DNA from: Simmondsia chinensis
Lineage: Eukaryota; Streptophyta; Magnoliopsida; Caryophyllales; Simmondsiaceae
DNA: 64,000 nt
Assembly (NCBI GenBank): GCA_018398585.1
Contig: JAGTTD010000011.1
Coordinates: 31,988,164 to 32,052,163 of the forward strand
Direction: 5' to 3'
How positions within the stretch are numbered: the first letter of the stretch is position 1; the number at the start of each line of letters is the position of its first letter. A program made the translations under genes and the position numbers. The notes beneath the pieces are model-generated. The model did not search any database. It saw only the letters and a list, made by a program, of their open reading frames with translations, and was not told the DNA's origin. This document shows, one piece after another, positions 1 through 64,000 of this stretch.

Positions 1-103
1 GAATTCAAAAACGTAAACAATATCGTTATAATTTGTATTACACATGGATCAAACGGACGGAGTTAGGTGACAAAAAAAAAAAAAAAAGAACAAATGCCAA
101 TCA

Positions 104-605
104 ATCAGCTATTCTAAAAATTTAAGCTGACGAATAAAAATGCCCAAGATTGATTTTATACTTTAACAAGACCCTTTATGTAAATATCTATCGAGCTTGA
201 AACGTGGAAACTACACAGGCCTACCTTATATATTATGCTTAAGTTAATATTGAAAAGAAAATTATTATTGCTAGAGTAATGATATGACTTGCAAACAATA
301 AAATTCACAAAATTGCCTTAAAAACTACGATCTTGCTCTGGCAAATATTACCCTATTAAAAATGGGGGTGTCGGAATTCAAACTCGTGACCGCTTGGTCT
401 TCAAAGCTCTAATACCATGTCAAAAAACCAACTATTCAAAAAATTTAAGCTCATGGTGAATACCTAGGATTGGTTTTATACTATCAAAGAATCAACTTTC
501 CAAAAAGTTTAAGCTGTTGAATGAAGGCTCAAAATTGGCTCTTTACTCTAATATGCCCCTTTATGCAAATACTCGTTATGCTTAACGCACGGATATTAGA
601 CAAGC
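104..605 (-). mobile_element. SMART-type mini LTR retrotransposon, degenerate, with an extra LTR
   Basis: A right-hand LTR (418-486) starts TGTC and is preceded at 406-417 by GCTCTAATACCA, one mismatch from the complement of the plant initiator tRNA-Met primer site (TGGTATCAGAGC). A left LTR remnant covers about 104-169 and a further LTR-like copy 487-605. Internal words shared with the better copy at 50402-50689 include the 'gcttgaaacgtgga' stretch and 'aactcgtgacc'. The internal part carries roughly 80 bp of unrelated sequence (about 275-355). No coding capacity. Orientation follows from the primer site. Confidence 0.7.
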
Positions 606-699
606 CCACATCATACAACAACATCCCAATCCCTAAGAGGCTTCTACCATGGCTGATTTATGTCAAGGCATAGGTCCAAGATCAGCCCTGGTTTCCTCT

Positions 700-974
700 C
701 GTGTGCTGATTTATTGATCCTCTACTATTGAGTTCCCTTGTTTCTTTTGTTTTAGCATTTATTTGTCCTGTTTCTCTGTGTCTAGGTTGGCTGTGTATTT
801 GGTGTCTTGTTTGTCGTGTTCGGGGCTGCGTTTTTGCCTGTTGTTTTGTCTCTTTGCCTTTGAACTGGTTGTTTTAATCCCCATCTTTTTGACAGTTGGA
901 CTCAAGCCTTGCTTGGCGAGTGGTATGTTTTGTTTCGCGGCTTTGCCGCTAATTATCAAAAAAAAAAAAAAAGG
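700..974 (+). mobile_element. LINE 3' end with poly-A tail
   Basis: T/G-rich 3'-UTR-like sequence ends with 'gccgctaattatc' followed by a run of A (959-973). The same ending, ATTATC or TTATCG then poly-A, recurs on both strands of this window, including directly after sequence coding for a reverse-transcriptase zinc-binding domain. It is therefore read as the 3' end of a 5'-truncated LINE. The ORFs here are low-complexity and not genes. Confidence 0.55.
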
Positions 975-1065
975 GCTCCCGCCATGACAGGATCTGGGGA
1001 AGAGGATGGACACAGCCTTACTCCTACAAAATGCTACATTAAAAGAAGGCTATTTTTGAGGCTCC
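975..1065 (-). mobile_element. Au-type SINE tail fragment
   Basis: The reverse complement contains the Au-SINE 3' words (ggctgtgtccatcc, cagatcctgtcatggcgggagccc). It sits directly next to the LINE poly-A tail ending at 974. No 5' head is recognisable. Confidence 0.65.
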
Positions 1066-1384
1066 CAATCTTAAAAGAAAGAAAGGAAGGAGAAGCAATA
1101 TATATAAGATCACAAAAAGTAGTAGAGCAGTGAAGTAATGAAATAATAAAACAATAAAATAATAAAACGATATAGTAATGACAAACGTACAACCAACACT
1201 AGAAAACAATAAAGGAAGTGCAATCCTAGGGATATTGTAGTGTAACATATTGTACGCCTATCTCCTATCATACCTCGACTACATGTATACTTAATCACCA
1301 CTAAGCTCTATCTAAGGCCACCTCTTCCACAAGATTTAGTTAGGTAAGGCCACACCTAATCGTCTCAATTCATCTTTTCTTTGG

Positions 1385-1561
1385 CCTACAGGGCCACATC
1401 ATACTTTGTATTTAAATTATCTTAATATCAAAAGCACAAACTCTTGGGATTTAAACATGTAATCTCTTGGTCACAAGACTCTGATACTATATCAATTATC
1501 CAACTTTTTTAAAAACATAAACTAATAAATTAAGATCTAAGAACAGTTTTATACTCTAACA
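1385..1561 (-). mobile_element. SMART fragment with one LTR
   Basis: Internal SMART words are followed by a primer-site-like ACTCTGATACTA (1478-1489) and an LTR (about 1490-1561) ending 'ttttatactctaaca', as in the other SMART copies. Confidence 0.65.
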
Positions 1562-1871
1562 AAACTAAAAGTATAAAAACTAAATTAATATAGTAATATA
1601 ATAAATAAAGTAAAAGTAATGATGATATAAATAACATAAAAAGAAAGGGTTAGGGGGACGGACGAGTGGCATTTTTTTCTCTAAATTAAGATGAGTTGAC
1701 CACCATAAATTTCGATGATTGGGAAAATGGAAAATGGGGGCAGCCTTTTATATAATAAATGCAAAACTATTATATATATATATTATCGCATGTATAAGAA
1801 ATATTTGATCCAATCTTCATTTTATGTGACGTATCAGAAATAATTTTTTTCAAAATATTAGAACCTTTTAT
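1562..1871. other. AT-rich spacer
   Basis: AT-rich sequence with a short (TA) run near 1770. No gene, exon or recognisable repeat seen. Confidence 0.5.
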
Positions 1872-2430
1872 TGAAAACCACCTATATTTTATGTAAGATA
1901 TCAAAAAATTACCAAACTTTTCTAATTTTTTGAAATCACATCTAAACTTTTAAAAAAAATTTAATGTCACACTTAATACTGATATCTTTACCTTTTCATT
2001 GAAATAAATATAAAATTATCAAACTATGCTCAATAAGACTTATTTTTTATCAATGAATTATAAACAAATGTACAAAAAAAAAAAAAACACTTCTAAATTT
2101 TTTTGTGACAAAAACTTGTAACAACATGCTGAACCCATAACAATTCTACAAATTCAAAAGTGAAGGGTAATTTCGTCATTTGCAAAATATATTACTTAAT
2201 ATAATTTAATTATATTAAGCTAAACTTAGTGTTTTGACACATTCATACCCAAAACGCGATACTTCATTTGACAAAAAGTTAGTAGTGTTAGCGACTCAAA
2301 CATTAGGTGCGACATTAAAAAAATTTTGAAAAGTTTAGATGTGACTTTAAAAAATTAGAAAAATTAGATAATTTTCTAACACCTCACCTAAAATACAAGT
2401 GAGTTTTAGGTTAAAAAAAAAAACCATAAA
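1872..2430. mobile_element. Fold-back MITE with long terminal inverted repeats
   Basis: The left arm (about 1872-1975: 'cacatctaaactttt', 'taatgtc') and right arm (about 2300-2425: 'gacattaaaaaaa', 'aaaagtttagatgtg', 'attttaggt') are imperfect inverted copies of about 100 bp each. The interior is AT-rich and non-coding. This matches a non-autonomous Mutator-like or fold-back MITE. I could not fix a target-site duplication. Confidence 0.6.
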
Positions 2431-2464
2431 TATTAACTGCAACATAAGCATAAAGAAATACGTA

Positions 2465-2640
2465 TAAGTTGTTGAGTTTGATATAATGGTTAAACTAGTC
2501 ATCCTTAATAGAAGGTCTTGAATTCGAAATTCATCTCCATCTTTCTCAAATATAGAAAACATTTATTAGGACACTCCAGACCCTGCTTATGCGAGAGCCC
2601 TTAGAGGCATTGGGTTTGTTGTTATTGATTTATTAGGAGA
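2465..2640 (+). mobile_element. tRNA-headed SINE with Au-type tail
   Basis: The 5' part has a tRNA-like A-box region ('ataatggttaaac') and a B-box-like 'cttgaattcgaaatt'. The 3' part has the Au tail ('ccagaccctgcttatgcgag', 'gcattgggtttgttgttattg'). This is the usual plant SINE layout. It is useful as a contrast to the 5S-headed copies at 21.7, 23.8, 26.9, 34.8 and 48.7 kb, which carry the same kind of tail. Confidence 0.6.
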
Positions 2641-4635
2641 CTGTAGTACCTCTTTACTGTCTAAAAAAATTATAAAAAAAGGAAATATATAGATCAAGTT
2701 AAAAGAAACAGCTTTCAAAATTTGAATTCCCAGTTGAATTTGGATTTAACTGATGTAATGTAAACGATCCCTGTTTAAAAACGAAGTGCCAAAATACACA
2801 AAATGTATCCAATTTGGATTTATTGTAATATATGAAGATAATTATCTAAAATATCCTTCTATAGTCTAATAATTTTATATCAGACATATCATATAGTGTC
2901 TCGGTAATACCAAACTTACTAGGGATATATTGGTCATATCGACATTTCGTAGTACAAAATTGTCTATCTTAATGATATGGAAGATTTGTCTATACAACAT
3001 GAGTTAATTTACAAAAAGATTGGGAATGAAGAAAAAAATGCAGCAAAATTTGATATTAACACGACAAAAGTGTTTGTCTTAATTCTCTTTGGACAAAATT
3101 TTGTGGAGGATTGGGCAAGATTCTTAGCGATGTGGAATGAATATGCAAAACTCGATATTAACACGTCAAAATTGAAGAAGTTCGGAGACCACCGAAATGA
3201 GAAAGACAATGTCAGAATTTATATTTGAGAATTTCGAGATGACGAACAAAAACAGCCAAGCTATGAATTTATAGGCAATATAAAAACCATATTCCTCAAA
3301 AATTACGAAAATGCCCATAAACTAGTCTCAAAAGACAAAAGTGACCCAAAATGCATTTTAGGGGACCAAATTTGGCCAAAACAAGTGGGGTCAATAATAA
3401 AGCAACTAGATTTGCATAATTTAACCTGATGTTTTTTTACAAATATTTAGGTCACATAACTCCTTATGCATCAAAACTTATAACTGTTTTAAATCACAAT
3501 TGTGAATCAATACTTCCAGTCCACCCTTTTGGACTTCTGACGATTTACTTGTTCCATAAGCAGCTCATCGTCCTGCATCACTTATCCTCAACATATTGTA
3601 CATTCTTTCTTTTTCAGTACGATTTTCTTCCCACAATTCAAAAAAAAAAAAAAAAAAAAAATAACTGGCACCCACATTGAGAAGAAGTGGAAGTATGAGG
3701 CCTAAAAAAGTTTCACAATTTAACTTTGGCAAATGACCAATAGAACTGTATTTTTCTGTTGTTTTTTACAACTGTGCTTAGCTCCTCTCAAGTCACCAGA
3801 GCATTTAGTGAGGGCAAATGCATTTGGTTAAGCCAAATCTTTTGTTAAAGTACTTCACAACAATCATAATGATTAATCTAATGTATTATTAGCTAGAGTA
3901 TAAAATCATTTATGGAAATTCACCGATTAGTTTACAAGTTTGAATAACAATGGGCCCTACTTCTAATATTAGCATAATTTAAACACAAGGTATGAGATAA
4001 GTTTATGTACTGATTGGCACTATTATAATGTCCAATGTTGTTGGTAATATTATTCCGAATAAGACAACAGGAAGGATAAGCAAGAAGGCTAATACCGAGT
4101 ATTGTGCAAAAATCGAGTACTTTTATACTAGTGGGATTTCAACCTGGGTGAAGAAGGAAAGAGACAGTCATGAGTAACATCCATCCTTGTGCCTCTACAC
4201 CCTTTAGTATTGGATCATCAATTTCAAAAGAGCTTCGAGTACCACACAATTGAGCCTAGTGATAGAAAACTATGTAGCTTTCTTTTTGCTAGGGTGTCTG
4301 TGTTAAAACAAACTACTCACCCTTATGCCTCTCACCTTACCTTTTTCAAGCAACAAATACCAAGATGGATTAGAATACTCGAGTAATCATGTATTGAATG
4401 CCAAAGATGTGATTTTAGCCCTATTAGCACCCCTACCTCACCATAAAAGACTATCCGAAAGCCACCAAAGGAATCCAAACTTTTCTAGTCCACCTAGAAA
4501 ACTGCTCTGAAAACAAAAATCTAGTAAGTTTTTAGAATGAGAACTTAGAAAGGAAAGCTCCTCTATTAGAAAGGAAAATTTAGAGAACAAGAATAATGTT
4601 ATTTAGGAAAACAAAACATAAGAACCTGAAAATTT
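2641..4635. other. Intergenic, no gene recognised
   Basis: AT-rich sequence with short ORFs (2977-3228, 3429-3680, 4189-4510) that have no recognisable domain, biased composition or splice context. A poly-A run lies at 3640-3661. Nothing here supports a gene. Confidence 0.5.
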
Positions 4636-4639
4636 TACT

Positions 4640-4900
4640 AAGGAAAAGGCAACATACAAGATTTATGTGGTTCAACCAATTACCTACATCCACGAAGTTG
4701 TAGAAATTTTCACCATTTCTAGGAAGTGTACAAAGATTTCTTCCTCTCTATCGTAATGCTCTCACAAACCTAAAGCAATATTTATATAGCCAAACAAGGG
4801 AAACTCTAGGTGTCTCAAACATACCCTCAAATGGGCCTAGGCCCAAAACAATCCCAACTCATTACCGTAAATAAAACCAAATTGCACACAATAAGTTCAA
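4640..4900. repeat. Dispersed repeat, 'gatttatgtggttcaaccaa' type
   Basis: Words such as 'gatttatgtggttcaacc' and 'tacatccacgaagttg' followed by 'tttatatag' recur in altered form at 5840-6130 and 48085-48300. It looks like a degraded retroelement terminal region, but no LTR pair or primer site is visible. Confidence 0.35.
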
Positions 4901-4954
4901 CAAATGTACCTTCCACCTTAAATGCAAAATGATCAATATTGGAAAATGTTTTTT

Positions 4955-5078
4955 GCGAAAAATTGATAAAATGGAATAGCGCCCTGAAGGAGTAAAACTA
5001 TGCACATTTGACCCCATCCCCCCAACCCTACTCTACAGGAACCCTTGTGGCCCTAAGTTTGTTGTTGTTGTTGAATCT
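4955..5078 (+). mobile_element. Au-type SINE tail, diverged
   Basis: The Au tail is recognisable: 'gaaggagtaaaactatgcac', 'accccatccccccaaccc', 'aggaacccttgtggccctaag' and a terminal (TTG)n at 5056-5073. No clear head. Confidence 0.6.
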
Positions 5079-5362
5079 CTTGAGTTTGTAAAACACAAGT
5101 TTGGAAAATCTTTTTAGAAAACCAAACAAATTTTCACAAACTGAACAAGCTAACCCAACCAATCCTCTAGACAAAGTTGATACAATTTGGAAATTGATTG
5201 TATGTTCTATTTTATCAATGATGAGGATAGTCACAATATCAACTAATATTACAATATAACATGTAAAGACGACAAGAAACACATACTATACAACAACATA
5301 ATCAGAAAGTAACAACTTTATAATAATCAAAATAAAATGGGAAGGAAAGAAAGCATACTTAC

Positions 5363-5443
5363 CTGGACTCCTAGTTCTGCATTAACATAGCAATTTTTAG
5401 CTGCAAATTTTCCATTTCCATTCACTCGTTTCTTTGCTAAGAT
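5363..5443 (-). other. Candidate orphan coding exon (27 codons)
   Basis: On the minus strand an 81-nt open segment lies between a good acceptor (TTTTTGCAG, ending at 5444) and a strong donor (CCAG/GTAAGT, starting at 5362). It translates in phase 0 to a basic 27-residue peptide beginning ILAKKRVNGNGKF and ending AELGVQ. I do not recognise the family. It could be an exon of a longer minus-strand gene (the KEN-box gene starts 2.2 kb upstream on the same strand), a relic exon, or chance. Confidence 0.25.
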
Positions 5444-5839
5444 CTGCAAAAATGTTTGCTTTTGTCAAATTTCATCGGGCCTATTTGAAATTCATCCCAA
5501 AATTAAGTAGTATTAGATAAAATAGCCTGCAAAATTCATACATTGATCTTTTTTTACGATTTGTATAGGAGCTTGTTTCTATTCTAAACTCACTAGTGAA
5601 TTATTTAGCAGCTTTTGATTTCTGCAGAGGAAACTCCAAAGTTTGGAACTTCATAGTTCATTGACAAGGCACAAATTTATTTACTCAGATAGTCTCTAAT
5701 TTATATTTTAGGCTCTAGTATCACTTGTTAGACTTTAATACAACTTGTTAAGCTTTGACATCACTTGTTAGAACCACCTACAAAATACCAAAATCCTAAA
5801 TCAAAATAACAACTACAAACAAAAAGAGGATTAGAGTGT

Positions 5840-6130
5840 AAAATCAAGAACACTATTATTTACATAGTTTAGCCAAAATCTATATCCATAGAAAGGAGCA
5901 TAATAATTCCACAATATCAATTAAACTTTACATGAAATGTCTCAACTCTTAGCCTTTTTCAACACTAATGTTAACATACATGATCCCAGTGTATATATAA
6001 AACCTCTTACACTGAAACCCTAGTATGTCATAGGTATAACTAGGATTCACCCAATTCTCTACCTTATAAACAAAGCCCAATACAACAAGCTCGGCACGTA
6101 ATCCAACATTATGTAAGTTTGTTAAAGTTA
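5840..6130. repeat. Dispersed repeat related to 4640-4900
   Basis: Shares the 'tttacatagtttagccaa', 'tatatccatag' and 'tatataaaacc' layout with 4640-4900. Non-coding; classification unresolved. Confidence 0.3.
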
Positions 6131-6205
6131 ATTTCTCATCTATTTATTGTTTACTATATTATCTAACATCTATAAGTTAACTCAAAATAGTTTTTTTGTC
6201 TGCAG

Positions 6206-6349
6206 ATGTATTCTAATCAACACAACAATCCTTTAGTTGCAGCAGGCGCCACTTTCTCCGAAGATGAACCATTTATACCATCTGTATTTTCACTGAATGA
6301 TTCAACTGATCATGACCATCAACCAACTTCTATTCAATCATTTCGTTAA
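6206..6349 (+). CDS. Possible short exon or ORF, 47 aa, unknown
   Basis: An ATG directly follows a pyrimidine-rich acceptor-like TTTTTTTGTCTGCAG and opens 47 codons (MYSNQHNN... to ...SIQSFR) ending in TAA. Composition is protein-like (D, E, S, P, H rich) and unlike the AT-rich neighbourhood. No homologue comes to mind. It may be the last exon of an unrecognised plus-strand gene or a relic. Confidence 0.2.
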   Translation: MYSNQHNNPLVAAGATFSEDEPFIPSVFSLNDSTDHDHQPTSIQSFR

Positions 6350-6439
6350 AAATTTCACATGTAAGTTTAATAGTAAATTTTTCACTAGAATATTGACAAG
6401 GATAAATTAACATATGCGCATTAAAACACTTCACATGTT

Positions 6440-6545
6440 TCTACAACAATAGCAACAAACCCAATGTCTCAAAGAGACTCCTACCAAAGCAAGATTTAAG
6501 GAAAGTAAGACATACATAGTCTTACCCTTACAATGTACTACTCTA
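6440..6545 (-). mobile_element. Au-type SINE tail, diverged
   Basis: The reverse complement has the (TTG)n-like end, the 'gggagtctctttgagaca' region and 'gtaagactatgtatgt', matching a decayed Au tail. Confidence 0.4.
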
Positions 6546-6549
6546 TCAA

Positions 6550-7376
6550 GAAGTTGTTTCCCTATAACCCAAAACCCTAAAAGCACTTCACACATTTCTA
6601 TATGCTATAAAATACACACTAGAGTAGTACAAGTAGATGTAATTTTAAGCCATCCTACCGTACTCTACTTAAAAATGTTGCAAAATCTATGCTACTTTGC
6701 AGACCAAGCACAATTGGCCAAATCACATAAAACCTTGCATCATGTTCTTATTTTTTCTCATCAATTCTTTGTTTCTTGTTCGAACTTTAATGTTCCTATT
6801 AAAATATAAAATCATCCTTGAATCTCACTCATTAACTTGAACTTTTGATAGAATTAATCCTTTTCTTGGTATCAAACCTTATTGAACAAGAGGTTATAAG
6901 TTCAAATCATAATAGCCTCTACTCTCAAACTCAATATTAGTATAATTTTAGCAGAAAATATGAGATAAATTTGTATATTATCCACAATTTAAACCCAATA
7001 AATATTTGGGCACTTTCATTCATTAACTTAAACTTTTGAGATAATTGATTTTTTAATAGTTTTTAATATGAATTCCTTGAAGCGTGTCAAAATTACATGA
7101 ATGAACCAAAGCTATTCATTTACCAATAACCATTCATAAAGATGAGATTGTATCAAACTGAACAAAATCTATTATCACTATATTTTGAATTGTATCAAAT
7201 ACCAATTGATATTAATATCTAAACTATGCATCACTCAACACTATATTTTGAATTGCATCAAATCAAACAAAATCTAATCAAAATATATAAATATTCTATA
7301 TTACTATATTTTATATCACGCCATCCCCAACTTATATCAAAATGAGAACAAATCAAACCAACCCCATAACACAAAA
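6550..7376. other. AT-rich spacer, 3' side of the KEN-box gene
   Basis: No ORF, exon or repeat recognised, apart from locally repeated words ('actatattttgaattg' at about 7177 and 7240). The 3' UTR of the minus-strand gene should begin just left of 7377. Confidence 0.5.
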
Positions 7377-7682
7377 TCATCTGAAATCTCTCCTCAAAGA
7401 CTTTGAAATCACACTGCGCTTCAAATCACACACATCATCCACCGCCTTCCGCTTCTTAGAAACTGAATCCAATGCATTACCAATTGAGACATTTCGTCGA
7501 ACACCTTGCGTGCAAAACCGTCGCTGAACCGAATCAAACGAATTGGACAAATGAGTAATGTCCCTTAGTGGAATTCTAGCATTATTCAACTTGATTTTGG
7601 ATTTGGCGCTCGAAAATTGCTTACAAGGAGGGATATTTTCCTTGTTGTCGTGCTCAAATTTACTGGGTAGTGTAAATTCCAT
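7377..7682 (-). CDS. Small KEN-box / D-box protein, 101 aa, probable cell-cycle protein
   Basis: A single-exon ORF opens with ATG at 7682 and ends in TGA at 7377. The protein has a KEN box at residues 14-16 within DNKENIPP, and an RxxL destruction-box candidate in RIPLRDIT (36-43). Both are degrons read by the anaphase-promoting complex. A basic KKRK-type cluster near residue 80 could be a nuclear signal. No enzymatic domain is present. Pyrimidine-rich sequence and two identical ATTGGCGC motifs lie upstream, as in E2F-controlled S-phase genes. I do not recognise a named orthologue. The role as an APC/C substrate or regulator is inferred from the motifs only. A longer protein with downstream exons (for example 5363-5443) cannot be excluded, but no convincing donor was found inside the ORF. 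Confidence 0.6.
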   Translation of the reverse strand: MEFTLPSKFEHDNKENIPPCKQFSSAKSKIKLNNARIPLRDITHLSNSFDSVQRRFCTQGVRRNVSIGNALDSVSKKRKAVDDVCDLKRSVISKSLRRDFR

Positions 7683-7987
7683 TGGCGCAAAAAGAAAGAA
7701 AGAGAAAGAGAGAAGATTGAGTGAAAATTTGTGGGAAGAGAGAGCGAGAATGGAGGCATATTTGTAGGGAGAGAATGTAAGAGGGAAATTGGGGCAAAAA
7801 TGGCGATCTAGGGTTTGAAATTTTTTGAGGATTTTTGATTCTTGTGGAGGGAAAGGGTTTTTCAGATTGGTTTTGGTTTTGAAATTTTATGAAGATGGAG
7901 ATTCGTAAATTTTAAATTTTCAAAATTTTAACAGAGCCACAGTTCTCCCGGGATGTTTTGGGGATCGTAAATTTGTATGATTGGCGC
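7681..7987 (-). promoter_or_regulatory. E2F-like sites upstream of the KEN-box gene
   Basis: ATTGGCGC, which fits the E2F consensus WTTSSCSS, occurs at 7681-7688 (overlapping the start codon) and at 7980-7987. Between them lie a GA-rich stretch and the presumed 5' UTR. A paired arrangement around 290 bp apart is consistent with S-phase transcription, but binding is inferred from sequence only. Confidence 0.4.
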
Positions 7988-8027
7988 GAACTATATAATG
8001 AAATACACAAAAAGTGAAATATCAATT

Positions 8028-8798
8028 AGTTCGGGTCCAAGCTTGCAGGGCTCGAGGCTCGATTTGTTTGTATTAAACTCAACTCAGACTTGGCTCGTCA
8101 AAGACTCGGGCTCAGCTTGGTTGAGTTCGAACTTAGCTCGGCAAGTTTCAAGCTAGGCTTGCAATATTTAGGCTCGTTTAAGATTAATCTACGATCAATT
8201 GGATTCTTTAAGATCAAGCTCGATCTATGTAGATCAAACTTGACTTGGTTAGGCATATTTGAGCTAATATATTATAGGATTATTTACACTGAAGATCCCT
8301 GTATTTTTCTCATTATGTCAATTTTTTCCATGTATTTCTACGCTTGACAATTTAGTCTCTCTATAATTTATATTATAGTAATTTAGTCCCTTGGCCAAAA
8401 TCAAATTAAGTTATTGACGTAATTTTTAGTGACACAATTACAAGATATGCTAGCAACCCACTACAAATCCACTTGTTGACTCAATTTAACCTAATCCATG
8501 GCCCAATCACTAAAAATTTAATCAATAACTTAACATAAATTTTACTATAGAGACCAAATTGACACAGTATAAATTATATAAGGATAAAAATTGACACAAT
8601 TAGCAACATATAGGGACCTTCGGTGTTAATATATTATATTAAGATCATTTAGGACCTGAGTCTACGGGCTCAAGTTTCCCTAGGCTCGGGCCTTGACTTG
8701 ATAACCTAAACGAGCAAGCTTGGGTAAGCTCGAGCTCTAAACGAGCCGAGCCTGTCAAACTTTTTGACAAGCCAACTCGGTTTATTTACACCCTTAAT
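8028..8798. mobile_element. hAT-like non-autonomous element rich in GCTCG words, split by a MITE
   Basis: The outer parts (8028-8264 and 8640-8798) consist of repeated 'aagctcg', 'ggctcg' and 'gagctc' words and end with 'tttatttacaccctta', as in the intact element at 49352-49932. A MITE (8277-8626) interrupts it. The left terminus is not clear. Confidence 0.45.
8277..8626. mobile_element. Mutator-like MITE with 12-bp target-site duplication
   Basis: Flanked by perfect direct repeats TAATATATTATA at 8265-8276 and 8627-8638. Terminal inverted repeats are recognisable (ttacactgaagatccct on the left, agggaccttcggtgt on the right). Internal halves also mirror each other ('caatttagtc' against 'gaccaaattg'). 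Non-coding. Confidence 0.7.
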
Positions 8799-8799
8799 G

Positions 8800-10640
8800 G
8801 CAATTATGTGAACGGGATTTATATAGAGCATCTCTAACAGTGTAGGCAACTTTCCATAAATGCAACCCTCGTAGGAACTTCAACAAGATATTTAAATGTC
8901 GAATAAGATGCATATTTAGGTACGTAGTATTCATTCTCCAACCTATGAAATAAGTTGCAGAGGTGAGAGAGGGATACAACTATTTTTTGTTTTGTGCTGA
9001 TGTGCTATCAATAAAAAATATATAATTTATTAAGTTCTGCAAATTTTCAATATAATGTTTTTTGTATTTTATTTTCTATATGTAATTCATTTTCTTTAGT
9101 GATTATTTCATGTCTATTTCGTTTGTTTTTTTGGATGTCATAATTATTTTACAAATACTTGCCTATATCCAATTTTTATAGTTTAGTGTTTCAATTAAAA
9201 AATAATATATCAAATTTTTGTAGCTTTTTGTTTAAATTAAAAAATAATAATATGTATAATTTTTTTTTTTTATTTATAACATTTAGTAATACTTCTGATT
9301 TATTGTCAAAAGGAGTATTCCACACGTGTGAGGCGAAAGCTTTTTGAATGTTCGACTTTGAATTTCGCACTGAAGATAACTCTTAGGCTCTACTTGCTAT
9401 TTGAAATTGCAATTTGATTATTGAATTGTGAATTATTAAACTGAAATTATTAAGAAAATAAAAATTATACTGTTTAGTTACTTAAAAAAATCAAAGGTTA
9501 TTATTGTAAGTTCATCACAATTCGATTCTTCACATTTTGGGATCAATTGGATTGCAACGTCACAAGTTTTGGATCAGCTAGGATCCAATTTTTGCTGGGG
9601 AGCATTGCGTTGAGTTTAAGTTATCTTAAATTTTAGGTCAACTCGAATCAAGTTCAGTTATGTCGGACCATGTCGCATTTGAGTCACTTTGAATTTTAAG
9701 GTTTGGTTAGGTCGTTGAGGGATTTAGGTTATATCATATCCAATTTGAGTTAATTCAACTCATCTTGATCTTGAATCATTTTGGTTTTAGGCCAATTGGG
9801 TTGCATCGTTTTTCAAAACTTAATTTATTTCAATTTCAGGCCAATTTTAGGCCATAAGTAAGTTGAGTCAGAGCATTATCGTTTCGGGATTAGCTTAGCT
9901 GCGGCACATTAAAGTTAGATATGTTCATTTTGGATTGCATATAAATGGTTTTAGGTCAAATAGGTTGGATCGCTTCGAGTGTAGAGTCATATCAAGTGGG
10001 CTTAAGTCGAGCTTGTTGTCACGAATTGAAGTTAATCGAGTTGCATCATTTCAAGTTATGGGTACTTGAGATGGAACCCACGGTTTTCGTACGGGATCAA
10101 GCAATTGCAACAATTTCCGATGGGTGAATCCTCTTATATTAGAATATCTCCTAGTTCCAAGCCTACATCTTCTAACAAAGGAGCGTTACCTGATTAAGGA
10201 TATCATGCAACGAAGGAAAAATGAGGGAGCAATTATCCCGCCACCAACCAAAAATTCTAAACCCCTTCGAGGTGGGTTAGAAACCCATATATGATGCATG
10301 CTAGGACGCCGTTGCAACAACGCAAAAGGACAATCATATGCTCAATAATCTCTCAACTCTCCCCGACACCGAGAATACCCCGAATATCGGGCCAAACTCC
10401 TCTTTCGTGGATTATCATTAATCACGAGCGCTTAATATAGGCTCTCCAAACAAGTGTCTCATTCGCAAGAAGGATGGACAACTGAGTTAAGAGGCCATCA
10501 ATTAGAACACATTTTCAATATCCAGACTTAGTAGTGTAACTCTCGTGTCTAGTGTAGTGCCATTTAATGGAATTGGGCGTACCAAAATTCCTAATAGCTA
10601 TTCATCCAATAAATGACTCCTCTTAACTACAAGTCGGACT
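8800..10640. other. Repeat-derived intergenic DNA
   Basis: 8.8-9.4 kb is AT-rich with no recognised gene. 9.5-10.1 kb is made of degenerate repeated words around 'ttaggtcaattcgggt' and 'gagttgcatc', resembling decayed low-complexity transposon sequence. Short ORFs (9945-10127) fall in that repeat and are not supported. Confidence 0.45.
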
Positions 10641-10647
10641 TGGATCG

Positions 10648-11209
10648 TGTTAAATTTCACCGGGCATTTAGGCCCGACCCACGGAGTTGGAACTTACAAG
10701 ATCCACATATAAACCCAAGCGGGGTTCCATCATAAAACCAATTGGCAATAGGTAGAGTAACCCACTAGGCTTATAAGGTGATATCTTCTTTCTCTCAACT
10801 CCGATGTGGGATTCCACAAGACTCACATGTGGAGTCTTCGACACTCCCCCTCACATGTGAGTCTGTGACAAACATACCCCTCGTCTTCTCCGATCCAGTT
10901 GGATCCAACATACTGGAGAGGACCTTGGTGTACCAAACACAAATGCACCTCCTCTTCATGAGGACAAGGGGAGACAAACACGAGATCGGGATCAACTACC
11001 CGCTCTGATACCATGTTAAATTTCACAGGGCCTTTAGGCCCGACCCACGGAGTTGGAACTTACAAGATCCACATATAAACTCAAGCGAGGTTTCATCCTA
11101 AAACCAATTGGCAATAGGTAGAGTAACCCACTAGGCTTATAAGGTGATCTCTTCTTTCTCTCAACTCCGATGTGGGATTCCATAAGACTCACATGTGGAG
11201 TCTTCAACA
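10648..11209 (-). mobile_element. Complete TRIM (terminal-repeat retrotransposon in miniature)
   Basis: Two LTRs of exactly 196 bp (10648-10843 and 11014-11209), each with TG...CA ends, flank a 170-bp interior. Next to the right LTR is a perfect primer site, GCTCTGATACCA (11002-11013), the complement of TGGTATCAGAGC. Next to the left LTR is a polypurine tract (GTGAGGGGGAG on the minus strand). Flanking 5-bp duplications are GATCG (10643-10647) and GGTCG (11210-11214), one mismatch. There is no coding sequence, so it must have been mobilised by proteins of another element. Confidence 0.9.
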
Positions 11210-11214
11210 GGTCG

Positions 11215-12097
11215 AATGCTTATCAAGTCAAGTTTGAACACACCATTATATATTTAAATGAATTTAAAGAGTTTTATAAACGCACATAACGTTCAATTCA
11301 AATTCAAAATTAAACCCATTATAATTCTCGATGTGGAAATTTAATAAATGGTGCACAGTATATTTGGATTTGTTTGCACCACTAAAGAGTAAGAAGTATG
11401 TCCCTACCGATCTATGCCATTCTTCGTAGTATACCTGACAAAGTGAGAGGTGTAGCAGCAATAGTACCAGTTTTTATATGTCTGTTGGTTTTACCTTTTC
11501 TTTAAGAAACCAGCTTGATCCACAAATTTGAATCACTTTGAAGCAAGTGCGGGTACAAGTGAGATAGATAGCGAGTACGAGTTGGGTATATATGACAACG
11601 CAAACCGCATCTATAAAGCAGGTATGAGTATAACGGTGTATTCGCCCCACTTTGCTCCATTACCCGCCCGCCCTTGCCTCGTACTTGCCATACACATGTA
11701 ACCTAGAAAAAAGATACTTTAATTTATTTAATTTGTAATTTTTTTGGCAAATCTTATAACAAACTACAATTAGATTATAAAAAATGATATTACATAATTG
11801 CTATCTGGTATGGATAATTGTTTGATACCCACGTTAGGCCCAGTGTGCAGTTAGTATTAAAAGTCCGCTGTATACCCACAAGTAATAAGGCAAGTATAAA
11901 TAAGTCTTGTACTTGTCAAGGCGAGCATGGAGATACACCTCATATCCGGGGCGGAAAATTAGGCTTGTGGCGGATATGAATTGGGATGACAGGTACAGGA
12001 TTGGAGAAAGTACCTCACAACCACCCACCCCATAGACCAGATTAGTCATTTGGTACTTACTATTAGTTTGATGGTTGATCCACATAACAAGGGTTGT
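11215..12097. other. Intergenic, no gene recognised
   Basis: Contains degenerate 'gcgggtacgag' and 'cgggtatgag' words (about 11545-11700 and 11900-12000) typical of decayed non-autonomous elements. No supported ORF. Confidence 0.4.
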
Positions 12098-12415
12098 AAG
12101 CAGGTAGAGCGCTGTTTGAAATCGATTACGGCTCGTTTATGTTTGTTAATGTTTGTTAACAATTTGATAAGAGATCGATAAGAGCTCATTAATAGTTAAT
12201 ATTAACTTCAAAATAGCTCGATAATGGCTCGAATATGAACTCTAATAGCTCAGCTCGATAGGGAGCTTGACTCGATAATAAACTCGGGTTGGTCATGAGC
12301 TTGATTTCGCTTAATCTTATTGAACCAAATTTGAACAAAGGTTCAAAAGCTTTATAAGAGCTTGACTCGGCTCAAATACAAATAAAAGGGCGCTCGACTC
12401 ATTTACACCTGCAAA
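12098..12415. mobile_element. hAT-like non-autonomous element with GCTCGATAA words
   Basis: Internal repeats of 'agctcgataa' and 'gctcga' lie between 'gcaggtagagcgc' and a right end 'gggcgctcgactcatttacacctgc', which are inverted relative to each other. Same family as 49352-49932. Confidence 0.5.
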
Positions 12416-12489
12416 TTTTAGATTTTTATTTGATCCGATTTAAATCCAAAAACCCAGTACTCGAGCCGGGCCGTGGTGGGCGGCTAGGC

Positions 12490-12520
12490 AGCTGGGCCAT
12501 GGGGTAACTTAGGGTTTTGC
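12490..12520 (+). promoter_or_regulatory. Site II element and telo-box in the BOP1 promoter or leader
   Basis: TGGGCC at 12493-12498 (site II, TGGGCY) is followed 10 bp later by TTAGGGTTT at 12509-12517, the reverse complement of the telo-box AAACCCTAA. A second telo-box, AAACCCTAA, lies in the leader just before the start codon (about 13281-13289). This pairing is well known in plant ribosomal-protein and ribosome-biogenesis gene promoters and fits the BOP1 call. Confidence 0.6.
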
Positions 12521-12529
12521 ATCTTGCAC

Positions 12530-13343
12530 TTCCAACTCATTTTAACTAACATCTGCTTTGCGCCTCCCCCATACCACTGCCAATACACTCGCCGGGGCAG
12601 CCCACCGGTAACCGCCCCCACGCCGCCGCTCGACTGCGAAATTCCCGGCACTGGCAGGTAATTGTAGGTCTATCTTAATTACGATTCTTTCATAGTAGTA
12701 GAATCTATATGCTGGTTAGTCGGATGTTAGCGAATCAAATGAAATAGTAAGTTTTATAGTTTGATTCTAGGGTTTTCATGTTATTATTGATGAAATTTGT
12801 ATTTGTCGTGTCAATGTTGCTGGTGAGTATCAAATAGGGTAAGTTACGGGTATAGTATATTAATTTGTTAGTGCATAAACTTTTTGAAATAATTTTTTTA
12901 GTGCACTATCCTATCGCTATTACCCTCATTTTACTCACGAATCGCAATGTTATAACACTACTAATGAAGAACCGTTAGATAAGAGTCCTATTGTACACCC
13001 TTACACATTAATGTTGAGCTATTTTATTAAATATATATAAATTTTGGACGAAAAATTTATTTTACAAAGTTTGTGGATTAAAAAAGTAATACCTTAAAAA
13101 TCAGAAATTAATATATAATTTTTTTTACCTTGTTGAATAATTTGGTTGTTTTTACTTTTTAGTGATAATTGTATAGTCTTATCTAATCTTTTGTTATTAT
13201 GGACAGCATAGAAAAACTAATTTTGATACATTCAGTGTGATTAAGTTTTGTGCTCTGTTCAGGCTCCCTCTTAAATCCCTAAAACCCTAATTTGCATATC
13301 TTTGCCGGTGTGCCTTGTTTCTTTATCCGAGGTCAAAGTGAGA
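12530..13343 (+). other. BOP1: BOP1 5' UTR with leader intron
   Basis: A C-rich leader exon ends at about 12656 with a donor (CAG/GTAATT). The leader intron runs to an acceptor (TGTTCAG) at 13261, and the second leader exon 13262-13343 precedes the ATG. The transcription start was not located exactly. The leader intron is inferred from splice-site consensus and the sequence composition change. Confidence 0.5.
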
Positions 13344-16300
13344 ATGAAGATCCCTAAGGAGTCAGATCCATTGGAGAAAAAGAAAAACAATAAGGAGAAG
13401 AAGAAGAAGGAGAAAGATAAGAAAAAGAAGAGGGCTAATTCTGAATCCAAGGAAGAGGAAGTAGAAACTGTAGCTCAACAAATAGTAAGCTGACCCTGTT
13501 ATGATGCCATTTGTTTAATTTTGTAAATTATGGTAGCTTTTAATGCTTTCGACTGACCTGGGCTGTGCAACTGTAGGATGATTTTGCATTGAACGAGCCG
13601 ATAGATGGGGCAAGAGAAACCACTGGGGAGGAGGCACATGGTACTTACCCAGTTTCTTATCCTGATTATTTAGTAGCATGTTGGTTCAATTATATATCTA
13701 TGATAATGCTATGAGCAACTGGTTCACATTGGAGTTTGGAGCAAAGTGGCAAATTGTTTAATGTTTATAGAATTGAGCTGTTAAATGTAGTTTTATAACC
13801 CATTAATGTTCTGGTGTGTTAATGACAACACCACCTTTATGCTTTGTTTCCTGGGATTTGGACAAGGTTGCAGCTTCTTTGATGCTTATGGAATGCAACT
13901 ATTGAATCTAGTCTTACGAACCATTAAGGTTCTGGTGTGACCGCTAATGCTTCATTTCTTGGCGTTTGGAGAAAGTTGCAGCTTCTTCAATGTTAATAGA
14001 ATTCAACTATGGAATCTAGTTTTGCGACACATTATGGTCGTGATGTGTTAATGACAACAATACTGGTATATTGGTGCAGATGATCATGTGTCCAGTGATG
14101 GTCAGCAAGGACATGATGATGGCAGAGGAAGTGCAAGCGATGACGCCCATGAAGCTGTTGAGGAGAGTGATTCATCTGAAGATGAGGTCCTATTTCTATT
14201 CTTCTAGCATATGCTAATGATAGTATTAGCTTGAATTTTCCCAACTACAATTATTCATGTTAACCTTTTGCACTTGGGCTTCATTGCTCTAAATTTTATG
14301 TTAATTTGCATACATTACGAAAGGTTGGCCCTCGGAATACAATTGGAGATGTTCCTTTGGAGTGGTACAAGGATGAAGAGCATATTGGGTATGACCTTGC
14401 GGGGAAGAAGCTTAAGAAGAAAGAGAGGCAAGATAGACTTGAAAAGTTTTTAGCCAGTGCCGATGATGCAGAAAACTGGTATGTTTTCTGAACACATGTT
14501 AGTCTGCTTGAGATTTTGGGGTTTTGTCTTTGTTGGCTTTCATCTGTAGGTGGTTTCAATACGGATTTTAATCCTCTATGGTCTGTGCCTTTAGTTAGTC
14601 CTTTGTGTAGTGCATGCTCGGCGGGAGGGTTTTAAATAGGAAACACAGTTCATCATACAGAAACTGCTGTTGATTCTTGGCTATAAAAATCACCTGATAA
14701 ATGGAGTCTGAGAAAATTTTCATTGTTTCTTGAAACCCTTTTTAATGACGATTTTGCAAAGTTAATTCTATTTTGTGTCAAGTATTTCAGTTTAGTGTAG
14801 CTTTTTGTTCATAGTCTGTGCTATGTTTCGCTTGCCTTGCCGGGTCTGGATGTTTGTGAGGGAGTGAATTAAGATATTTGTTTAAGCACTGATTTTCCCT
14901 TTTCCTGCTTGGTGTGCTTTAGATTTGGTCAAACATATTGATCCCTGGCTGACTTTTGTCTGTGGATCAGACTTGCTGCTAGAAAGCCTAATTATGTGGG
15001 TGATCATGGACCATGTTGCTGGTTCTCGATTCTCGCTAGGTGTCAAGCTATAATATGGCGGTCGTCATAATTCCTTAGGCTTTGCAACTTCCTTTACAAT
15101 TTTACTTGAATTTTCTTGCCTACATTTACGGTGCTAGCAAGTTGTGCAGCTTGTTTATTCTTGAGTATTGAGGGATGAGTTAAAGGTTTCCTGTGCATGC
15201 CAAAAATTTTAGGGGCATGAACTATTAGTGAAATTGTACTGTGCTATTACTGGTGAATATGGTGGTTTTATTTGATACCATTTATGCATTTTCATTATCT
15301 AGGCGGAAGATATATGATGAGTACAATGATGAGGAAGTGGAACTTACAAAAGATGAGATTAAGCTTGTCCGTCGTATCCTGAAAGGGAAGACACCACATA
15401 CTGATTTGGATCCGTATGAGGTAGCTTCCAATCCATATGCTTTGCCAAGAGCTACTTATTTATATTTTCACTAGAATAAGGTTGTATTCTATGAAACCTT
15501 TGTTATCTGTTGTGTTTGTGGTATGCAGCCATATGTTGATTGGTTTAAATGGGAAGACGCAAAGCATCCTCTGTCAAATGCTCCAGAACCAAAAAGGCGG
15601 TTCATTCCTTCAAAGTGGGAGGCTAAAAAGGTGATTATTTTCAAGATCTTCTTGGCCGAGCTTATTCGTGTTTCCTCACATAGATTGATGCTGTAACAAC
15701 ACTGACTTATGGTTGTTTTGGTTCCTTCACTTTTACGTATTCTTACCCTGTACTATGAAGTGTTGTCATTTTTTGAGTGTGTGTTTATGCTTTGATGTAA
15801 ATTTGCTTGATAAGACTATGACTGCTCATCACCATAGCTGTTTGCTCTGCAGTATTTGTGAATACATTTGTATGAAGATACTAGTCTAGATCTTTCTCTG
15901 TATGGTTTTGGAGAAGACTCTTTTGGCTGATTCTCTTTCAGAACTTCTCTCTGGTACTAACATCCACCTTATGGTGGCAGATTTGTGAACCCTTTGGTTC
16001 TTTAGTGTTCTTTTTTGGATCATTAAGTAAGATTTTGGATTGTTGCCATTTCTTCTTTACTTAAAAAATATTCTTTTGGTTTTTCTTGATATGTATCCAC
16101 AGATTGCTCAGTATGTGAGGGCAATTCGAAAGGGGTGGATTAAGTTTGATAAGCCCAAAGAAGAGCCGAGATACTATCTTTTATGGGGAGACGATTCCAG
16201 CTCTTCTGAAAAGACTAGGGGATTGTCTTATATTCCTCCACCAAAACCGAAGTTGCCTGGTATGCATCTGCGGCATGGCTATGAGTTTTCTAGAACCTTA

Positions 16301-19300
16301 GTCCTTTTATTGGTATCTTGAGTTGGATATTTATAATCTATACCCACAGGTCATGAGGAATCTTACAACCCTTCACTAGAGTACATTCCAACCCAAGAAG
16401 AGATCAACTCCTATCAGCTGCTTCCTGAGGAAGATCGGCCTATTATACCACAACGGTGGGTCCTGTTTGTCTCATATTAGTCTCCTGCCATCGTTTATTA
16501 TACTTTTCCCCCAAAATGCCTCCGGCTGTGGGTGTCTGCCCTTTCTAACTCCTGCTTCTTCAGGTTTACATCCTTGAGAAGTGTCCCAGCATATGAAAAT
16601 GGAGTCAGGGAATCTTTTGATCGTTGTTTGGACCTATATCTCTGTCCTCGAGCTCGCAAGAAACGAGTAAGTTGTAGCAGATGCAAAGGACTTGGTCTGT
16701 GCAGCTTTGATATAATCTGCTTATGTCCTACTGAACTTAATGCGAGCTTCTTAATTTCAATCTGTCCAGATTAATATTGATCCCGAGTCCTTGAAACCCA
16801 AGTTGCCAAGCCGCAAAGATCTTAAACCTTATCCTGTTACTTGTTATATTGAGTACAAGGGTCACAAGGACGCTGTTGTTTCCATAACAACGGAGGCTTC
16901 TGGCCAATGGATTGCTTCTGGTGCGGCTATATCTCTTTATTATTTGAATATCATCATTTTAATCTATTGGCTTTCCTTGCTTTTTTTTTTTTTGTATACA
17001 TCTCACTGTATTATCCTAATCTGTTATTATATTCTCGCGTGTAAGGGTCAACCGATGGAACTGTACGGATATGGGAGGTGGCAACTGGTAGATGTATTCG
17101 TGTCTGGGAGTTTGGTGAGGCAGTCCAGAAGGTGGCTTGGAATCCTTTGCCAGAACTCCCAATCTTAGCAGTTTCCATGTAAGACTTGTCACATTGCCTT
17201 ATGCATAATTTGTTCCTTTCCTTGATCTAAAGTTTTTGGCAATTAACGATGAACTTTGGGAACTTATTCAGGGCCCAGGATGTTCTAGTTTTGGATACTG
17301 GCTTGGGGAGTCCAGAAGAACAGGAAAAGATCAAAGAACTTCTACGTGTTGAGAAACCTACAGCACCAGATGAATCTGGTGTGTCAGTAACATTTAGTGA
17401 CTAAATATCTAATGACAGTAGAAACTCATAATCCTTAACTAATATAACATGTCTATATTTTTGTGCTGCATACTTTTTATCCATAGGTAATGCACCCATA
17501 GTAAGCTGGCTCCAAGATGACAAGTATGGAAGCGTGAGGTTAAAGCATTTTAAGGTGCTGGCACCATTATTCCTCTTTATCTTTGCTAATGTTTTGATAA
17601 TAGCCCGATAAACTTCAGCTTATATACAAGTCATGCGCTGGAGTTTAACTTACAGTTTTCTTGGGCTATTGCAGACTGTCTCCTCAGTGGAATGGCATCG
17701 CAAAGGAGATTACCTCTCTGTAGTAATGCCAGCTGATATCCTTTTTATTTCTACTTTCCCGTATTATTGCCGAGAGAGGTTTCTACAATTTCTGAATCTA
17801 GATGGCGTTAGGTTTTTGAAGGGCTTGCAGAAATTTGATTTTAAAATTTTGCATATTGAGTTGGCTAGATGCTTGATCTTTTGTACCTATATGTAGATAT
17901 CATTTTAAATTTTGCATGCTTTAATTAGCATGATGCTGAATCTAGTTGAACTTTGCTTGTATCAAAGCTTGAATTGGAAGTGGTAACCGCTTGTACTCTA
18001 GCTTCACATTTACTTAAGGCCTATTTGGTACATTTATCTTTTTGTAGCTTTTGGTTTTTGAAAAACTAGAAACAAGTCTTTCAAAACGATTTTTCTTATT
18101 TCTGGTTTTCTGTTTTCAGTTTCACTGAAATCAGGAAAAAAATGAAACAAAATAATCAAAACCTTACGAAATCTTTTTTGTAATGTGTGATCTTGAGTCT
18201 AACAAAAACTACTAGAAGAAAACCATACCAAACAAGCCTTTAGGTTCTTCTGCTCTCATTGAGGCCAAAACCAGGAAGGGCTACTGGGGCTCTTCCTGAG
18301 CAACCCCCATAACATTTCTGTATCCGCTATGAAAGTGAATGGTTCAATATATCATTGTGGAGTTGGATCGTTATATTATTGCAGTATAGGACTGGAGCTA
18401 TGGTTTAATACTATCTAGATGTATAAATTCTAGCCGTGTGGATTTCCTTGACTTTCTTGGTACGTGAATCAAGAGCCGTATTGATACACCAACTATCAAA
18501 GAAAGTGACACAGAGAATTCCATTTAAGTTGCATGGTATTCCAGTATGCGCAACTTTTCATCCTTCTCGATCCATCTTCTTCATCTCCACGAAGAAGAAT
18601 ATACGTGTCTATGATTTGTTGAAGCAAAAACTCCTCAAGAAGCTTGAGACAGGCCTTCGTGAAGTCTCGTCCATCTCAATTCATCCTGGTGGTAATTATC
18701 CTCATTTCTCATGCGGTTCTATTTTGTATGTTGTTCTTTTATAGTATATATGAGACATTTAAATGTTGTCTTGGGTTTTCTGCAGGCGATAATGTCATTG
18801 TTGGAAGCAGAGAAGGAAAATTATGTTGGTTTGACATGGATCTTGGATCTAAGCAGCCGTATAGAGTTCTCAAGTATGTGTCTGAAACATTGTAAAGATT
18901 CATTCAGTCTGTCATTTGATGGGAAAAATGTTTTGCCTTTGATTTCTTTTGCGCATCGAGTTACTCTTGCAATATTTTGTGTCATAGTCTTGAAATCCTA
19001 TGTGCTTCTGTTGAAGACAAACTCATGAAACAAGTGAACATATTAGTGTAGGGAAACAAATATCTGCAGTTAGAGGGCTGCCTGATGGTAAGTGTGGCTT
19101 AGAGACAACATTATGGGAAAGAAACAATGGTCTGTCCCTTTGATATTAATGGAAACATTCTCTAATCAACATGCTCGACGTGCTCAACCTTTCAGCAAAT
19201 AAAGTTGAGAAAAGATCAACATAGATTTGCCGTGTCGGCACTTAGAAGATCTAGGTTTTTTCCATGGCTATTTGTATGTTCATTTTCATTTTCTGGTCCT

Positions 19301-21028
19301 GTTTTGGTGGTAATGCATTTGTCTCGCTTTAGCTATTCACTGGATATATCCTTGTTTTGGCCACAGCTCAATTCTTGTGTTACTCATAAATTTATAACCT
19401 TCAAATATAGACATCACTTGGTTTAATTGTGGTGTATGTTGTTATAATGTCACTAAATAACTGCAGGTGCCAATCAAAGGACATCACAAATGTGGCGTTT
19501 CATCGGTCATATCCTCTATTTGCTTCAAGTTCTGATGATTGCACTGCATACGTGTTTCATGGCATGGTTTATTCAGATTTGAATCAGAACCCTCTTATTG
19601 TACCATTGGAAATACTCCGTGGGCATTCCGTTTCAAATGGAAGAGGTTAGTATCATTATTGTTCCCTTTATGGAAGTGATGGCATTTCCATTCTGCCCGT
19701 TTTCTTTCTGATGCATTTGCTGGATTAGTGGTCCAGTCCAATGGAAGTGCTCTAAGCAAAATGTTGCTGTGCTAGACCTTGAGCGTGTGACTAAGTTTTC
19801 CTTTCTAGAAAAGATACTAAGTTTTCCTTTCTAGAAAAGATACTTCTTTTCTTGGAAAAAGGCAGCTTCTTTAGATTTTAAGGATGTTTAGCTTGGAAAA
19901 AAAAGTGTTTTCATATAGAAATAGAAGCTGTTTTTCAGTTTTTAAGCAAAAATAGGAGAATAGTGTTTCTCTTTTGAAGTAGAATTAGAAATAAAAGCTA
20001 AAAGCTTTTCAGATAAAGATAGCCTTATTAATAACACTTTTCACAATAGTGATTATGCAAAAGGTACTTTTAAAGTAGGTTTTTTTTTTCAATAACAGGC
20101 CTTAAGCGTACTTGCAGTGTAACAATGAAGAAAGCAATTGTTACATCCATACCACTCAATCTAGTTCCTAATTATGAAAGATGATGAGTCATCCTGTAAG
20201 ATTTTTGTTGTTTCAGCAAATGGATGAAGTGATATCTAGTGTGATTTTGCTTCTGAAGACAAAGTTAGAGTCTATTTGGCCAAGCTTCTTTCTGTTATCA
20301 AGTCTTTACCTCCCGGAAAAGCACTTTTTCAAATTTTAAGCGTGTTTGGCTTGAAAAGAAAAAAGTTTATAAATAGAAGCAGAAGTAGAAGCAAATATTA
20401 AAAGTTTTTCAAATAAAAATATTCCTATTAGAAGAACTCTCCGCAAAAGTGCTCATGTAAAAATGTTTCTAAAAAGTAATATAGTTTTCTCACAACTTGG
20501 CCAAACAATTCCTTAGTTTTCTTGTTCTTGCTCATACATTATAAAGCGTGAGTGGTTCACACCTAATGAGCATATGCGTACCGCATACTGCTACATTGTT
20601 CAAAAGCAAAGAAATGAGACGAATGTAAAATAAACGCCCGACCTACGGAGTTGGAACATATGAGATCCACATATAAACCCAAGTGGAGTTCCATCCTAAA
20701 ACTTATTAGCTTTAAGTGGAGTAACCCACTAGATTTATAAGTTGATCTCTTCACTCTTATAGCTCCTATGTGGGATTCTAATTATTAGGCTCACATGTGG
20801 AGTCTCAACAACAAAAATAACGTTTCAGTTTGATCTATGCTACACTGTTAAGAAAAAAGCTGCTAATTTTCTTGGGCAGGGTAGAATGTTATATGGCATG
20901 TCGCTAACATTACGATAAATGATTTTGGGGCGGGTGTTTCAGGAGTTCTGGATTGCAAGTTCCATCCGAAGCAGCCATGGCTGTTCACTGCGGGTGCTGA
21001 TTCAGTTATCAAACTTTACTGCCACTAG
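13344..21028 (+). CDS. BOP1: Ribosome biogenesis protein BOP1 homologue (WD40)
   Basis: BOP1 works with PES and WDR12 in the nucleolar PeBoW complex that matures 27S/32S pre-rRNA for the 60S subunit. Eighteen coding exons join in frame to 717 aa: 13344-13484, 13577-13640, 14080-14186, 14324-14478, 15303-15420, 15529-15630, 16103-16259, 16350-16455, 16564-16666, 16770-16920, 17046-17178, 17272-17378, 17487-17554, 17675-17735, 18464-18691, 18786-18873, 19467-19645, 20943-21028. The N-terminus is Lys-rich then acidic. A BOP1NT domain runs from about residue 105 ([13 protein letters not shown]) to about 370, with [15 protein letters not shown] and [12 protein letters not shown]40 repeats follow from about 380 ([25 protein letters not shown]) and end [12 protein letters not shown]. 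The first ATG in frame is used; an apparent upstream start at 13302 is TTG. All introns are GT-AG except 17736-18463 (AT-AC). The last two introns (0.6 and 1.3 kb) and the AT-AC intron hold transposon pieces. No lesion seen. Confidence 0.95.
17736..18463 (+). other. BOP1: U12-type AT-AC intron of BOP1
   Basis: The exon ends ...CCAGCTG/ and the intron starts ATATCCTTTTT, the U12 AT-AC 5' splice-site consensus. A branch site TTCCTTGAC lies at 18444-18452, and the intron ends TTGGTAC/ with the branch A 12 nt from the end, within the normal U12 distance. The join makes codon G|GT (Gly) and the conserved reading [13 protein letters not shown]. No GT-AG alternative restores that reading. The intron is 728 nt and contains a MITE. 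Confidence 0.9.
18014..18242. mobile_element. hAT-type MITE inside the U12 intron
   Basis: Terminal inverted repeats TTAAGGCCTATTTGGTA and TACCAAACAAGCCTTTA (two to three mismatches) bound 229 bp of non-coding sequence with poly-T/poly-A-rich halves. Related ends (GGCCT-ATTTGGT) occur at 47115-47520 and 48360-48685. Confidence 0.6.
19790..19841. repeat. 26-bp tandem duplication in a BOP1 intron
   Basis: ACTAAGTTTTCC...AAAAGAT occurs twice in a row without mismatch (19790-19815 and 19816-19841), indicating a recent local duplication. Confidence 0.8.
20275..20505. mobile_element. hAT-type MITE in the last BOP1 intron
   Basis: Perfect 10-bp terminal inverted repeats TTTGGCCAAG (20275-20284) and CTTGGCCAAA (20496-20505) enclose 'agaagcagaagtagaagc'-type purine-rich sequence. 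A similar but less intact copy lies at about 19860-20090. Confidence 0.65.
20624..20810 (-). mobile_element. Solo LTR of the TRIM family in the last BOP1 intron
   Basis: About 187 bp matching the TRIM LTRs at 10648 and 40436 from TGTAAAAT to GAGTCTCAACA. Flanks are ACGAA (20619-20623) and ACAAA (20811-20815), one mismatch. Internal region and second LTR are absent, consistent with LTR-LTR recombination. Confidence 0.75.
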
Positions 21029-21365
21029 ACGTTTCAAATTCAAACTTCTTTCTCAACCTGCGAACGTAATTCGTGTCCATATACACCACCAGTGCGAGAT
21101 GAAACTAAAAAGGTAACCCCGTGAGCTTGTATTCTTCGCAGTTATCTCTTCGTATTGTTAGGAGAGGGCCATCAATGTCCTCTGATTCTGGCGATGTCTA
21201 GGAAAGCCTACTGTATTTTGCAATTGACCTTTAAAAACCATTGATTATACAACTTCATGAATCCCATTTTATTGAACATGGATGATCAATTGTATCACAT
21301 GTTTTGTTACTATAATTGGAAGTGCTAGTGTAATTTTTGGGATTTGTTAAGTTATGAATAGTGAT
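21029..21365 (+). other. BOP1: BOP1 3' UTR and downstream spacer
   Basis: Non-coding sequence directly after the stop. The polyadenylation site was not identified. An A/T-rich stretch near 21260-21340 is a plausible end. Confidence 0.4.
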
Positions 21366-21601
21366 AGGGTTATTTACATCATTAGTCCTTAATACTTTAA
21401 TTGTGCTAAATCTAGTCATTATACAATTGAAATTGTTTCAACCAAATCTAATGTTAAATTAATGTCAATTTTTGGCTAAAATCGTAACAAAACATTCACG
21501 TGAAAACATGTGTTAATTAATGTTGAAATTCTATTCACAAATTAACATTAATTTCAACTTAGGACTTGATTAAAATAATTTCAATATATAGAGACTAGAT
21601 T

Positions 21602-21649
21602 ATTTTTATTTTTATTTTAATTTTATTTATTTATTTATTTTTGAACACA
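21602..21649 (-). mobile_element. Minimal retroposed poly-A tail (extremely 5'-truncated LINE or SINE)
   Basis: The insert reads on the minus strand as TGTGTTC followed by a run of AAATA units. It is flanked by 14-bp perfect direct repeats ATAGAGACTAGATT at 21588-21601 and 21650-21663. A target-primed insertion that copied almost only the tail explains this. Confidence 0.6.
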
Positions 21650-21677
21650 ATAGAGACTAGATTTGTACAATTAAAAA

Positions 21678-21956
21678 AAAAGGGGGGAACATACCCAGTG
21701 CTTCAGGGGCTCCCGCCTACGCAGGGTCTGGGAGGGCGGATATACGCAGCCTTTCCCCTTCAGGGTGTTAATCTGAAAAGAGGCTGTTTCCGAGTGCCCC
21801 CAACCTGAAGAGAGGCTGTTTCCGAGTGCCCCCAACCTAAGGATGAGGACTTCCCAGGAGGTCACCCATCCTGGTACTACTCTCGCCCAAGCACGCTTAA
21901 CTTCGGAGTTTTAATGGGATCCGGTGATGGTGTGTTGGTGCCCTCTTTGGTTTTGG
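21678..21956 (-). mobile_element. 5S rRNA-headed SINE with Au tail, copy 1
   Basis: On the minus strand a 5S-like head (CACCGGATCCCATTA, AAGTTAAGCGTGCTTGGGCG, AGAGTAGTACCAGGATGGGT) retains the 5S box A, intermediate element and box C. A linker and the Au tail (GCTGCGTATATCC, CCAGACCCTGCGTAGGCGGG) follow. Target-site duplications are ACAATTAAAAA at 21667-21677 and 21957-21967. The linker holds a 32-bp tandem duplication (21775-21806 and 21807-21838). It lies inside a MITE. Confidence 0.85.
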
Positions 21957-22254
21957 ACAATTAAAAATATAAGGACTAAATTGATATAATAACAAAGTAC
22001 ATGTTCTAAAAAATGTAAGTAACTCATAAAGATATTTATTTTGAGAAGAGGGGAGTACAATATATGACATCATGCTGAAGTTAGCATTGTGCGATGATGG
22101 GATGGAGAGAGTGATAGTGAAGGGCATCAAACCTTGGAATATCTTTTTATGATTTAAGAAAATATCTTAGCTGCGATTTTTCCTTTGGGAGAGATGATGG
22201 GATCAGAACTCGCGTCACTCCCAAGCTGGGGCGAGGTTGTGAATAATAGGAGGA

Positions 22255-22545
22255 TTGGTTTATGGCAAAGCCTCTGTACTTTACCCACTGTGTAAATTTA
22301 GTTCTTTTAATTATAATTGTGTCAATTTATTCCTTGTATAAATTCATATTATGTCAATCTAGTTTTATGAAGAAATTGAAGTTGATGATGTACTTTTTAA
22401 TAGCTCAGCCATGACTATTGAATATTTCTGTCTTCAACTTAGTGTCAACTTTTTTGTAGGACTAACCTGACACAATATAGATTAATCAAGGAGTAAACTG
22501 ACACAAGTACAAGGACATGGAAAATGACTTTTATGAGAGGGTAAA
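22255..22545. mobile_element. MITE, Mutator-like
   Basis: Inverted halves ('tctgtactttaccc' and 'gtgtcaatttattcc' on the left; 'aagtacaaggaca' and 'gagtaaactgacac' on the right) as in the MITEs at 8277 and 46200. Boundaries approximate. Confidence 0.45.
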
Positions 22546-23821
22546 TTCCAAGCAACACATTTTGATTGAAGAGCGGAGAGGGGGTAATGTTAGGTGAAAG
22601 AGGGATAATGTCAGCAACCAAATGAGTAGTCCAGAGTTCATCCTTTCATCTCGTTCTCTTATAAGAGTCATCCTCATTTATGCGTATGTAACTTACAGAA
22701 GAATCCAGAAAGACAAAAGGGGGGAATAAGGAAGGAAAATATGCAAAGAGAATGACTTCCTTGGAGCAAGGGGATGAAGTGGTGATGATTCCTTTCACTA
22801 TCAGAAAGGAAGCCCAACCAATGGTAACAGAGCATCAAAGTAGGAACATTATTCTTGCACAATTTCGTTTTGATTTCCGCCTTTTCCTTGTTTGGAAATC
22901 ATCATCATTATCTTATCCTTTTTGACTCTCCTCTTTTCTTTTATACTTTTATTGTTGATCTCTTTTTTTCTTCTTGGGGTGATATTCTTCTGATTTGACT
23001 ACGTGAATGTGAAACGGAGATCTATGGATATTTTATTACTTGATTAAGTACAATCGGAATTTGAGCCTATGATCTTTTGCATAAGGGTTTTGATCATTTT
23101 AGTGTTTTATGACTGAACCAAGATGGGATAAAGAGACCCAATAAGGCGTATAAGTAGATTGTAATAGATAGAGTTGTGTCGCCGTGAGAAATTTCATGAA
23201 GATATCTATACGAAGACATGGGGTTAAGATGTGACAGCTAAGGAGTTACTTTGCAATTGGGTCAATGGGTAAAGGTAAAAGAACTATTTATACATACATA
23301 CATATATATATATCTTTTATATGATAGTAAAGGAAACATTAGACATGGTATTAAGAGATAACTTGGTCCAGTGAATCATTATTTGAGGGTTTGAACTAAA
23401 GACTTGGTACTACTCTCTTGATCTTGCTAGCATAGCCTCATTGTAGTCGCATGATTGACAGTTCTGTTGCCTTCATAGTACGTATGAGACAAATTTATCT
23501 AATATTTTTAAAATTTTGGCATTTTTCTTTACATCTTAATCTGAAGTGTAAAGAAAATTGGGATAATAACCCTTAAAAAATTATATATATATTTCAAACA
23601 TTGATCCCTTTTTATCCCTCTCGAACTCTACATAGTCAAAAAGGAGATAAGATGCTTCCATTGTTGTGTTCATTTTTGTTTTCGTCAATGATAAGGTTTT
23701 TTTTGACCACTTACAATGATGATTGGGTCCGTAACAAATCAACGACAATGTAGTCTTGGCATTTTATTCTTTATCAACTTTTTTTTAAACACTGTGGTGA
23801 CACCGTTGGAATTTATAGTAG
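22546..23821. other. Intergenic, no gene recognised
   Basis: AT-rich sequence with a short (TA)n near 23300. ORFs here are short and unsupported. 23340-23410 has weak resemblance to SMART words ('catggtattaagagataacttggtcc'). Confidence 0.4.
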
Positions 23822-23840
23822 TTTATTGTTAGCGCCTCAA

Positions 23841-24070
23841 GGAGGGTACAGACACGACGTCACCGGATCCCATTAGAACTTCGAAGTTAAGTGTGCTTGG
23901 GCGAGAGTAGTACCCGGATGGGTGACCTCCTAGGAAGTCCTCACCCTTAGGTTGGGGGCACTCGGAAACAACCTCTCTTCAGAGGCAATATCCTGAAAGG
24001 GGAAGACTGCGTACATTCGTCCCACCAGACCCTGCTTAGGCGGGAGCCATTGGGACACTGGATATGTTGC
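23841..24070 (+). mobile_element. 5S rRNA-headed SINE with Au tail, copy 2
   Basis: Begins GGAGGGTACAGACACG, runs into CACCGGATCCCATTAGAAC and the 5S control region (GAAGTTAAGTGTGCTTGGGC, GATGGGTGACCTCCTAGGAA), then linker, then Au tail (AGACTGCGTACATTCGTCCC, CAGACCCTGCTTAGGCGGGA) ending GGATATGTTGC. Target-site duplications of 19 bp, TTTATTGTTAGCGCCTCAA (23822-23840) and the same with one change (24071-24089). The target was itself an antisense Au tail. Confidence 0.88.
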
Positions 24071-24190
24071 TTTATTGTTAGTGCCTCAAAGAGTCTTCTA
24101 CCAAGAAAGAATTTTGAGGGTAAGATGTATGCAGCTTTATCCGTTGCCCTTTAGAGACGCTATTGAATGGCCCTCAATCTAAAAAGAAAA
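24071..24190 (-). mobile_element. Au-type SINE tail, the target of copy 2
   Basis: The reverse complement shows the Au tail order ('ggataaagctgcatac', 'cttggtagaagactctttg'). The 5S-headed SINE at 23841-24070 was inserted into its 3' end, so it is older. Confidence 0.5.
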
Positions 24191-24284
24191 GAAGGAAAAA
24201 TATTTATAAAATCTTAAGATGGTAATACTATATTTGTGTAAAACAATATATTATTTATTTTGAATGAAGATAAATGTTAGGGTA

Positions 24285-24378
24285 TAACCTTGAAGGGATA
24301 AGGCTGCGTACATCTCACCTCCCTAGACCCTGTTTATGCGAGAGTCCTTGAGGCACCGGTTATATTGTTGTTGTATTT
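24285..24378 (+). mobile_element. Au-type SINE tail
   Basis: Good match to the Au tail: 'aagggataaggctgcgtac', 'cctccctagaccctgtttat', 'ccttgaggcaccggttatat', then (TTG)n. No head recognisable upstream. Confidence 0.7.
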
Positions 24379-24418
24379 TGAATGAAGATAAAATAGAGAA
24401 ACAAACATACATATGTTA

Positions 24419-24424
<6 letters not shown>

Positions 24425-24487
<63 letters not shown>
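24425..24487. repeat. (TA)n microsatellite
   Basis: About 31 uninterrupted AT/TA dinucleotides. Confidence 0.95.
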
Positions 24488-24491
<4 letters not shown>

Positions 24492-24745
24492 GGTAAGGTC
24501 AGAGCTTTATGACCTTAAGGACACCCTCTCAAGAGAGGGAATCCCAAGGCCTCAGTTCGCAAAATAGAGAGCACGGGAGGGAGCGTATGGTCCCAAAGAG
24601 AAACATACACACTCCCATGACAGATATTTGCTAACTAGTCTGTAGATTTATTTGCCTCTTTGAAGACATGGGTGAAAGAAATCTATTCAAGAGAAGAATT
24701 GATGGTTTGAATATCTTCTACAATGGTTGCAGCAATATATGTCAC
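24488..24745 (-). pseudogene. LINE-derived RNase H (RVT_3-like) fragment
   Basis: The minus strand translates, with stops, to a pattern like IVEDIQTINSS...ISFTHVFKEANKSTD.LA, which matches the C-terminal part of the plant LINE-type RNase H (the ...ISFxHVxREAN...D.LA motif). In-frame stops show it is a relic. Two more relics of the same domain on the same strand lie at 28350-28750 and 30730-31155. Confidence 0.6.
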
Positions 24746-25424
24746 TTTTGTTGAGTTTTTCCAACACGTGCATTATTTTTGTGTTTTTAATAAATTATCG
24801 TGTAATTAAGAATATGGATTTATAATTAATGTATTATCAGTAATAAATTGCTTTTATAATTAAGAGTTTTTCCAACTGAACCTCGGGTTATTGGACCCTT
24901 CGTCCTCCTTATCCATCGTGCGTTGTGTTCTCTATGTTGGAATTTGATAAATTTTGTACCAAAAATGTTGATCTAATACATGAATACGAAAATATATGTG
25001 AGCTAATGCCAATGTTTTTATCAAAAATTCAACGAATTGTAATAAAATATTCTCCAGTTGTTAATGTAGATCATCTAAAAATTATTATTTTTATGTGGCA
25101 TTTTCGCATTCTTGGGCAAAAATTATTAAATTATAATGAAGATATCAATACATTGTAGAAGTCTTATTCTATTCTAGCATTTTCTAACTAAAATCTATCG
25201 AATTTTTAACAAAATGGTACTTTATTGATAAAATTTGAAAATTTCAGTGTACCTCAATGATAAAATGTCTAAAATTTAAGGTACCTCATTGTATATATTA
25301 AAATGTCAGAGTACCAAAGTGACAAATGCTCAAATATCGGGATACTTAAGTGATAATTTTTCTTAATCTTCTTACAAATTATGATAAAGATAGTCAAGCA
25401 GTAAAAATAAAAATTTAATCCAAC
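24746..25424. repeat. AT-rich spacer with a 'gtacctcaatgataaaat' repeat
   Basis: 25180-25370 carries repeated words of the type 'ggtacctcatt', 'gtacctcaatgataaaatg' and 'gatacttaagtgataat'. Similar words appear at 31780-31990, 32280-32700 and 39400-39450, so a dispersed repeat is likely. No gene is seen. Confidence 0.4.
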
Positions 25425-25550
25425 AACAACAAATTCAGTGTCACAGGGGTTCCCGCCAATGCAGAGTCTGAGGGGGTAAAATGTGCGCAGCCTTATCCTT
25501 TAAGGTGCTACCCTAAAGAGAGGTAGTGTCCAACGACCCTCAATCTAAAA
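25425..25550 (-). mobile_element. Au-type SINE tail
   Basis: Starts with (CAA)n, then 'gtgtcacaggggttcccgcc', 'gcagagtctgag' and 'tgtgcgcagccttatcc', the reverse complement of an Au tail, followed by a linker like that of the 5S-headed copies ('agagaggtagtgtccaa'). Confidence 0.65.
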
Positions 25551-25942
25551 AGTATAAAACTAATAACATAAAAAGAGTATAAAGCAGTAATAAGTAATAA
25601 AGTAATAAAAAAAAAAATAGGGGAGGAGTGCTGACAAGGACAGTGAGTGAGTGGAGCCCTGCCTGCCTGAATTGCATGGGATCACGCGCTTCTTCCTCCC
25701 TCCCTCTTTCTCTTTAAGTAATGCACAGTCTGCGGCTTCAGCTCTTGTCCCTTTCTCATTTCTTCGTTTAGCCTTTCAAGTACTATACTCACTAATATGC
25801 TCTATTGTGTTTTATTTTATATTTGCATTATGCGAGGCGTTTTAGAAATGAAGTTAATTTAAACCCGTGTCCGTTGGGTTATAGTCCTATAAAATTCGCA
25901 TATCCACTATAGGACGTGACTTAGATTCGTAAGTTTATCAGT

Positions 25943-26420
25943 AATTTTTTTTCGATAAGTGGCGAAAACGCCTTATAGGACACGGCGTTCCAAAAAAGGA
26001 ATCCGACCCACCAAGCAGTGGCTGTAATATGGGTACAAAATTCTAGATCAAAACGGGAAAAAAAAACACTATAGACAATACAGAAAACTGGGACAACATC
26101 ACACGAACATGAGAGGACCAGAAACTAGCAAGGCACTAGTGGGATCCGAAGCAGAGACACACACAGCCTCACCTCCCAACAACGAGCAACAACCTCAAAA
26201 GGGTGGAAAACAGGAGAGGAAATTCCCCCCTCCCCCGCATTGCTAGCAAGGTACCAGGCATGAGACTGGACAGGAAGGATACCGAGCCAACAACACAAGA
26301 AAGGGGAAGGAAAATCCAGATTGGGGGGATGAAGAGGTTAGGAAGCCTCTTGAGGAATTACATTGTCAGTGACACAGAGGTGTAGCAGGTGGTTCACATC
26401 AACGAAAACACAACCGGACC
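25943..26420 (-). mobile_element. LINE 3' end (antisense)
   Basis: Starts with poly-T then 'cgataagtggcgaaaacgcc', the antisense of the ...TTATCG-poly-A LINE ending seen repeatedly here. The following 400 bp is A/C/G-rich, as expected of an antisense LINE 3' UTR. The small ORF 26203-26385 is not supported. Confidence 0.45.
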
Positions 26421-26907
26421 CTACTAGACTAGTCCTAAGGTTGAAATTGTTTCAGAATTTCTATTCGGAAAATTAGGATGTTATTTTCTTGTTTAGTTTT
26501 TGCATTGTTTTGATTATGGGTTTTCGGTTGCTCAGTACTTGGACAAGATCCGGTTTTCGATTTGGGTTCAGGTTGTATTTTAGGGCTCGAATTCACAACA
26601 CGCCCTATTTATTAAGTGGATTAGGAATTTTCAGCTCTTATCTAACCTAATTGTTAAATGTGTTATAAGTTGCGGAATACCCATTTAAATATATTAGTAT
26701 TTTTTTTATTAAATGCTAGTTTGTCAACTTAAAAATATGTCAATAATATGGTTCATGGTCGGTACTATTAGCATATTTATTATATTTAAGATAAACTATC
26801 AAATTAATATTATTAAATATACTAATGTTATATATATATAATATTAGTATATCACTCAAATATCTAACATAACTATATTTGTCCAAAATAGGTTAAACCG
26901 GTCAAAT

Positions 26908-27897
26908 AGGGCTCATTTACTAGGCACTAATGCACCGGATCCCATTAGAACTCTGAAGTTAAGCGTGCTTGGACGAGAGTAGTATACGGATTTATTTATT
27001 TATTTATTTTTTTTGATAATTCATAAGCAGAGCTCAGTACAAAAGACGGCAGCTTAAAAAGGCTCCAAAAGGCACAAAAGAAATACAAAGGAACACGTCC
27101 AAGCATAATTGATCCCCCAAACCATAAGAAGACAAACAACCCGCATCCCCCGAAAACCCTGAGTCTACCTCTAGACTTTATGGAGACCAATCGGACAGGC
27201 AAGCTACGTTACACGTGACTTCTGAAGAAGAGTTGGAAAGCTCTGACACCACGCTTTAACCCAAAACCTCACTCTTAACTCTTATAGACCATATTACATC
27301 TTCCAGTCTCCAATCCCCACCTTGAAAGACGATTTTGTTCCTTGTATACCAAACTTCCCAAATGACTACAAAGAATAATGACATCCAAGCCTTTCTTTGG
27401 AATTTGCGACCAACTGCAAAAGACGACCATTGAAAGAAGTGATCCTTTACATTGGCAGGCAACGCTGATGAGAGTCCCCACCATTTCAAACATGAGCACC
27501 ATACTTTCCATGATTCTTTGCAGTTCAAGAACAGATAGTCTACAGATTCCTCAGAGTCCCCGCACAAGGGGCACCATTTATGCTGTTCACTTATGATGCC
27601 TATTCTCCAGAGTCTTTGTTGTGTGTTCATTTTCCTAAGTAGTGCCATTCATACTAGTAATTCAACCTTTGGAGGAGCTAGACCTTTCCATGCTCCACAA
27701 ACGAGATGATCCACTGAAATCTTTGTCAATAATGTACGGGATACACCTTGAGTGAAAGACTTGGTAGTATAAGGTTGGAGGTCCTCGAAAATAGCCTCTC
27801 GGCGGAGTTACACTATGAAGGGGTAAGGCTGCGTACATCCATCCCCTGCAGACCCGCTTAGGCGAAGGCGCTGGGTCTGTTGTTGTTGTTATTGTTG
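26908..27897 (+). mobile_element. 5S rRNA-headed SINE with Au tail, copy 3, split by a LINE
   Basis: Head at 26908-26992 (AGGGCTCATTTACTAGGCAC, TAATGCACCGGATCCCATTA, GAAGTTAAGCGTGCTTGGAC) is the copy whose 5' end is closest to genuine 5S rRNA. The Au tail is at 27772-27897 (AAGGCTGCGTACATCCATCC, TTGTTGTTGTT end). Target-site duplications of 19 bp with one mismatch: TAGGTTAAACCGGTCAAAT (26889-26907) and TAGGTTAAACCGGTAAAAT (27898-27916). About 35 bp of the SINE is missing at the LINE junction. Confidence 0.85.
26993..27771 (-). mobile_element. 5'-truncated LINE with RT zinc-binding domain (zf-RVT)
   Basis: On the minus strand the ORF region 27256 to about 27760 translates to the plant LINE ORF2 C-terminus: SVDHLVCGAWKGLAPPKVE, MNTQQRLWRIGII, KWCPLCGDSEESVDYLFLNC, and KAWMSLFFVVIWEVWYTRNK. 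The Cys/His zinc-binding motif is intact, but one in-frame TGA precedes MALLRK. The 3' UTR runs to a (TAAA)n tail at 26993-27014. It interrupts a 5S-headed SINE, either with loss of target DNA or with an 8-bp duplication GTAGTATA. Confidence 0.8.
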
Positions 27898-28349
27898 TAG
27901 GTTAAACCGGTAAAATCCACATTAATTAAATCCAATTACCTAAATGGGTTGAATAGGTCAACCCAAATTCAACAAGGCTTCAAAACTTCGACAAAAACCC
28001 ACTATCTTTGTGTTCATGTTCGTGTCCAATTATTGTATTGTGTTAGATTTTCGTAGCCCTAGTACATACACACTAATTTTTCCTGTGCCGCACAGGGCGA
28101 TGTTTTACATTTTAAATAATTTGTAATTAACATATTATCATTATTTGAAGCGGAAAATGAAGTTTCTCGTGTTATACCTTAATGTAAATTATAAAAGTCC
28201 CTTAAAAGAATCTTAGCCAAACCAACCCGAATACAGCTTAACCAAATCAAATAATGGTTAACTCTCTCACGTTTTGCAATGAGAAGAAAAAGGACAAGTA
28301 AATCAATGGTGGCCCAAGCAAGTACTGCCGGCGGTGCCCCTATGTGAAC

Positions 28350-28750
28350 AATCACTATCGAACATTATCATCCTTGTGCCTTAAAGAATCTCTCACTTCA
28401 AGGATCATATAATTGCCTTTGTAAGAGAGGAAATTCTAAAGTCTCAGCCCGAGAAATATAAAGAAAGGCTCGAGAAGGAGCATAATCCCAAATAGAGACA
28501 CCCAAGCCCTCATGACCAGTATTGACTAACCAATCCGTTGATCAATTCGCTTCCCTAAAGACACGATTGAAGGAAATAGTGTCTACTGAGGAACTGAGGG
28601 TGCGAATATCTTCCACAATAGTCATAATATTGGCCGGAATCGAATACATGCCCTTAAGAGCCTCGACGACAGCTTCATTGTCACCTTTTTATAATAATCC
28701 TACTTGCATGAACCAAAGTGAGGATTTTGCTCCAAATAATCTCCAATGAT
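28350..28750 (-). pseudogene. LINE-derived RNase H (RVT_3-like) fragment
   Basis: The minus strand reads ILFGAKSSLWFMQVG, then a stop, then KGDNEAVVEALKGMYSIPAN, IMTIVEDIRTLSSVDTISFN and RVFREANQLINGL: the plant LINE RNase H pattern (E/GD..AVV.AL, I..DI..L, ISF..V.REAN). At least two stops interrupt it. Confidence 0.6.
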
Positions 28751-29940
28751 TAATGCTATTATATCATTGATTTGATCTTAGTGTATTATTTTAAGTATGT
28801 AAATGTTACGATAAGATGATAACTAATTAAAACAAATACAATAATACAATAATGTGGGTTCTATGGTTATATATAATTACCCATTTGAGACGAATTGATT
28901 ACTTTTGTACAATTCAAACAAAGGAGGAGGAATTCTTCAAAGAACACATTATGGTTCCCGTTGCTAAAAACATTATATTGGGTGGTTCATCAGCAGATAG
29001 GATAGATGAAAAAGTAAATATCGACTATTGTGCTAATATTAAATACTTGTGGGCCTTTGCCTAGGTAAACGATTTTGGCAAGTACAATATGCCTTTGTGT
29101 AATTTTCTCCCGAGCAGAATGACTCTATGAACTTATGCCCCAAACATCTGGCCACACATGAGAAGTAAGCTACTAACCTTTATACCTTCAGCCATTAAAT
29201 ACTGAATTCCTGATCTCAAGTCCCGAATACCAGATAAACTATGAAAACTACCTCAAGCTTATAAATACCTCCTACCTCACCAAAACGAATCATCATAACA
29301 CGCATCGCGACTTCCTTTTAGATTTTCTTAAGAATGGCACTCTTTTTATGATTTTGAGTTTAACTTTACTTATCCTGCAAACCTATCTAAAAGCACCACT
29401 GGACCATACATTTTTGTTTTTATTCTAAAGTATTGCTTCCACATGAGATGGGAAATCTTAAACAATTATCGCTCTCATTTTGGCATCTTTTTTCGCATTT
29501 TTGTTTTTTGAAATTAAAAATCAAAATGTTAGAAATGAATTTTTTGTATGTTCTATTTTTGTAGCTTTTGTTAAAAAATTTTTTAAAATTGATGACATAA
29601 AACCAAAAACATAATTTTGACCAAAAAAACCGAAAACATAAACATTGAATTTATAAACAATAACAAAGATGCTAAATTCAAGTTTAGGCAAGTGGAAATG
29701 AAATTTTTTGATCAACAAAATCAAGACTTTAGCTAGTCGTTTCTCTAATGTACAATTTTTTTTTTTTTGAGAATCTAATTTTAAATCAGACCATTTTGTA
29801 AAGAAAGGTGCTTCGAAAATGCATTTTCTTATTGCCTAACTTTGATTATAGTGCATCTCATTAATTAGTGCTCTCCTTTTCATATTTCTTTCATTTATCT
29901 GATTCCGTTGTATACTATATTGGTAAAGTACCACCTTGAA
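28751..29940. other. Intergenic, no gene recognised
   Basis: AT-rich sequence. ORFs at 28852-29064 and 29521-29724 show no recognisable domain. Confidence 0.45.
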
Positions 29941-30350
29941 TTAGGGCTGACAATTGTGTTGTATTCGTGTTCATGTTACGTGAGGGGTTTTAGAAATGGA
30001 GTTAAGTTGAACTCAACCCGTTTATTCGTGTTCATGACAAAATTATTATTGTTAAAATAAACTATCAAATTAATATTACTGAATATAGTTTAAATTATCA
30101 TACGTGGGATAGACTACCAAAAACCTATATGTAATTACAATAGTATTTTACTCAAAACCCCCTAACATACCTATACAAACGGGTCAAGCGTGTCAAAAAC
30201 GGAATAAACGGGTCAAATCTAAATTAAACCCAATTCCCTAAATGGGTTAAACGAATCAACCCAAGTCCAACCCAACTTCAAAAATCCTAACCAAAACCCG
30301 CTAACTTCGTGTCGAGACACTCGTGCCATGTTAGATTTTGTCAGGCCTAA
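29941..30350. mobile_element. Non-autonomous DNA element, 410 bp
   Basis: Terminal inverted repeats TTAGGGCTGACAA and TTGTCAGGCCTAA (12 of 13 match). Interior of repeated 'cgtgttcatg', 'aaacgggtcaa' and 'aacccgctaac' words, with no coding. No clean target-site duplication found. A second, heavily nested copy spans about 25800-28066. Confidence 0.55.
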
Positions 30351-30389
30351 CCCTAAACCACCATCTTATAATAATAAAGAAAAGAGGTC

Positions 30390-30495
30390 TACCTTAAATA
30401 CTTGTGCTTTGTTTTTTTGGTCTTTACATTATTATTTTCGGGGACACTACTTCCTATATTTCGAGCTTTACCCGCTATTTATCGAAACAAAAAGG
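30390..30495 (+). mobile_element. LINE 3' tail
   Basis: T-rich stretch ending 'gagctttacccgctatttatcgaaacaaaaagg', the recurrent LINE ending. The overlapping ORFs are not supported. Confidence 0.4.
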
Positions 30496-30729
30496 TGCCG
30501 CCCAAAGTAACAAAAAAGAAGCATGTGAAGGGGGGGAAATTATTAGAAAGTGCTCGCATGCAGCACGCACACAAACTTATGATACTTGTGATCATATCAT
30601 ACATCCCCTTCTCTCCAATCATTTGCCATCACTTCTCTAAATTATATATATATATATGTATTTTAATAGGTAAAAACAACGCTAAGACACCTATCAGAGT
30701 TACGATATCATAACGCTTCAGATTGAGTG

Positions 30730-31155
30730 ATTTTACTAAAGTCTTGACATAAATCAGCCATCCGGGAGTTCCCGAACTTCAACCTTAGACAACAATAACA
30801 ACCACTTTATCTACTGCTTTATTTCCTTTCTTGAAAATATGTGTAATCTTAAAATCTTTGTACTTACTCAAAAGGCTCTAAATATCTTCCACTGTGATTC
30901 TAATCTGCATTGGGCGGCGAAAATTCTCTATTTATTGCACTGATTACCATAAGGTATCTTCCTCAATCTCTATGTGGTTGAACTCAAGGGAAAAACAATG
31001 AAAGATCTCATTTCTAGTAGCAATGCCTTCTGCCATTAAGATTGAGGCATTACCTATACTTTCCCATTTGTAGCCGAGGACTTTGCCAAAATGACCATAG
31101 ACGGCATTGAAGCCGATGTCGCTGTTGGATTTACTCATAAGAAAAAGAAGCATTG
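30730..31155 (-). pseudogene. LINE-derived RNase H (RVT_3-like) fragment
   Basis: The minus strand reads GNASILMAEGIATRNEI, FHCFSLEFNHIEIEEDTLW and, after stops and shifts, FKITHIFKKGNKAVDK: the RNase H order A.AEA.A...G......I.VE.D...V..I and the HV.R..N..AD signature. Stops show decay. Confidence 0.55.
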
Positions 31156-31977
31156 CAAGAAGAAGCTACTTGGTCTGATCCTGATAGAAGTAGTAGCTAT
31201 GACCGTCGAAATCTCAGGATGTTGAGATTTGTGTCTCGTCTGGAGTATGGTGGTTTACATTCCTCACGCGGGATTGTGGTTTCCGTAGTATATACGGACA
31301 TGGTGTTTTTAGATTGTCTGGGTCTACTTTGAGGTGGTCCAAGTAATATTAAAGGCCTACTTGGTCATTGACACTCACGTCATGTTTAAAGGGTTTATGT
31401 CAAGAACGGTGTGTGTTAAATACTCTCATAACTTTTGTATTTGGTACATACATTTACATATTTCATCTTATATTTTATCATGTATTTTATTTGTAGTTAC
31501 CCAGCTTTTAGCATTTTGGCATATTCCAAGCATCTTTACTTGGACCATCATCCTACCATTTGGTGTTCATGGGTTGGGTAATACCCAAAACCCACCCAAC
31601 TCACATCAATTGGGTTAGGTTGGGTTGGGTGTATTTTCAACATTGGGTTTAGTGGGTCTAATGTGCTTTGTACCCATGGGTATCGGGTATGGTTCCGGGT
31701 TTCCAATGGGTCGGCATTCGTTATCTTTGAACATTTCCAAATGAGCCTAAATCAAGATTAAATGAGCCTAAATGAGGCGAGAATATCTTGATATTTTAAG
31801 ATTTTTGACTATTTATTTTTTAAGTACTGAGACATTTTAATATATAAGTGAGATACTATGATGTTTGACTATTACTTAGATATCCTGATGTTTCAATATA
31901 AGTAGGATAACTTGAGGTTATACTATTTATTTCTTAAGTACCTAACGTTTCAATGTATAAGTGGGTTACCTGAAATT
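31156..31977. other. Intergenic, repeat-like
   Basis: 31560-31720 is a run of 'gggttgggt' and 'cccaaaaccc' words typical of decayed non-autonomous elements. 31780-31977 belongs to the 'gatacctgatgtttcaatataagt' repeat. No gene. Confidence 0.4.
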
Positions 31978-32269
31978 TGACTATTTATCATTGTCCCAAA
32001 AGCTTAAACTTATGGGTGAAGGCCCAGGAATAGTTTTATACTCTTAACATGCCCCCTCAAATGAATGCCGATTGGGCTTGAAACGTGGATACCATAAGGC
32101 CCACTTCATACCTTATGCTTAATTTAGGTTAATATTGAAAGTGAGAGTTGTTGGAATTCCAACTTGTGACCTCTTAGTCAACAAGCTCTGATATTATGTC
32201 AAGGAACTATCTTTTCCAAAAGCTTAAGCTTATGGGTGAAGATCTAAGAATAGTTTTATACTCTTAACA
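31978..32269 (-). mobile_element. SMART-type mini LTR retrotransposon
   Basis: Right LTR 32197-32269 (TGTCAAGG...CTCTTAACA, 73 bp), left LTR about 31978-32049 with a decayed first part. Primer-like GCTCTGATATTA precedes the right LTR. The interior matches 50402-50689. Confidence 0.75.
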
Positions 32270-33000
32270 AAAACTTCTATCAATTAGGTACTTGGATATT
32301 TTAAAATTTTATCGATCCGATATCCTTATTCCAAAATTTGATAGATTTTTATTGAAAAATGTTAAATTAGAATATGACTCCGACAATATATAAGTATCTT
32401 AATTACAACTTCGTTATTTTGGCAAAAGGTGTTGACACGACATATGATTTCAACAATATATGTAAATAATTTACACGAAATTTGGTAAATATTTTATTAT
32501 AATTCGTTAAATTTTTGTCAAAAATATTGATATAACTTTTATATATTGTATATGCATAAAATTGGTTAGATTTCTAAAATATTTCATCAAATTCCAACAT
32601 AGGATACCTATGTGATAAAATATTTAAACTTAGGCTACTTCAATTGTATATAATTGAAATAGGGTATGTAGATAATAAATATTAGAATCTCAGGATACCT
32701 AAATGATTATATGTGTATACACGCATGCAGATGATCTAAAATAGATAATCCTAACATATTATCATCCAGATCAAAAATTGATGGTTGTATCCCCTTCTTG
32801 GCTTTATAATTGATTATTTACATTAAACTCAAATTAGAATTAGTTAGAACCGAAACTTAGATGAATGTTTAAATTTTAATCAAATTGACCCGACTCATCC
32901 CAACCCATCCCGTCCCAACCCAAAATCATCATCCTACCATTTGGTGGGTAAGGGTTGGGTACGAGTCAAATATTTGATGGGTAATGTTGCTTCTATTGGG
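32270..33000. other. AT-rich spacer
   Basis: Contains further 'gatacctatgtgataaaat'-type repeat words and 'cccaacccatcccgtccc' low complexity. No gene seen. Confidence 0.4.
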
Positions 33001-33029
33001 AAAAATTCACATATCGAGCACAACGGAAG

Positions 33030-33830
33030 CGAAAAACAACGGAAGCGAAAAACAACAAAAATGAACACACGATATTTTTACGTGAAAATCCACTCTCAAC
33101 TAGAGGGTAAAACCACGGGACCCAAAGGGGTACCAAATCCACTATGAAATTTAGGAATTACAATCTCCAATCATAACCCCCAAAATCCCATATTACAATC
33201 ATCATATACACATGTGACTATTGTATGGTAAGTCACCAATCCTCTCCCAATGTAGCTTTGAACGGCAAGCCACCAGCCCTCGAATCAATGTAGCTTTGTA
33301 CGGCAAGCCACCAACGCTCCACAATGTAGCTTTGGACAGAGGAAGCTCCAAAAACTCTCTTCAACACTCTCAATCAAGACATCCGAGTATGACTATCTTC
33401 ATACTCGGGGTGCACCACTCTCACATGTCACATGAACATGACTTTCTTCATGTTCGGGTAAACCCACTTAACATCAAAACCTCACAAACACTCACATACA
33501 TTTTTTATTCATTTACTTCCCCTACCCGGGTGCCCCTGGGCACCCCTTTACAACATCCAACTATTCTCTACATTTTTCTCTCTATCTTTTTTTCTCTCTA
33601 CTCAACTCTACACTCCACAACACATCATTTTATAACAAAAGACACCAAGACAATAGATGACTCAAGACATACTAGTTTACTTGTAAAAGTAAACTTCCCA
33701 ACTTATACCTATACTTATACCCTAAAACTTATACAAGTGAACTTTTTATTTTTCTTTTTCTTCTTTTCTTCTCATTTTACATATAATTAATTTTAAAATA
33801 AAAAAAATATACCTAACAGCTTCTTGACCC
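33030..33830. repeat. Unclassified repeat region with short tandem units
   Basis: Three imperfect units of about 37 bp sharing 'aatgtagctttg.acggcaag' lie at 33248-33350, after 'acgtgaaaatccactctcaac' and 'gggtaaaaccacggg'. The longest open frame (33221-33790) has repeated and low-complexity composition, no domain and no splice context, so it is treated as part of a repeat rather than a gene. Confidence 0.35.
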
Positions 33831-34099
33831 AACCCACCCAAATCCAACTCCCGTGTACCCCCAATATTTAGACATTTACTCTTCCTTTTGGCCTCCCATA
33901 GTTACCGGTCCTTAATGGCTTTTAGAGTGTCATTTACTAGCTTTTAGTTACTTTTCTCTTGTAATTATTGGTAGGCTTTTCATGTATTAGGCTACTTATT
34001 TTTCTCGTATTTTTCTCTTCCTATAATAACGCTTGCAAGAATGAGTGAAATTATCAATCAAATACATTCTCTCTTATAAGTACTTTTGTTAACTTGATC

Positions 34100-34385
34100 T
34101 TATTTTAATTTTAACAGTGTGATCTATTTGGCGTTTGTATTCCGATAGTTCGTATACGTGTGTTTCATTAGCTCTTTGTGTTTTTAGGACTTGGTGTGGG
34201 TACAAAATGCCTCGGGGTTTTTTGGGGTAGACTGTTTCACTTCAGGGTTTAGCGTGTTGGTAGGCGTCTAAGGGTTTTCAGATTTGTTGATTTTTTTTGT
34301 TTCCTTTTCTACTCCAGTAGGTTTTTTCGAGCTCTGCTTCAGTGGGTTTGTCGGTTTTATATTGGGAGTTATCCAAAAAATGTGG
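34100..34385 (+). mobile_element. LINE 3' end
   Basis: T/G-rich 3'-UTR-like stretch ending 'ttatattgggagttatccaaaaaatg', matching the tails of the LINE fragments elsewhere. Confidence 0.4.
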
Positions 34386-34754
34386 TATGCCCTTACTTTT
34401 AATAAAAAACACATTTTCTTCTATAGATGGCAAAACATTTTTGTCATAACCTTGTATGTTTCATTTTCGCTTTAATTTGGCTAACTCTGAATCTAATATA
34501 AATTTATAAAATAAAATTTTTTAATAAAAAAAAGAGTGAAAATATCTTGAATTGAAAATATTAAAAAAACGATTATCAGTGGCAAAATATTTTCATTCTG
34601 ACGAAGGGAGCCAGAGCCCTTAATATAAATGGAAAGGGATCAAAGGCCACAGCCGCAACAGTACAGAATACTTGATTTAAAAATAAATAAAATAAAATAT
34701 TTGGTAATATTTAATTTAAACATTTATTTGAATAAAAAATTAGTTTATCAAAAA

Positions 34755-35000
34755 TAGTAAGCAACATTACGAGTGTCCCAAAGGCTCCCGCCTAAACAGA
34801 ATCTTGGGGATGAATGTACGCAGCCTTCCCTTTTTAAGATGTTACTCTGAAGAGAGACTCTTTCCGAGTTCCCCCAACTTGAGGGGTGCAACACGAGGAC
34901 TTCCCAGGAGGTCACCCATCTTAGTACTGTTCTCGCTCCAGCACACCTTACTTCGAAGTTTTAATGGGATCCGGTACTTTAGTGCTGGTCCCCTCTTAGG
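34755..35000 (-). mobile_element. 5S rRNA-headed SINE with Au tail, copy 4
   Basis: On the minus strand: AAGAGGGGACCAGCACTAAA, CCGGATCCCATTA, a 5S control region, the 5S 3' end GGACTTC-CTCGTGTTGCACC, linker, Au tail with GGCTGCGTACATTCATCCCC and a GGGACACTCGTAATGTTGC end. Target-site duplications are perfect over 15 bp, TTAGTTTATCAAAAA (34740-34754 and 35001-35015). Confidence 0.9.
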
Positions 35001-35015
35001 TTAGTTTATCAAAAA

Positions 35016-36539
35016 CAATATAAAATAATTATCTAGAGTCTCGAAATCTAATAGACATTGACATAAAGTGATTAAAAACAAGTAGCTGAAGAGTTTACGA
35101 AATAATTAGACTACTATAAACTCACATGGGTGGGCATGAAACACTAATTTGTACTGTCAACTTCAATCAGTTATAACTTTTGCTCCGTAAAAAATTACGT
35201 GACAAATTATCTTGTCAAATCGAAGCTCTTGGACTGAATTAAGCAACTCCGCCTGCTTTGCCACTAGCGTCGCCTATTTTCCCCAAATTCGGCTTTTAAA
35301 AGTGTTTCTGGGCTACTTTTTTGTTTTCCAGATAGTTTAGTGGTACTTTTGTTTCGCATATAAATACTACTTTGCAATGGTTGTTAGGGTCTTTCATCAA
35401 ATTCTCATAACAAAACCTTAATTCTTTTCTCTCTTTCATTGAATTCCAAATTGTTCTCTTCAATTTTGACGTGTTCAAATCGATTTAATGTTTTTATTCC
35501 GTATCATAAAGACAACTGAATTTGAATTCATAGGTTAACACAAATTTAAGTAACTAAGTTGAAAAATATATTTAAACCTTTTAAGGAAGGATTTTTTTAA
35601 TATGTTAATAAATATTTATTGCACTATATTGTTGTATTTTTTTGATTCATATAAAAATAAGAATATTTTTTTAATATTTAGATAATTTAGTAAAAAATAA
35701 ATACATGCAAGTTTATTTAATATACTATAATAATAGCATTAAATTTAGAGACTGCTGTAAATATAGGGTTCCAGCTGCTACTGCAATATGTCAACCAATG
35801 TTGTATTTATTGAAGGTGAACATGTATGCAAGCATTTATATATATTAATTTATATATATTAATAAATTAACTCTTTAATTTTTTATCATTTTCGAACTTG
35901 GGCTCCATGAATGTTATATTTATGTAAAATATTTAGTTATGTGTTCAAGATTTGTGTAATTTATAAAAAATCTATTAATTTATTAAAAAATAACAATGAG
36001 CAGTAAATTTGGATCTGAATTTAGTTTTGGAATTAGTATAAGGAATCAACTTATGACGGTCCTCTAAATAATGATGTATGTATATGCCAGTGGAACTCAC
36101 AAGTATTTGGAACCAAGTGATAACCCTTAGTTTCACAGCATCAATGATTTATGACTAGTCCGGTTTGAAATTCTAGAAGTTGAAGACATTCCTAACTTTT
36201 CATAATATGTTGGCTGCGCTAAGAATTGCATTTTAAAAGATGATAATGAACTCATAACCTTTGACAATGACTAGAAGAATAGAGAATAGTTACCATTACA
36301 TCAAACCGAACGGGCTAATCGAAGGCGCAAAGGATTTATCGCTAGTGTTAGGTAAGCAGCTGCATAAGAAATTGTTTTCGGCCAAACAATGAGGGTACAC
36401 ATCGGAAAGACACCAAAAAAGCTGCTTACATTAAACTGCAGAGAGAGAGAGAGAGAGAGACCCAAAGCACAAAAGGAGAGCATATTTTTCTTTGCTTTAA
36501 AGTATTCCTCTAACCATGCTGGCCTAATCATCCTAGTTC
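35016..36539. other. AT-rich spacer with (GA)n
   Basis: No gene or domain recognised. A (GA)n microsatellite lies at about 36441-36460. ORFs at 35296-35478 and 36301-36531 are unsupported. Confidence 0.45.
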
Positions 36540-36835
36540 TTCCCTAAAAGCTTTCTTTGATAATCCCGTTATCTTATTTTTATTTGGATGTATTTAGACT
36601 TGTATAGATTTTGACCCCGGGTGTTTTGCAATCTGTATTAGTAGTTTTTGGGTTTTTTTTTTTTTTTCCTATTTTAATACCGTGTGTATTTTCTTTCCTT
36701 GGATCTCTTCTTGACATGTCTTCTATTGTACTTTAAGTTTTCTCCTACTTTTGTGGGCCTTCTCGAGTTATACTTTGGTAGATGCGCTGGTTTTTATATT
36801 GAAAATTATCTCTCTAATTATCCTAAAAAAAATAT
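36540..36835 (+). mobile_element. LINE 3' end
   Basis: T/G-rich sequence with 'cttttgtgggccttctcgag' and ending 'ctaattatcctaaaaaaaa', as in other LINE tails of the window. Confidence 0.4.
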
Positions 36836-37194
36836 AGACCCAAAAGAGTAGAATCAAGCTAACACACCATACTTAGAGGTGAGAAGGAAATATAAGGTCG
36901 GTTGCCAAATTTTTTTTCTTATAAACAAAAGCCTTTTTTTTTACATTAAAAAAAAAATATATATATATATATATTTTCAGAATTTAAGGATATTTGGTAG
37001 ATTTAAAAGTGATTTCTAAACTATTTTTCTAAATTTAAGTGAAAATTAAAAAAATAATATTTTCCTTTAAATTAGTTACAAAAGTTAAAATTCAAAATTT
37101 TTCACACCTATTAGAATCAAATTTTACAAAAAGTATATTTAAAAAAAACTATTTTTTCCCAAATTTGATCAAATAGGCCTGTAAACCGCATTTA

Positions 37195-37290
37195 GTTTTT
37201 TGGACCCTTTGTTTCCTTTCCTCGGAATCCCGGTTGTAGGGTCGCCACTTTGTATCAAGCTTTGCTCTTTATCTATCGGAAAAAAGGCCT
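37195..37290 (+). mobile_element. LINE 3' tail
   Basis: 'gtcgccactttgtatcaagc' and 'tctttatctatcggaaaaaagg' give the recurrent tail ending, just upstream of the TCP gene. Confidence 0.4.
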
Positions 37291-37349
37291 ATAAACCCCA
37301 TTTTGCAAGCAGACTAGTAAGGCCGCTACCTCCCTTATCCCCCTTTTTG

Positions 37350-37843
37350 TTCTTACAACTAGGATTCAATTAGGGTTTATAGTTGCAGCTTTTTTATTTC
37401 CACCAAATTTCCTCTTTAAAATCCCCTCTATTTTTTCTTCTTTCATTTACCCAAATCTTTCTTTCTCAAACCCTATTCCTGTACCTTCTAATTCCCTTCT
37501 TTGAAGGCCACAAACCCCACTCGTCCTTCTTATTTTTAGGGTTCTAATCCAGACCCATTTCATACAACAAGTCTACTAGAAATCTGAGATATCCCAATTT
37601 ACAATTTGGGTTTTGTTGGTCTGCGTAATTCAGGTACAGTTGTGGCTAGTGGGTCTTTTTGTACTAGTTTCCTTGGGATCACCAAATCTCAGTACGATTC
37701 CAGAAACAATTCAAAACTTGTAATTTTCATCCCAAAATCAATTGACAGTAACAAACACAGTAACTCTTCCGTACTTGCGTATGGTTACTTTCTCGGTATA
37801 GTATTTGAGTTCTATCAACTAGCAAACGAAACCCACTTGACCC
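37350..37843 (+). other. TCP gene leader and proximal promoter
   Basis: Pyrimidine-rich CT stretches (37390-37480, 37500-37560) typical of a plant 5' UTR. An in-frame run of codons upstream of the chosen ATG (37606-37983) is in another frame and is not part of the TCP protein. Confidence 0.4.
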
Positions 37844-38761
37844 ATGGATCCCCACCAATTACTGATGCAAGAAACCCCACACCAACTCAAGAGAAAAGGG
37901 AGGCAAATGGGGATGATAAACAACACGGAGGGTCAGATAATACAAGTACAAGGTGGCCGGATTATCCGGTCCACGGGCCGTAAAGACCGACACAGCAAGG
38001 TTTACACTGCCAAGGGTCCCAGGGACCGCCGCGTTCGCCTCTCGGCGCACACTGCTATCCAATTCTACGACGTCCAAGACCGACTTGGGTTCGACCGCCC
38101 CAGTAAAGCGGTCGACTGGCTCATCAGTAAGGCCAAATCCGCCATTGATAACCTAGCCGAGCTTCCGAGCAGCGGCGCTAATTATGTCCCACAACAATGG
38201 GATTCAATTGGTTTTGAAGGGTACCCAGATCGCAAAAGCCAAGATCTTTGCTTGTCTTTGCAGAGTAATTTTCAAGGCCAAACAGAAACTGGGTCTGGGT
38301 CGAGGTCGGGTTCGGGTCAGACCCAAGGGTTGTTTATGGGGTCTTTTGAGGGGGCCGGTTCAAGTGGGTGGGTGGGTCAGGATGAACCGGGTATGGGTCG
38401 GTTGTCGAGATTGTTTGAGTGGGATGGTTCAAGCGGTTCTTGTTATGGGACACTTACAAATATGGTCCAGCAAGGAGGGATGATGTTGGGGCAACATGAT
38501 GGGACATCATCATCATCATCATCCTTATCGTCGATGTTATGTCACGGTAATCAGAGGGGTACCCTTCAGTCCAGTGCTTGGAATCATCATCATCATCATC
38601 ATCATCAGATGTCCATGGGTGTTGATGTATCAGGATCTGATGGTTTCATGGGGTTCTGCATCCCAGCAAACATGAATGGGGATGATCATCATCATCATGA
38701 GCATGTGAACAAGGCATCAACATCATCCATGTCTCCTAATTCAAGCCATGAAAGAGTATGA
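37844..38761 (+). CDS. TCP4: CIN-class TCP transcription factor, TCP4-like, miR319-targeted
   Basis: Intronless 305-aa protein starting at ATG 37844. The non-canonical bHLH TCP domain spans about residues 44-102: basic region [20 protein letters not shown], helix 1 [14 protein letters not shown] and helix 2 [15 protein letters not shown]. These are the class II (CIN) features of TCP2/3/4/10/24, nuclear regulators that restrain leaf margin growth and promote differentiation. [10 protein letters not shown] just before the domain fits TCP3/4/10 better than TCP2/24; no arginine-rich R domain is visible. The C-terminal half is Gly/Ser/Gln rich with a polyhistidine stretch (HHHHHHHH then QMSMG), a known feature of this group. 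A miR319 site lies in the coding sequence at 38554-38574. At 305 aa it is shorter than Arabidopsis TCP4, mainly in the linker after the TCP domain. The symbol is by resemblance only; orthology was not tested. Confidence 0.93.
38554..38574 (+). promoter_or_regulatory. miR319 target site in TCP coding region
   Basis: GAGGGGTACCCTTCAGTCCAG pairs with miR319 through an unbroken CCCTTCAGTCCA core, with wobbles and mismatches toward the 5' side of the target. It encodes the conserved RGTLQSS-type peptide seen in miR319-regulated TCPs. Confidence 0.9.
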
Positions 38762-38814
38762 TGTCATGATCATGATTTTGGTTGTTATTTTTGTTATTTC
38801 TTCTTTGTTTAATT

Positions 38815-38925
38815 ACAACAACAGTTCAGTGTCTTAAAAAGGGCTCCCGCAGAGGTAAGGTCTAGGAGGATAAAACGTATGTAGTTTTATCTCTAAAGGT
38901 TCTATTCTGTAAAGTGCTGTTTCTG
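38815..38925 (-). mobile_element. Au-type SINE tail just downstream of the TCP gene
   Basis: The reverse complement has 'ataaaactacatacgttttat', 'ctagaccttacctctgcggg' and the (TTG)n end at 38816-38824. It starts about 55 bp after the stop codon, so it may be transcribed in the TCP 3' UTR. Confidence 0.55.
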
Positions 38926-39645
38926 AAATCTTGCTTTAATCAATTTACATAATTTAGTTTTAGTTTTCCATGATCATATGTCTGATTAAGAAATTCTAGT
39001 CTGTTGTATGTATCAATGTGTTGAAGATCAATAGCATTTAGTACCTGCAGTAGGCGCTGCAAGGATAATCTGATCAAGTTACATCAGGTTTGAACATTTA
39101 TTATTTTGACGTTTTTGTGGTTTAAGCATTTCACTTGAGTAGCCACTTTGAAACTTGATTAATTTTGTCAAAATCTGCCAATATTCATAAGAAAATATTA
39201 TGTAGTACATAATTATGATGATATATATTAGCTATATCAATGTTTTAGTGCGAATTCAATGAATTATAATAAAAATCCATATAATTCTGATATAAGATGC
39301 CAATATATCGACGAAATTGTGTGCCATGTTAGCGTTTTTTGACTAAAGAATCACAAAGAATACCTATGTATTGTTGGAACAATTTTCTTATTAGCATTTT
39401 CTAATAAAATCCTTTAAATTTCGACAAGAAGTACTTAAATGATAAAATTTTTGAACCATAGCATTAAAACCAATGGAAAAAGGCCTGATTTGAAAAACAA
39501 GTGGTCGTGCATATTGACCACAAGACCCCATAAGTCACAGGTAGGGGTAAACAACACTAAATCAATATAGTCAGTTGAAGATGTTTGTTCGATTTATGTG
39601 TGAAGTCTAGATGTACTGAGCCTTATACATGAAATATAGGATTAG
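38926..39645. other. Spacer downstream of the TCP gene
   Basis: AT-rich with no gene seen. 39400-39450 has the 'gtacttaaatgataaaat' repeat words also found at 25200 and 31800. Confidence 0.4.
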
Positions 39646-39659
39646 ACCAATTCGATTTA

Positions 39660-40329
39660 GATATCATCCCCGAGGACGAGAAATGGTGTCCCCTTTGTGG
39701 AAAGGCCCCGAAAAATGTGGACCACCTATTCTTAGGATGCGAGGAAACTTGGAGGATTTGGGCTTTTTGCTTGAAATGGTGGGATTTGAGTTGGATTGTT
39801 ACTGACTCCATTAAAGACCACTTCTTCCAATAGATAGCAGCTAAAGTTGGTGGTAAATTTCAGAAGAAAGTATGAATAATGTTTTTCTTTGTCATCATAT
39901 GGGAAATTTGGAACTCAAGGAATAAAATTATTTTTGAAGAGGCGCATTGGAGCATCAAAGATGATGAGTGGTCGATTAAGATCAGAGTAGGCTTTTGGCT
40001 AAAAGCATGGTGTAGCTCGTTTCGATACTCCCCAATTGACTTGGCATGTAATTTGTAATGCTTCAAAGCATGTTCGCCGCATTCGTAATCCACAGAGGGT
40101 CCTTGCTATCGGGTGTTGGGTCTACCACTTGGGTGCTTGGTTTACTGTAGTGCAGAGTAGGATAATTTTTGATAAGTAAATTATGGGTTGCTTGTATAAT
40201 GGACATGTACTTGGTCGTCTGTTTATTTTTTGTTGTTTTGTATGGTTGTCCCTCTTGGGTCCCCTCAACTGGGATGCTGCTTGTTGTATCCCGAGCATGG
40301 CTCACTATTTATTGGGAAAAAAAAAAAAC
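39660..40329 (+). mobile_element. 5'-truncated LINE with zf-RVT, flanked by 14-bp TSD
   Basis: Translates with two stops to DEKWCPLCGKAPKNVDHLFL, GCEETWRIWAFCLKWWDLSW and IMFFFVIIWEIWNSRNKIIF, the zinc-binding C-terminus of plant LINE ORF2. It ends in a 3' UTR and poly-A (about 40317-40328). Perfect target-site duplications ACCAATTCGATTTA at 39646-39659 and 40330-40343 give exact limits of 670 bp. Confidence 0.88.
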
Positions 40330-40435
40330 ACCAATTCGATTTATACCCATGACACTAAGTTCCATGTGACTGTATGTAAACAATTGGATTGAATATATTA
40401 AGATTGTAATTCTGAGATGTCTCGTGTAATCTTTC

Positions 40436-41525
40436 TGTTAAATTTTCATTGGGCCTTTAAGCCCAACCATAGAATTGGAACACAAGAGATCCACATATAA
40501 GCCCAAGTGGGGTTCCATCCTAAAACCAATTGGTCATAGGTAGAGTAACCCACTAGGCTTATAAGGTAATCTCTTTTCTTTTACAATTCCAATGTGAGAT
40601 TCTAATTATTAGGCTCACATGTGGAGTCTCAACACTCCCCCTCACATGTGAGACTACGACAAACGCAACACTCGCCTTCTCCAATCCACTTGGATCCAAC
40701 ATTCACCGAAGAGGCCCTCGATGCAACAAATTCAAATGCACCCCTCTTTACGAGGACACGGTGCGACAAACAAGACATCGAGATCATCAACCCGCTCTGA
40801 TACCATGTTAAATTTCACCGGGCCTTTTTAGGCCCGACCCACAGAGTTGGAGCATACAAGATCCACATATAAGCCCAAGTGAGGTTCCATCCTAAAACTA
40901 ATTGGCAATAGGTGGAGTAATCTACTAGGCTTATAAGGTGATTACTTCTTTCTCTCAACTCCAATGTGGGATTCAACAAGACTCACATGTGGAATCCTCA
41001 ATACTCCCCCTCACATGTGAGTCTACGACAAACGCACCCCTTGCCTTCTCCGATCCAACTGGATCCAACATACTGGAGAGGCCTCGGGACACCAAACACA
41101 AATGCACCCCTCTTCACCCACTATGCTTATAAGGTAATCTTTTCTTTCTCTCAACACTTCCCATCACATGTAAGCTTGTGACAAACGCATCCCTTGCCTT
41201 TTTCGATCCAATTGGATCCAACATACTGGAGAGACCCTTGGCGCACTAAACACAAATGCACCTCCTCTTCATGAGGACAAAGTGCGACAAACACGAGATC
41301 GGGATCAACAATCCGTTCTGATACCATGTTAAATTTTCATCGGGCCTTTAGGCCCAACCATAGAGTTGGAACACAAGAGATCCACATATAACCCCAAGTG
41401 GGGTTCCATCCTAAAACCAATTGGCCATAAGTAGAGTAACCCACTAGGCTTATAAGGTAATCTCTTCTCTCTTACAATTCCAATGTGGGATTCTAATTAT
41501 TAGGCTTACATGTGGAGTCTCAACA
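40436..41525 (-). mobile_element. TRIM with three LTRs (tandem / recombined copy)
   Basis: LTRs at 40436-40634 (199 bp), 40806-41003 (198 bp) and 41328-41525 (198 bp) are separated by two internal regions. A further LTR scrap lies at about 41117-41157. Primer sites lie before the second and third LTRs (GCTCTGATACCA at 40794-40805; GTTCTGATACCA at 41316-41327). Outer target-site duplications are perfect, CTTTC (40431-40435 and 41526-41530). The outer LTRs share 'aattattaggct', which the middle LTR lacks, so the middle one belongs to a different sublineage. Confidence 0.9.
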
Positions 41526-41530
41526 CTTTC

Positions 41531-42259
41531 CCATGCATATGAAATTATTATATTCTCCTCCATCAGCATAGGCTTCAGTGGAATCACGTAATTTAATGTC
41601 TTGTTTTATTCATTTTCTTTTTATGTCCTTATTTTGATTTGAAATTCCGATATATATGATTCGATCCTAGCAATCTTCAACTTTTCATAGCTCAGGCATG
41701 TCAAACTTGTACGCTTCTCCAGAATTACTAGGAAATGGTACTTTCTGCTTTGAAATTTATAGGTCTGAAATAAGTATCATTTATTTTGCATTCAAAATCA
41801 AGTCATTAAATTCAATTGTAAGTGTAATAAGTGTTGTTCATTTTATATTTTTAAAGACAAGAGATGAATTTGTAAAGTAAGGTGTATCGAGATCTATCCC
41901 TCTCACAACTAAGCCTTTATTTGATCAAATTGTATACTATATGGATGATGCATGCATAACTTGCTATTGTTTAATCATAAAGAAAATGATTCTCAGTTTG
42001 TGAATAGCATTTTAAATTATTACAAATATTAGTTTAATATGTTTAGCAAAACTTTGTGAAATGAGGTTAATTATCGAACTTTAAGTGAATGTCATATTTA
42101 CTATAATGTGTATTCAAACTTCACTCTTTTTACTTTGAAAGTAATTGTTTTTTTAGTACGTTATTTTTTCACGGTCAGTAAATATATATGTAATTCGTGT
42201 ATTAAATATATAAATATATGTTTTTGGTTTTAAAAAAGCATTTATGTATTGTTAATTTT
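41531..42259. other. AT-rich spacer
   Basis: No gene, exon or repeat recognised. The ORF at 41698-41880 is unsupported. Confidence 0.45.
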
Positions 42260-42365
42260 TTTTCCAATAAATAGGACCAAACTGCATTACAGCACAGGCG
42301 CACTCAACCGAAAACAACCAGCAAAAAAGAAAGCCAAAAAGAGCCAAAGAAACAAGGAAAAAATA
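42260..42365 (-). mobile_element. LINE 3' end (antisense)
   Basis: Poly-T then 'ccaataaataggaccaaactg' and A/C-rich sequence: the antisense form of the ...TTATTGG-poly-A ending seen at 40310. It lies head to tail against the next LINE. Confidence 0.35.
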
Positions 42366-43308
42366 ACAATTACTGAGGCTGTGACCATGAATACTCCAAG
42401 GCCCTACTCCGTCGACCACCTGATATGTGGAGTATGGAAAGGTTTGGCACCTCCAAAAGTTAAAATTGTGGTTTGGATGGTCTTATTGGGAAAGATGAAC
42501 ACAAAAGAAAGGCTTTGGAAGATTGGAATTATCCCAGAAGAGGAGAAATGGTGTCCTCTTTGTGGGAAGGCTCCGGAAAATGTGGAACACCTATTTTTAA
42601 AATGCGAAGAGACCTGGAAAGTATGGGCGGTAACTTTGAAGTGGTGGAATCTGAGCTGGGTCGTGCCTGGGTCTATCAAGGAACACTTCTTTCAGTGGAT
42701 GGGAGCAAGAGTCCGGAGCAAATTCCAGAAAAAAGTTTGGTTAACGCTATTCTTCGTTATCATTTGGGAGATTTGGAATACAAGGAACCAAATAGTCTTC
42801 AAAGAGGCCCGTTGGAATATGAAAGACGCAGAATGGTCCATCAAGACACGAGTAGGCTTTTGGGTGAAAGCTTGGTGTAGCTCATTCCCGTACTCACCTG
42901 TTGAATCGGCAACTAATGTGCAATGTTTTAGATATTGGGGGTCCAATAGTATTTTGGCCCCGTAAACAAATGCAGTATTCCAATATTAGACCCCTGAAGC
43001 CAGAGAGCTAACTTAAGATCATGAACTGCAATATTGAGGAGCTGTTGTTTCTTAAGAAGGCATATGCAGAACGTGGCTTCAAGAGCATATATCTCAATTT
43101 GTTGTTTGTGGGATTCTGTCATTGGTGAAGTGCAGCATTTTTTGGATTCAGATTAATTCATGTGTTGTTTTTTGGGTGATGATTTCTATTGTACCTTTTT
43201 TTTTTTTGGCTCGGGTTTGGCTTGTACTCTGCCTTTTTGGCTCGGGTTCTGCTCATGTGGAATGCCGGTTTCTGTATGGTGATTTTTCGCTTTCTATAAA
43301 AAAAAAAG
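42366..43308 (+). mobile_element. 5'-truncated LINE with intact zf-RVT reading frame
   Basis: An open frame to 42965 encodes SVDHLICGVWKGLAPPKVKI, MNTKERLWKIGIIPEEEKWC, PLCGKAPENVEHLFLKCEET and KVWLTLFFVIIWEIWNTRNQ: the RT-associated zinc-binding domain of plant LINE ORF2, with no stops. The upstream RT and endonuclease are missing. A 3' UTR leads to poly-A at about 43297-43307. The frame is open by recent age or chance, not as a host gene. Confidence 0.85.
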
Positions 43309-43534
43309 GCAAAGAAAAATCGGAGAAGCGCAAAAGGAAAAAACGCGATCCAAAACCAAAGAACTACAAGAGAACAAACCAAAACCCAACCCCAAACAAA
43401 GAGAAGCCTATAGCGGAAACTCGAAGCAAGCTCGGATAACCCAAACACAATTGCAAGGATCATCCTAGAGGATGAAACCGACAAAGCCACACCCACATAA
43501 CCAAGGCCCCAAGCACAACAATAGGAAAACATCA
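43309..43534 (-). mobile_element. Probable antisense LINE 3' UTR between two LINEs
   Basis: A/C-rich sequence ('aaaaacgcgatccaaaacc', 'gaaactcgaagcaagctcgg') whose reverse complement looks like the T/G-rich LINE 3' UTRs elsewhere. The minus-strand ORF over it (43158-43607) has UTR-like composition and is not a gene. Confidence 0.35.
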
Positions 43535-44652
43535 GGCAGTTGATCATGTTTCTAAAGAAGCGAGAGTAACAATGGGAAATGGTGAAAAGATCAAATTTTG
43601 GAAGCATTTATGGATCGGGGAAGAAACGTTTGAACACAAATTCTAGGACTTGTTCAAAGTGTCACTGCAAATTGATCATACTTTAGCTCAGATGGGGTTG
43701 TGGGATGGTCCAGAATGGAGATGGGTGTTGAATTGGAGAAGGGGATTCTTTTCAAGAGAGGAGGCTAATGTCAATACACTTATGCAAGTGATTTCTGGAA
43801 TTCAGCCATGCAGAAGCCGAGCAGATAGAATAGTGTGGAATATGGAGCCAGGGGGTTCATTCTTTGTTAAATCTTTCAACCTAGCTGCAATGATGGAGAT
43901 CTCACATGCAAGTTCAATTGACCACTTGGTGTGTGGAGCATGGAAAGGACTAGCAGCTCCAAAGGTTAAAATTCTAGTATGGATGGCTCTTCTTGGGAAG
44001 ATGAACACGAAGAAAAGACTAAGTAACATTGGGGTAATTGGAGAACAAGACAAGTGGTGTCCCATTTGTAGTAAAGAAGAAGAAAGCATAGACCATCTAT
44101 TCCTAACTTGCGAAGAGACTTGGAGAGTATGGTGTTCTTGCTTAGAGTGGTGGGGCATTCAATCTACAAGCCCACAATTGATAAAAGATCACTTCTTTTA
44201 ATGGACTGCGTGCTCGGTAAGCAGAAAATTCCAAAAAAAGGTGTGGTTTTCACTGTTCTTCGTAATAATGTGGGAGATCTGGAGGGCGAGAAACAAGATT
44301 GTGTTTCAGAGCGCCCAGTGGAACCGTAAGGAAGTCATATGGCCTAGTAGACTTAGGTTGGGTTTCTGGATCAAGGCTTGGTATTCAGAGTTTCCCTACT
44401 CACCATCAGAGATGGTTCGCTCAGTAGAGAGTATCAAGTCGTGGCAAACGGGTAGAAGATCACAATCTTGAGTACAGGAAGTTAGTTCAAGACATCGTAG
44501 GGGTAATCTATGTAAGTTGTGTCTTGTTTTGGAAGTGTTATGGAGCCAATTTCTTATTTTCTTTTGTTCTTTTGAGTTATGTATCCTCGGCACCTAACTT
44601 AGGTCGCCGCCTTTGTAATCGAGCTATGCTCAAAATTATCAAAAAATAATGC
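43535..44652 (+). mobile_element. 5'-truncated LINE, ORF2 C-terminal part, with stops
   Basis: Translates to VTMGNGEKIKFWKHLWIGEE, GPEWRWVLNWRRGFFSREE, SIDHLVCGAWKGLAAPKVKI, KWCPICSKEEESIDHLFLTC, then after a stop at FFxWTA, KVWFSLFFVIMWEIWRARNK. This includes the inter-domain segment before zf-RVT, so it is longer than the other copies. Stops occur near 43645 and 44200. Ends 'gctcaaaattatcaaaaaa' at 44652. Confidence 0.85.
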
Positions 44653-44688
44653 AGAGATCAGCAAAATGATTAAGCTCCCAAAACAAAA

Positions 44689-44900
44689 CGAAACCCAAGC
44701 GCCGCGCCTCGAAAAGCTGGATTTGGTCCAAAGATGGCAGGAATCAGCTAGATTTACGTATTGTTAATGATACGATAGTGTCTCCCTCTTTTCGGCCCCT
44801 CCGTTCTCTCTCTCGTCCATTTTTACAAAATGAAACCCGAGTGCCGCGCCTCAAAAAGCTAGATTTGGGCCAAAGATGGCCGGAATCAGCCATTTCCGGC
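44689..44900. repeat. About 70-bp direct repeat separated by 70 bp
   Basis: 'gccgcgcctcgaaaagctgg' and 'ccaaagatggcaggaatcag' (44700-44745) recur as 'gccgcgcctcaaaaagctag' and 'ccaaagatggccggaatcag' (44840-44888). The flanks are GC-richer than the surroundings. It could be a leader remnant of a lost gene or retroelement. Confidence 0.5.
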
Positions 44901-45945
44901 CCCTTCCTCTCCCTTTGCTTCTACTGCTAGCTTCTAGTACTAACCTTTTTGGAGTTTGCCTTTATTTTTGCTTTTGTTTTTCGAAACGGAGAGATGGTAA
45001 GATGGAGAAAGAGAGAGAATGGTGAAGAACGGCGGGAGATAGAGATTAGGGAGGAATCCATTTCATTCGTCGAGTTAAAATCGACGAAGAAAATGTTGAT
45101 GCAAGTTAAAGATGGAGTTGATGCAGCCCGTATCTTAATGTATTAGGTTCTTAGCGAGATGGGTTACTTGGCGAGTTGATAGAAGACGCTGCTAGATAAA
45201 GACTTGAAGAGGATTGACATCTATTAGGTTATTTAGGTATTAGACTATGAGATAATTACTAGTTATTTTAGATAATTAGGAGTTATTTTTGTATTTATCT
45301 TTTAATTTTAAAGTTTTTGGTTTAGAAGCTCATGTATTTAAACAAAAGGAAGACTAGATTACTCGAGCTTTTTTATAATTCAGATTTTATTTCAAAAATT
45401 CAAGGTTTTTTCTATTTCTCGAGTTGTAATTTAGGGTTTTCTCTATTTCTTGAGTTGTAACCAATTGAGCTACTTTTTCTCCCTTGTTTTTATTATTTTC
45501 ATAATAAAAATTAAAGGGAAGGTCGTTGAACCTTTCCGTTCCCAAATCCCACTTTTACGCGTTGCATCAGGAGTTTATAGTAGTAACTCAGATCTCGATC
45601 GCTTTCTGTTAATTCATTTCAACATTTCTGCTCCTCTTCATCAGGGGGTGTGGTGGTGGTTCTTTGGCTATCGAGTTCTCCTGAGGATGGAATTGGTGGT
45701 TGGAATCGGGTTGGCCGACAAACAACGAGAAAATTAGCCGCCAACGCAGGAATCTAAGCCTAGCGGTGGTGTCCAGGTAAGATGTTGGTGTTTGATATGG
45801 TGTAGGTGTTCAAATTAGTGCTCGATCTGGGGTTCTATTTGGTGCTAGTGTTTGATCTGGTGGTCAGGCAAGGCGGCTAACTATTTGGTGGTGTTTTGAG
45901 GTGTTTGGATCCACGAAGTTCAAATTCAAAGGGTGGTCAGAGGCT
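44901..45945. other. LTR-like or gene-remnant spacer, unresolved
   Basis: 45000-45150 is purine-rich with an ORF of unknown sense. 45180-45560 has the look of a retroelement LTR end ('aagctcatgtatttaaacaa' then repeated 'tttctatttctcgagttgta'), the latter word doubled at 45409 and 45441. No partner LTR or primer site is found. Confidence 0.3.
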
Positions 45946-45955
45946 GCGGTAAGTT

Positions 45956-46044
45956 TTTTTTTTTCTGATAATTACCGAGAAGAGCTCGCAGTACAAAACC
46001 AGCATCTCGTCACGAGACTTGCAAGGCATACAAATTTGTATTGT
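45956..46044 (-). mobile_element. Very short LINE 3' end with 8-bp TSD
   Basis: Poly-T then 'ctgataattaccgagaagag', 'ctcgcagtacaaaaccagc': antisense LINE tail of only 89 bp. Direct repeats GGTAAGTT at 45948-45955 and 46045-46052. Confidence 0.5.
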
Positions 46045-46199
46045 GGTAAGTTAAGGGTGTTCTGTATTGTGATCTTAGAAGTTTTAATGGTGTAATCTTC
46101 CTCGGAAGATAATGGCAACGGTAACGGGGTAGGGCCTATCATAAGTGACTGGTAGATGCTTCGCTTTAGGGTTTGTGTTTGATGCATGGCGTACAAGTT

Positions 46200-46492
46200 A
46201 TGTTACGTCAATTTAGTCATTGAGTAAAATTTATGTTAAATTTCGCAATGAAATTTTTAATGGGCCAATGGTAGTCTAACTAGGTATATATATGGGTTTA
46301 CATTGAGTTACGTACATCTATCATGAATGAATTATCAAAAGTGATGTCATTTAACTTAATTTCAATTTGACCACGGGACAAAATTAACACAATATAAATT
46401 ATATAACGACTAAATTGATACTGTTAAAAGTGAAATGACTAAGTTGACACAATGGATAAACTACAAGGCCATTTAATGTAAATAACCCTGAA
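46200..46492. mobile_element. MITE, Mutator-like
   Basis: Left 'cgtcaatttagtcattgag' and right 'atgactaagttgacac' are inverted; the right end 'gtaaataaccc' matches the left end of the MITE at 21366 when reversed. Boundaries approximate. Confidence 0.45.
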
Positions 46493-47110
46493 TTTTTTTG
46501 TAAGTCAAAGAATCTAGATTAAATTTTTTGTATATAGTCAAATAATACAGAAACATATTAAATTCTTTTTCTTTCGATAAGTGGCGAAGATTCACATTAC
46601 AAAATTATAGCATATAAATGTATTAAATTCTATTTAATTCCCATATTGTGTTTTGCTTACTATGGTTAGAAAAAAATCATTAGATTATAACCGTCTTAGG
46701 AAAGGATTGATTTAATGCATCTGTACTAACAATAAAACTATGGTATATCTATTAGTTTGTGAAAACTTCGTTTCTTTGATTATATTATAACTTATTTAAG
46801 CCAAAGTTGTTGTTATAGTAGTCAGTCTCCCAACTCTAAAGTTAAAGCTCTTTGGTTCAAGGTGATTTTCTTTTTTTGGTAAAAACCCTAACAAAAAATG
46901 ATAAATGAATGCAATTCTCGTCTTTTAAATGCTATTTAGATTTTTTTGGTCTATTTGACATTCTTTTGTTTGTAGTTCTTTATTTTGATAAATCCAAAAC
47001 TCGGTTTTGAAAATAATATTTGTGGATTTTTTTTCAACATTTTCGTAATTTGAGTAAAATTTAAGAATGGGAAACCAAAAAGGATCAAAAAAATAATTTT
47101 TAAGTAGTTT
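46493..47110. other. AT-rich spacer
   Basis: Contains a possible antisense LINE tail scrap at 46567-46610 ('tttctttcgataagtggcga'). No gene. Confidence 0.35.
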
Positions 47111-47114
47111 CTCG

Positions 47115-47520
47115 GGCCTTATTTGGTTGCCGTATGTATTAGATTTCTACATGAAGTTATATTTCTCGAAAATTCAATTTTCGAGTCAACTTAATCTTAG
47201 GCCTCATTTCGTTGCCATATGTATTAGATTCCTATGTGAAATTGTATTCCCCGAAAATTCAATTCCTAAGTTAACTTCCTAGGAAATAGATATAAAGTAT
47301 TTGGTTGTCAGGATGAGAAATATAACTTCTTTTAGGAGCTTAGTTAAAAACAAAAAGAATTATAACTTACCTAGGAGAGGCTAGATAAGTTACATCCTGC
47401 ATTTTATAGGAACCCGCATTCTGTCACAAACCAAAAAAGAGTCAAAATACGTACTTTCGATGAATTTTTAATTCTAACAATTACTTGTTATATACCAAAC
47501 AAGGTGCTAGCTTCTCATAA
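47115..47520. mobile_element. MITE with internal duplication
   Basis: 'cttatttggttgccgtatgtattagatttc' recurs as 'ctcatttcgttgccatatgtattagattcc' 95 bp later, and the right end 'ataccaaacaagg' is inverted to the left. hAT-type ends as at 18014. Confidence 0.4.
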
Positions 47521-47814
47521 ATGAAAAAACTATAAACAAAAAACGATACCGACCATGCATGTACTAAATAAGGGAAGAAGGATAGAAGCATGTGCAAGAA
47601 AAGTGTAAAAAAGCCATCAAATATGCATGCGATCCTAAAGCTGAAGTCTTTTGGTCCACCCCTTCTGCCCTCCCTTCTCTCTCTCTCTTTCTCTCTCTTT
47701 TTTTTTTATAATTTTATTTTCCCCCCTCTCCATTTTTAAATTCATTGACGATTTTTTTTTAATTATTTTTTTTTGGATCTTATTATACCTTAAACAAAGG
47801 CCGACACTTTTAAT

Positions 47815-47885
47815 GTTTTTTTCGATAAATATCTAACAAAGCTCGTAGTATAAAAGCGGCATCCCAGCTTAGGGGATCCAACTCT
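47815..47885 (-). mobile_element. LINE 3' tail (antisense)
   Basis: 'ttttttcgataaatatctaac' then 'aaagctcgtagtataaaagcggc', the antisense LINE ending. Confidence 0.4.
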
Positions 47886-47959
47886 TTTAATGCAATATTG
47901 GTTTTCTTTCCTTTCTTGGTGAGTGCTAGAGATAATTAATAATAGTTACTAATCCATGC

Positions 47960-48355
47960 CGTGCCGTTGATTGTTTCTATTTAATAATGTTATTCGATAT
48001 ATTCGAAAATTTGGGTTCGGTAATTAGAGCTTAATTCTAGATTTGAACGAAAGAATAGTGAAGTATAGAGAAAAACAGGAAATAACGACATACAGATTTA
48101 CGTGGAAACCTTTAAAATAAGAAGAAACTGTTGGCGGAAGTTTATAAAGGCGGAAAGACAACAATCAAGATGACTCATACATGAAAAGCTTTCGGTACAT
48201 ATGTTTTAAAACGAAGGATATATACACATTTCTAAGCAAGCTAAAACCTTAAAACGAATGTTTATGGAGGCATAAAACAACATTCTAGCACAAAAGGGGT
48301 ATATTAGACTAATATTAAGACTCCTATAACTATGTTTGGTTATGATAATAAAGGA
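47960..48355. repeat. Dispersed repeat related to 4640-4900
   Basis: 'gatttacgtggaaaccttt' (about 48092) resembles 4656 and 33075; 'gaagtttataaaggcgg' and 'gaatgtttatggaggcata' are a local near-duplicate. Unclassified. Confidence 0.3.
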
Positions 48356-48359
48356 TAAA

Positions 48360-48685
48360 TTCAAAAACTATGGCCTCGTCTGGTATGCAGAAAGTAGAAA
48401 TTTATAAGAAGTATAGATTTAGGCTCTTGTTTGGTTGGAAAGAAGTCGGTACAATGTAGAAGTGGAAATTGCTTCAAAACGGAGAAAATAACTTACCTAT
48501 TCCCCCTAGGTAAGTTCTATTTCCTTTATTTTTAACCAACTTTCATAAGAAAGTTTTATTTCCCATCCTGATAACCAAATATTTTTTACCTACTTCCCAG
48601 GAAGTTGATAAAGGAATAAAATTCCCAAAAAGTACAACTTCCCACAATAATTTAATTCATCTAACAACCAAACAAGATATATAAT
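48360..48685. mobile_element. MITE, hAT-type ends
   Basis: Left 'ggcctcgtctggtatgc' and 'ctcttgtttggttgg', right 'ctaacaaccaaacaag' are inverted. The interior has 'aagttctatttcc' and 'gggaaataa' mirrored pieces. Confidence 0.4.
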
Positions 48686-48704
48686 TATTCTGGTATTAAC
48701 CTAA

Positions 48705-48945
48705 AAGGGTACTAACATGTAAGCACAGGATCCCATTATAACTCCGAAGTTAAGCGTGCTTGAGTAAGAGTAGTACCAAGATGGGTGACCTCCTAAAAAA
48801 ACCTCGTGTTGCACCCTTCATGTTGGGGTTTCTCGAAAATATCCTTCCTTCAGGTTATCTTAAAGAGAAAAAGCTTTATTCATCCACCCCTAAATTTTAC
48901 TTAGACGGAAACCTTTGAAGCACCGAAAACGTTGCTTTTGCTTTA
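48705..48945 (+). mobile_element. 5S rRNA-headed SINE with Au tail, copy 5
   Basis: GGATCCCATTATAACTCCG, AAGTTAAGCGTGCTTGAG, AGATGGGTGACCTCCT and CCTCGTGTTGCACC show an almost complete 5S body. Linker and a decayed Au tail ('gaagcaccgaaaacgttgc') follow. No target-site duplication recognised, so this copy is probably older. Confidence 0.8.
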
Positions 48946-49144
48946 TATCAATAGCAGTTAAAAAAATAATGTCAAAGAGGGCAATAGAGATTCGGACGTG
49001 GAAACACCCACGTTGTAGATACTGAAATAGCCGCAATTTTTTGGGTGTCAGAGGCCCCTTTAAACTAAGGCCATTCAATTCGTTGTTGTCCTCGATACTT
49101 TGTTTGTTTTGTCCTTATTTTATTATTAATAAATTATAAACATA

Positions 49145-49147
<3 letters not shown>

Positions 49148-49181
<34 letters not shown>

Positions 49182-49182
49182 C
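49148..49182. repeat. (ATT)n microsatellite
   Basis: About 11 uninterrupted ATT/TTA units. Confidence 0.95.
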
Positions 49183-49351
49183 ATACATGTATTGCCTTGT
49201 TTCTGCTGCCCACCTTCTTCTTTATTGTTAGCTCCTTTGTCCCCATTACATGTTCTTGCCGTCCTTGCAAAACAAATGGGTAAGTAACCATATTGTTTTA
49301 AGTTCTCGGGGTAAGTTGAATTCAAACTCTATGTATAATGAAGTTGTTGGA

Positions 49352-49932
49352 TAGGGGTGTAAACGAACAAAGCGTTTGATGAATTACTCGTGTTCGAAAT
49401 CGATTAGGGCTCGTTTGTGTTCATTAGGAGAGCGCGATAGCTTATCGAACCGAGTTCGAGCAGGCTCAATAAGCTTAACGAGCCGAGTTCGAACAAGGGG
49501 GTGCTCGGCTCGCTAATGTTCACGAACAGTTTGTTAAGGGCTCGATATCAGCTCGTTAAAGGCTCGTAATGAGCTCGATAACAGTTGGTATTAGCTCAAA
49601 AATGGTTCGATAATAACTTAAAAAGCTCGACTCGTTAATGAGCTCAACTCGATTGCAAGCTTGGCTCGGTTTTAAACTCGATTGGGCTCGATAATGAGCT
49701 CGACTCGATTCAATAACAAGCTCGACTCGAATCGATAACGAGCTCAACTCGGCTCGATAAGCCTAACGAGCCGAGCCGAGTACTGAACACACTATATTCT
49801 TATCGAACCGAGTTCGAACAAGGGTTAGAAATGCTCAATAAGAGCTCGGCTCGAACTCGAGCTCGATAAGCCTTATCAAACTCGAGTTCGAACAGGGGGT
49901 GCTCAGCTCGACTCGGCTCGTTTACACCCCTA
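49352..49932. mobile_element. hAT-type non-autonomous element made of GCTCGATAA words
   Basis: Perfect 15-bp terminal inverted repeats TAGGGGTGTAAACGA and TCGTTTACACCCCTA. 8-bp flanks TTGTTGGA (49344-49351) and CTGTTGGA (49933-49940), one mismatch. The interior is a patchwork of 'gctcgataa', 'gagctcgactcg' and 'cgagttcgaaca' words on both strands, with no coding capacity. Confidence 0.8.
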
Positions 49933-49964
49933 CTGTTGGATAAACAAATGAGGCTTTGATACTA

Positions 49965-50036
49965 TATCAAAGTACTAATTTTTTTTAAAAGTTTAAACTG
50001 ATGGGTGAAAAGCCTACAATAATTTTTTACGCCAAC
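49965..50036 (-). mobile_element. SMART solo LTR
   Basis: 'aaagtttaaactgatgggtgaaaagcc' and an end 'cgccaaca' match the 72-bp SMART LTR; a primer-site remnant precedes it. Confidence 0.55.
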
Positions 50037-50084
50037 AGTTAACGTCAAGTAAATATAGTTTTGAGAATTTATTTATTTATTTAT

Positions 50085-50285
50085 TATTATTGGATAAAAA
50101 ATTTTCGATACAAAATTCAACGCACCCATCTAGATAGAGCCCGAGAAAACTCATAAGAGCAGAATCAAAAAGAGGAGTAGTTCCCAGAACGAGAAGTAAT
50201 ATTCTCCAAGAATCTATACGCCCACACTCGCGCCAACTCTTGAGGAACTCAAAGTTTCTAAAACTTTCCGCTATGTGCACTTAGT
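50085..50285 (-). mobile_element. LINE 3' end (antisense)
   Basis: 'attattattggataaaaaat' then 'acaaaattcaacgc' and A/C-rich sequence; its minus-strand reading resembles LINE C-terminal and UTR sequence. Confidence 0.35.
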
Positions 50286-50401
50286 TAAGTCTAGCTTAGA
50301 AAGTGAAACAAAGGGCCGAGTGTCATATAAGTAATTCATAGGCAATTTGTTTATCAGTGTTGAGCTTCTAGTATCAAGTCTGATAACAATATTGAATTTA
50401 G

Positions 50402-50689
50402 TGTCAAGGAACTAACTATCCCAAAAGCTTAAGCTGATGGGTGAAGGTCCAGGAATAATTTTATACTCTTACATGCCCCCTCACGCAAATGCTCATTTGG
50501 GCTTGAAGCGTGGATAGTGCACAGGCCCACCTCATACTTTAAATTGTTTTAATATTGAAAGTGGGAGCTGTAGAGATTCGAACTCATGACCTCTTGGTCA
50601 AGAAGGCTGTGATACCATGTCAAGGAACCAACTATCCCAAAAGCTTAAGCTTATGGGTGAAGGTCTAAGAATAGTTTTATACTCCTACA
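50402..50689 (-). mobile_element. Complete SMART mini LTR retrotransposon, 288 bp
   Basis: Two 72-bp LTRs (50402-50473 and 50618-50689) with TG...CA ends. A primer site GGCTGTGATACCA (ending 50617) has one change from TGGTATCAGAGCC in complement. Perfect target-site duplications TTTAG (50397-50401 and 50690-50694). A 144-bp interior has no coding. This is among the smallest possible LTR retrotransposon layouts. Confidence 0.9.
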
Positions 50690-50694
50690 TTTAG

Positions 50695-51527
50695 AAATAA
50701 TGTATCACCCGATTTGGTTATACGAAACAAGCAACATCTGATGGTAGGTGGTAAAGCCCTTATGTCGGCCGCATGAAAGCTTAGAAGCGCTGTGAATTGG
50801 CATCAACATGCTACCTTCTTCTAACTGCTATATCGGCCATATGTATTTTGACTACTTCTGAGGTCTATTTAAGGTCATCCCCTCATTAAGGTTCACATTG
50901 GGTAAAGTTGTGTCTAATCTTCTTCATCGAGCTTCCCTTTGACTTGTTTCTACCTCTTCTTCATTGCGTTATAATTCATTATATATAAAAAGTTGAAGGT
51001 AAACTTCTTTGAGTTGATTTAATGGTTAAAATCTCCTTTTTACTTCATTTGGAGTTCGAAGCTACAATTGTCCCAAAAAGAAGTATTGGGCCTCACATCA
51101 AAATGTCAAACCCAGGAACAATATTGGGCCGGAGCCCAACTCCTAGGCCGGCACATAGTATCTCTTTGAGGGGTTAGTGGGCTGACCAAAGTGGTCCCGA
51201 CATTTTCAGGCCCAAGCTAAATTTCAATTGTGCTTTTCATATATATAATAACGTTTCTTTTCAATATAATATTATTACAATGAATAAAACTTATTAATAT
51301 TAATAATGATTATTTAAATATCACACTTTTAAAATTTGGGATTCTAAGTGGTTGCTTGGAATTATATCTGACCCTAGACCAAAGCCGTCTCTCACAGGCT
51401 TTATTGCCATGTAAAAAGAACTTTTTTTAAGTGTGTTGTAAATATTGAATATTTTTCGGGTACAACTTTTATGGTTGAATTTGGATATTATTAAATATCC
51501 TAAAAAATTAGAAATTATGTAAAAGAT

Positions 51528-51530
<3 letters not shown>
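50695..51530. other. Intergenic, no gene recognised
   Basis: 51000-51070 has 'gagttgatttaatggttaaa' and 'tttggagttcgaagct', like a tRNA-derived SINE head, but without a tail. The rest shows nothing. Confidence 0.35.

Positions 51531-51608
<78 letters not shown>
51531..51608. repeat. (TA)n microsatellite
   Basis: About 38 uninterrupted TA dinucleotides. Confidence 0.95.
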
Positions 51609-51609
<1 letters not shown>

Positions 51610-52202
51610 ATGCATATAATAATACGTTAGTCAATTGTTAGTACGGAATTTCATTCATGTAATAAAATTCAGTAGTAAATCTAGTAGTATAAATAGAAGG
51701 GGTTATATTCAATTGAAGGTTAATGAAAAATTACTTCCCATCTCATCTCTTGGTTACAATTACAATTGGTTGTAACATATATACACCTGCTTTCTTGGCG
51801 GTTAAGAAAAACAAACGGCCTATCTATCTGTATATATATATATGCACACAGTGAGCGTGGAAAAGAATTGAGAGGCATAATATTATAATATAATGTTAAG
51901 AGAATTATTTAAATAGAAGAAAAACTTTTTTAATTTTCTAATTCTTATACAAAATACTTGTTTTTATTCAAACATATTTGAGTTTGTCTTTTCATTCTTT
52001 TCCTATAGAGTATAATATCTCTATAATTTTATAACAAAGTATACCTTTCACATACTGGAGCTTTTTTTCATAATTATGAGAAAGTTATAGTCAATAGTAC
52101 ACGTGGAGTACTAAAATATTTGAGAGACTATTGTGAGATGAATCATGGTTATGCTAGAAACGGAGAATGTGAAACTTCTTAATATCCAACTCTATTTTGA
52201 TC
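51609..52202. other. AT-rich spacer
   Basis: No gene or repeat recognised. Confidence 0.45.
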
Positions 52203-52620
52203 TCTTTTTTTCGATAATTAGTGAGGGTAAGTTCGTGATATAAAAGTCGGCATTTCAGGCAAGAGACCCGAAAAGCCCACATAAAATGTGAAAAGCGGAA
52301 AATAACAAGAAAACCTACAAAAACAAGATAGACACGGTCAATCCTCAAAACCACTCCCTAAATAGCCAAAACATAACCCAACAAAGCAAAAGGAAAAAAA
52401 AAAATTACCAAAAAGAAAAACAACCTCCTATCGGCAGCACCAGATGCCAAAGAAAAAACAAAAATCTAAAAGGAACTTGAGATGTACCAAGAAAGGCCTC
52501 CAATGAAGACACCAAAGACAAATGCCTGGAAGCAGAACAACAACCATACTCTAAAAGATTGAAACGGAACAAGAAAGAAACTCCTGAGCAAGCACCAAGC
52601 AAACAACCAAAGTAGTTACT
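52203..52620 (-). mobile_element. LINE 3' end (antisense)
   Basis: 'tttttttcgataattagtga' then 'gtgatataaaagtcggcat' and 400 bp of A/C-rich sequence, the antisense LINE 3' UTR pattern. Minus-strand ORFs here are not supported. Confidence 0.5.
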
Positions 52621-53659
52621 TGTATATATATTATGGCTAGTGTTAGGGTAAGAATATTTTTTATTAATGTTAGGACAAGAATAACGACTTTTTAAAATTT
52701 ATCATGTTGACATTATCTTGACATTAAAAAAAAATGCCCCGTCGTAACATATATTATTACATAATGAGTCTAACATGATTGATGGTTTTAGTTAATAATG
52801 GCAAATGGTCGCAGACACAGGAGTGAAGTTCAAAGGAGCAGTTAGAGCAAGATTTCATGCTCCATAATTTGCTGAGATCCTAATAAATTAATAATTCTCC
52901 GGCGTTGACAAAGAGGGCCATGAATTGTTATATAATATTACAAGAAAATTATCTATGTGCCATAATATTTTAGAATTTATTACATAGGTACTATGATAAT
53001 TTAGTAATATACAATTATGTAACCTGAATTTAATGGCAAAAACCATTATATATTTTTCATGTACTAAAAATTCGAGAAGGAGACGAGATGCATTGATTGT
53101 CCTAAAATATGACTTAATCGAGGGTAATACAGGACTAGATTCTCGTTTAATATTTCTCATGGTTGATTATTTTGTTGTTTAGTTTTCTCTTTTTGAATGC
53201 TTTTTTACTTGAACCTACTTTCAACTTGGAAACTTTTATCCTATTTGTCCTAAACAAAGAAATCCAAGTACTAGGTTGTTGCTCTTGATTTCTGAGGGCT
53301 TTGTTAAATATTATGGCCAAAAAACAAGCAAAGCAAAAGCAAGCGTAAAAGCAAAATATATAAAAAATGAACTGATACAAAAATAAGTAGAAGTAAGATC
53401 CTTAAGTTGAGCTAATAATTAAAATTTCGCATTCTTTTAACTACATCCTTAATTTAAAGTTCACTAATTACCCTTTTTCTATAATAGTATCATATAATTA
53501 TATAATCTCTTCATTAAAATAAAATAGTAATTTATGAAAAGAAAAGTGAGTGCTCACTTTTCAACACCTACCAAGAAACTAACCTAAAACTAAGAAACCC
53601 AAAACACACTATTACATTGCTTAACACCTTCACTCCTACACCACCAAAACCCCTACGGC

Positions 53660-53660
<1 letters not shown>
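52621..53660. other. AT-rich spacer and ATL promoter region
   Basis: No exon recognised. The last 100 bp ('ccaaaacccctacggcaac') is the likely promoter/leader of the ATL gene. Confidence 0.4.

Positions 53661-53701
<41 letters not shown>
53661..53701 (+). repeat. (TC)n microsatellite in the ATL leader
   Basis: About 20 TC units ending 10 bp before the start codon. CT-rich leaders are common in plants; the length here makes it a likely polymorphic site. Confidence 0.9.
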
Positions 53702-53706
<5 letters not shown>

Positions 53707-53710
53707 CGCC

Positions 53711-54283
53711 ATGAACCCATATGAACTAAACAGCAAAATCATGCTCATTGCAATTCTCTCCTTATCCCTTGTCATCCTACTTGTCATTCTCCTTCACATT
53801 TATGCAAGGTGCGCCCTTAGCCACCCACCCCACCACCGCAACCCACCACCGGCCGACCACCCCAAGCCTGGGCTCGAACCATATCTCATCTCTTCCTTGC
53901 CAGTGATCAAGGCCAAGGACCATCATGGTCTGGGTCAGGGTGCCATTGAGTGCTCTATTTGTTTGAGTGTGTTAGAGGTCACTGAAATGGCCAAGATTTT
54001 GCCTAATTGTAAGCACTTATTTCATGTAGATTGCATTGGCACATGGCTCAGAAGCCAACCCACGTGCCCAATTTGTCGGACCGAGGCGGTGCCAGTGGTG
54101 GGTCCGCCATCAGCGCCGCCCTTGGAAGAGTGTAGTGGCAAGAGTGGTAATAATGAGGGGTCAAGTTTTAGGTTAAGTTCTTTTAGAAGGATTATGGGTA
54201 GAGATGGATCATCATCATCATCATCAAAAAGGATGAATCTTTGTGGTGGTGGGCTTGAATTGGATGATCTTGAGAGACAGTAA
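53711..54283 (+). CDS. ATL-family RING-H2 finger E3 ubiquitin ligase
   Basis: Intronless 190-aa protein; ATG at 53711 (a GTG nine bases upstream in frame is not a start). Residues about 10-31 form one hydrophobic membrane segment. A GLD-like motif GLEPYLISSLPV (54-65) precedes the RING-H2 finger: C81-x2-C84-x15-C100-x-H102-x2-H105-x2-C108-x10-C119-x2-C122, with the W at 112 and P before the last Cys that contact E2 enzymes. This order (membrane helix, GLD, RING-H2) defines the plant ATL ligases, which ubiquitinate targets at membranes, often in defence or stress. The C-terminal tail is Ser/Gly rich with a polyserine run. Which ATL member it is cannot be decided here. No defects seen. Confidence 0.93.
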   Translation: MNPYELNSKIMLIAILSLSLVILLVILLHIYARCALSHPPHHRNPPPADHPKPGLEPYLISSLPVIKAKDHHGLGQGAIECSICLSVLEVTEMAKILPNCKHLFHVDCIGTWLRSQPTCPICRTEAVPVVGPPSAPPLEECSGKSGNNEGSSFRLSSFRRIMGRDGSSSSSSKRMNLCGGGLELDDLERQ

Positions 54284-54463
54284 CTCTGAGATTAATTTGG
54301 GAAAAATTCATTTGCATATTCTAAGGTCAGTTGGAATATTTTTTATGGGATATGGCAAGTTTTTGTAATTTAATTGAGGTATTTCTTATTATTTGATATT
54401 ATTATTTTTTATAAGTACTCTTACTATTGTATTGTTAAGTTCTATTTGACTGAGTTTCTTTTT

Positions 54464-54780
54464 GGGAAATCGTACGGTTTGGACCCCCCACCCCCCCTAT
54501 TCTTTTTTAGACCCCCTTAACCGTAAATAGACCTTTTTGGACAAAAATGCCCTCCCACCTCACCCCCCCCCCCCATCCGTCCTCTCTCTCTCCCCCTTTC
54601 TCTCTCCTCATTTAATACAAGGCAGGCAAAAGGGCACTTTTTTGAATTTTTTCACTCTTCCTTTTCTTCATTTTTTTTTCTTTTCGAATTTTTTTGTTAA
54701 AAAAAAAATATTATTTCCAAATTTGCCCTTTCTTCTTCTTCTCTCCCAGACCTTGTTTAGGTGTGTTTCAAGTAATTAGT
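54464..54780. mobile_element. Left terminal segment of the MULE
   Basis: Begins GGGAAATCGTACGGTTTGG (54464) followed by C-rich sequence, 'atgccctcccacctca' and 'ctctctcctcatttaat'. The reverse complement of about 62000-62400 shows the same order ('gcgccctcccattcaa', 'ctctctcctcatttaat'), so these are inverted terminal segments. The terminus itself is inferred from this match; no target-site duplication was found because the right end is not resolved. Confidence 0.5.
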
Positions 54781-56690
54781 GGTGTCTGAAATAAAATCAT
54801 ACACTGTGTATGATGCATTATAATGCTATAAAGTGAACTTATTCAGGTGTATTTCAAGTAATTAATGGTAAATGACTTATCATACACAATGTATGATAGG
54901 TTTTAATGACATAAAATCAACTTTTGCAGGTTTTTTTAAGTAATTAGTCTGATTTCTAATCATACACTGTGTATGATGCGTTAAAATGGTGTAAAATGAA
55001 CTTGTTGAGGTACGTTCCAAGTAATTAGTGGTAAATGACTTATCATACATAATGTATGATAGGTTTTAATGACATAAAATCAACTTCTGCTGTTTTTTTC
55101 AAGTAATTAGGGATACAGTGGTCTGAAATCGAATCATACACTGGGTATGATGCGTTATAATGGTGTAAAATGAACTTATTCAGGTTTATTTCAATTAATT
55201 AGTAGTAAATAACTTATCATACACAATGTATGATAGGTTTTAATGGCATAAAATTAACTTTTGCAGTTTTTTTTTATGTAATTACTGTTACAGTGGTCTG
55301 AAATTGAATCATACAGTGGGTATGATGCATTTTAATGGTGTAAAATGAACTTGTTCAGGTGTATTTCAAGCAATTAGTGGTAAATGACTTGTCATACACA
55401 ATGTATAATAGGTTATAATGGCATAAAATTAACTTTTGCAGTTGTTTTATGTAATTACTGTTATAGTGGTCTGAAATCGAATCATACACTGGGTATGATG
55501 CGTTAAAATGGTTTAAAGGTATGTTTCAAGTAATTAGTGGTAAATGACTTATCATACACAAATTATTATAGGTTTTAATGACATAAAATCAACTTTTGCA
55601 GGTTTTTTCGAGTAATTACTGTTACAATGGTCTGAAATTGAATCATACACTGTGTATAATGCGTTATAATGGTGTAAAATAAACTTATTCGGGTATGTTT
55701 CAAGTCATTAGTGGTAAATGACTTATCATACACAATGTATGATAGGTTTTAATGGCATAAAATCAACTTTTGCAGATTTTTTCATGTATTTAGTGGTACA
55801 GTGGTATGAAAGCTAATCCTACACTATGTATGATCCCTTAAAATGGTGTATAATGAACTTGTTCAGGTATATTTTAAGTAATTAGTGGAAAATAACTTGT
55901 CATACATAATGTATGATAGGTTGTAATGGTATAAAATCAACTTTTGCCGATTTTTTCAAGTAATTACTGTTACAGTGGTCTGAAATCGAATCGTACACTG
56001 GGTATGATGCGTTATAATGGTGTAAAATGACCTTATTCGGGTATACTTCAAGTAATTAGTGGTAAATAACTTGTCATACACAATGTATGATAGGTTTTAA
56101 TGGCATAAAATCAACTTTTGCAGGTTTTTTCATGTATTTAGTGGTACAGTGGCATGAAAGCTAATCCTACGCTGTGTATTATGTGTTAAAATGGTGTCAA
56201 AGGAACTTATTCAGGTATATTTCAAGTAATTAGTGGTAAATAACTTGTCATACACAATGTATGATAGGTTTTAATGGCATAAAATCAACTTTTGCAGGTT
56301 TTTTCAAGTATTTAGTGGTGCAGTGGTATGAAAGCTAATCATACACTGTGTATGATGCGTTATAATGGTGTAAAATAAACTTATTCAGGTGTATTTCTAT
56401 TAATTAGTGGTAAATGACGTATCATACACAATGTATGATAGGTTTTAATGGCATAAAATCAACTTTTGCTGGGTTTTTACTTTATTTAGTAGTACAGTGG
56501 TCTGAAATCGAATCATACAATGTTTATGATGGGTTAAAATGGTTTAAAATGAACTTTTTTAGGTATGTTTCAAGTAATTAGTGGAAAATGACTTATCATA
56601 CACAATGTATGATAGGTTTTATTTGCATAAAATTAACTTTTGTCGGTTTTTTCAAGTATTTAGTGGTACAGTGGTCTGAAATTAGCTTAG
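54781..56690. repeat. MULE left outer array, alternating 80-90 bp units
   Basis: Two unit types alternate, giving a dimer of about 163-174 bp. One carries ATCATACACAATGTATGAT within 'ggtaaatgactt...aggttttaatggcataaaa'. The other carries ATCATACACTGTGTATGAT within 'ctgaaatcga...gcgttataatggtgtaaaa'. Measured starts of TCATACA: 54797, 54880, 54960, 55043, 55134, 55217. About two dozen units. Confidence 0.9.
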
Positions 56691-57355
56691 TGGTGTATGA
56701 TATGTATTAATGGTGTGAAATCAACTTGTACAAGTGTGTTTCAACTACTTAGTGGTGTATGACTTACCATACATAGTATATGATAAGTGTCAATGGTGTG
56801 AAATCAACTTCTACAAGTGTGTTTCAACTATTTAGCGGTGTATGACTTACCATACATAGTGTATGATAAGTATTAATGGTGTGAAATCAACTTCTACAAG
56901 TGTGTTTCAACTACTTAGTGTTGTATGACTTACCATACATCGTGTATGATATGTATTAATGGTGTGAAATCAACTTGTACAAGTGTGTTTCAACTACTTA
57001 GTGGTGTATGACTTACCATACATAGTGTATGATAAGTATTAATGGTGTGAAATCAACTTGTACAAGTGTGTTTCAATTACTTAGTGTTGTATGACTTACC
57101 ATAAATCGTGTATGATAAGTATTAATGGTGTGAAATCAACCTGTACAAGTGTGTTTCAACTACTTAGTGTTGTATGACTTACCATACATCGTGTATGATA
57201 AGTATTAATGGTGTGAATTCAACTTGTACAAGTGTGTTTCAACTACTTAGTGGTGCATGACTTACCATACATAGTGTATGATAAGTATTAATGGTGTGAA
57301 ATCAACTTCTACAAGTGTGTTTCATTTACTTGTATGACTTACTATACACTTGTAT
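56691..57355. repeat. MULE left inner array, 82-84 bp units
   Basis: About eight more uniform units with 'ttaccatacatagtgtatga', 'ttaatggtgtgaaatcaact' and 'acaagtgtgtttcaactact'. They differ little from each other, suggesting recent homogenisation. Confidence 0.9.
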
Positions 57356-57823
57356 AAGTGTATGACTTACCGAAGGCTTTGATCTGTCATCATTCAATTT
57401 AAACATTCAGGTAATTATTGGTATCGACACACAGACCTGCTGACACCTTTGATGCTGATATGTGTGGCAACACACCATCCATGCGTGTCGACATACATCG
57501 TAACACACTTGAAAAACAAATCAACCACTTAGAACACACAATTGGGACCAACTTCAAAACAATTCATTGACAATTTTCATTACAGGAATATACAACAATA
57601 TGAAAATATACACAATTTTTTATTACACTATTTCATACACATCACAACCTTTCGACAATTTTCAGTACATTGAATGCAATGTAAATCCTATGGTAATATA
57701 CAATAACATATACACATCACAGAAAAATTTAAATCCTATGGGAATGTACAATGTAAATCCTATGGTAAAACGAAATTATATAGCTATGTTACAAGTAAAA
57801 TTTATACATTTGAAGACTGTAAG
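57356..57823 (-). other. 3' side of the MULE transposase
   Basis: Presumed 3' UTR of the minus-strand transposase. Contains a short doubled word ('aatcctatgg' at 57687, 57733, 57757). No separate gene. Confidence 0.4.
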
Positions 57824-60637
57824 TTAATTTGGAGGAGGGACTTGAGATGGACGGCCGAAGTTGGATGAGGTGCATTCGCCACTAGGACGCAGAGCAATTG
57901 GATTCTTGCACGTGGATCGGTTATGCCTGTGTTCCTTGCACCGAGTGCACCTTTGATGAACACACTTCTCACCGACAGACGGAATCCTCCTCTTCTGCCT
58001 CCTCCCAGAAGAGGTTCGCACGTCGGGTGGAAGAAGATTCATGTCAGCTACATCGCGCAGGATACGCCAGTCACTTATGTGCGGCATCGGGTAGACGATA
58101 CTTCTATACGACTCGTACTAATTTTTTCTACTGTAGTACGGCGAGCACAAGTCGTACAGAGCATAGGGACTGTGCTGTACACCGCTAATGCATGCTCACA
58201 TGGAAGCTGCTCAAGCTGAAACCTGCGGCAGGTACATGTCCAGAGCGACATATCTATTACAAAATTTTTCTCCCCATCGATGACGTCGAACGTATGATCA
58301 TCAGCTCGCAATATCTACATTACCACAAGAATAGACAAACGCGTCAAACAACCAAGGTGCAAGCAAAATACAAAAATATAAGAAAAATAAAATAAAAATA
58401 AAAAAAAAAAACAAAACATAAACAACGAAACACTCGAAGGGCATCAAAATTAGCGGATTTCACACTCGAAGGGCACCAACGCGCTATAAACATGCTTTGT
58501 AGTAGGGATTAAACATGACAATATGTGCGGAGCTTACCGTCATCGTTCTTGCTAACTTGAATCTGTCTTGTAATTTTTTTTTGACTTCGGGAGACATTGT
58601 ACTGGTGCAAGCTTCAGCCTTGGCTCTTCTTTCGTGAAACCACCTCTGCAACAGTAGCCTAAACTCATCAACAAAGGCTGTAATTGGATAGTCACGTACC
58701 TTGGGCAATACAGCGTTCATGGATTTCGAAATGTTTGTCGTCATTATGTTGTACCGACGACAAGGGAAGTGGGAACGAGTCCGCTTGTGCAGTCCCACAT
58801 CTTCCAAGTAATCTTTAGCCCCGGGTACGGCACAACATAAACTGAAAAACAAACTATGGAACTCTTGAATGTTGTATGCTTTGGCTGCTTTGTAGTAGTA
58901 CTGATTCAAATGCTTCCTATTGCTCTTGAATTTGGCCTTCAAGTTGTTCAGCAAGTGGTACATGCAGAGCCCGTGAAATGTGACAGGGAAAAGTTCTTCC
59001 ACCGCGCGTTGGATGCTTCGGTGTCTATCGGATAAAATGACATGTCCAGCAGGCTCCCCAGTTACTTCCCTCAACCTACTGAGGAACCAATGCCACGATG
59101 CATCATTCTCTGAATCACCGATGCCACTAGCAATCGGGAAAATTTGCTGGTTAGCATCGTGGCAAACGGCCATGAACAAAACACCCCGGTACTTTCCCTT
59201 TAGATGTGTTGCGTCAATGCTCACAACAGGCCGGTAAAACCGGCACCCATTAACTGAAGCACCAAAAGCAATGAAGAGGTACTGAAACCTACTTTCATCA
59301 TCTGTCTGTAAATAAAATGTGGTACTGGGGTCAGTCTGTTTGAGGACTTGCAGATAGCCAGGCAAGAATGCATACGACTCTTCGGCCGTACCCAATCTAA
59401 CATTGTCGTATGCAAACTCTCTCGCCCTCCAAGAAACACTGTAGCTGATATCGACACTGTAGCAACTGCGAATGTCATCTATGACATCCCGTGGCTTGAA
59501 CACTCTCCCGGGGTTCACAAGTTTCTTGCGGACGCACTCCCCGACGACCCAACTGGTTGCCTGCCTGTGTCTAACAGTGGTGAGATCGCTAGGGTGGTTG
59601 TGGTTCTTTTCTACTTTCGTGACCATCCAGCGGCCACCATCTGCTACACACATAGCCCGACCCCTCCATGTGCAGCCCTCTTGTGCGCAGCGGACAACCG
59701 TTAAGGATTTGTTCGACTTGTAGCTCCTGAATTCAAATTTTTCCCTAAGCGCAATCACTGCCAGGTTAGTCAACAAGTCCCTCTTCATCATAAATATTTG
59801 ATTGACTTCAATATCCTCAACCATCTGGCCCTGCGCATATACCCTGTCAATCCTGCTCCTCTCATCACCGGAGCCAGCATCATCATCAGAACGAGGATAA
59901 CTAGCAGCTTGGACGTCAGGGTGGACATTCGGTTGACCGCTGGGTTCCGCATTCCGTTCCAATTCAGGTTCGACAATCAAAGGGTCTTCGGGGGAAATAT
60001 TACAATGCTCGTAAGTGTGCCCCTCTGGAGGTGATGCATTAGGTACACTCGGTTGCACCTGGGATAAATTAATATTATCCAAATTATCCCATGCACTTTG
60101 ATTGGAATTTTCCCAATCTCCACCTGCTGTTGTTGCCTCAACCGTCATAGTAGGCATGTTCAAATCTACATCAGATGCATCTACACTGGCTGCTTCTTCC
60201 ATCCCCGCATCCATACATCCACCAGAAGTCCCGGGAACCTCAGGGTGCGAACGGCCACTGTTCTCGTCACCATCGGGAATTGTTTGAAAGGGAGTCCGTT
60301 GCCAATCGAAGCTAGGATTCCTGTCACCGGATGACTCTACAGTTACGATCAAAGGACGCTTCGCCCTATCTTCTTTGGCTAGTGCCTTCCAAAACATAAC
60401 GGACCTATCGTCAACGACATCGTACAAGGGCACGACCGGAATGGCGGTGAAAGATTGAAAATGCATCTTTGAACTCGCATCCAACTGAGCACCAATCACC
60501 TCCGCCACAGTCCTTTGCAAACCAGTGAAGTCAGTTTTCTCATCCACAAAAATATAAGCCAATTTTTCACCAACGTACTTTGCCCTCTCCTTAAAGTGGC
60601 CACCGTACAGAACGCATGCAATAGCAGCATCACCCAT
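57824..60637 (-). CDS. Mutator-like (MULE/MuDR) transposase, C-terminal part damaged or unusually spliced
   Basis: The main exon 60637-58538 encodes 700 residues from MGDAAIACVLYGG. The start follows an acceptor (TTTTCTTGTCCGCAG), so the open frame beyond it to 60661 is probably intron. Domains: PB1-like N-terminus (about 1-100); acidic low-complexity linker; MuDR-type DNA-binding zinc finger C317-x4-C322...H346-x-H348; MULE DDE core with D475 (SIDATHLKGKY), D537 (ILSDRHRS), the CMYHLLNNLK motif and E592 as candidate third acid. Donor ACG/GTAAGC at 58538 joins in phase to an exon starting 58314 (ILRADDHTF), giving a SWIM finger C727-x-C729-x9-C739-x-H741. Beyond HALAVYS the frame is lost near 58150-58180. 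The expected YALYDLCSPYY lies one frame over and meets TAG at 58118-58120. After that YESYRSIVYPMP continues to a zinc knuckle CTRCKEHRHNRSTC and a stop at 57824. It therefore looks recently disabled unless an unusual splice removes this part. Confidence 0.9.
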
Positions 60638-60719
60638 TACTGCGGACAAGAAAAAAAACATGATATCAAAACAAATTTGATATGAAACACACTAGGGTGG
60701 AATAAAAGTACAGCATTGA
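60638..60719 (-). other. Probable 5' intron end of the transposase gene
   Basis: On the minus strand a polypyrimidine run leads into CCGCAG just before the start codon, as expected of a 3' splice site. The upstream exon was not identified and may lie inside or beyond the repeat array. Confidence 0.4.
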
Positions 60720-61960
60720 AACCACTAATAAACGGTGTATGATTGGTTTAAAACCATAATACACAAATAACACCACTTTAAGAAAGAATACATGGTGTAT
60801 GATTTGCGTTACAGTCATAAACAAGTTCATCACACACCTTTTAAAGCAATCATACACGGTCTATGGTTAAGGATACCACATTCTATACACGAAAGACATC
60901 AAAACAGGTTCATCCTAGACCAATCAAAGCTATCATACACGGTGTATGGTAAACCATACACCATTCTGTACTTGAAAGACACTAAAATAAGTTCATCATA
61001 CACCCTTTGAAGCTCTCATACACAGTGTATGGTTTAATACGCCCCATTATATACACAGTTAAAACCAATCATACACAGTGTATGATGGATTATACACCAT
61101 TAATTACTTAACATACACAAACAGAACTTGGCTATACACCATAAAACCAATCCTGCACAGTGTATGACTGATTATACACCATTAATTACTTAACATACAC
61201 ATACACAGGTTGGTTATACACCATTAAACCCAACCATACACAGTGTATGGTTGCTCATAAACCACTAATTACTTAAAAAACGTTTGCACAAATAGGTTAT
61301 ACACCATTAAACTCAATCCTACACAGTGTATGACTGATTATACACCATTAATTACTTAACATACACATACACATGTTGTTTATACACCATTAAACCCAAT
61401 CATATACAGTGTATGGTTGCTCATAAACCACTAATTACTTAAAAAATGTCTGCACAAGTTGGTTATACACCATTAAACTCAATCCTACACAGTGCATGAT
61501 TGATTATACACCATTAATTACTTAACATACACATACACAAGTTGGTTATACACCATTAAAACCAATCATACACAGTGTATGATTGATTATACATCACTAA
61601 TTACTTAACACACACAAACACAAGTTGGTTATACACCATTAAAACCAATCCTACACAGTGTATGACTGATTATACACCATTAATTACTTAACATACACAA
61701 ACACAAGTTGATTTCACACCATTCAAACCTATCATACACGGTGTATGATAGATCATATAGCACTATTTACATGAAGCACACCTAAACAAGTTGATTTCAC
61801 ACCATTAAAACCTATCATACACGATGTATGACTAATCATACACCACTAATGAGTTCAAACACACCAAAAGAAAGTTATAATACATCATTTAAACCAATCA
61901 TAAACCATAAACGACTTGTAACACACCGACCTCATAGAACAAGGATACATTAACGACAAT
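60720..61960. repeat. MULE right inner array, about 83-bp units, inverted
   Basis: Units contain 'caatcatacacagtgtatga', 'ttatacaccattaattactt' and 'acacaagttggttatacacc', the reverse complement of the left array units. Palindromes at about 61152, 61233, 61318, 61401, 61484, 61566, 61650, 61734 and 61816 give an even 81-85 bp spacing. The first few units (60720-61070) are irregular. Confidence 0.9.
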
Positions 61961-61999
61961 GTCAGCAAATGGTCATGTTACCTTCAATATCTGATCTGA

Positions 62000-62450
62000 A
62001 AACCGTGAAATGTGTGTAACGACTCAACGTTGAACCTACAGCAATGCCACGAAGCTTCAAACACGATCTTAAAACGGCTTCTTCTTCTTCTTCTTCTTTC
62101 GAGGGCCCAATGTAGCAGATTAAGAGAAAAATGGACTTGGAAAATTCAAATTAAGAGAAAAATAACAAATACTATGAATAAGAGGTGAGTAAATGGCGTG
62201 AAATGAGAAGAAGGGAGGGATAGAGTGAGAAGCAAATTACATGACATAAAGTAAAAATATGTATTTTTGCATTAAATGAAGAGAGAGAAAATGGAGTGGG
62301 GACGGGCTAAAGTACAGTAATCGGCTGCGCATTAAATGAGGAGAGAGAAAGCGAACGGGTTGGGGGGTTGAATGGGAGGGCGCTTTTTAAGGGAAATCAT
62401 ACGGATTATTTTATTAAAAATGTATATTTTTTTTCTAAATACACATCCCA
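62000..62450. mobile_element. TIR-like segment between the two right arrays
   Basis: Purine-rich sequence with 'attaaatgaggagagagaaa' (doubled near 62273 and 62331), 'ggggggttgaatgggagggc' and 'tacggatta', inverted relative to 54464-54700. On the left this segment lies outside the arrays, while here arrays lie on both sides of it. Confidence 0.5.
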
Positions 62451-62479
62451 AAAATACACAAATATACGTTGATTTTACA

Positions 62480-64000
62480 CAAATATAATCCATCATACAC
62501 CGTGTATGAAGTGCATCATACACCAATAAAACTTGAAATACACGTATATCAGCTGATTTCAGACCACTGTAACACTACATACTTGAAAAAACCTGCAAAA
62601 GTTGATTTTATGCAAATAAAACCTATCATACATTGTGTATGATAAGTCATTTACCACTAATTACTCGAAACATACCTAAAAAAGTTTATTTTAAACCATT
62701 TTAACCCATCATACACATTGTATGATTCGATTTCAGACCACTGTACTACTAAATACAGTAAAGACCCAGCAAAAGTTGATTTTATGCCATTAAAACCTAT
62801 CATACATTGTGTATGATACGTCATTTACCACTAATTAATAGAAATACACCTGAATAAGTTTATTTTACATCATTTTAACACATAATACACAGCGTAGGAT
62901 TAGCTTTCATACCACTGTACCACTAAATACATGAAAAAACCTGCAAAAGTTGATTTTATGCCATCAAAACCTATCATACATTGTGTATGACAAGTTATTT
63001 ACCACTAATTACTTTAAGTATACCTGAATAAGCTTATTTGACACCATTATAACGTATCATACCTAGTGTATGATTAGTTTTCATACCACTGCACTACTAA
63101 ATACTTGAAAAAACCTGCAAAAGTTAATTTTATGCCATTAAAACCTATCATACATTGTGTATGACAAGTTATTTACCACTAATTACTTGAAATATATCAG
63201 AATAAGTTCATTTTACACCATTTTAACACATAATACACAGCGTAGGATTAGCTTTCATACCACTGTACCACTAAATACATGAAAAAACCTGCAAAAGTTA
63301 ATTTTATGCCATTATAACCTATCATACATTGTGTATGACAAGTTATTTACCACTAATTAATTGAAATAAACCTGAATAAGTTTATTTTACACCATTATAA
63401 CGCATCATACCCAGTGTATGATTCGATTTCAGACCACTATAAGCCTAATTACTTGAAAAAAATAACAAAAGTTGATTTTATGCCATTAAAACCTATCATA
63501 CATTATGTATGATAAGTCATTTACCACTAATTACTTGGAACGTACCTCAACAAGTTCATTATACACCATTTTAACGCAGCATACACAGTGTATGATTCGA
63601 AATCAGACTAATTACTTAAAAAAATCTGTAAAAGTTGATTTTATGTCATTAAAACCTATCATACATTATGTATGATAAGTCATTTACCACTAACTACTTG
63701 AAAAATACCTGAAAACGTTCATTTTACACCATTTTAACACATCATACACAGTGTATGATTCGATTTCAGAACACTGTAACAGTAATTACTTGAAAAAATC
63801 AGCAAAAGTTGATTTTATGCCATTAAAACCTGTCATACATTGTGTATGATAAGTCATTTACCACTACTTAATTGAAACATACCTGAAAAAGTTCATTTTA
63901 TACAATTATAACGCATCATACACAGTGTATGATTTTATTTCAGACCAATGCACCACTAATTATTTAAAAAAATCAGCAAAAGTTAATTTTATACCAGTAA
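62480..64000. repeat. MULE right outer array, continuing past the window
   Basis: Alternating units, reverse complement of 54781-56690: 'aaacctatcatacattgtgt', 'gataagtcatttaccactaa', 'cagtgtatgattcgatttca', 'gcaaaagttgattttatgcc'. The array is cut by the window end. Confidence 0.9.

Follow-up and report, generated by a model that had tools for sequence, protein, structure and literature searches.

Palindrome arrays of a Simmondsia chinensis MULE family as candidate targets for a VANC-like anti-silencing protein

A 64,000-bp stretch of the Simmondsia chinensis genome (the window) raises the question of why a MULE should carry dozens of copies of one palindrome around its transposase gene. Counting as a palindrome every match to TCATACACNGTGTATGA with at most 3 mismatches, the centre being ignored, we found 82 in the 14 kb around the element, 60 of them within the window, whereas 20 first-order Markov shuffles gave at most 1 apiece; positions 1 to 54463 of the window held none at this threshold. 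An earlier note on this DNA had described evenly spaced palindromes around one MULE transposase gene, with mirrored arms, and our analysis confirmed this at a larger extent. The note let the element end at 64000, but the right tip lies at 66341 (C11:32054504), 2.3 kb beyond the window, where the matching 9-bp duplication is found. The insertion (54464-66341) is 11,878 bp long and is flanked on both sides by the exact 9-bp target-site duplication TTTCTTTTT, whose left copy is at 54455..54463 (no strand) and whose right copy comes after 66341, beyond the end of the window. Its identity as a MULE was borne out by the transposase domains (MULE, PF10551, 6e-22; DBD_Tnp_Mut, PF03108, 3.5e-6; SWIM, PF04434, scored on the complete copy e12), by the target-site duplication, and by terminal inverted repeats (TIRs), the left and right ends being 94% identical over 1 kb.

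The terminal 333 bp (54464..54796, plus strand) start with GGGAAATCGTACGG, are CT-rich and free of the palindrome, and are mirrored at 66341, so that the first palindrome stands 333 bp inward from either tip. The left outer array (54797..56612, plus strand) follows with 21 palindromes in two classes, A and B, alternating at 83 and 91 bp in a 174-bp unit, and then the left inner array, I_L (56690..57320, plus strand), with 7 palindromes in 83-bp units. The transposase gene is on the minus strand, with a 3' non-coding region (57350..57823), a disrupted SWIM zinc-finger/C-terminal exon that aligns in two frames with an in-frame stop (57824..58323), and the main exon carrying PF03108 and PF10551 (58484..60637). 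Just 5' of its ATG is the right inner array, I_R (60700..61870, minus strand), with 15 palindromes in mostly 83-bp units, the exceptions being three irregular steps (60, 64, and 53 bp) close to the gene; splice-like sequence picked out by eye suggests a 5'-leader intron here. A CT-rich segment without arrays (61890..62450, minus strand), which partly resembles the element tip and occurs in other transposase-bearing copies too, is promoter-like and may act as a promoter. The right outer array (62493..64000, minus strand) again alternates A and B, with 17 palindromes in the window and 22 more between 64000 and the right tip. On the two sides of the transposase gene the arrays run in mirrored orientation, and the arms are mirror images because the outer arrays are part of the TIRs. 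Of the unit classes reported earlier, the alternating outer one stands, but the inner arrays are not uniform: the one 3' of the transposase and the one 5' of it belong to different classes. The long inverted arms of tandem repeats resemble those of a foldback element, with arrays internal as well; FARE of Arabidopsis is of the foldback type, with composite long TIRs containing internal tandem repeats. As the palindrome centre is 1 base, hairpin or cruciform formation seems unlikely. A MULE nested in the array of another was ruled out, since a single exact duplication pair encloses everything, and is also contradicted by other copies with the same inner-plus-outer order.

The window copy is a broken member of an abundant family. 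Throughout, genome matches were the best-scored candidates (36 of 3796, 62 of 1821, 150 of 628, 40 of 2907, and 150 of 521). Thirty-one arms picked by their tip have closely similar palindrome spacing. Among 14 copies with both ends, the palindromes number 22 to 110, and the 9-bp duplications are exact in 10, match at 8 of 9 positions in two, at 7 of 9 in one, and at 3 of 9 in one. Eight two-ended copies (L011-L016, L018, and L019) have no transposase, DUF1985, coiled-coil, or C48 match and consist to 59-89% of array; their duplications are exact in seven and match at 7 of 9 positions in the other, and these copies have therefore moved. The one complete element examined, e12 (C12:2519147-2536844; 17.7 kb), has an exact target-site duplication, 92 palindromes, and two genes, the second of which is convergent to the transposase and encodes DUF1985, a coiled coil, and a C48 (Ulp1) peptidase. 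There the array corresponding to I_L is flanked by the 3' ends of both genes. The window copy lacks the DUF1985 gene and is a derivative missing that half; with its SWIM exon broken as well, it was rejected as the autonomous form.

A convergent DUF1985 partner was found for at least 42 of the 62 best-scored transposases (of 1821): in 39 it is 4.5-8.1 kb away and in all 39 convergent, and 3 more, with gaps of about 6.0-6.4 kb, were recognized by eye. In the four family copies with a DUF1985 gene that were examined (e12, e35, e9, and L035), exon matches place DUF1985 and C48 on the same strand, in what is predicted to be a single gene. Pfam scores DUF1985 and Peptidase_C48 on e35, and no DUF287 was reported in the two e35 pieces scanned. 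The best 42 residues of the coiled coil have hydrophobic residues at 10 of 12 a/d positions, which 13 of 2000 shuffles reach, a somewhat flattering test since this 42-residue stretch was picked beforehand. dN/dS was 0.33-0.52 among five transposases (10 pairs) and 0.42-0.60 among three DUF1985 exons (3 pairs). Protein database searches returned 26 transposases, all from Ulmus, along with two DUF1985 proteins whose sequences come from short contigs; the AlphaFold model of a DUF1985 relative (pLDDT 36) gave no usable fold or DNA-binding clue. DUF1985, coiled coil, and C48 are the domain set described for the VANC/KIU anti-silencing proteins of VANDAL MULEs.

We therefore consider the arrays to be probably the multiplied target sites of a sequence-specific, VANC-like anti-silencing protein. 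The complete element is a two-gene MULE, with a MuDR-type transposase and a convergent DUF1985-coiled coil-C48 (Ulp1) gene. The product of the latter would dimerize through the coiled coil, and the dimer would read the dyad TCATACAY-N-RTGTATGA plus helically phased GTGT half-sites. Coating the non-coding DNA of family members, the protein would strip repressive chromatin, whereupon transposase would be made and gene-less members would become mobile too. Each added unit would be one more anchoring site, so longer arrays would be favoured, and unequal exchange would supply them.

The distribution of the arrays in the family bears on this. At 10 loci with 702 palindromes, arrays occupy the arms, the gene flanks, and the gap inside the DUF1985 gene, and none of the 702 is in a coding match, coding matches making up 19.3 of the 123.2 kb of these loci with flanks. 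All four family DUF1985 copies examined (e12, e35, e9, and L035) have arrays 5' of DUF1985 and between the coiled coil and C48, positions that are putative introns judging from the gaps between exon matches. In e12, arrays fill the large non-coding parts, including the gap between its two genes, as is reported for the targets of VANC21; with the convergent partner gene of e12, this supports the earlier suggestion of multiplied binding sites and its VANDAL/VANC lead, the palindromes being candidate sites. The note had also offered a satellite seeded by a transposon, which as far as tested is not supported: at least 29 of the best 40 inner-array regions (of 2907) are near a scored transposase, a DUF1985 match, or a tip, the other 11 having no such neighbour among the matches listed. 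Nor did any of the five examined copies with a full-length main exon (window, e10, L029/e12, L030, and L031) lack arrays, transposase copies without them having been named as evidence against the idea.

Unlikely, yet the strongest competitor, is that the palindromes bind the transposase, extra TIR copies raising its loading and internal ones being by-products of TIR duplication; the transposase N-terminus may be the binder, as first proposed. The outer arrays are part of the TIRs, the internal CT-rich segment is like the tip, and the eight array-rich, gene-less copies have moved. However, a MULE transposase would be expected, like MURA, to act at the element ends, and the palindrome is absent from these terminal 333 bp; arrays also lie in the gap of the DUF1985-C48 gene and between the two genes. 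Tandem TIRs have been proposed to make tomato MULEs more competent to transpose (PMC3310237), which would favour transposase binding.

The earlier note had the palindrome conserved within drifting units and took this to speak for a function. Across unit classes and lineages this holds. In four other DUF1985 loci, 71-83% identical to the DUF1985 of the family, the palindrome persists with a unit length near 83 bp (164 bp in one, L038), and all four of these divergent loci again have arrays upstream of DUF1985 and downstream of the coiled coil. Over nine arrays from four lineages (with L038 set apart, as were short 5' arrays in e35, e9, and e12), the palindrome differs by 0.059 versus 0.201 for the roughly three times more different spacers and ranks 1 of 83; for L036, L037, L039, and the right inner array of the window, the array bounds were taken from repeat-finder output, and for the left inner array of the window and for e12 they were set by hand. 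These lineages are related, with 69-85% identity in DUF1985, and L037 and L039 are close (85% in DUF1985, with differences at 2 of 66 leader spacer positions). In leader arrays the palindrome ranks 3 of 83, and in class I_L its block ranks 22 of 75, with units found by spacer similarity and class consensuses taken from palindrome-chosen units; other blocks within the unit come close to it in conservation. Between recent copies the claim fails, the palindrome diverging as fast as the spacers: same-position drift over the 31 arms is equal (0.0424 for palindromes, 0.0466 for spacers), and 305 of 959 shifted masks are as low as the palindrome or lower. Subfamily consensuses differ at 2 of 68 palindrome and 11 of 296 spacer positions, which was not taken as evidence of selection, and palindrome-chosen units were set aside as a biased choice. 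A simple claim of selection is weakened by this equal drift.

The same equality suits a non-functional minisatellite growing in a MULE by slippage and unequal exchange, its conservation being due to homogenization and shared descent; the wide range of palindrome numbers and the relatedness of the lineages fit as well. We nevertheless regard it as improbable, more so than transposase binding: the palindrome is the best-conserved 17-bp block over nine arrays and four lineages, for which homogenization alone gives no reason, coding matches are avoided, and arrays recur beside DUF1985 and the coiled coil in all four divergent loci. Very improbable is a host origin of the motif, as binding sites for a transcription factor or insulator-type protein that were captured to drive or protect the expression of both genes, as dense arrays directly 5' of both might suggest: elsewhere in the window, over 54.5 kb, no palindrome with at most 3 mismatches occurs, and arrays also occupy 3' and intragenic non-coding DNA.

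Within the anti-silencing explanation, the unit itself may hold a further rule. In the 83-bp unit, GTGT recurs about every two helical turns; in its ancestral form, the half-sites are spaced 21-21-20-21 bp, about eight turns, and one is inverted, forming the dyad. The spacing test was post hoc, using sites 0, 21, 42, and 62 and omitting one more GTGT, which lies at 2 in 6 arrays and at 77 in 3 arrays, and the phasing tests rest on one ancestral unit, the arrays being related. The self-similarity maximum at 21 bp was reached by 61 of 1000 permutations and is weak by itself; the joint 21/41 test, also post hoc, gave 9 of 1000 when any basic shift was allowed and 0 of 1000 when the shifts were pre-set. 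The 91-bp B-to-A step of the outer arrays is out of helical phase and counts against a phased target. Sasaki et al. (2022, EMBO J, on antisilencing coevolution in eudicots) reportedly found that the VANC domains DUF1985, DUF287, and Ulp1 were gained and lost and that specificity depends on the sequence, density, and helical periodicity of the motif; if that is right, the phasing here would be another case of this rule, adding the dyad and array-built TIRs. Only tentatively do we go on to a helically phased loading platform whose code is common to several MULE lineages. A DUF1985-coiled coil-Ulp1 dimer would load onto a single face of the DNA over kilobases, the anti-silencer of one lineage would serve other lineages and gene-less array elements, and TIRs made of platform would be the opposite of the TIR loss of VANDALs.

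Known systems share parts of this anatomy. Arabidopsis VANDAL21 and VANDAL6, as described in PMC5735166 and PMC10398659, likewise combine a MULE transposase with a second gene containing DUF1985, the domain found in VANC, and have C/T variants of their motif; VANC21 motifs are tandemly repeated in VANC21/VANB21 introns and upstream of VANA21, much as the short motif here is repeated in non-coding regions, including the deduced introns of the DUF1985 gene. VANDAL TIRs are described as degenerate or absent, whereas those of the Simmondsia family are long and array-built, so it is not a VANDAL proper by its TIRs. The word "palindrome" is absent from the main text of PMC5735166, the 2017 VANDAL paper, while the Simmondsia family repeats a 17-bp dyad with a unit length of 83 bp. 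Arabidopsis VANC motifs change fast between families, unlike this one, kept across lineages 69-85% identical in DUF1985, and this, like the long TIRs, counts against the anti-silencing explanation. Binding of the motif and removal of DNA methylation by the encoded protein, which mark VANC-type elements, are predicted for the Simmondsia family. Kaonashi (KIU), the Ulp1-carrying VANC, and ULP1-carrying MULEs of Arabidopsis, melon, rice, and grapevine have a DUF1985/VANC-type gene with an Ulp1/C48 domain within a MULE (PMC13317346), as predicted for the Simmondsia family; the descriptions there have those of Arabidopsis as non-TIR and are without palindrome arrays. The foldback elements Tm1 of root-knot nematodes (PMC3169594) and Tetris of Drosophila (PMC4079207) have composite long TIRs with variable-number tandem repeats, and Tm1 shares the Mutator-type transposase and 9-bp duplications; the repeats are described within TIRs, with no convergent DUF1985 gene or lineage-kept dyad in these accounts, and Tetris also seeds satellites. 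MULEs with multiple long TIRs keep duplicated terminal modules in mobile copies (PMC3310237), but there the tandem duplication involves entire TIRs rather than tens of short units.

Even if our explanation is wrong, the family remains an exceptionally clear example of a transposon in which ordered, site-like repeats make up most of the non-coding DNA. If it is true, a VANC-type anti-silencing system would exist outside Arabidopsis, to which the tested systems described in the sources cited belong. Its target code would be simple, dense, and periodic, making a DNA rule (sequence, dyad, helical phase, and number) directly testable. Because its TIRs are built of arrays, the family would be a counter-example to the shedding of TIRs by VANC-bearing MULEs to escape RNA-directed methylation, and with a motif kept across lineages 15-31% apart in DUF1985, one could ask whether anti-silencing is shared among them.

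The window (C11:31988164-32052163) was analyzed within an assembly of 831 Mb in 35 contigs. When 14 kb around the reported place was searched for TCATACACNGTGTATGA with at most 3 mismatches, 82 palindrome matches were found, 60 of them inside the window, whereas each of 20 Markov shuffles gave 0 or 1; window positions 1 to 54463 contain no match at this threshold. Tandem Repeats Finder recovered the same arrays with periods of 83 and 174, which bears out the dozens of evenly spaced palindromes seen around a MULE gene in the earlier note. The minus-strand gene matches the Pfam families MULE (PF10551) and DBD_Tnp_Mut (PF03108), and these matches, together with 9-bp duplications, support the element's identity as a MULE. 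The duplications are exact in 10 of the 14 copies with both ends read, with 8/9 positions agreeing in two copies, 7/9 in one, and 3/9 in one. The element had been placed at 54464 to 64000, of which the start stands and the end does not. The first 1,001 bp of the left end has many genomic matches, often in plus/minus pairs (best 36 of 3,796 candidates), and the partner end of the window copy lies at C11:32054504, with TTTCTTTTT flanking both sides; the element therefore spans 54464 to 66341 (11,878 bp). An open frame at 53594 to 54283 (+), RING-finger-like by eye, stops about 170 bp short of the insertion, and the element may lie immediately 3' of a host gene.

Each tip begins with a palindrome-free end of about 330 bp (333 bp), inward of which lies an outer array where palindromes of class A and class B alternate at steps of 83 and 91 bp. 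A CT-rich non-array segment, in part tip-like, is found at 61890 to 62450 on the 5' side of the transposase gene. Array I_R (spacing mostly 83 bp) stands directly before the transposase ATG, and array I_L (83 bp) on the 3' side of the gene. The same inner and outer arrays were found in three loci chosen by transposase alone (L029, L030, and L031) and in a further locus, e10. In eight copies with both ends (L011 to L016, L018, and L019), arrays make up 59 to 89% of the sequence, and searches for transposase, DUF1985, coiled coil, and C48 found no match. The otherwise array-only L016 has a foreign-looking 468-aa open frame at 2537 to 3940 (C4:34075636-34077039), probably a nested insertion. The second palindrome step is 78 to 81 bp in 29 of 31 arms and 91 bp in both arms of element e12, and the tenth palindrome from the tip, about 1,098 bp in, is degenerate in the consensus of the 31 arms. 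The outermost 1.2 kb of the arms looks like a fixed block carrying unit-specific marks.

Two array elements without a transposase, e35 and e9, have matches to DUF1985 and C48 (in e35, PF09331 at 2.1e-11 and Peptidase_C48 PF02902 at 3e-9). A genome search with the e35 DUF1985 exon gave 628 candidates, the best 150 of which are all 90 to 100% identical. Among the best 62 of 1,821 transposase candidates, 39 have a DUF1985 match 4.5 to 8.1 kb away, convergent in 39/39 cases. Three more pairs were recognized by eye in a PF09331 search (C31:4713242, C34:1447568, and C11:24539475), and with both searches together at least 42 of the 62 transposases have a convergent partner; 20, including the window copy, have none among the matches listed. 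The complete element e12 (C12:2519147-2536844; 17,698 bp; 92 palindromes) has TTATAATAG on both sides. Its transposase half consists of tip, outer array, promoter-like segment, array, transposase, SWIM exon, and array I_L, followed on the other strand by C48, array, coiled coil, DUF1985, array, promoter-like segment, outer array, and tip. From this two-gene layout, we infer that the window copy is a derivative missing the second gene. The Pfam match for the SWIM exon was obtained on e12; in the window copy this exon is disrupted, with a two-frame alignment and an in-frame stop. In the coiled coil, 10 of 12 a/d positions are hydrophobic in the best 42 residues, equalled by 13 of 2,000 shuffles of those residues. 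A further matching-looking piece of the e12 C48 was seen by eye downstream, past a splice-like acceptor. By eye, the C48 domains of e35 and e12 each deviate, at a different residue, from what we take to be the Ulp1 catalytic pattern. Pairwise dN/dS values of 0.33 to 0.52 for transposases (n = 5) and 0.42 to 0.60 for DUF1985 exons (n = 3) show mild purifying selection.

The palindrome had been proposed to be conserved in otherwise drifting units, which holds across unit classes and lineages but not between recent copies. Within classes, with units picked by spacer similarity only, the palindrome departs from the consensus less often than the spacer does, with mismatch ratios of 0.61 for A (471 units), 0.42 for B (486), 0.64 for I_L (90), and 0.44 for I_R (67); the palindrome block ranks 7, 1, 22, and 5 of 75, respectively. 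At homologous positions of 31 recent-copy arms, drift is 0.0424 in the palindrome versus 0.0466 in the spacer, and 305 of 959 circular shifts are as low or lower, the pattern to be expected if insertions decay neutrally. Consensus differences between two subfamilies (2/68 in the palindrome versus 11/296 in the spacer) are uninformative on palindrome constraint. For a deeper comparison, four DUF1985 loci were chosen from the PF09331 search for differing open frames: L036, L037, L038, and L039, with DUF1985 identities to e35 of 71%, 82%, 83%, and 78%. Identities are 69 to 85% among these loci and against e12 and e35, compared with 93% between e12 and e35; the coiled-coil matches are 42 to 64% identical, except for two short pieces of 18 to 20 residues at 70 to 78%. 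All four loci have the same palindrome in 83-bp units (L038, 164 bp), with arrays upstream of DUF1985 and downstream of the coiled coil, and in L037 and L039, the two loci whose 7-kb stretch extends that far, C48 follows after the second array. Nine array consensuses from four lineages, aligned as rings by total identity and not by the palindrome (best rotation, 60 to 81 of 83; second best, 33 to 40), differ by 0.059 in the palindrome versus 0.201 in the spacer. Of 83 blocks, the palindrome comes out best conserved over the nine arrays together, ranking 3 in leader arrays and 1 in the others; per pair of leader arrays, 0/16 palindrome positions differ versus 2 to 11 of 66 spacer positions.

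Ten loci with coding matches, counted with overlapping stretches merged first and flanks included, hold 702 palindromes, none of them within the coding matches. These matches cover 19.3 of 123.2 kb, and an even spread would put about 110 palindromes in them. All four family DUF1985 copies read (e12, e35, e9, and L035) carry arrays upstream of DUF1985 as well as in the gap separating the coiled coil from C48. In Arabidopsis, according to excerpts of PMC5735166, VANC21 occupies YAGTATTAY motifs of non-coding DNA, which form tandem repeats in VANC21 and VANB21 introns and upstream of VANA21. DUF1985 is present in VANC proteins, as excerpted sources have it, and some, the KIU kind, carry Ulp1 (excerpt of PMC13317346). 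The jojoba MULE family agrees with this system in gene content and repeat placement, in line with the VANDAL lead of the earlier note, and on this ground the arrays are regarded as putative targets of the DUF1985 protein. The protein would sit on the dyad as a dimer, with the coiled coil as a means of dimerising; it may bind the arrays, act against silencing, and be the reason that the arrays were selected. The main rival explanation is that the palindromes are transposase binding sites, and tandem TIRs have been argued, in an excerpt of PMC3310237, to increase transposition. However, the terminal 333 bp lacks the motif while the internal gaps are full of it, and we therefore prefer the DUF1985 protein as the candidate binder.

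GTGT stands on the 83-bp ring at 21, 42, and 62 in 9/9 arrays and at 0 in 7/9, with further sites at 2 in six arrays and at 77 in three. With 10.4 bp to the turn, the steps of 21, 21, 20, and 21 bp each amount to two turns. The evenness of 0, 21, 42, and 62, at any of harmonics 2 to 12, is matched by four random sites with a frequency of 0.0008, where GTGT was chosen after inspection and the extra sites (2 and 77) were excluded. The motif-free mean self-shift is best at 21 and next at 41; the single maximum is equalled by 61/1,000 permutations and the combination, at any basic shift, by 9/1,000. The 91-bp steps of the window-family outer arrays break the helical phase. Helical periodicity of motifs reportedly matters in work of Sasaki in 2022, so this point may not be new.

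VANDAL TIRs are degenerate, interpreted as escape from RNA-directed methylation (excerpts of PMC10398659 and PMC6446971), unlike the long TIRs of the jojoba family, themselves built of arrays. The e12 I_L array at 9600 to 10550 (C12:2527199-2528149) has 0 CG and 0 CHG sites in 951 bp; CHG density is 39.9 to 49.4 per kb in the other e12 arrays and 4.8 in the window copy of I_L. The consensus palindrome centre is C-N-G, a CHG methylation context, in A and I_R, while B and I_L have C-to-T at that cytosine, as methylated-site deamination would give. Methylation avoidance by the arrays is at most partial, since class A palindromes hold the central CNG. In titles and abstract beginnings of open-licence literature, no description of this MULE family or of palindromic VANC-type arrays was found. 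Motifs differ between related Arabidopsis families, as far as the excerpted sources go, whereas in jojoba one motif accompanies five DUF1985 lineages (that of the window family plus four more, of which two are close). The jojoba MULE family has a strong anatomy and a putative VANC-like function.
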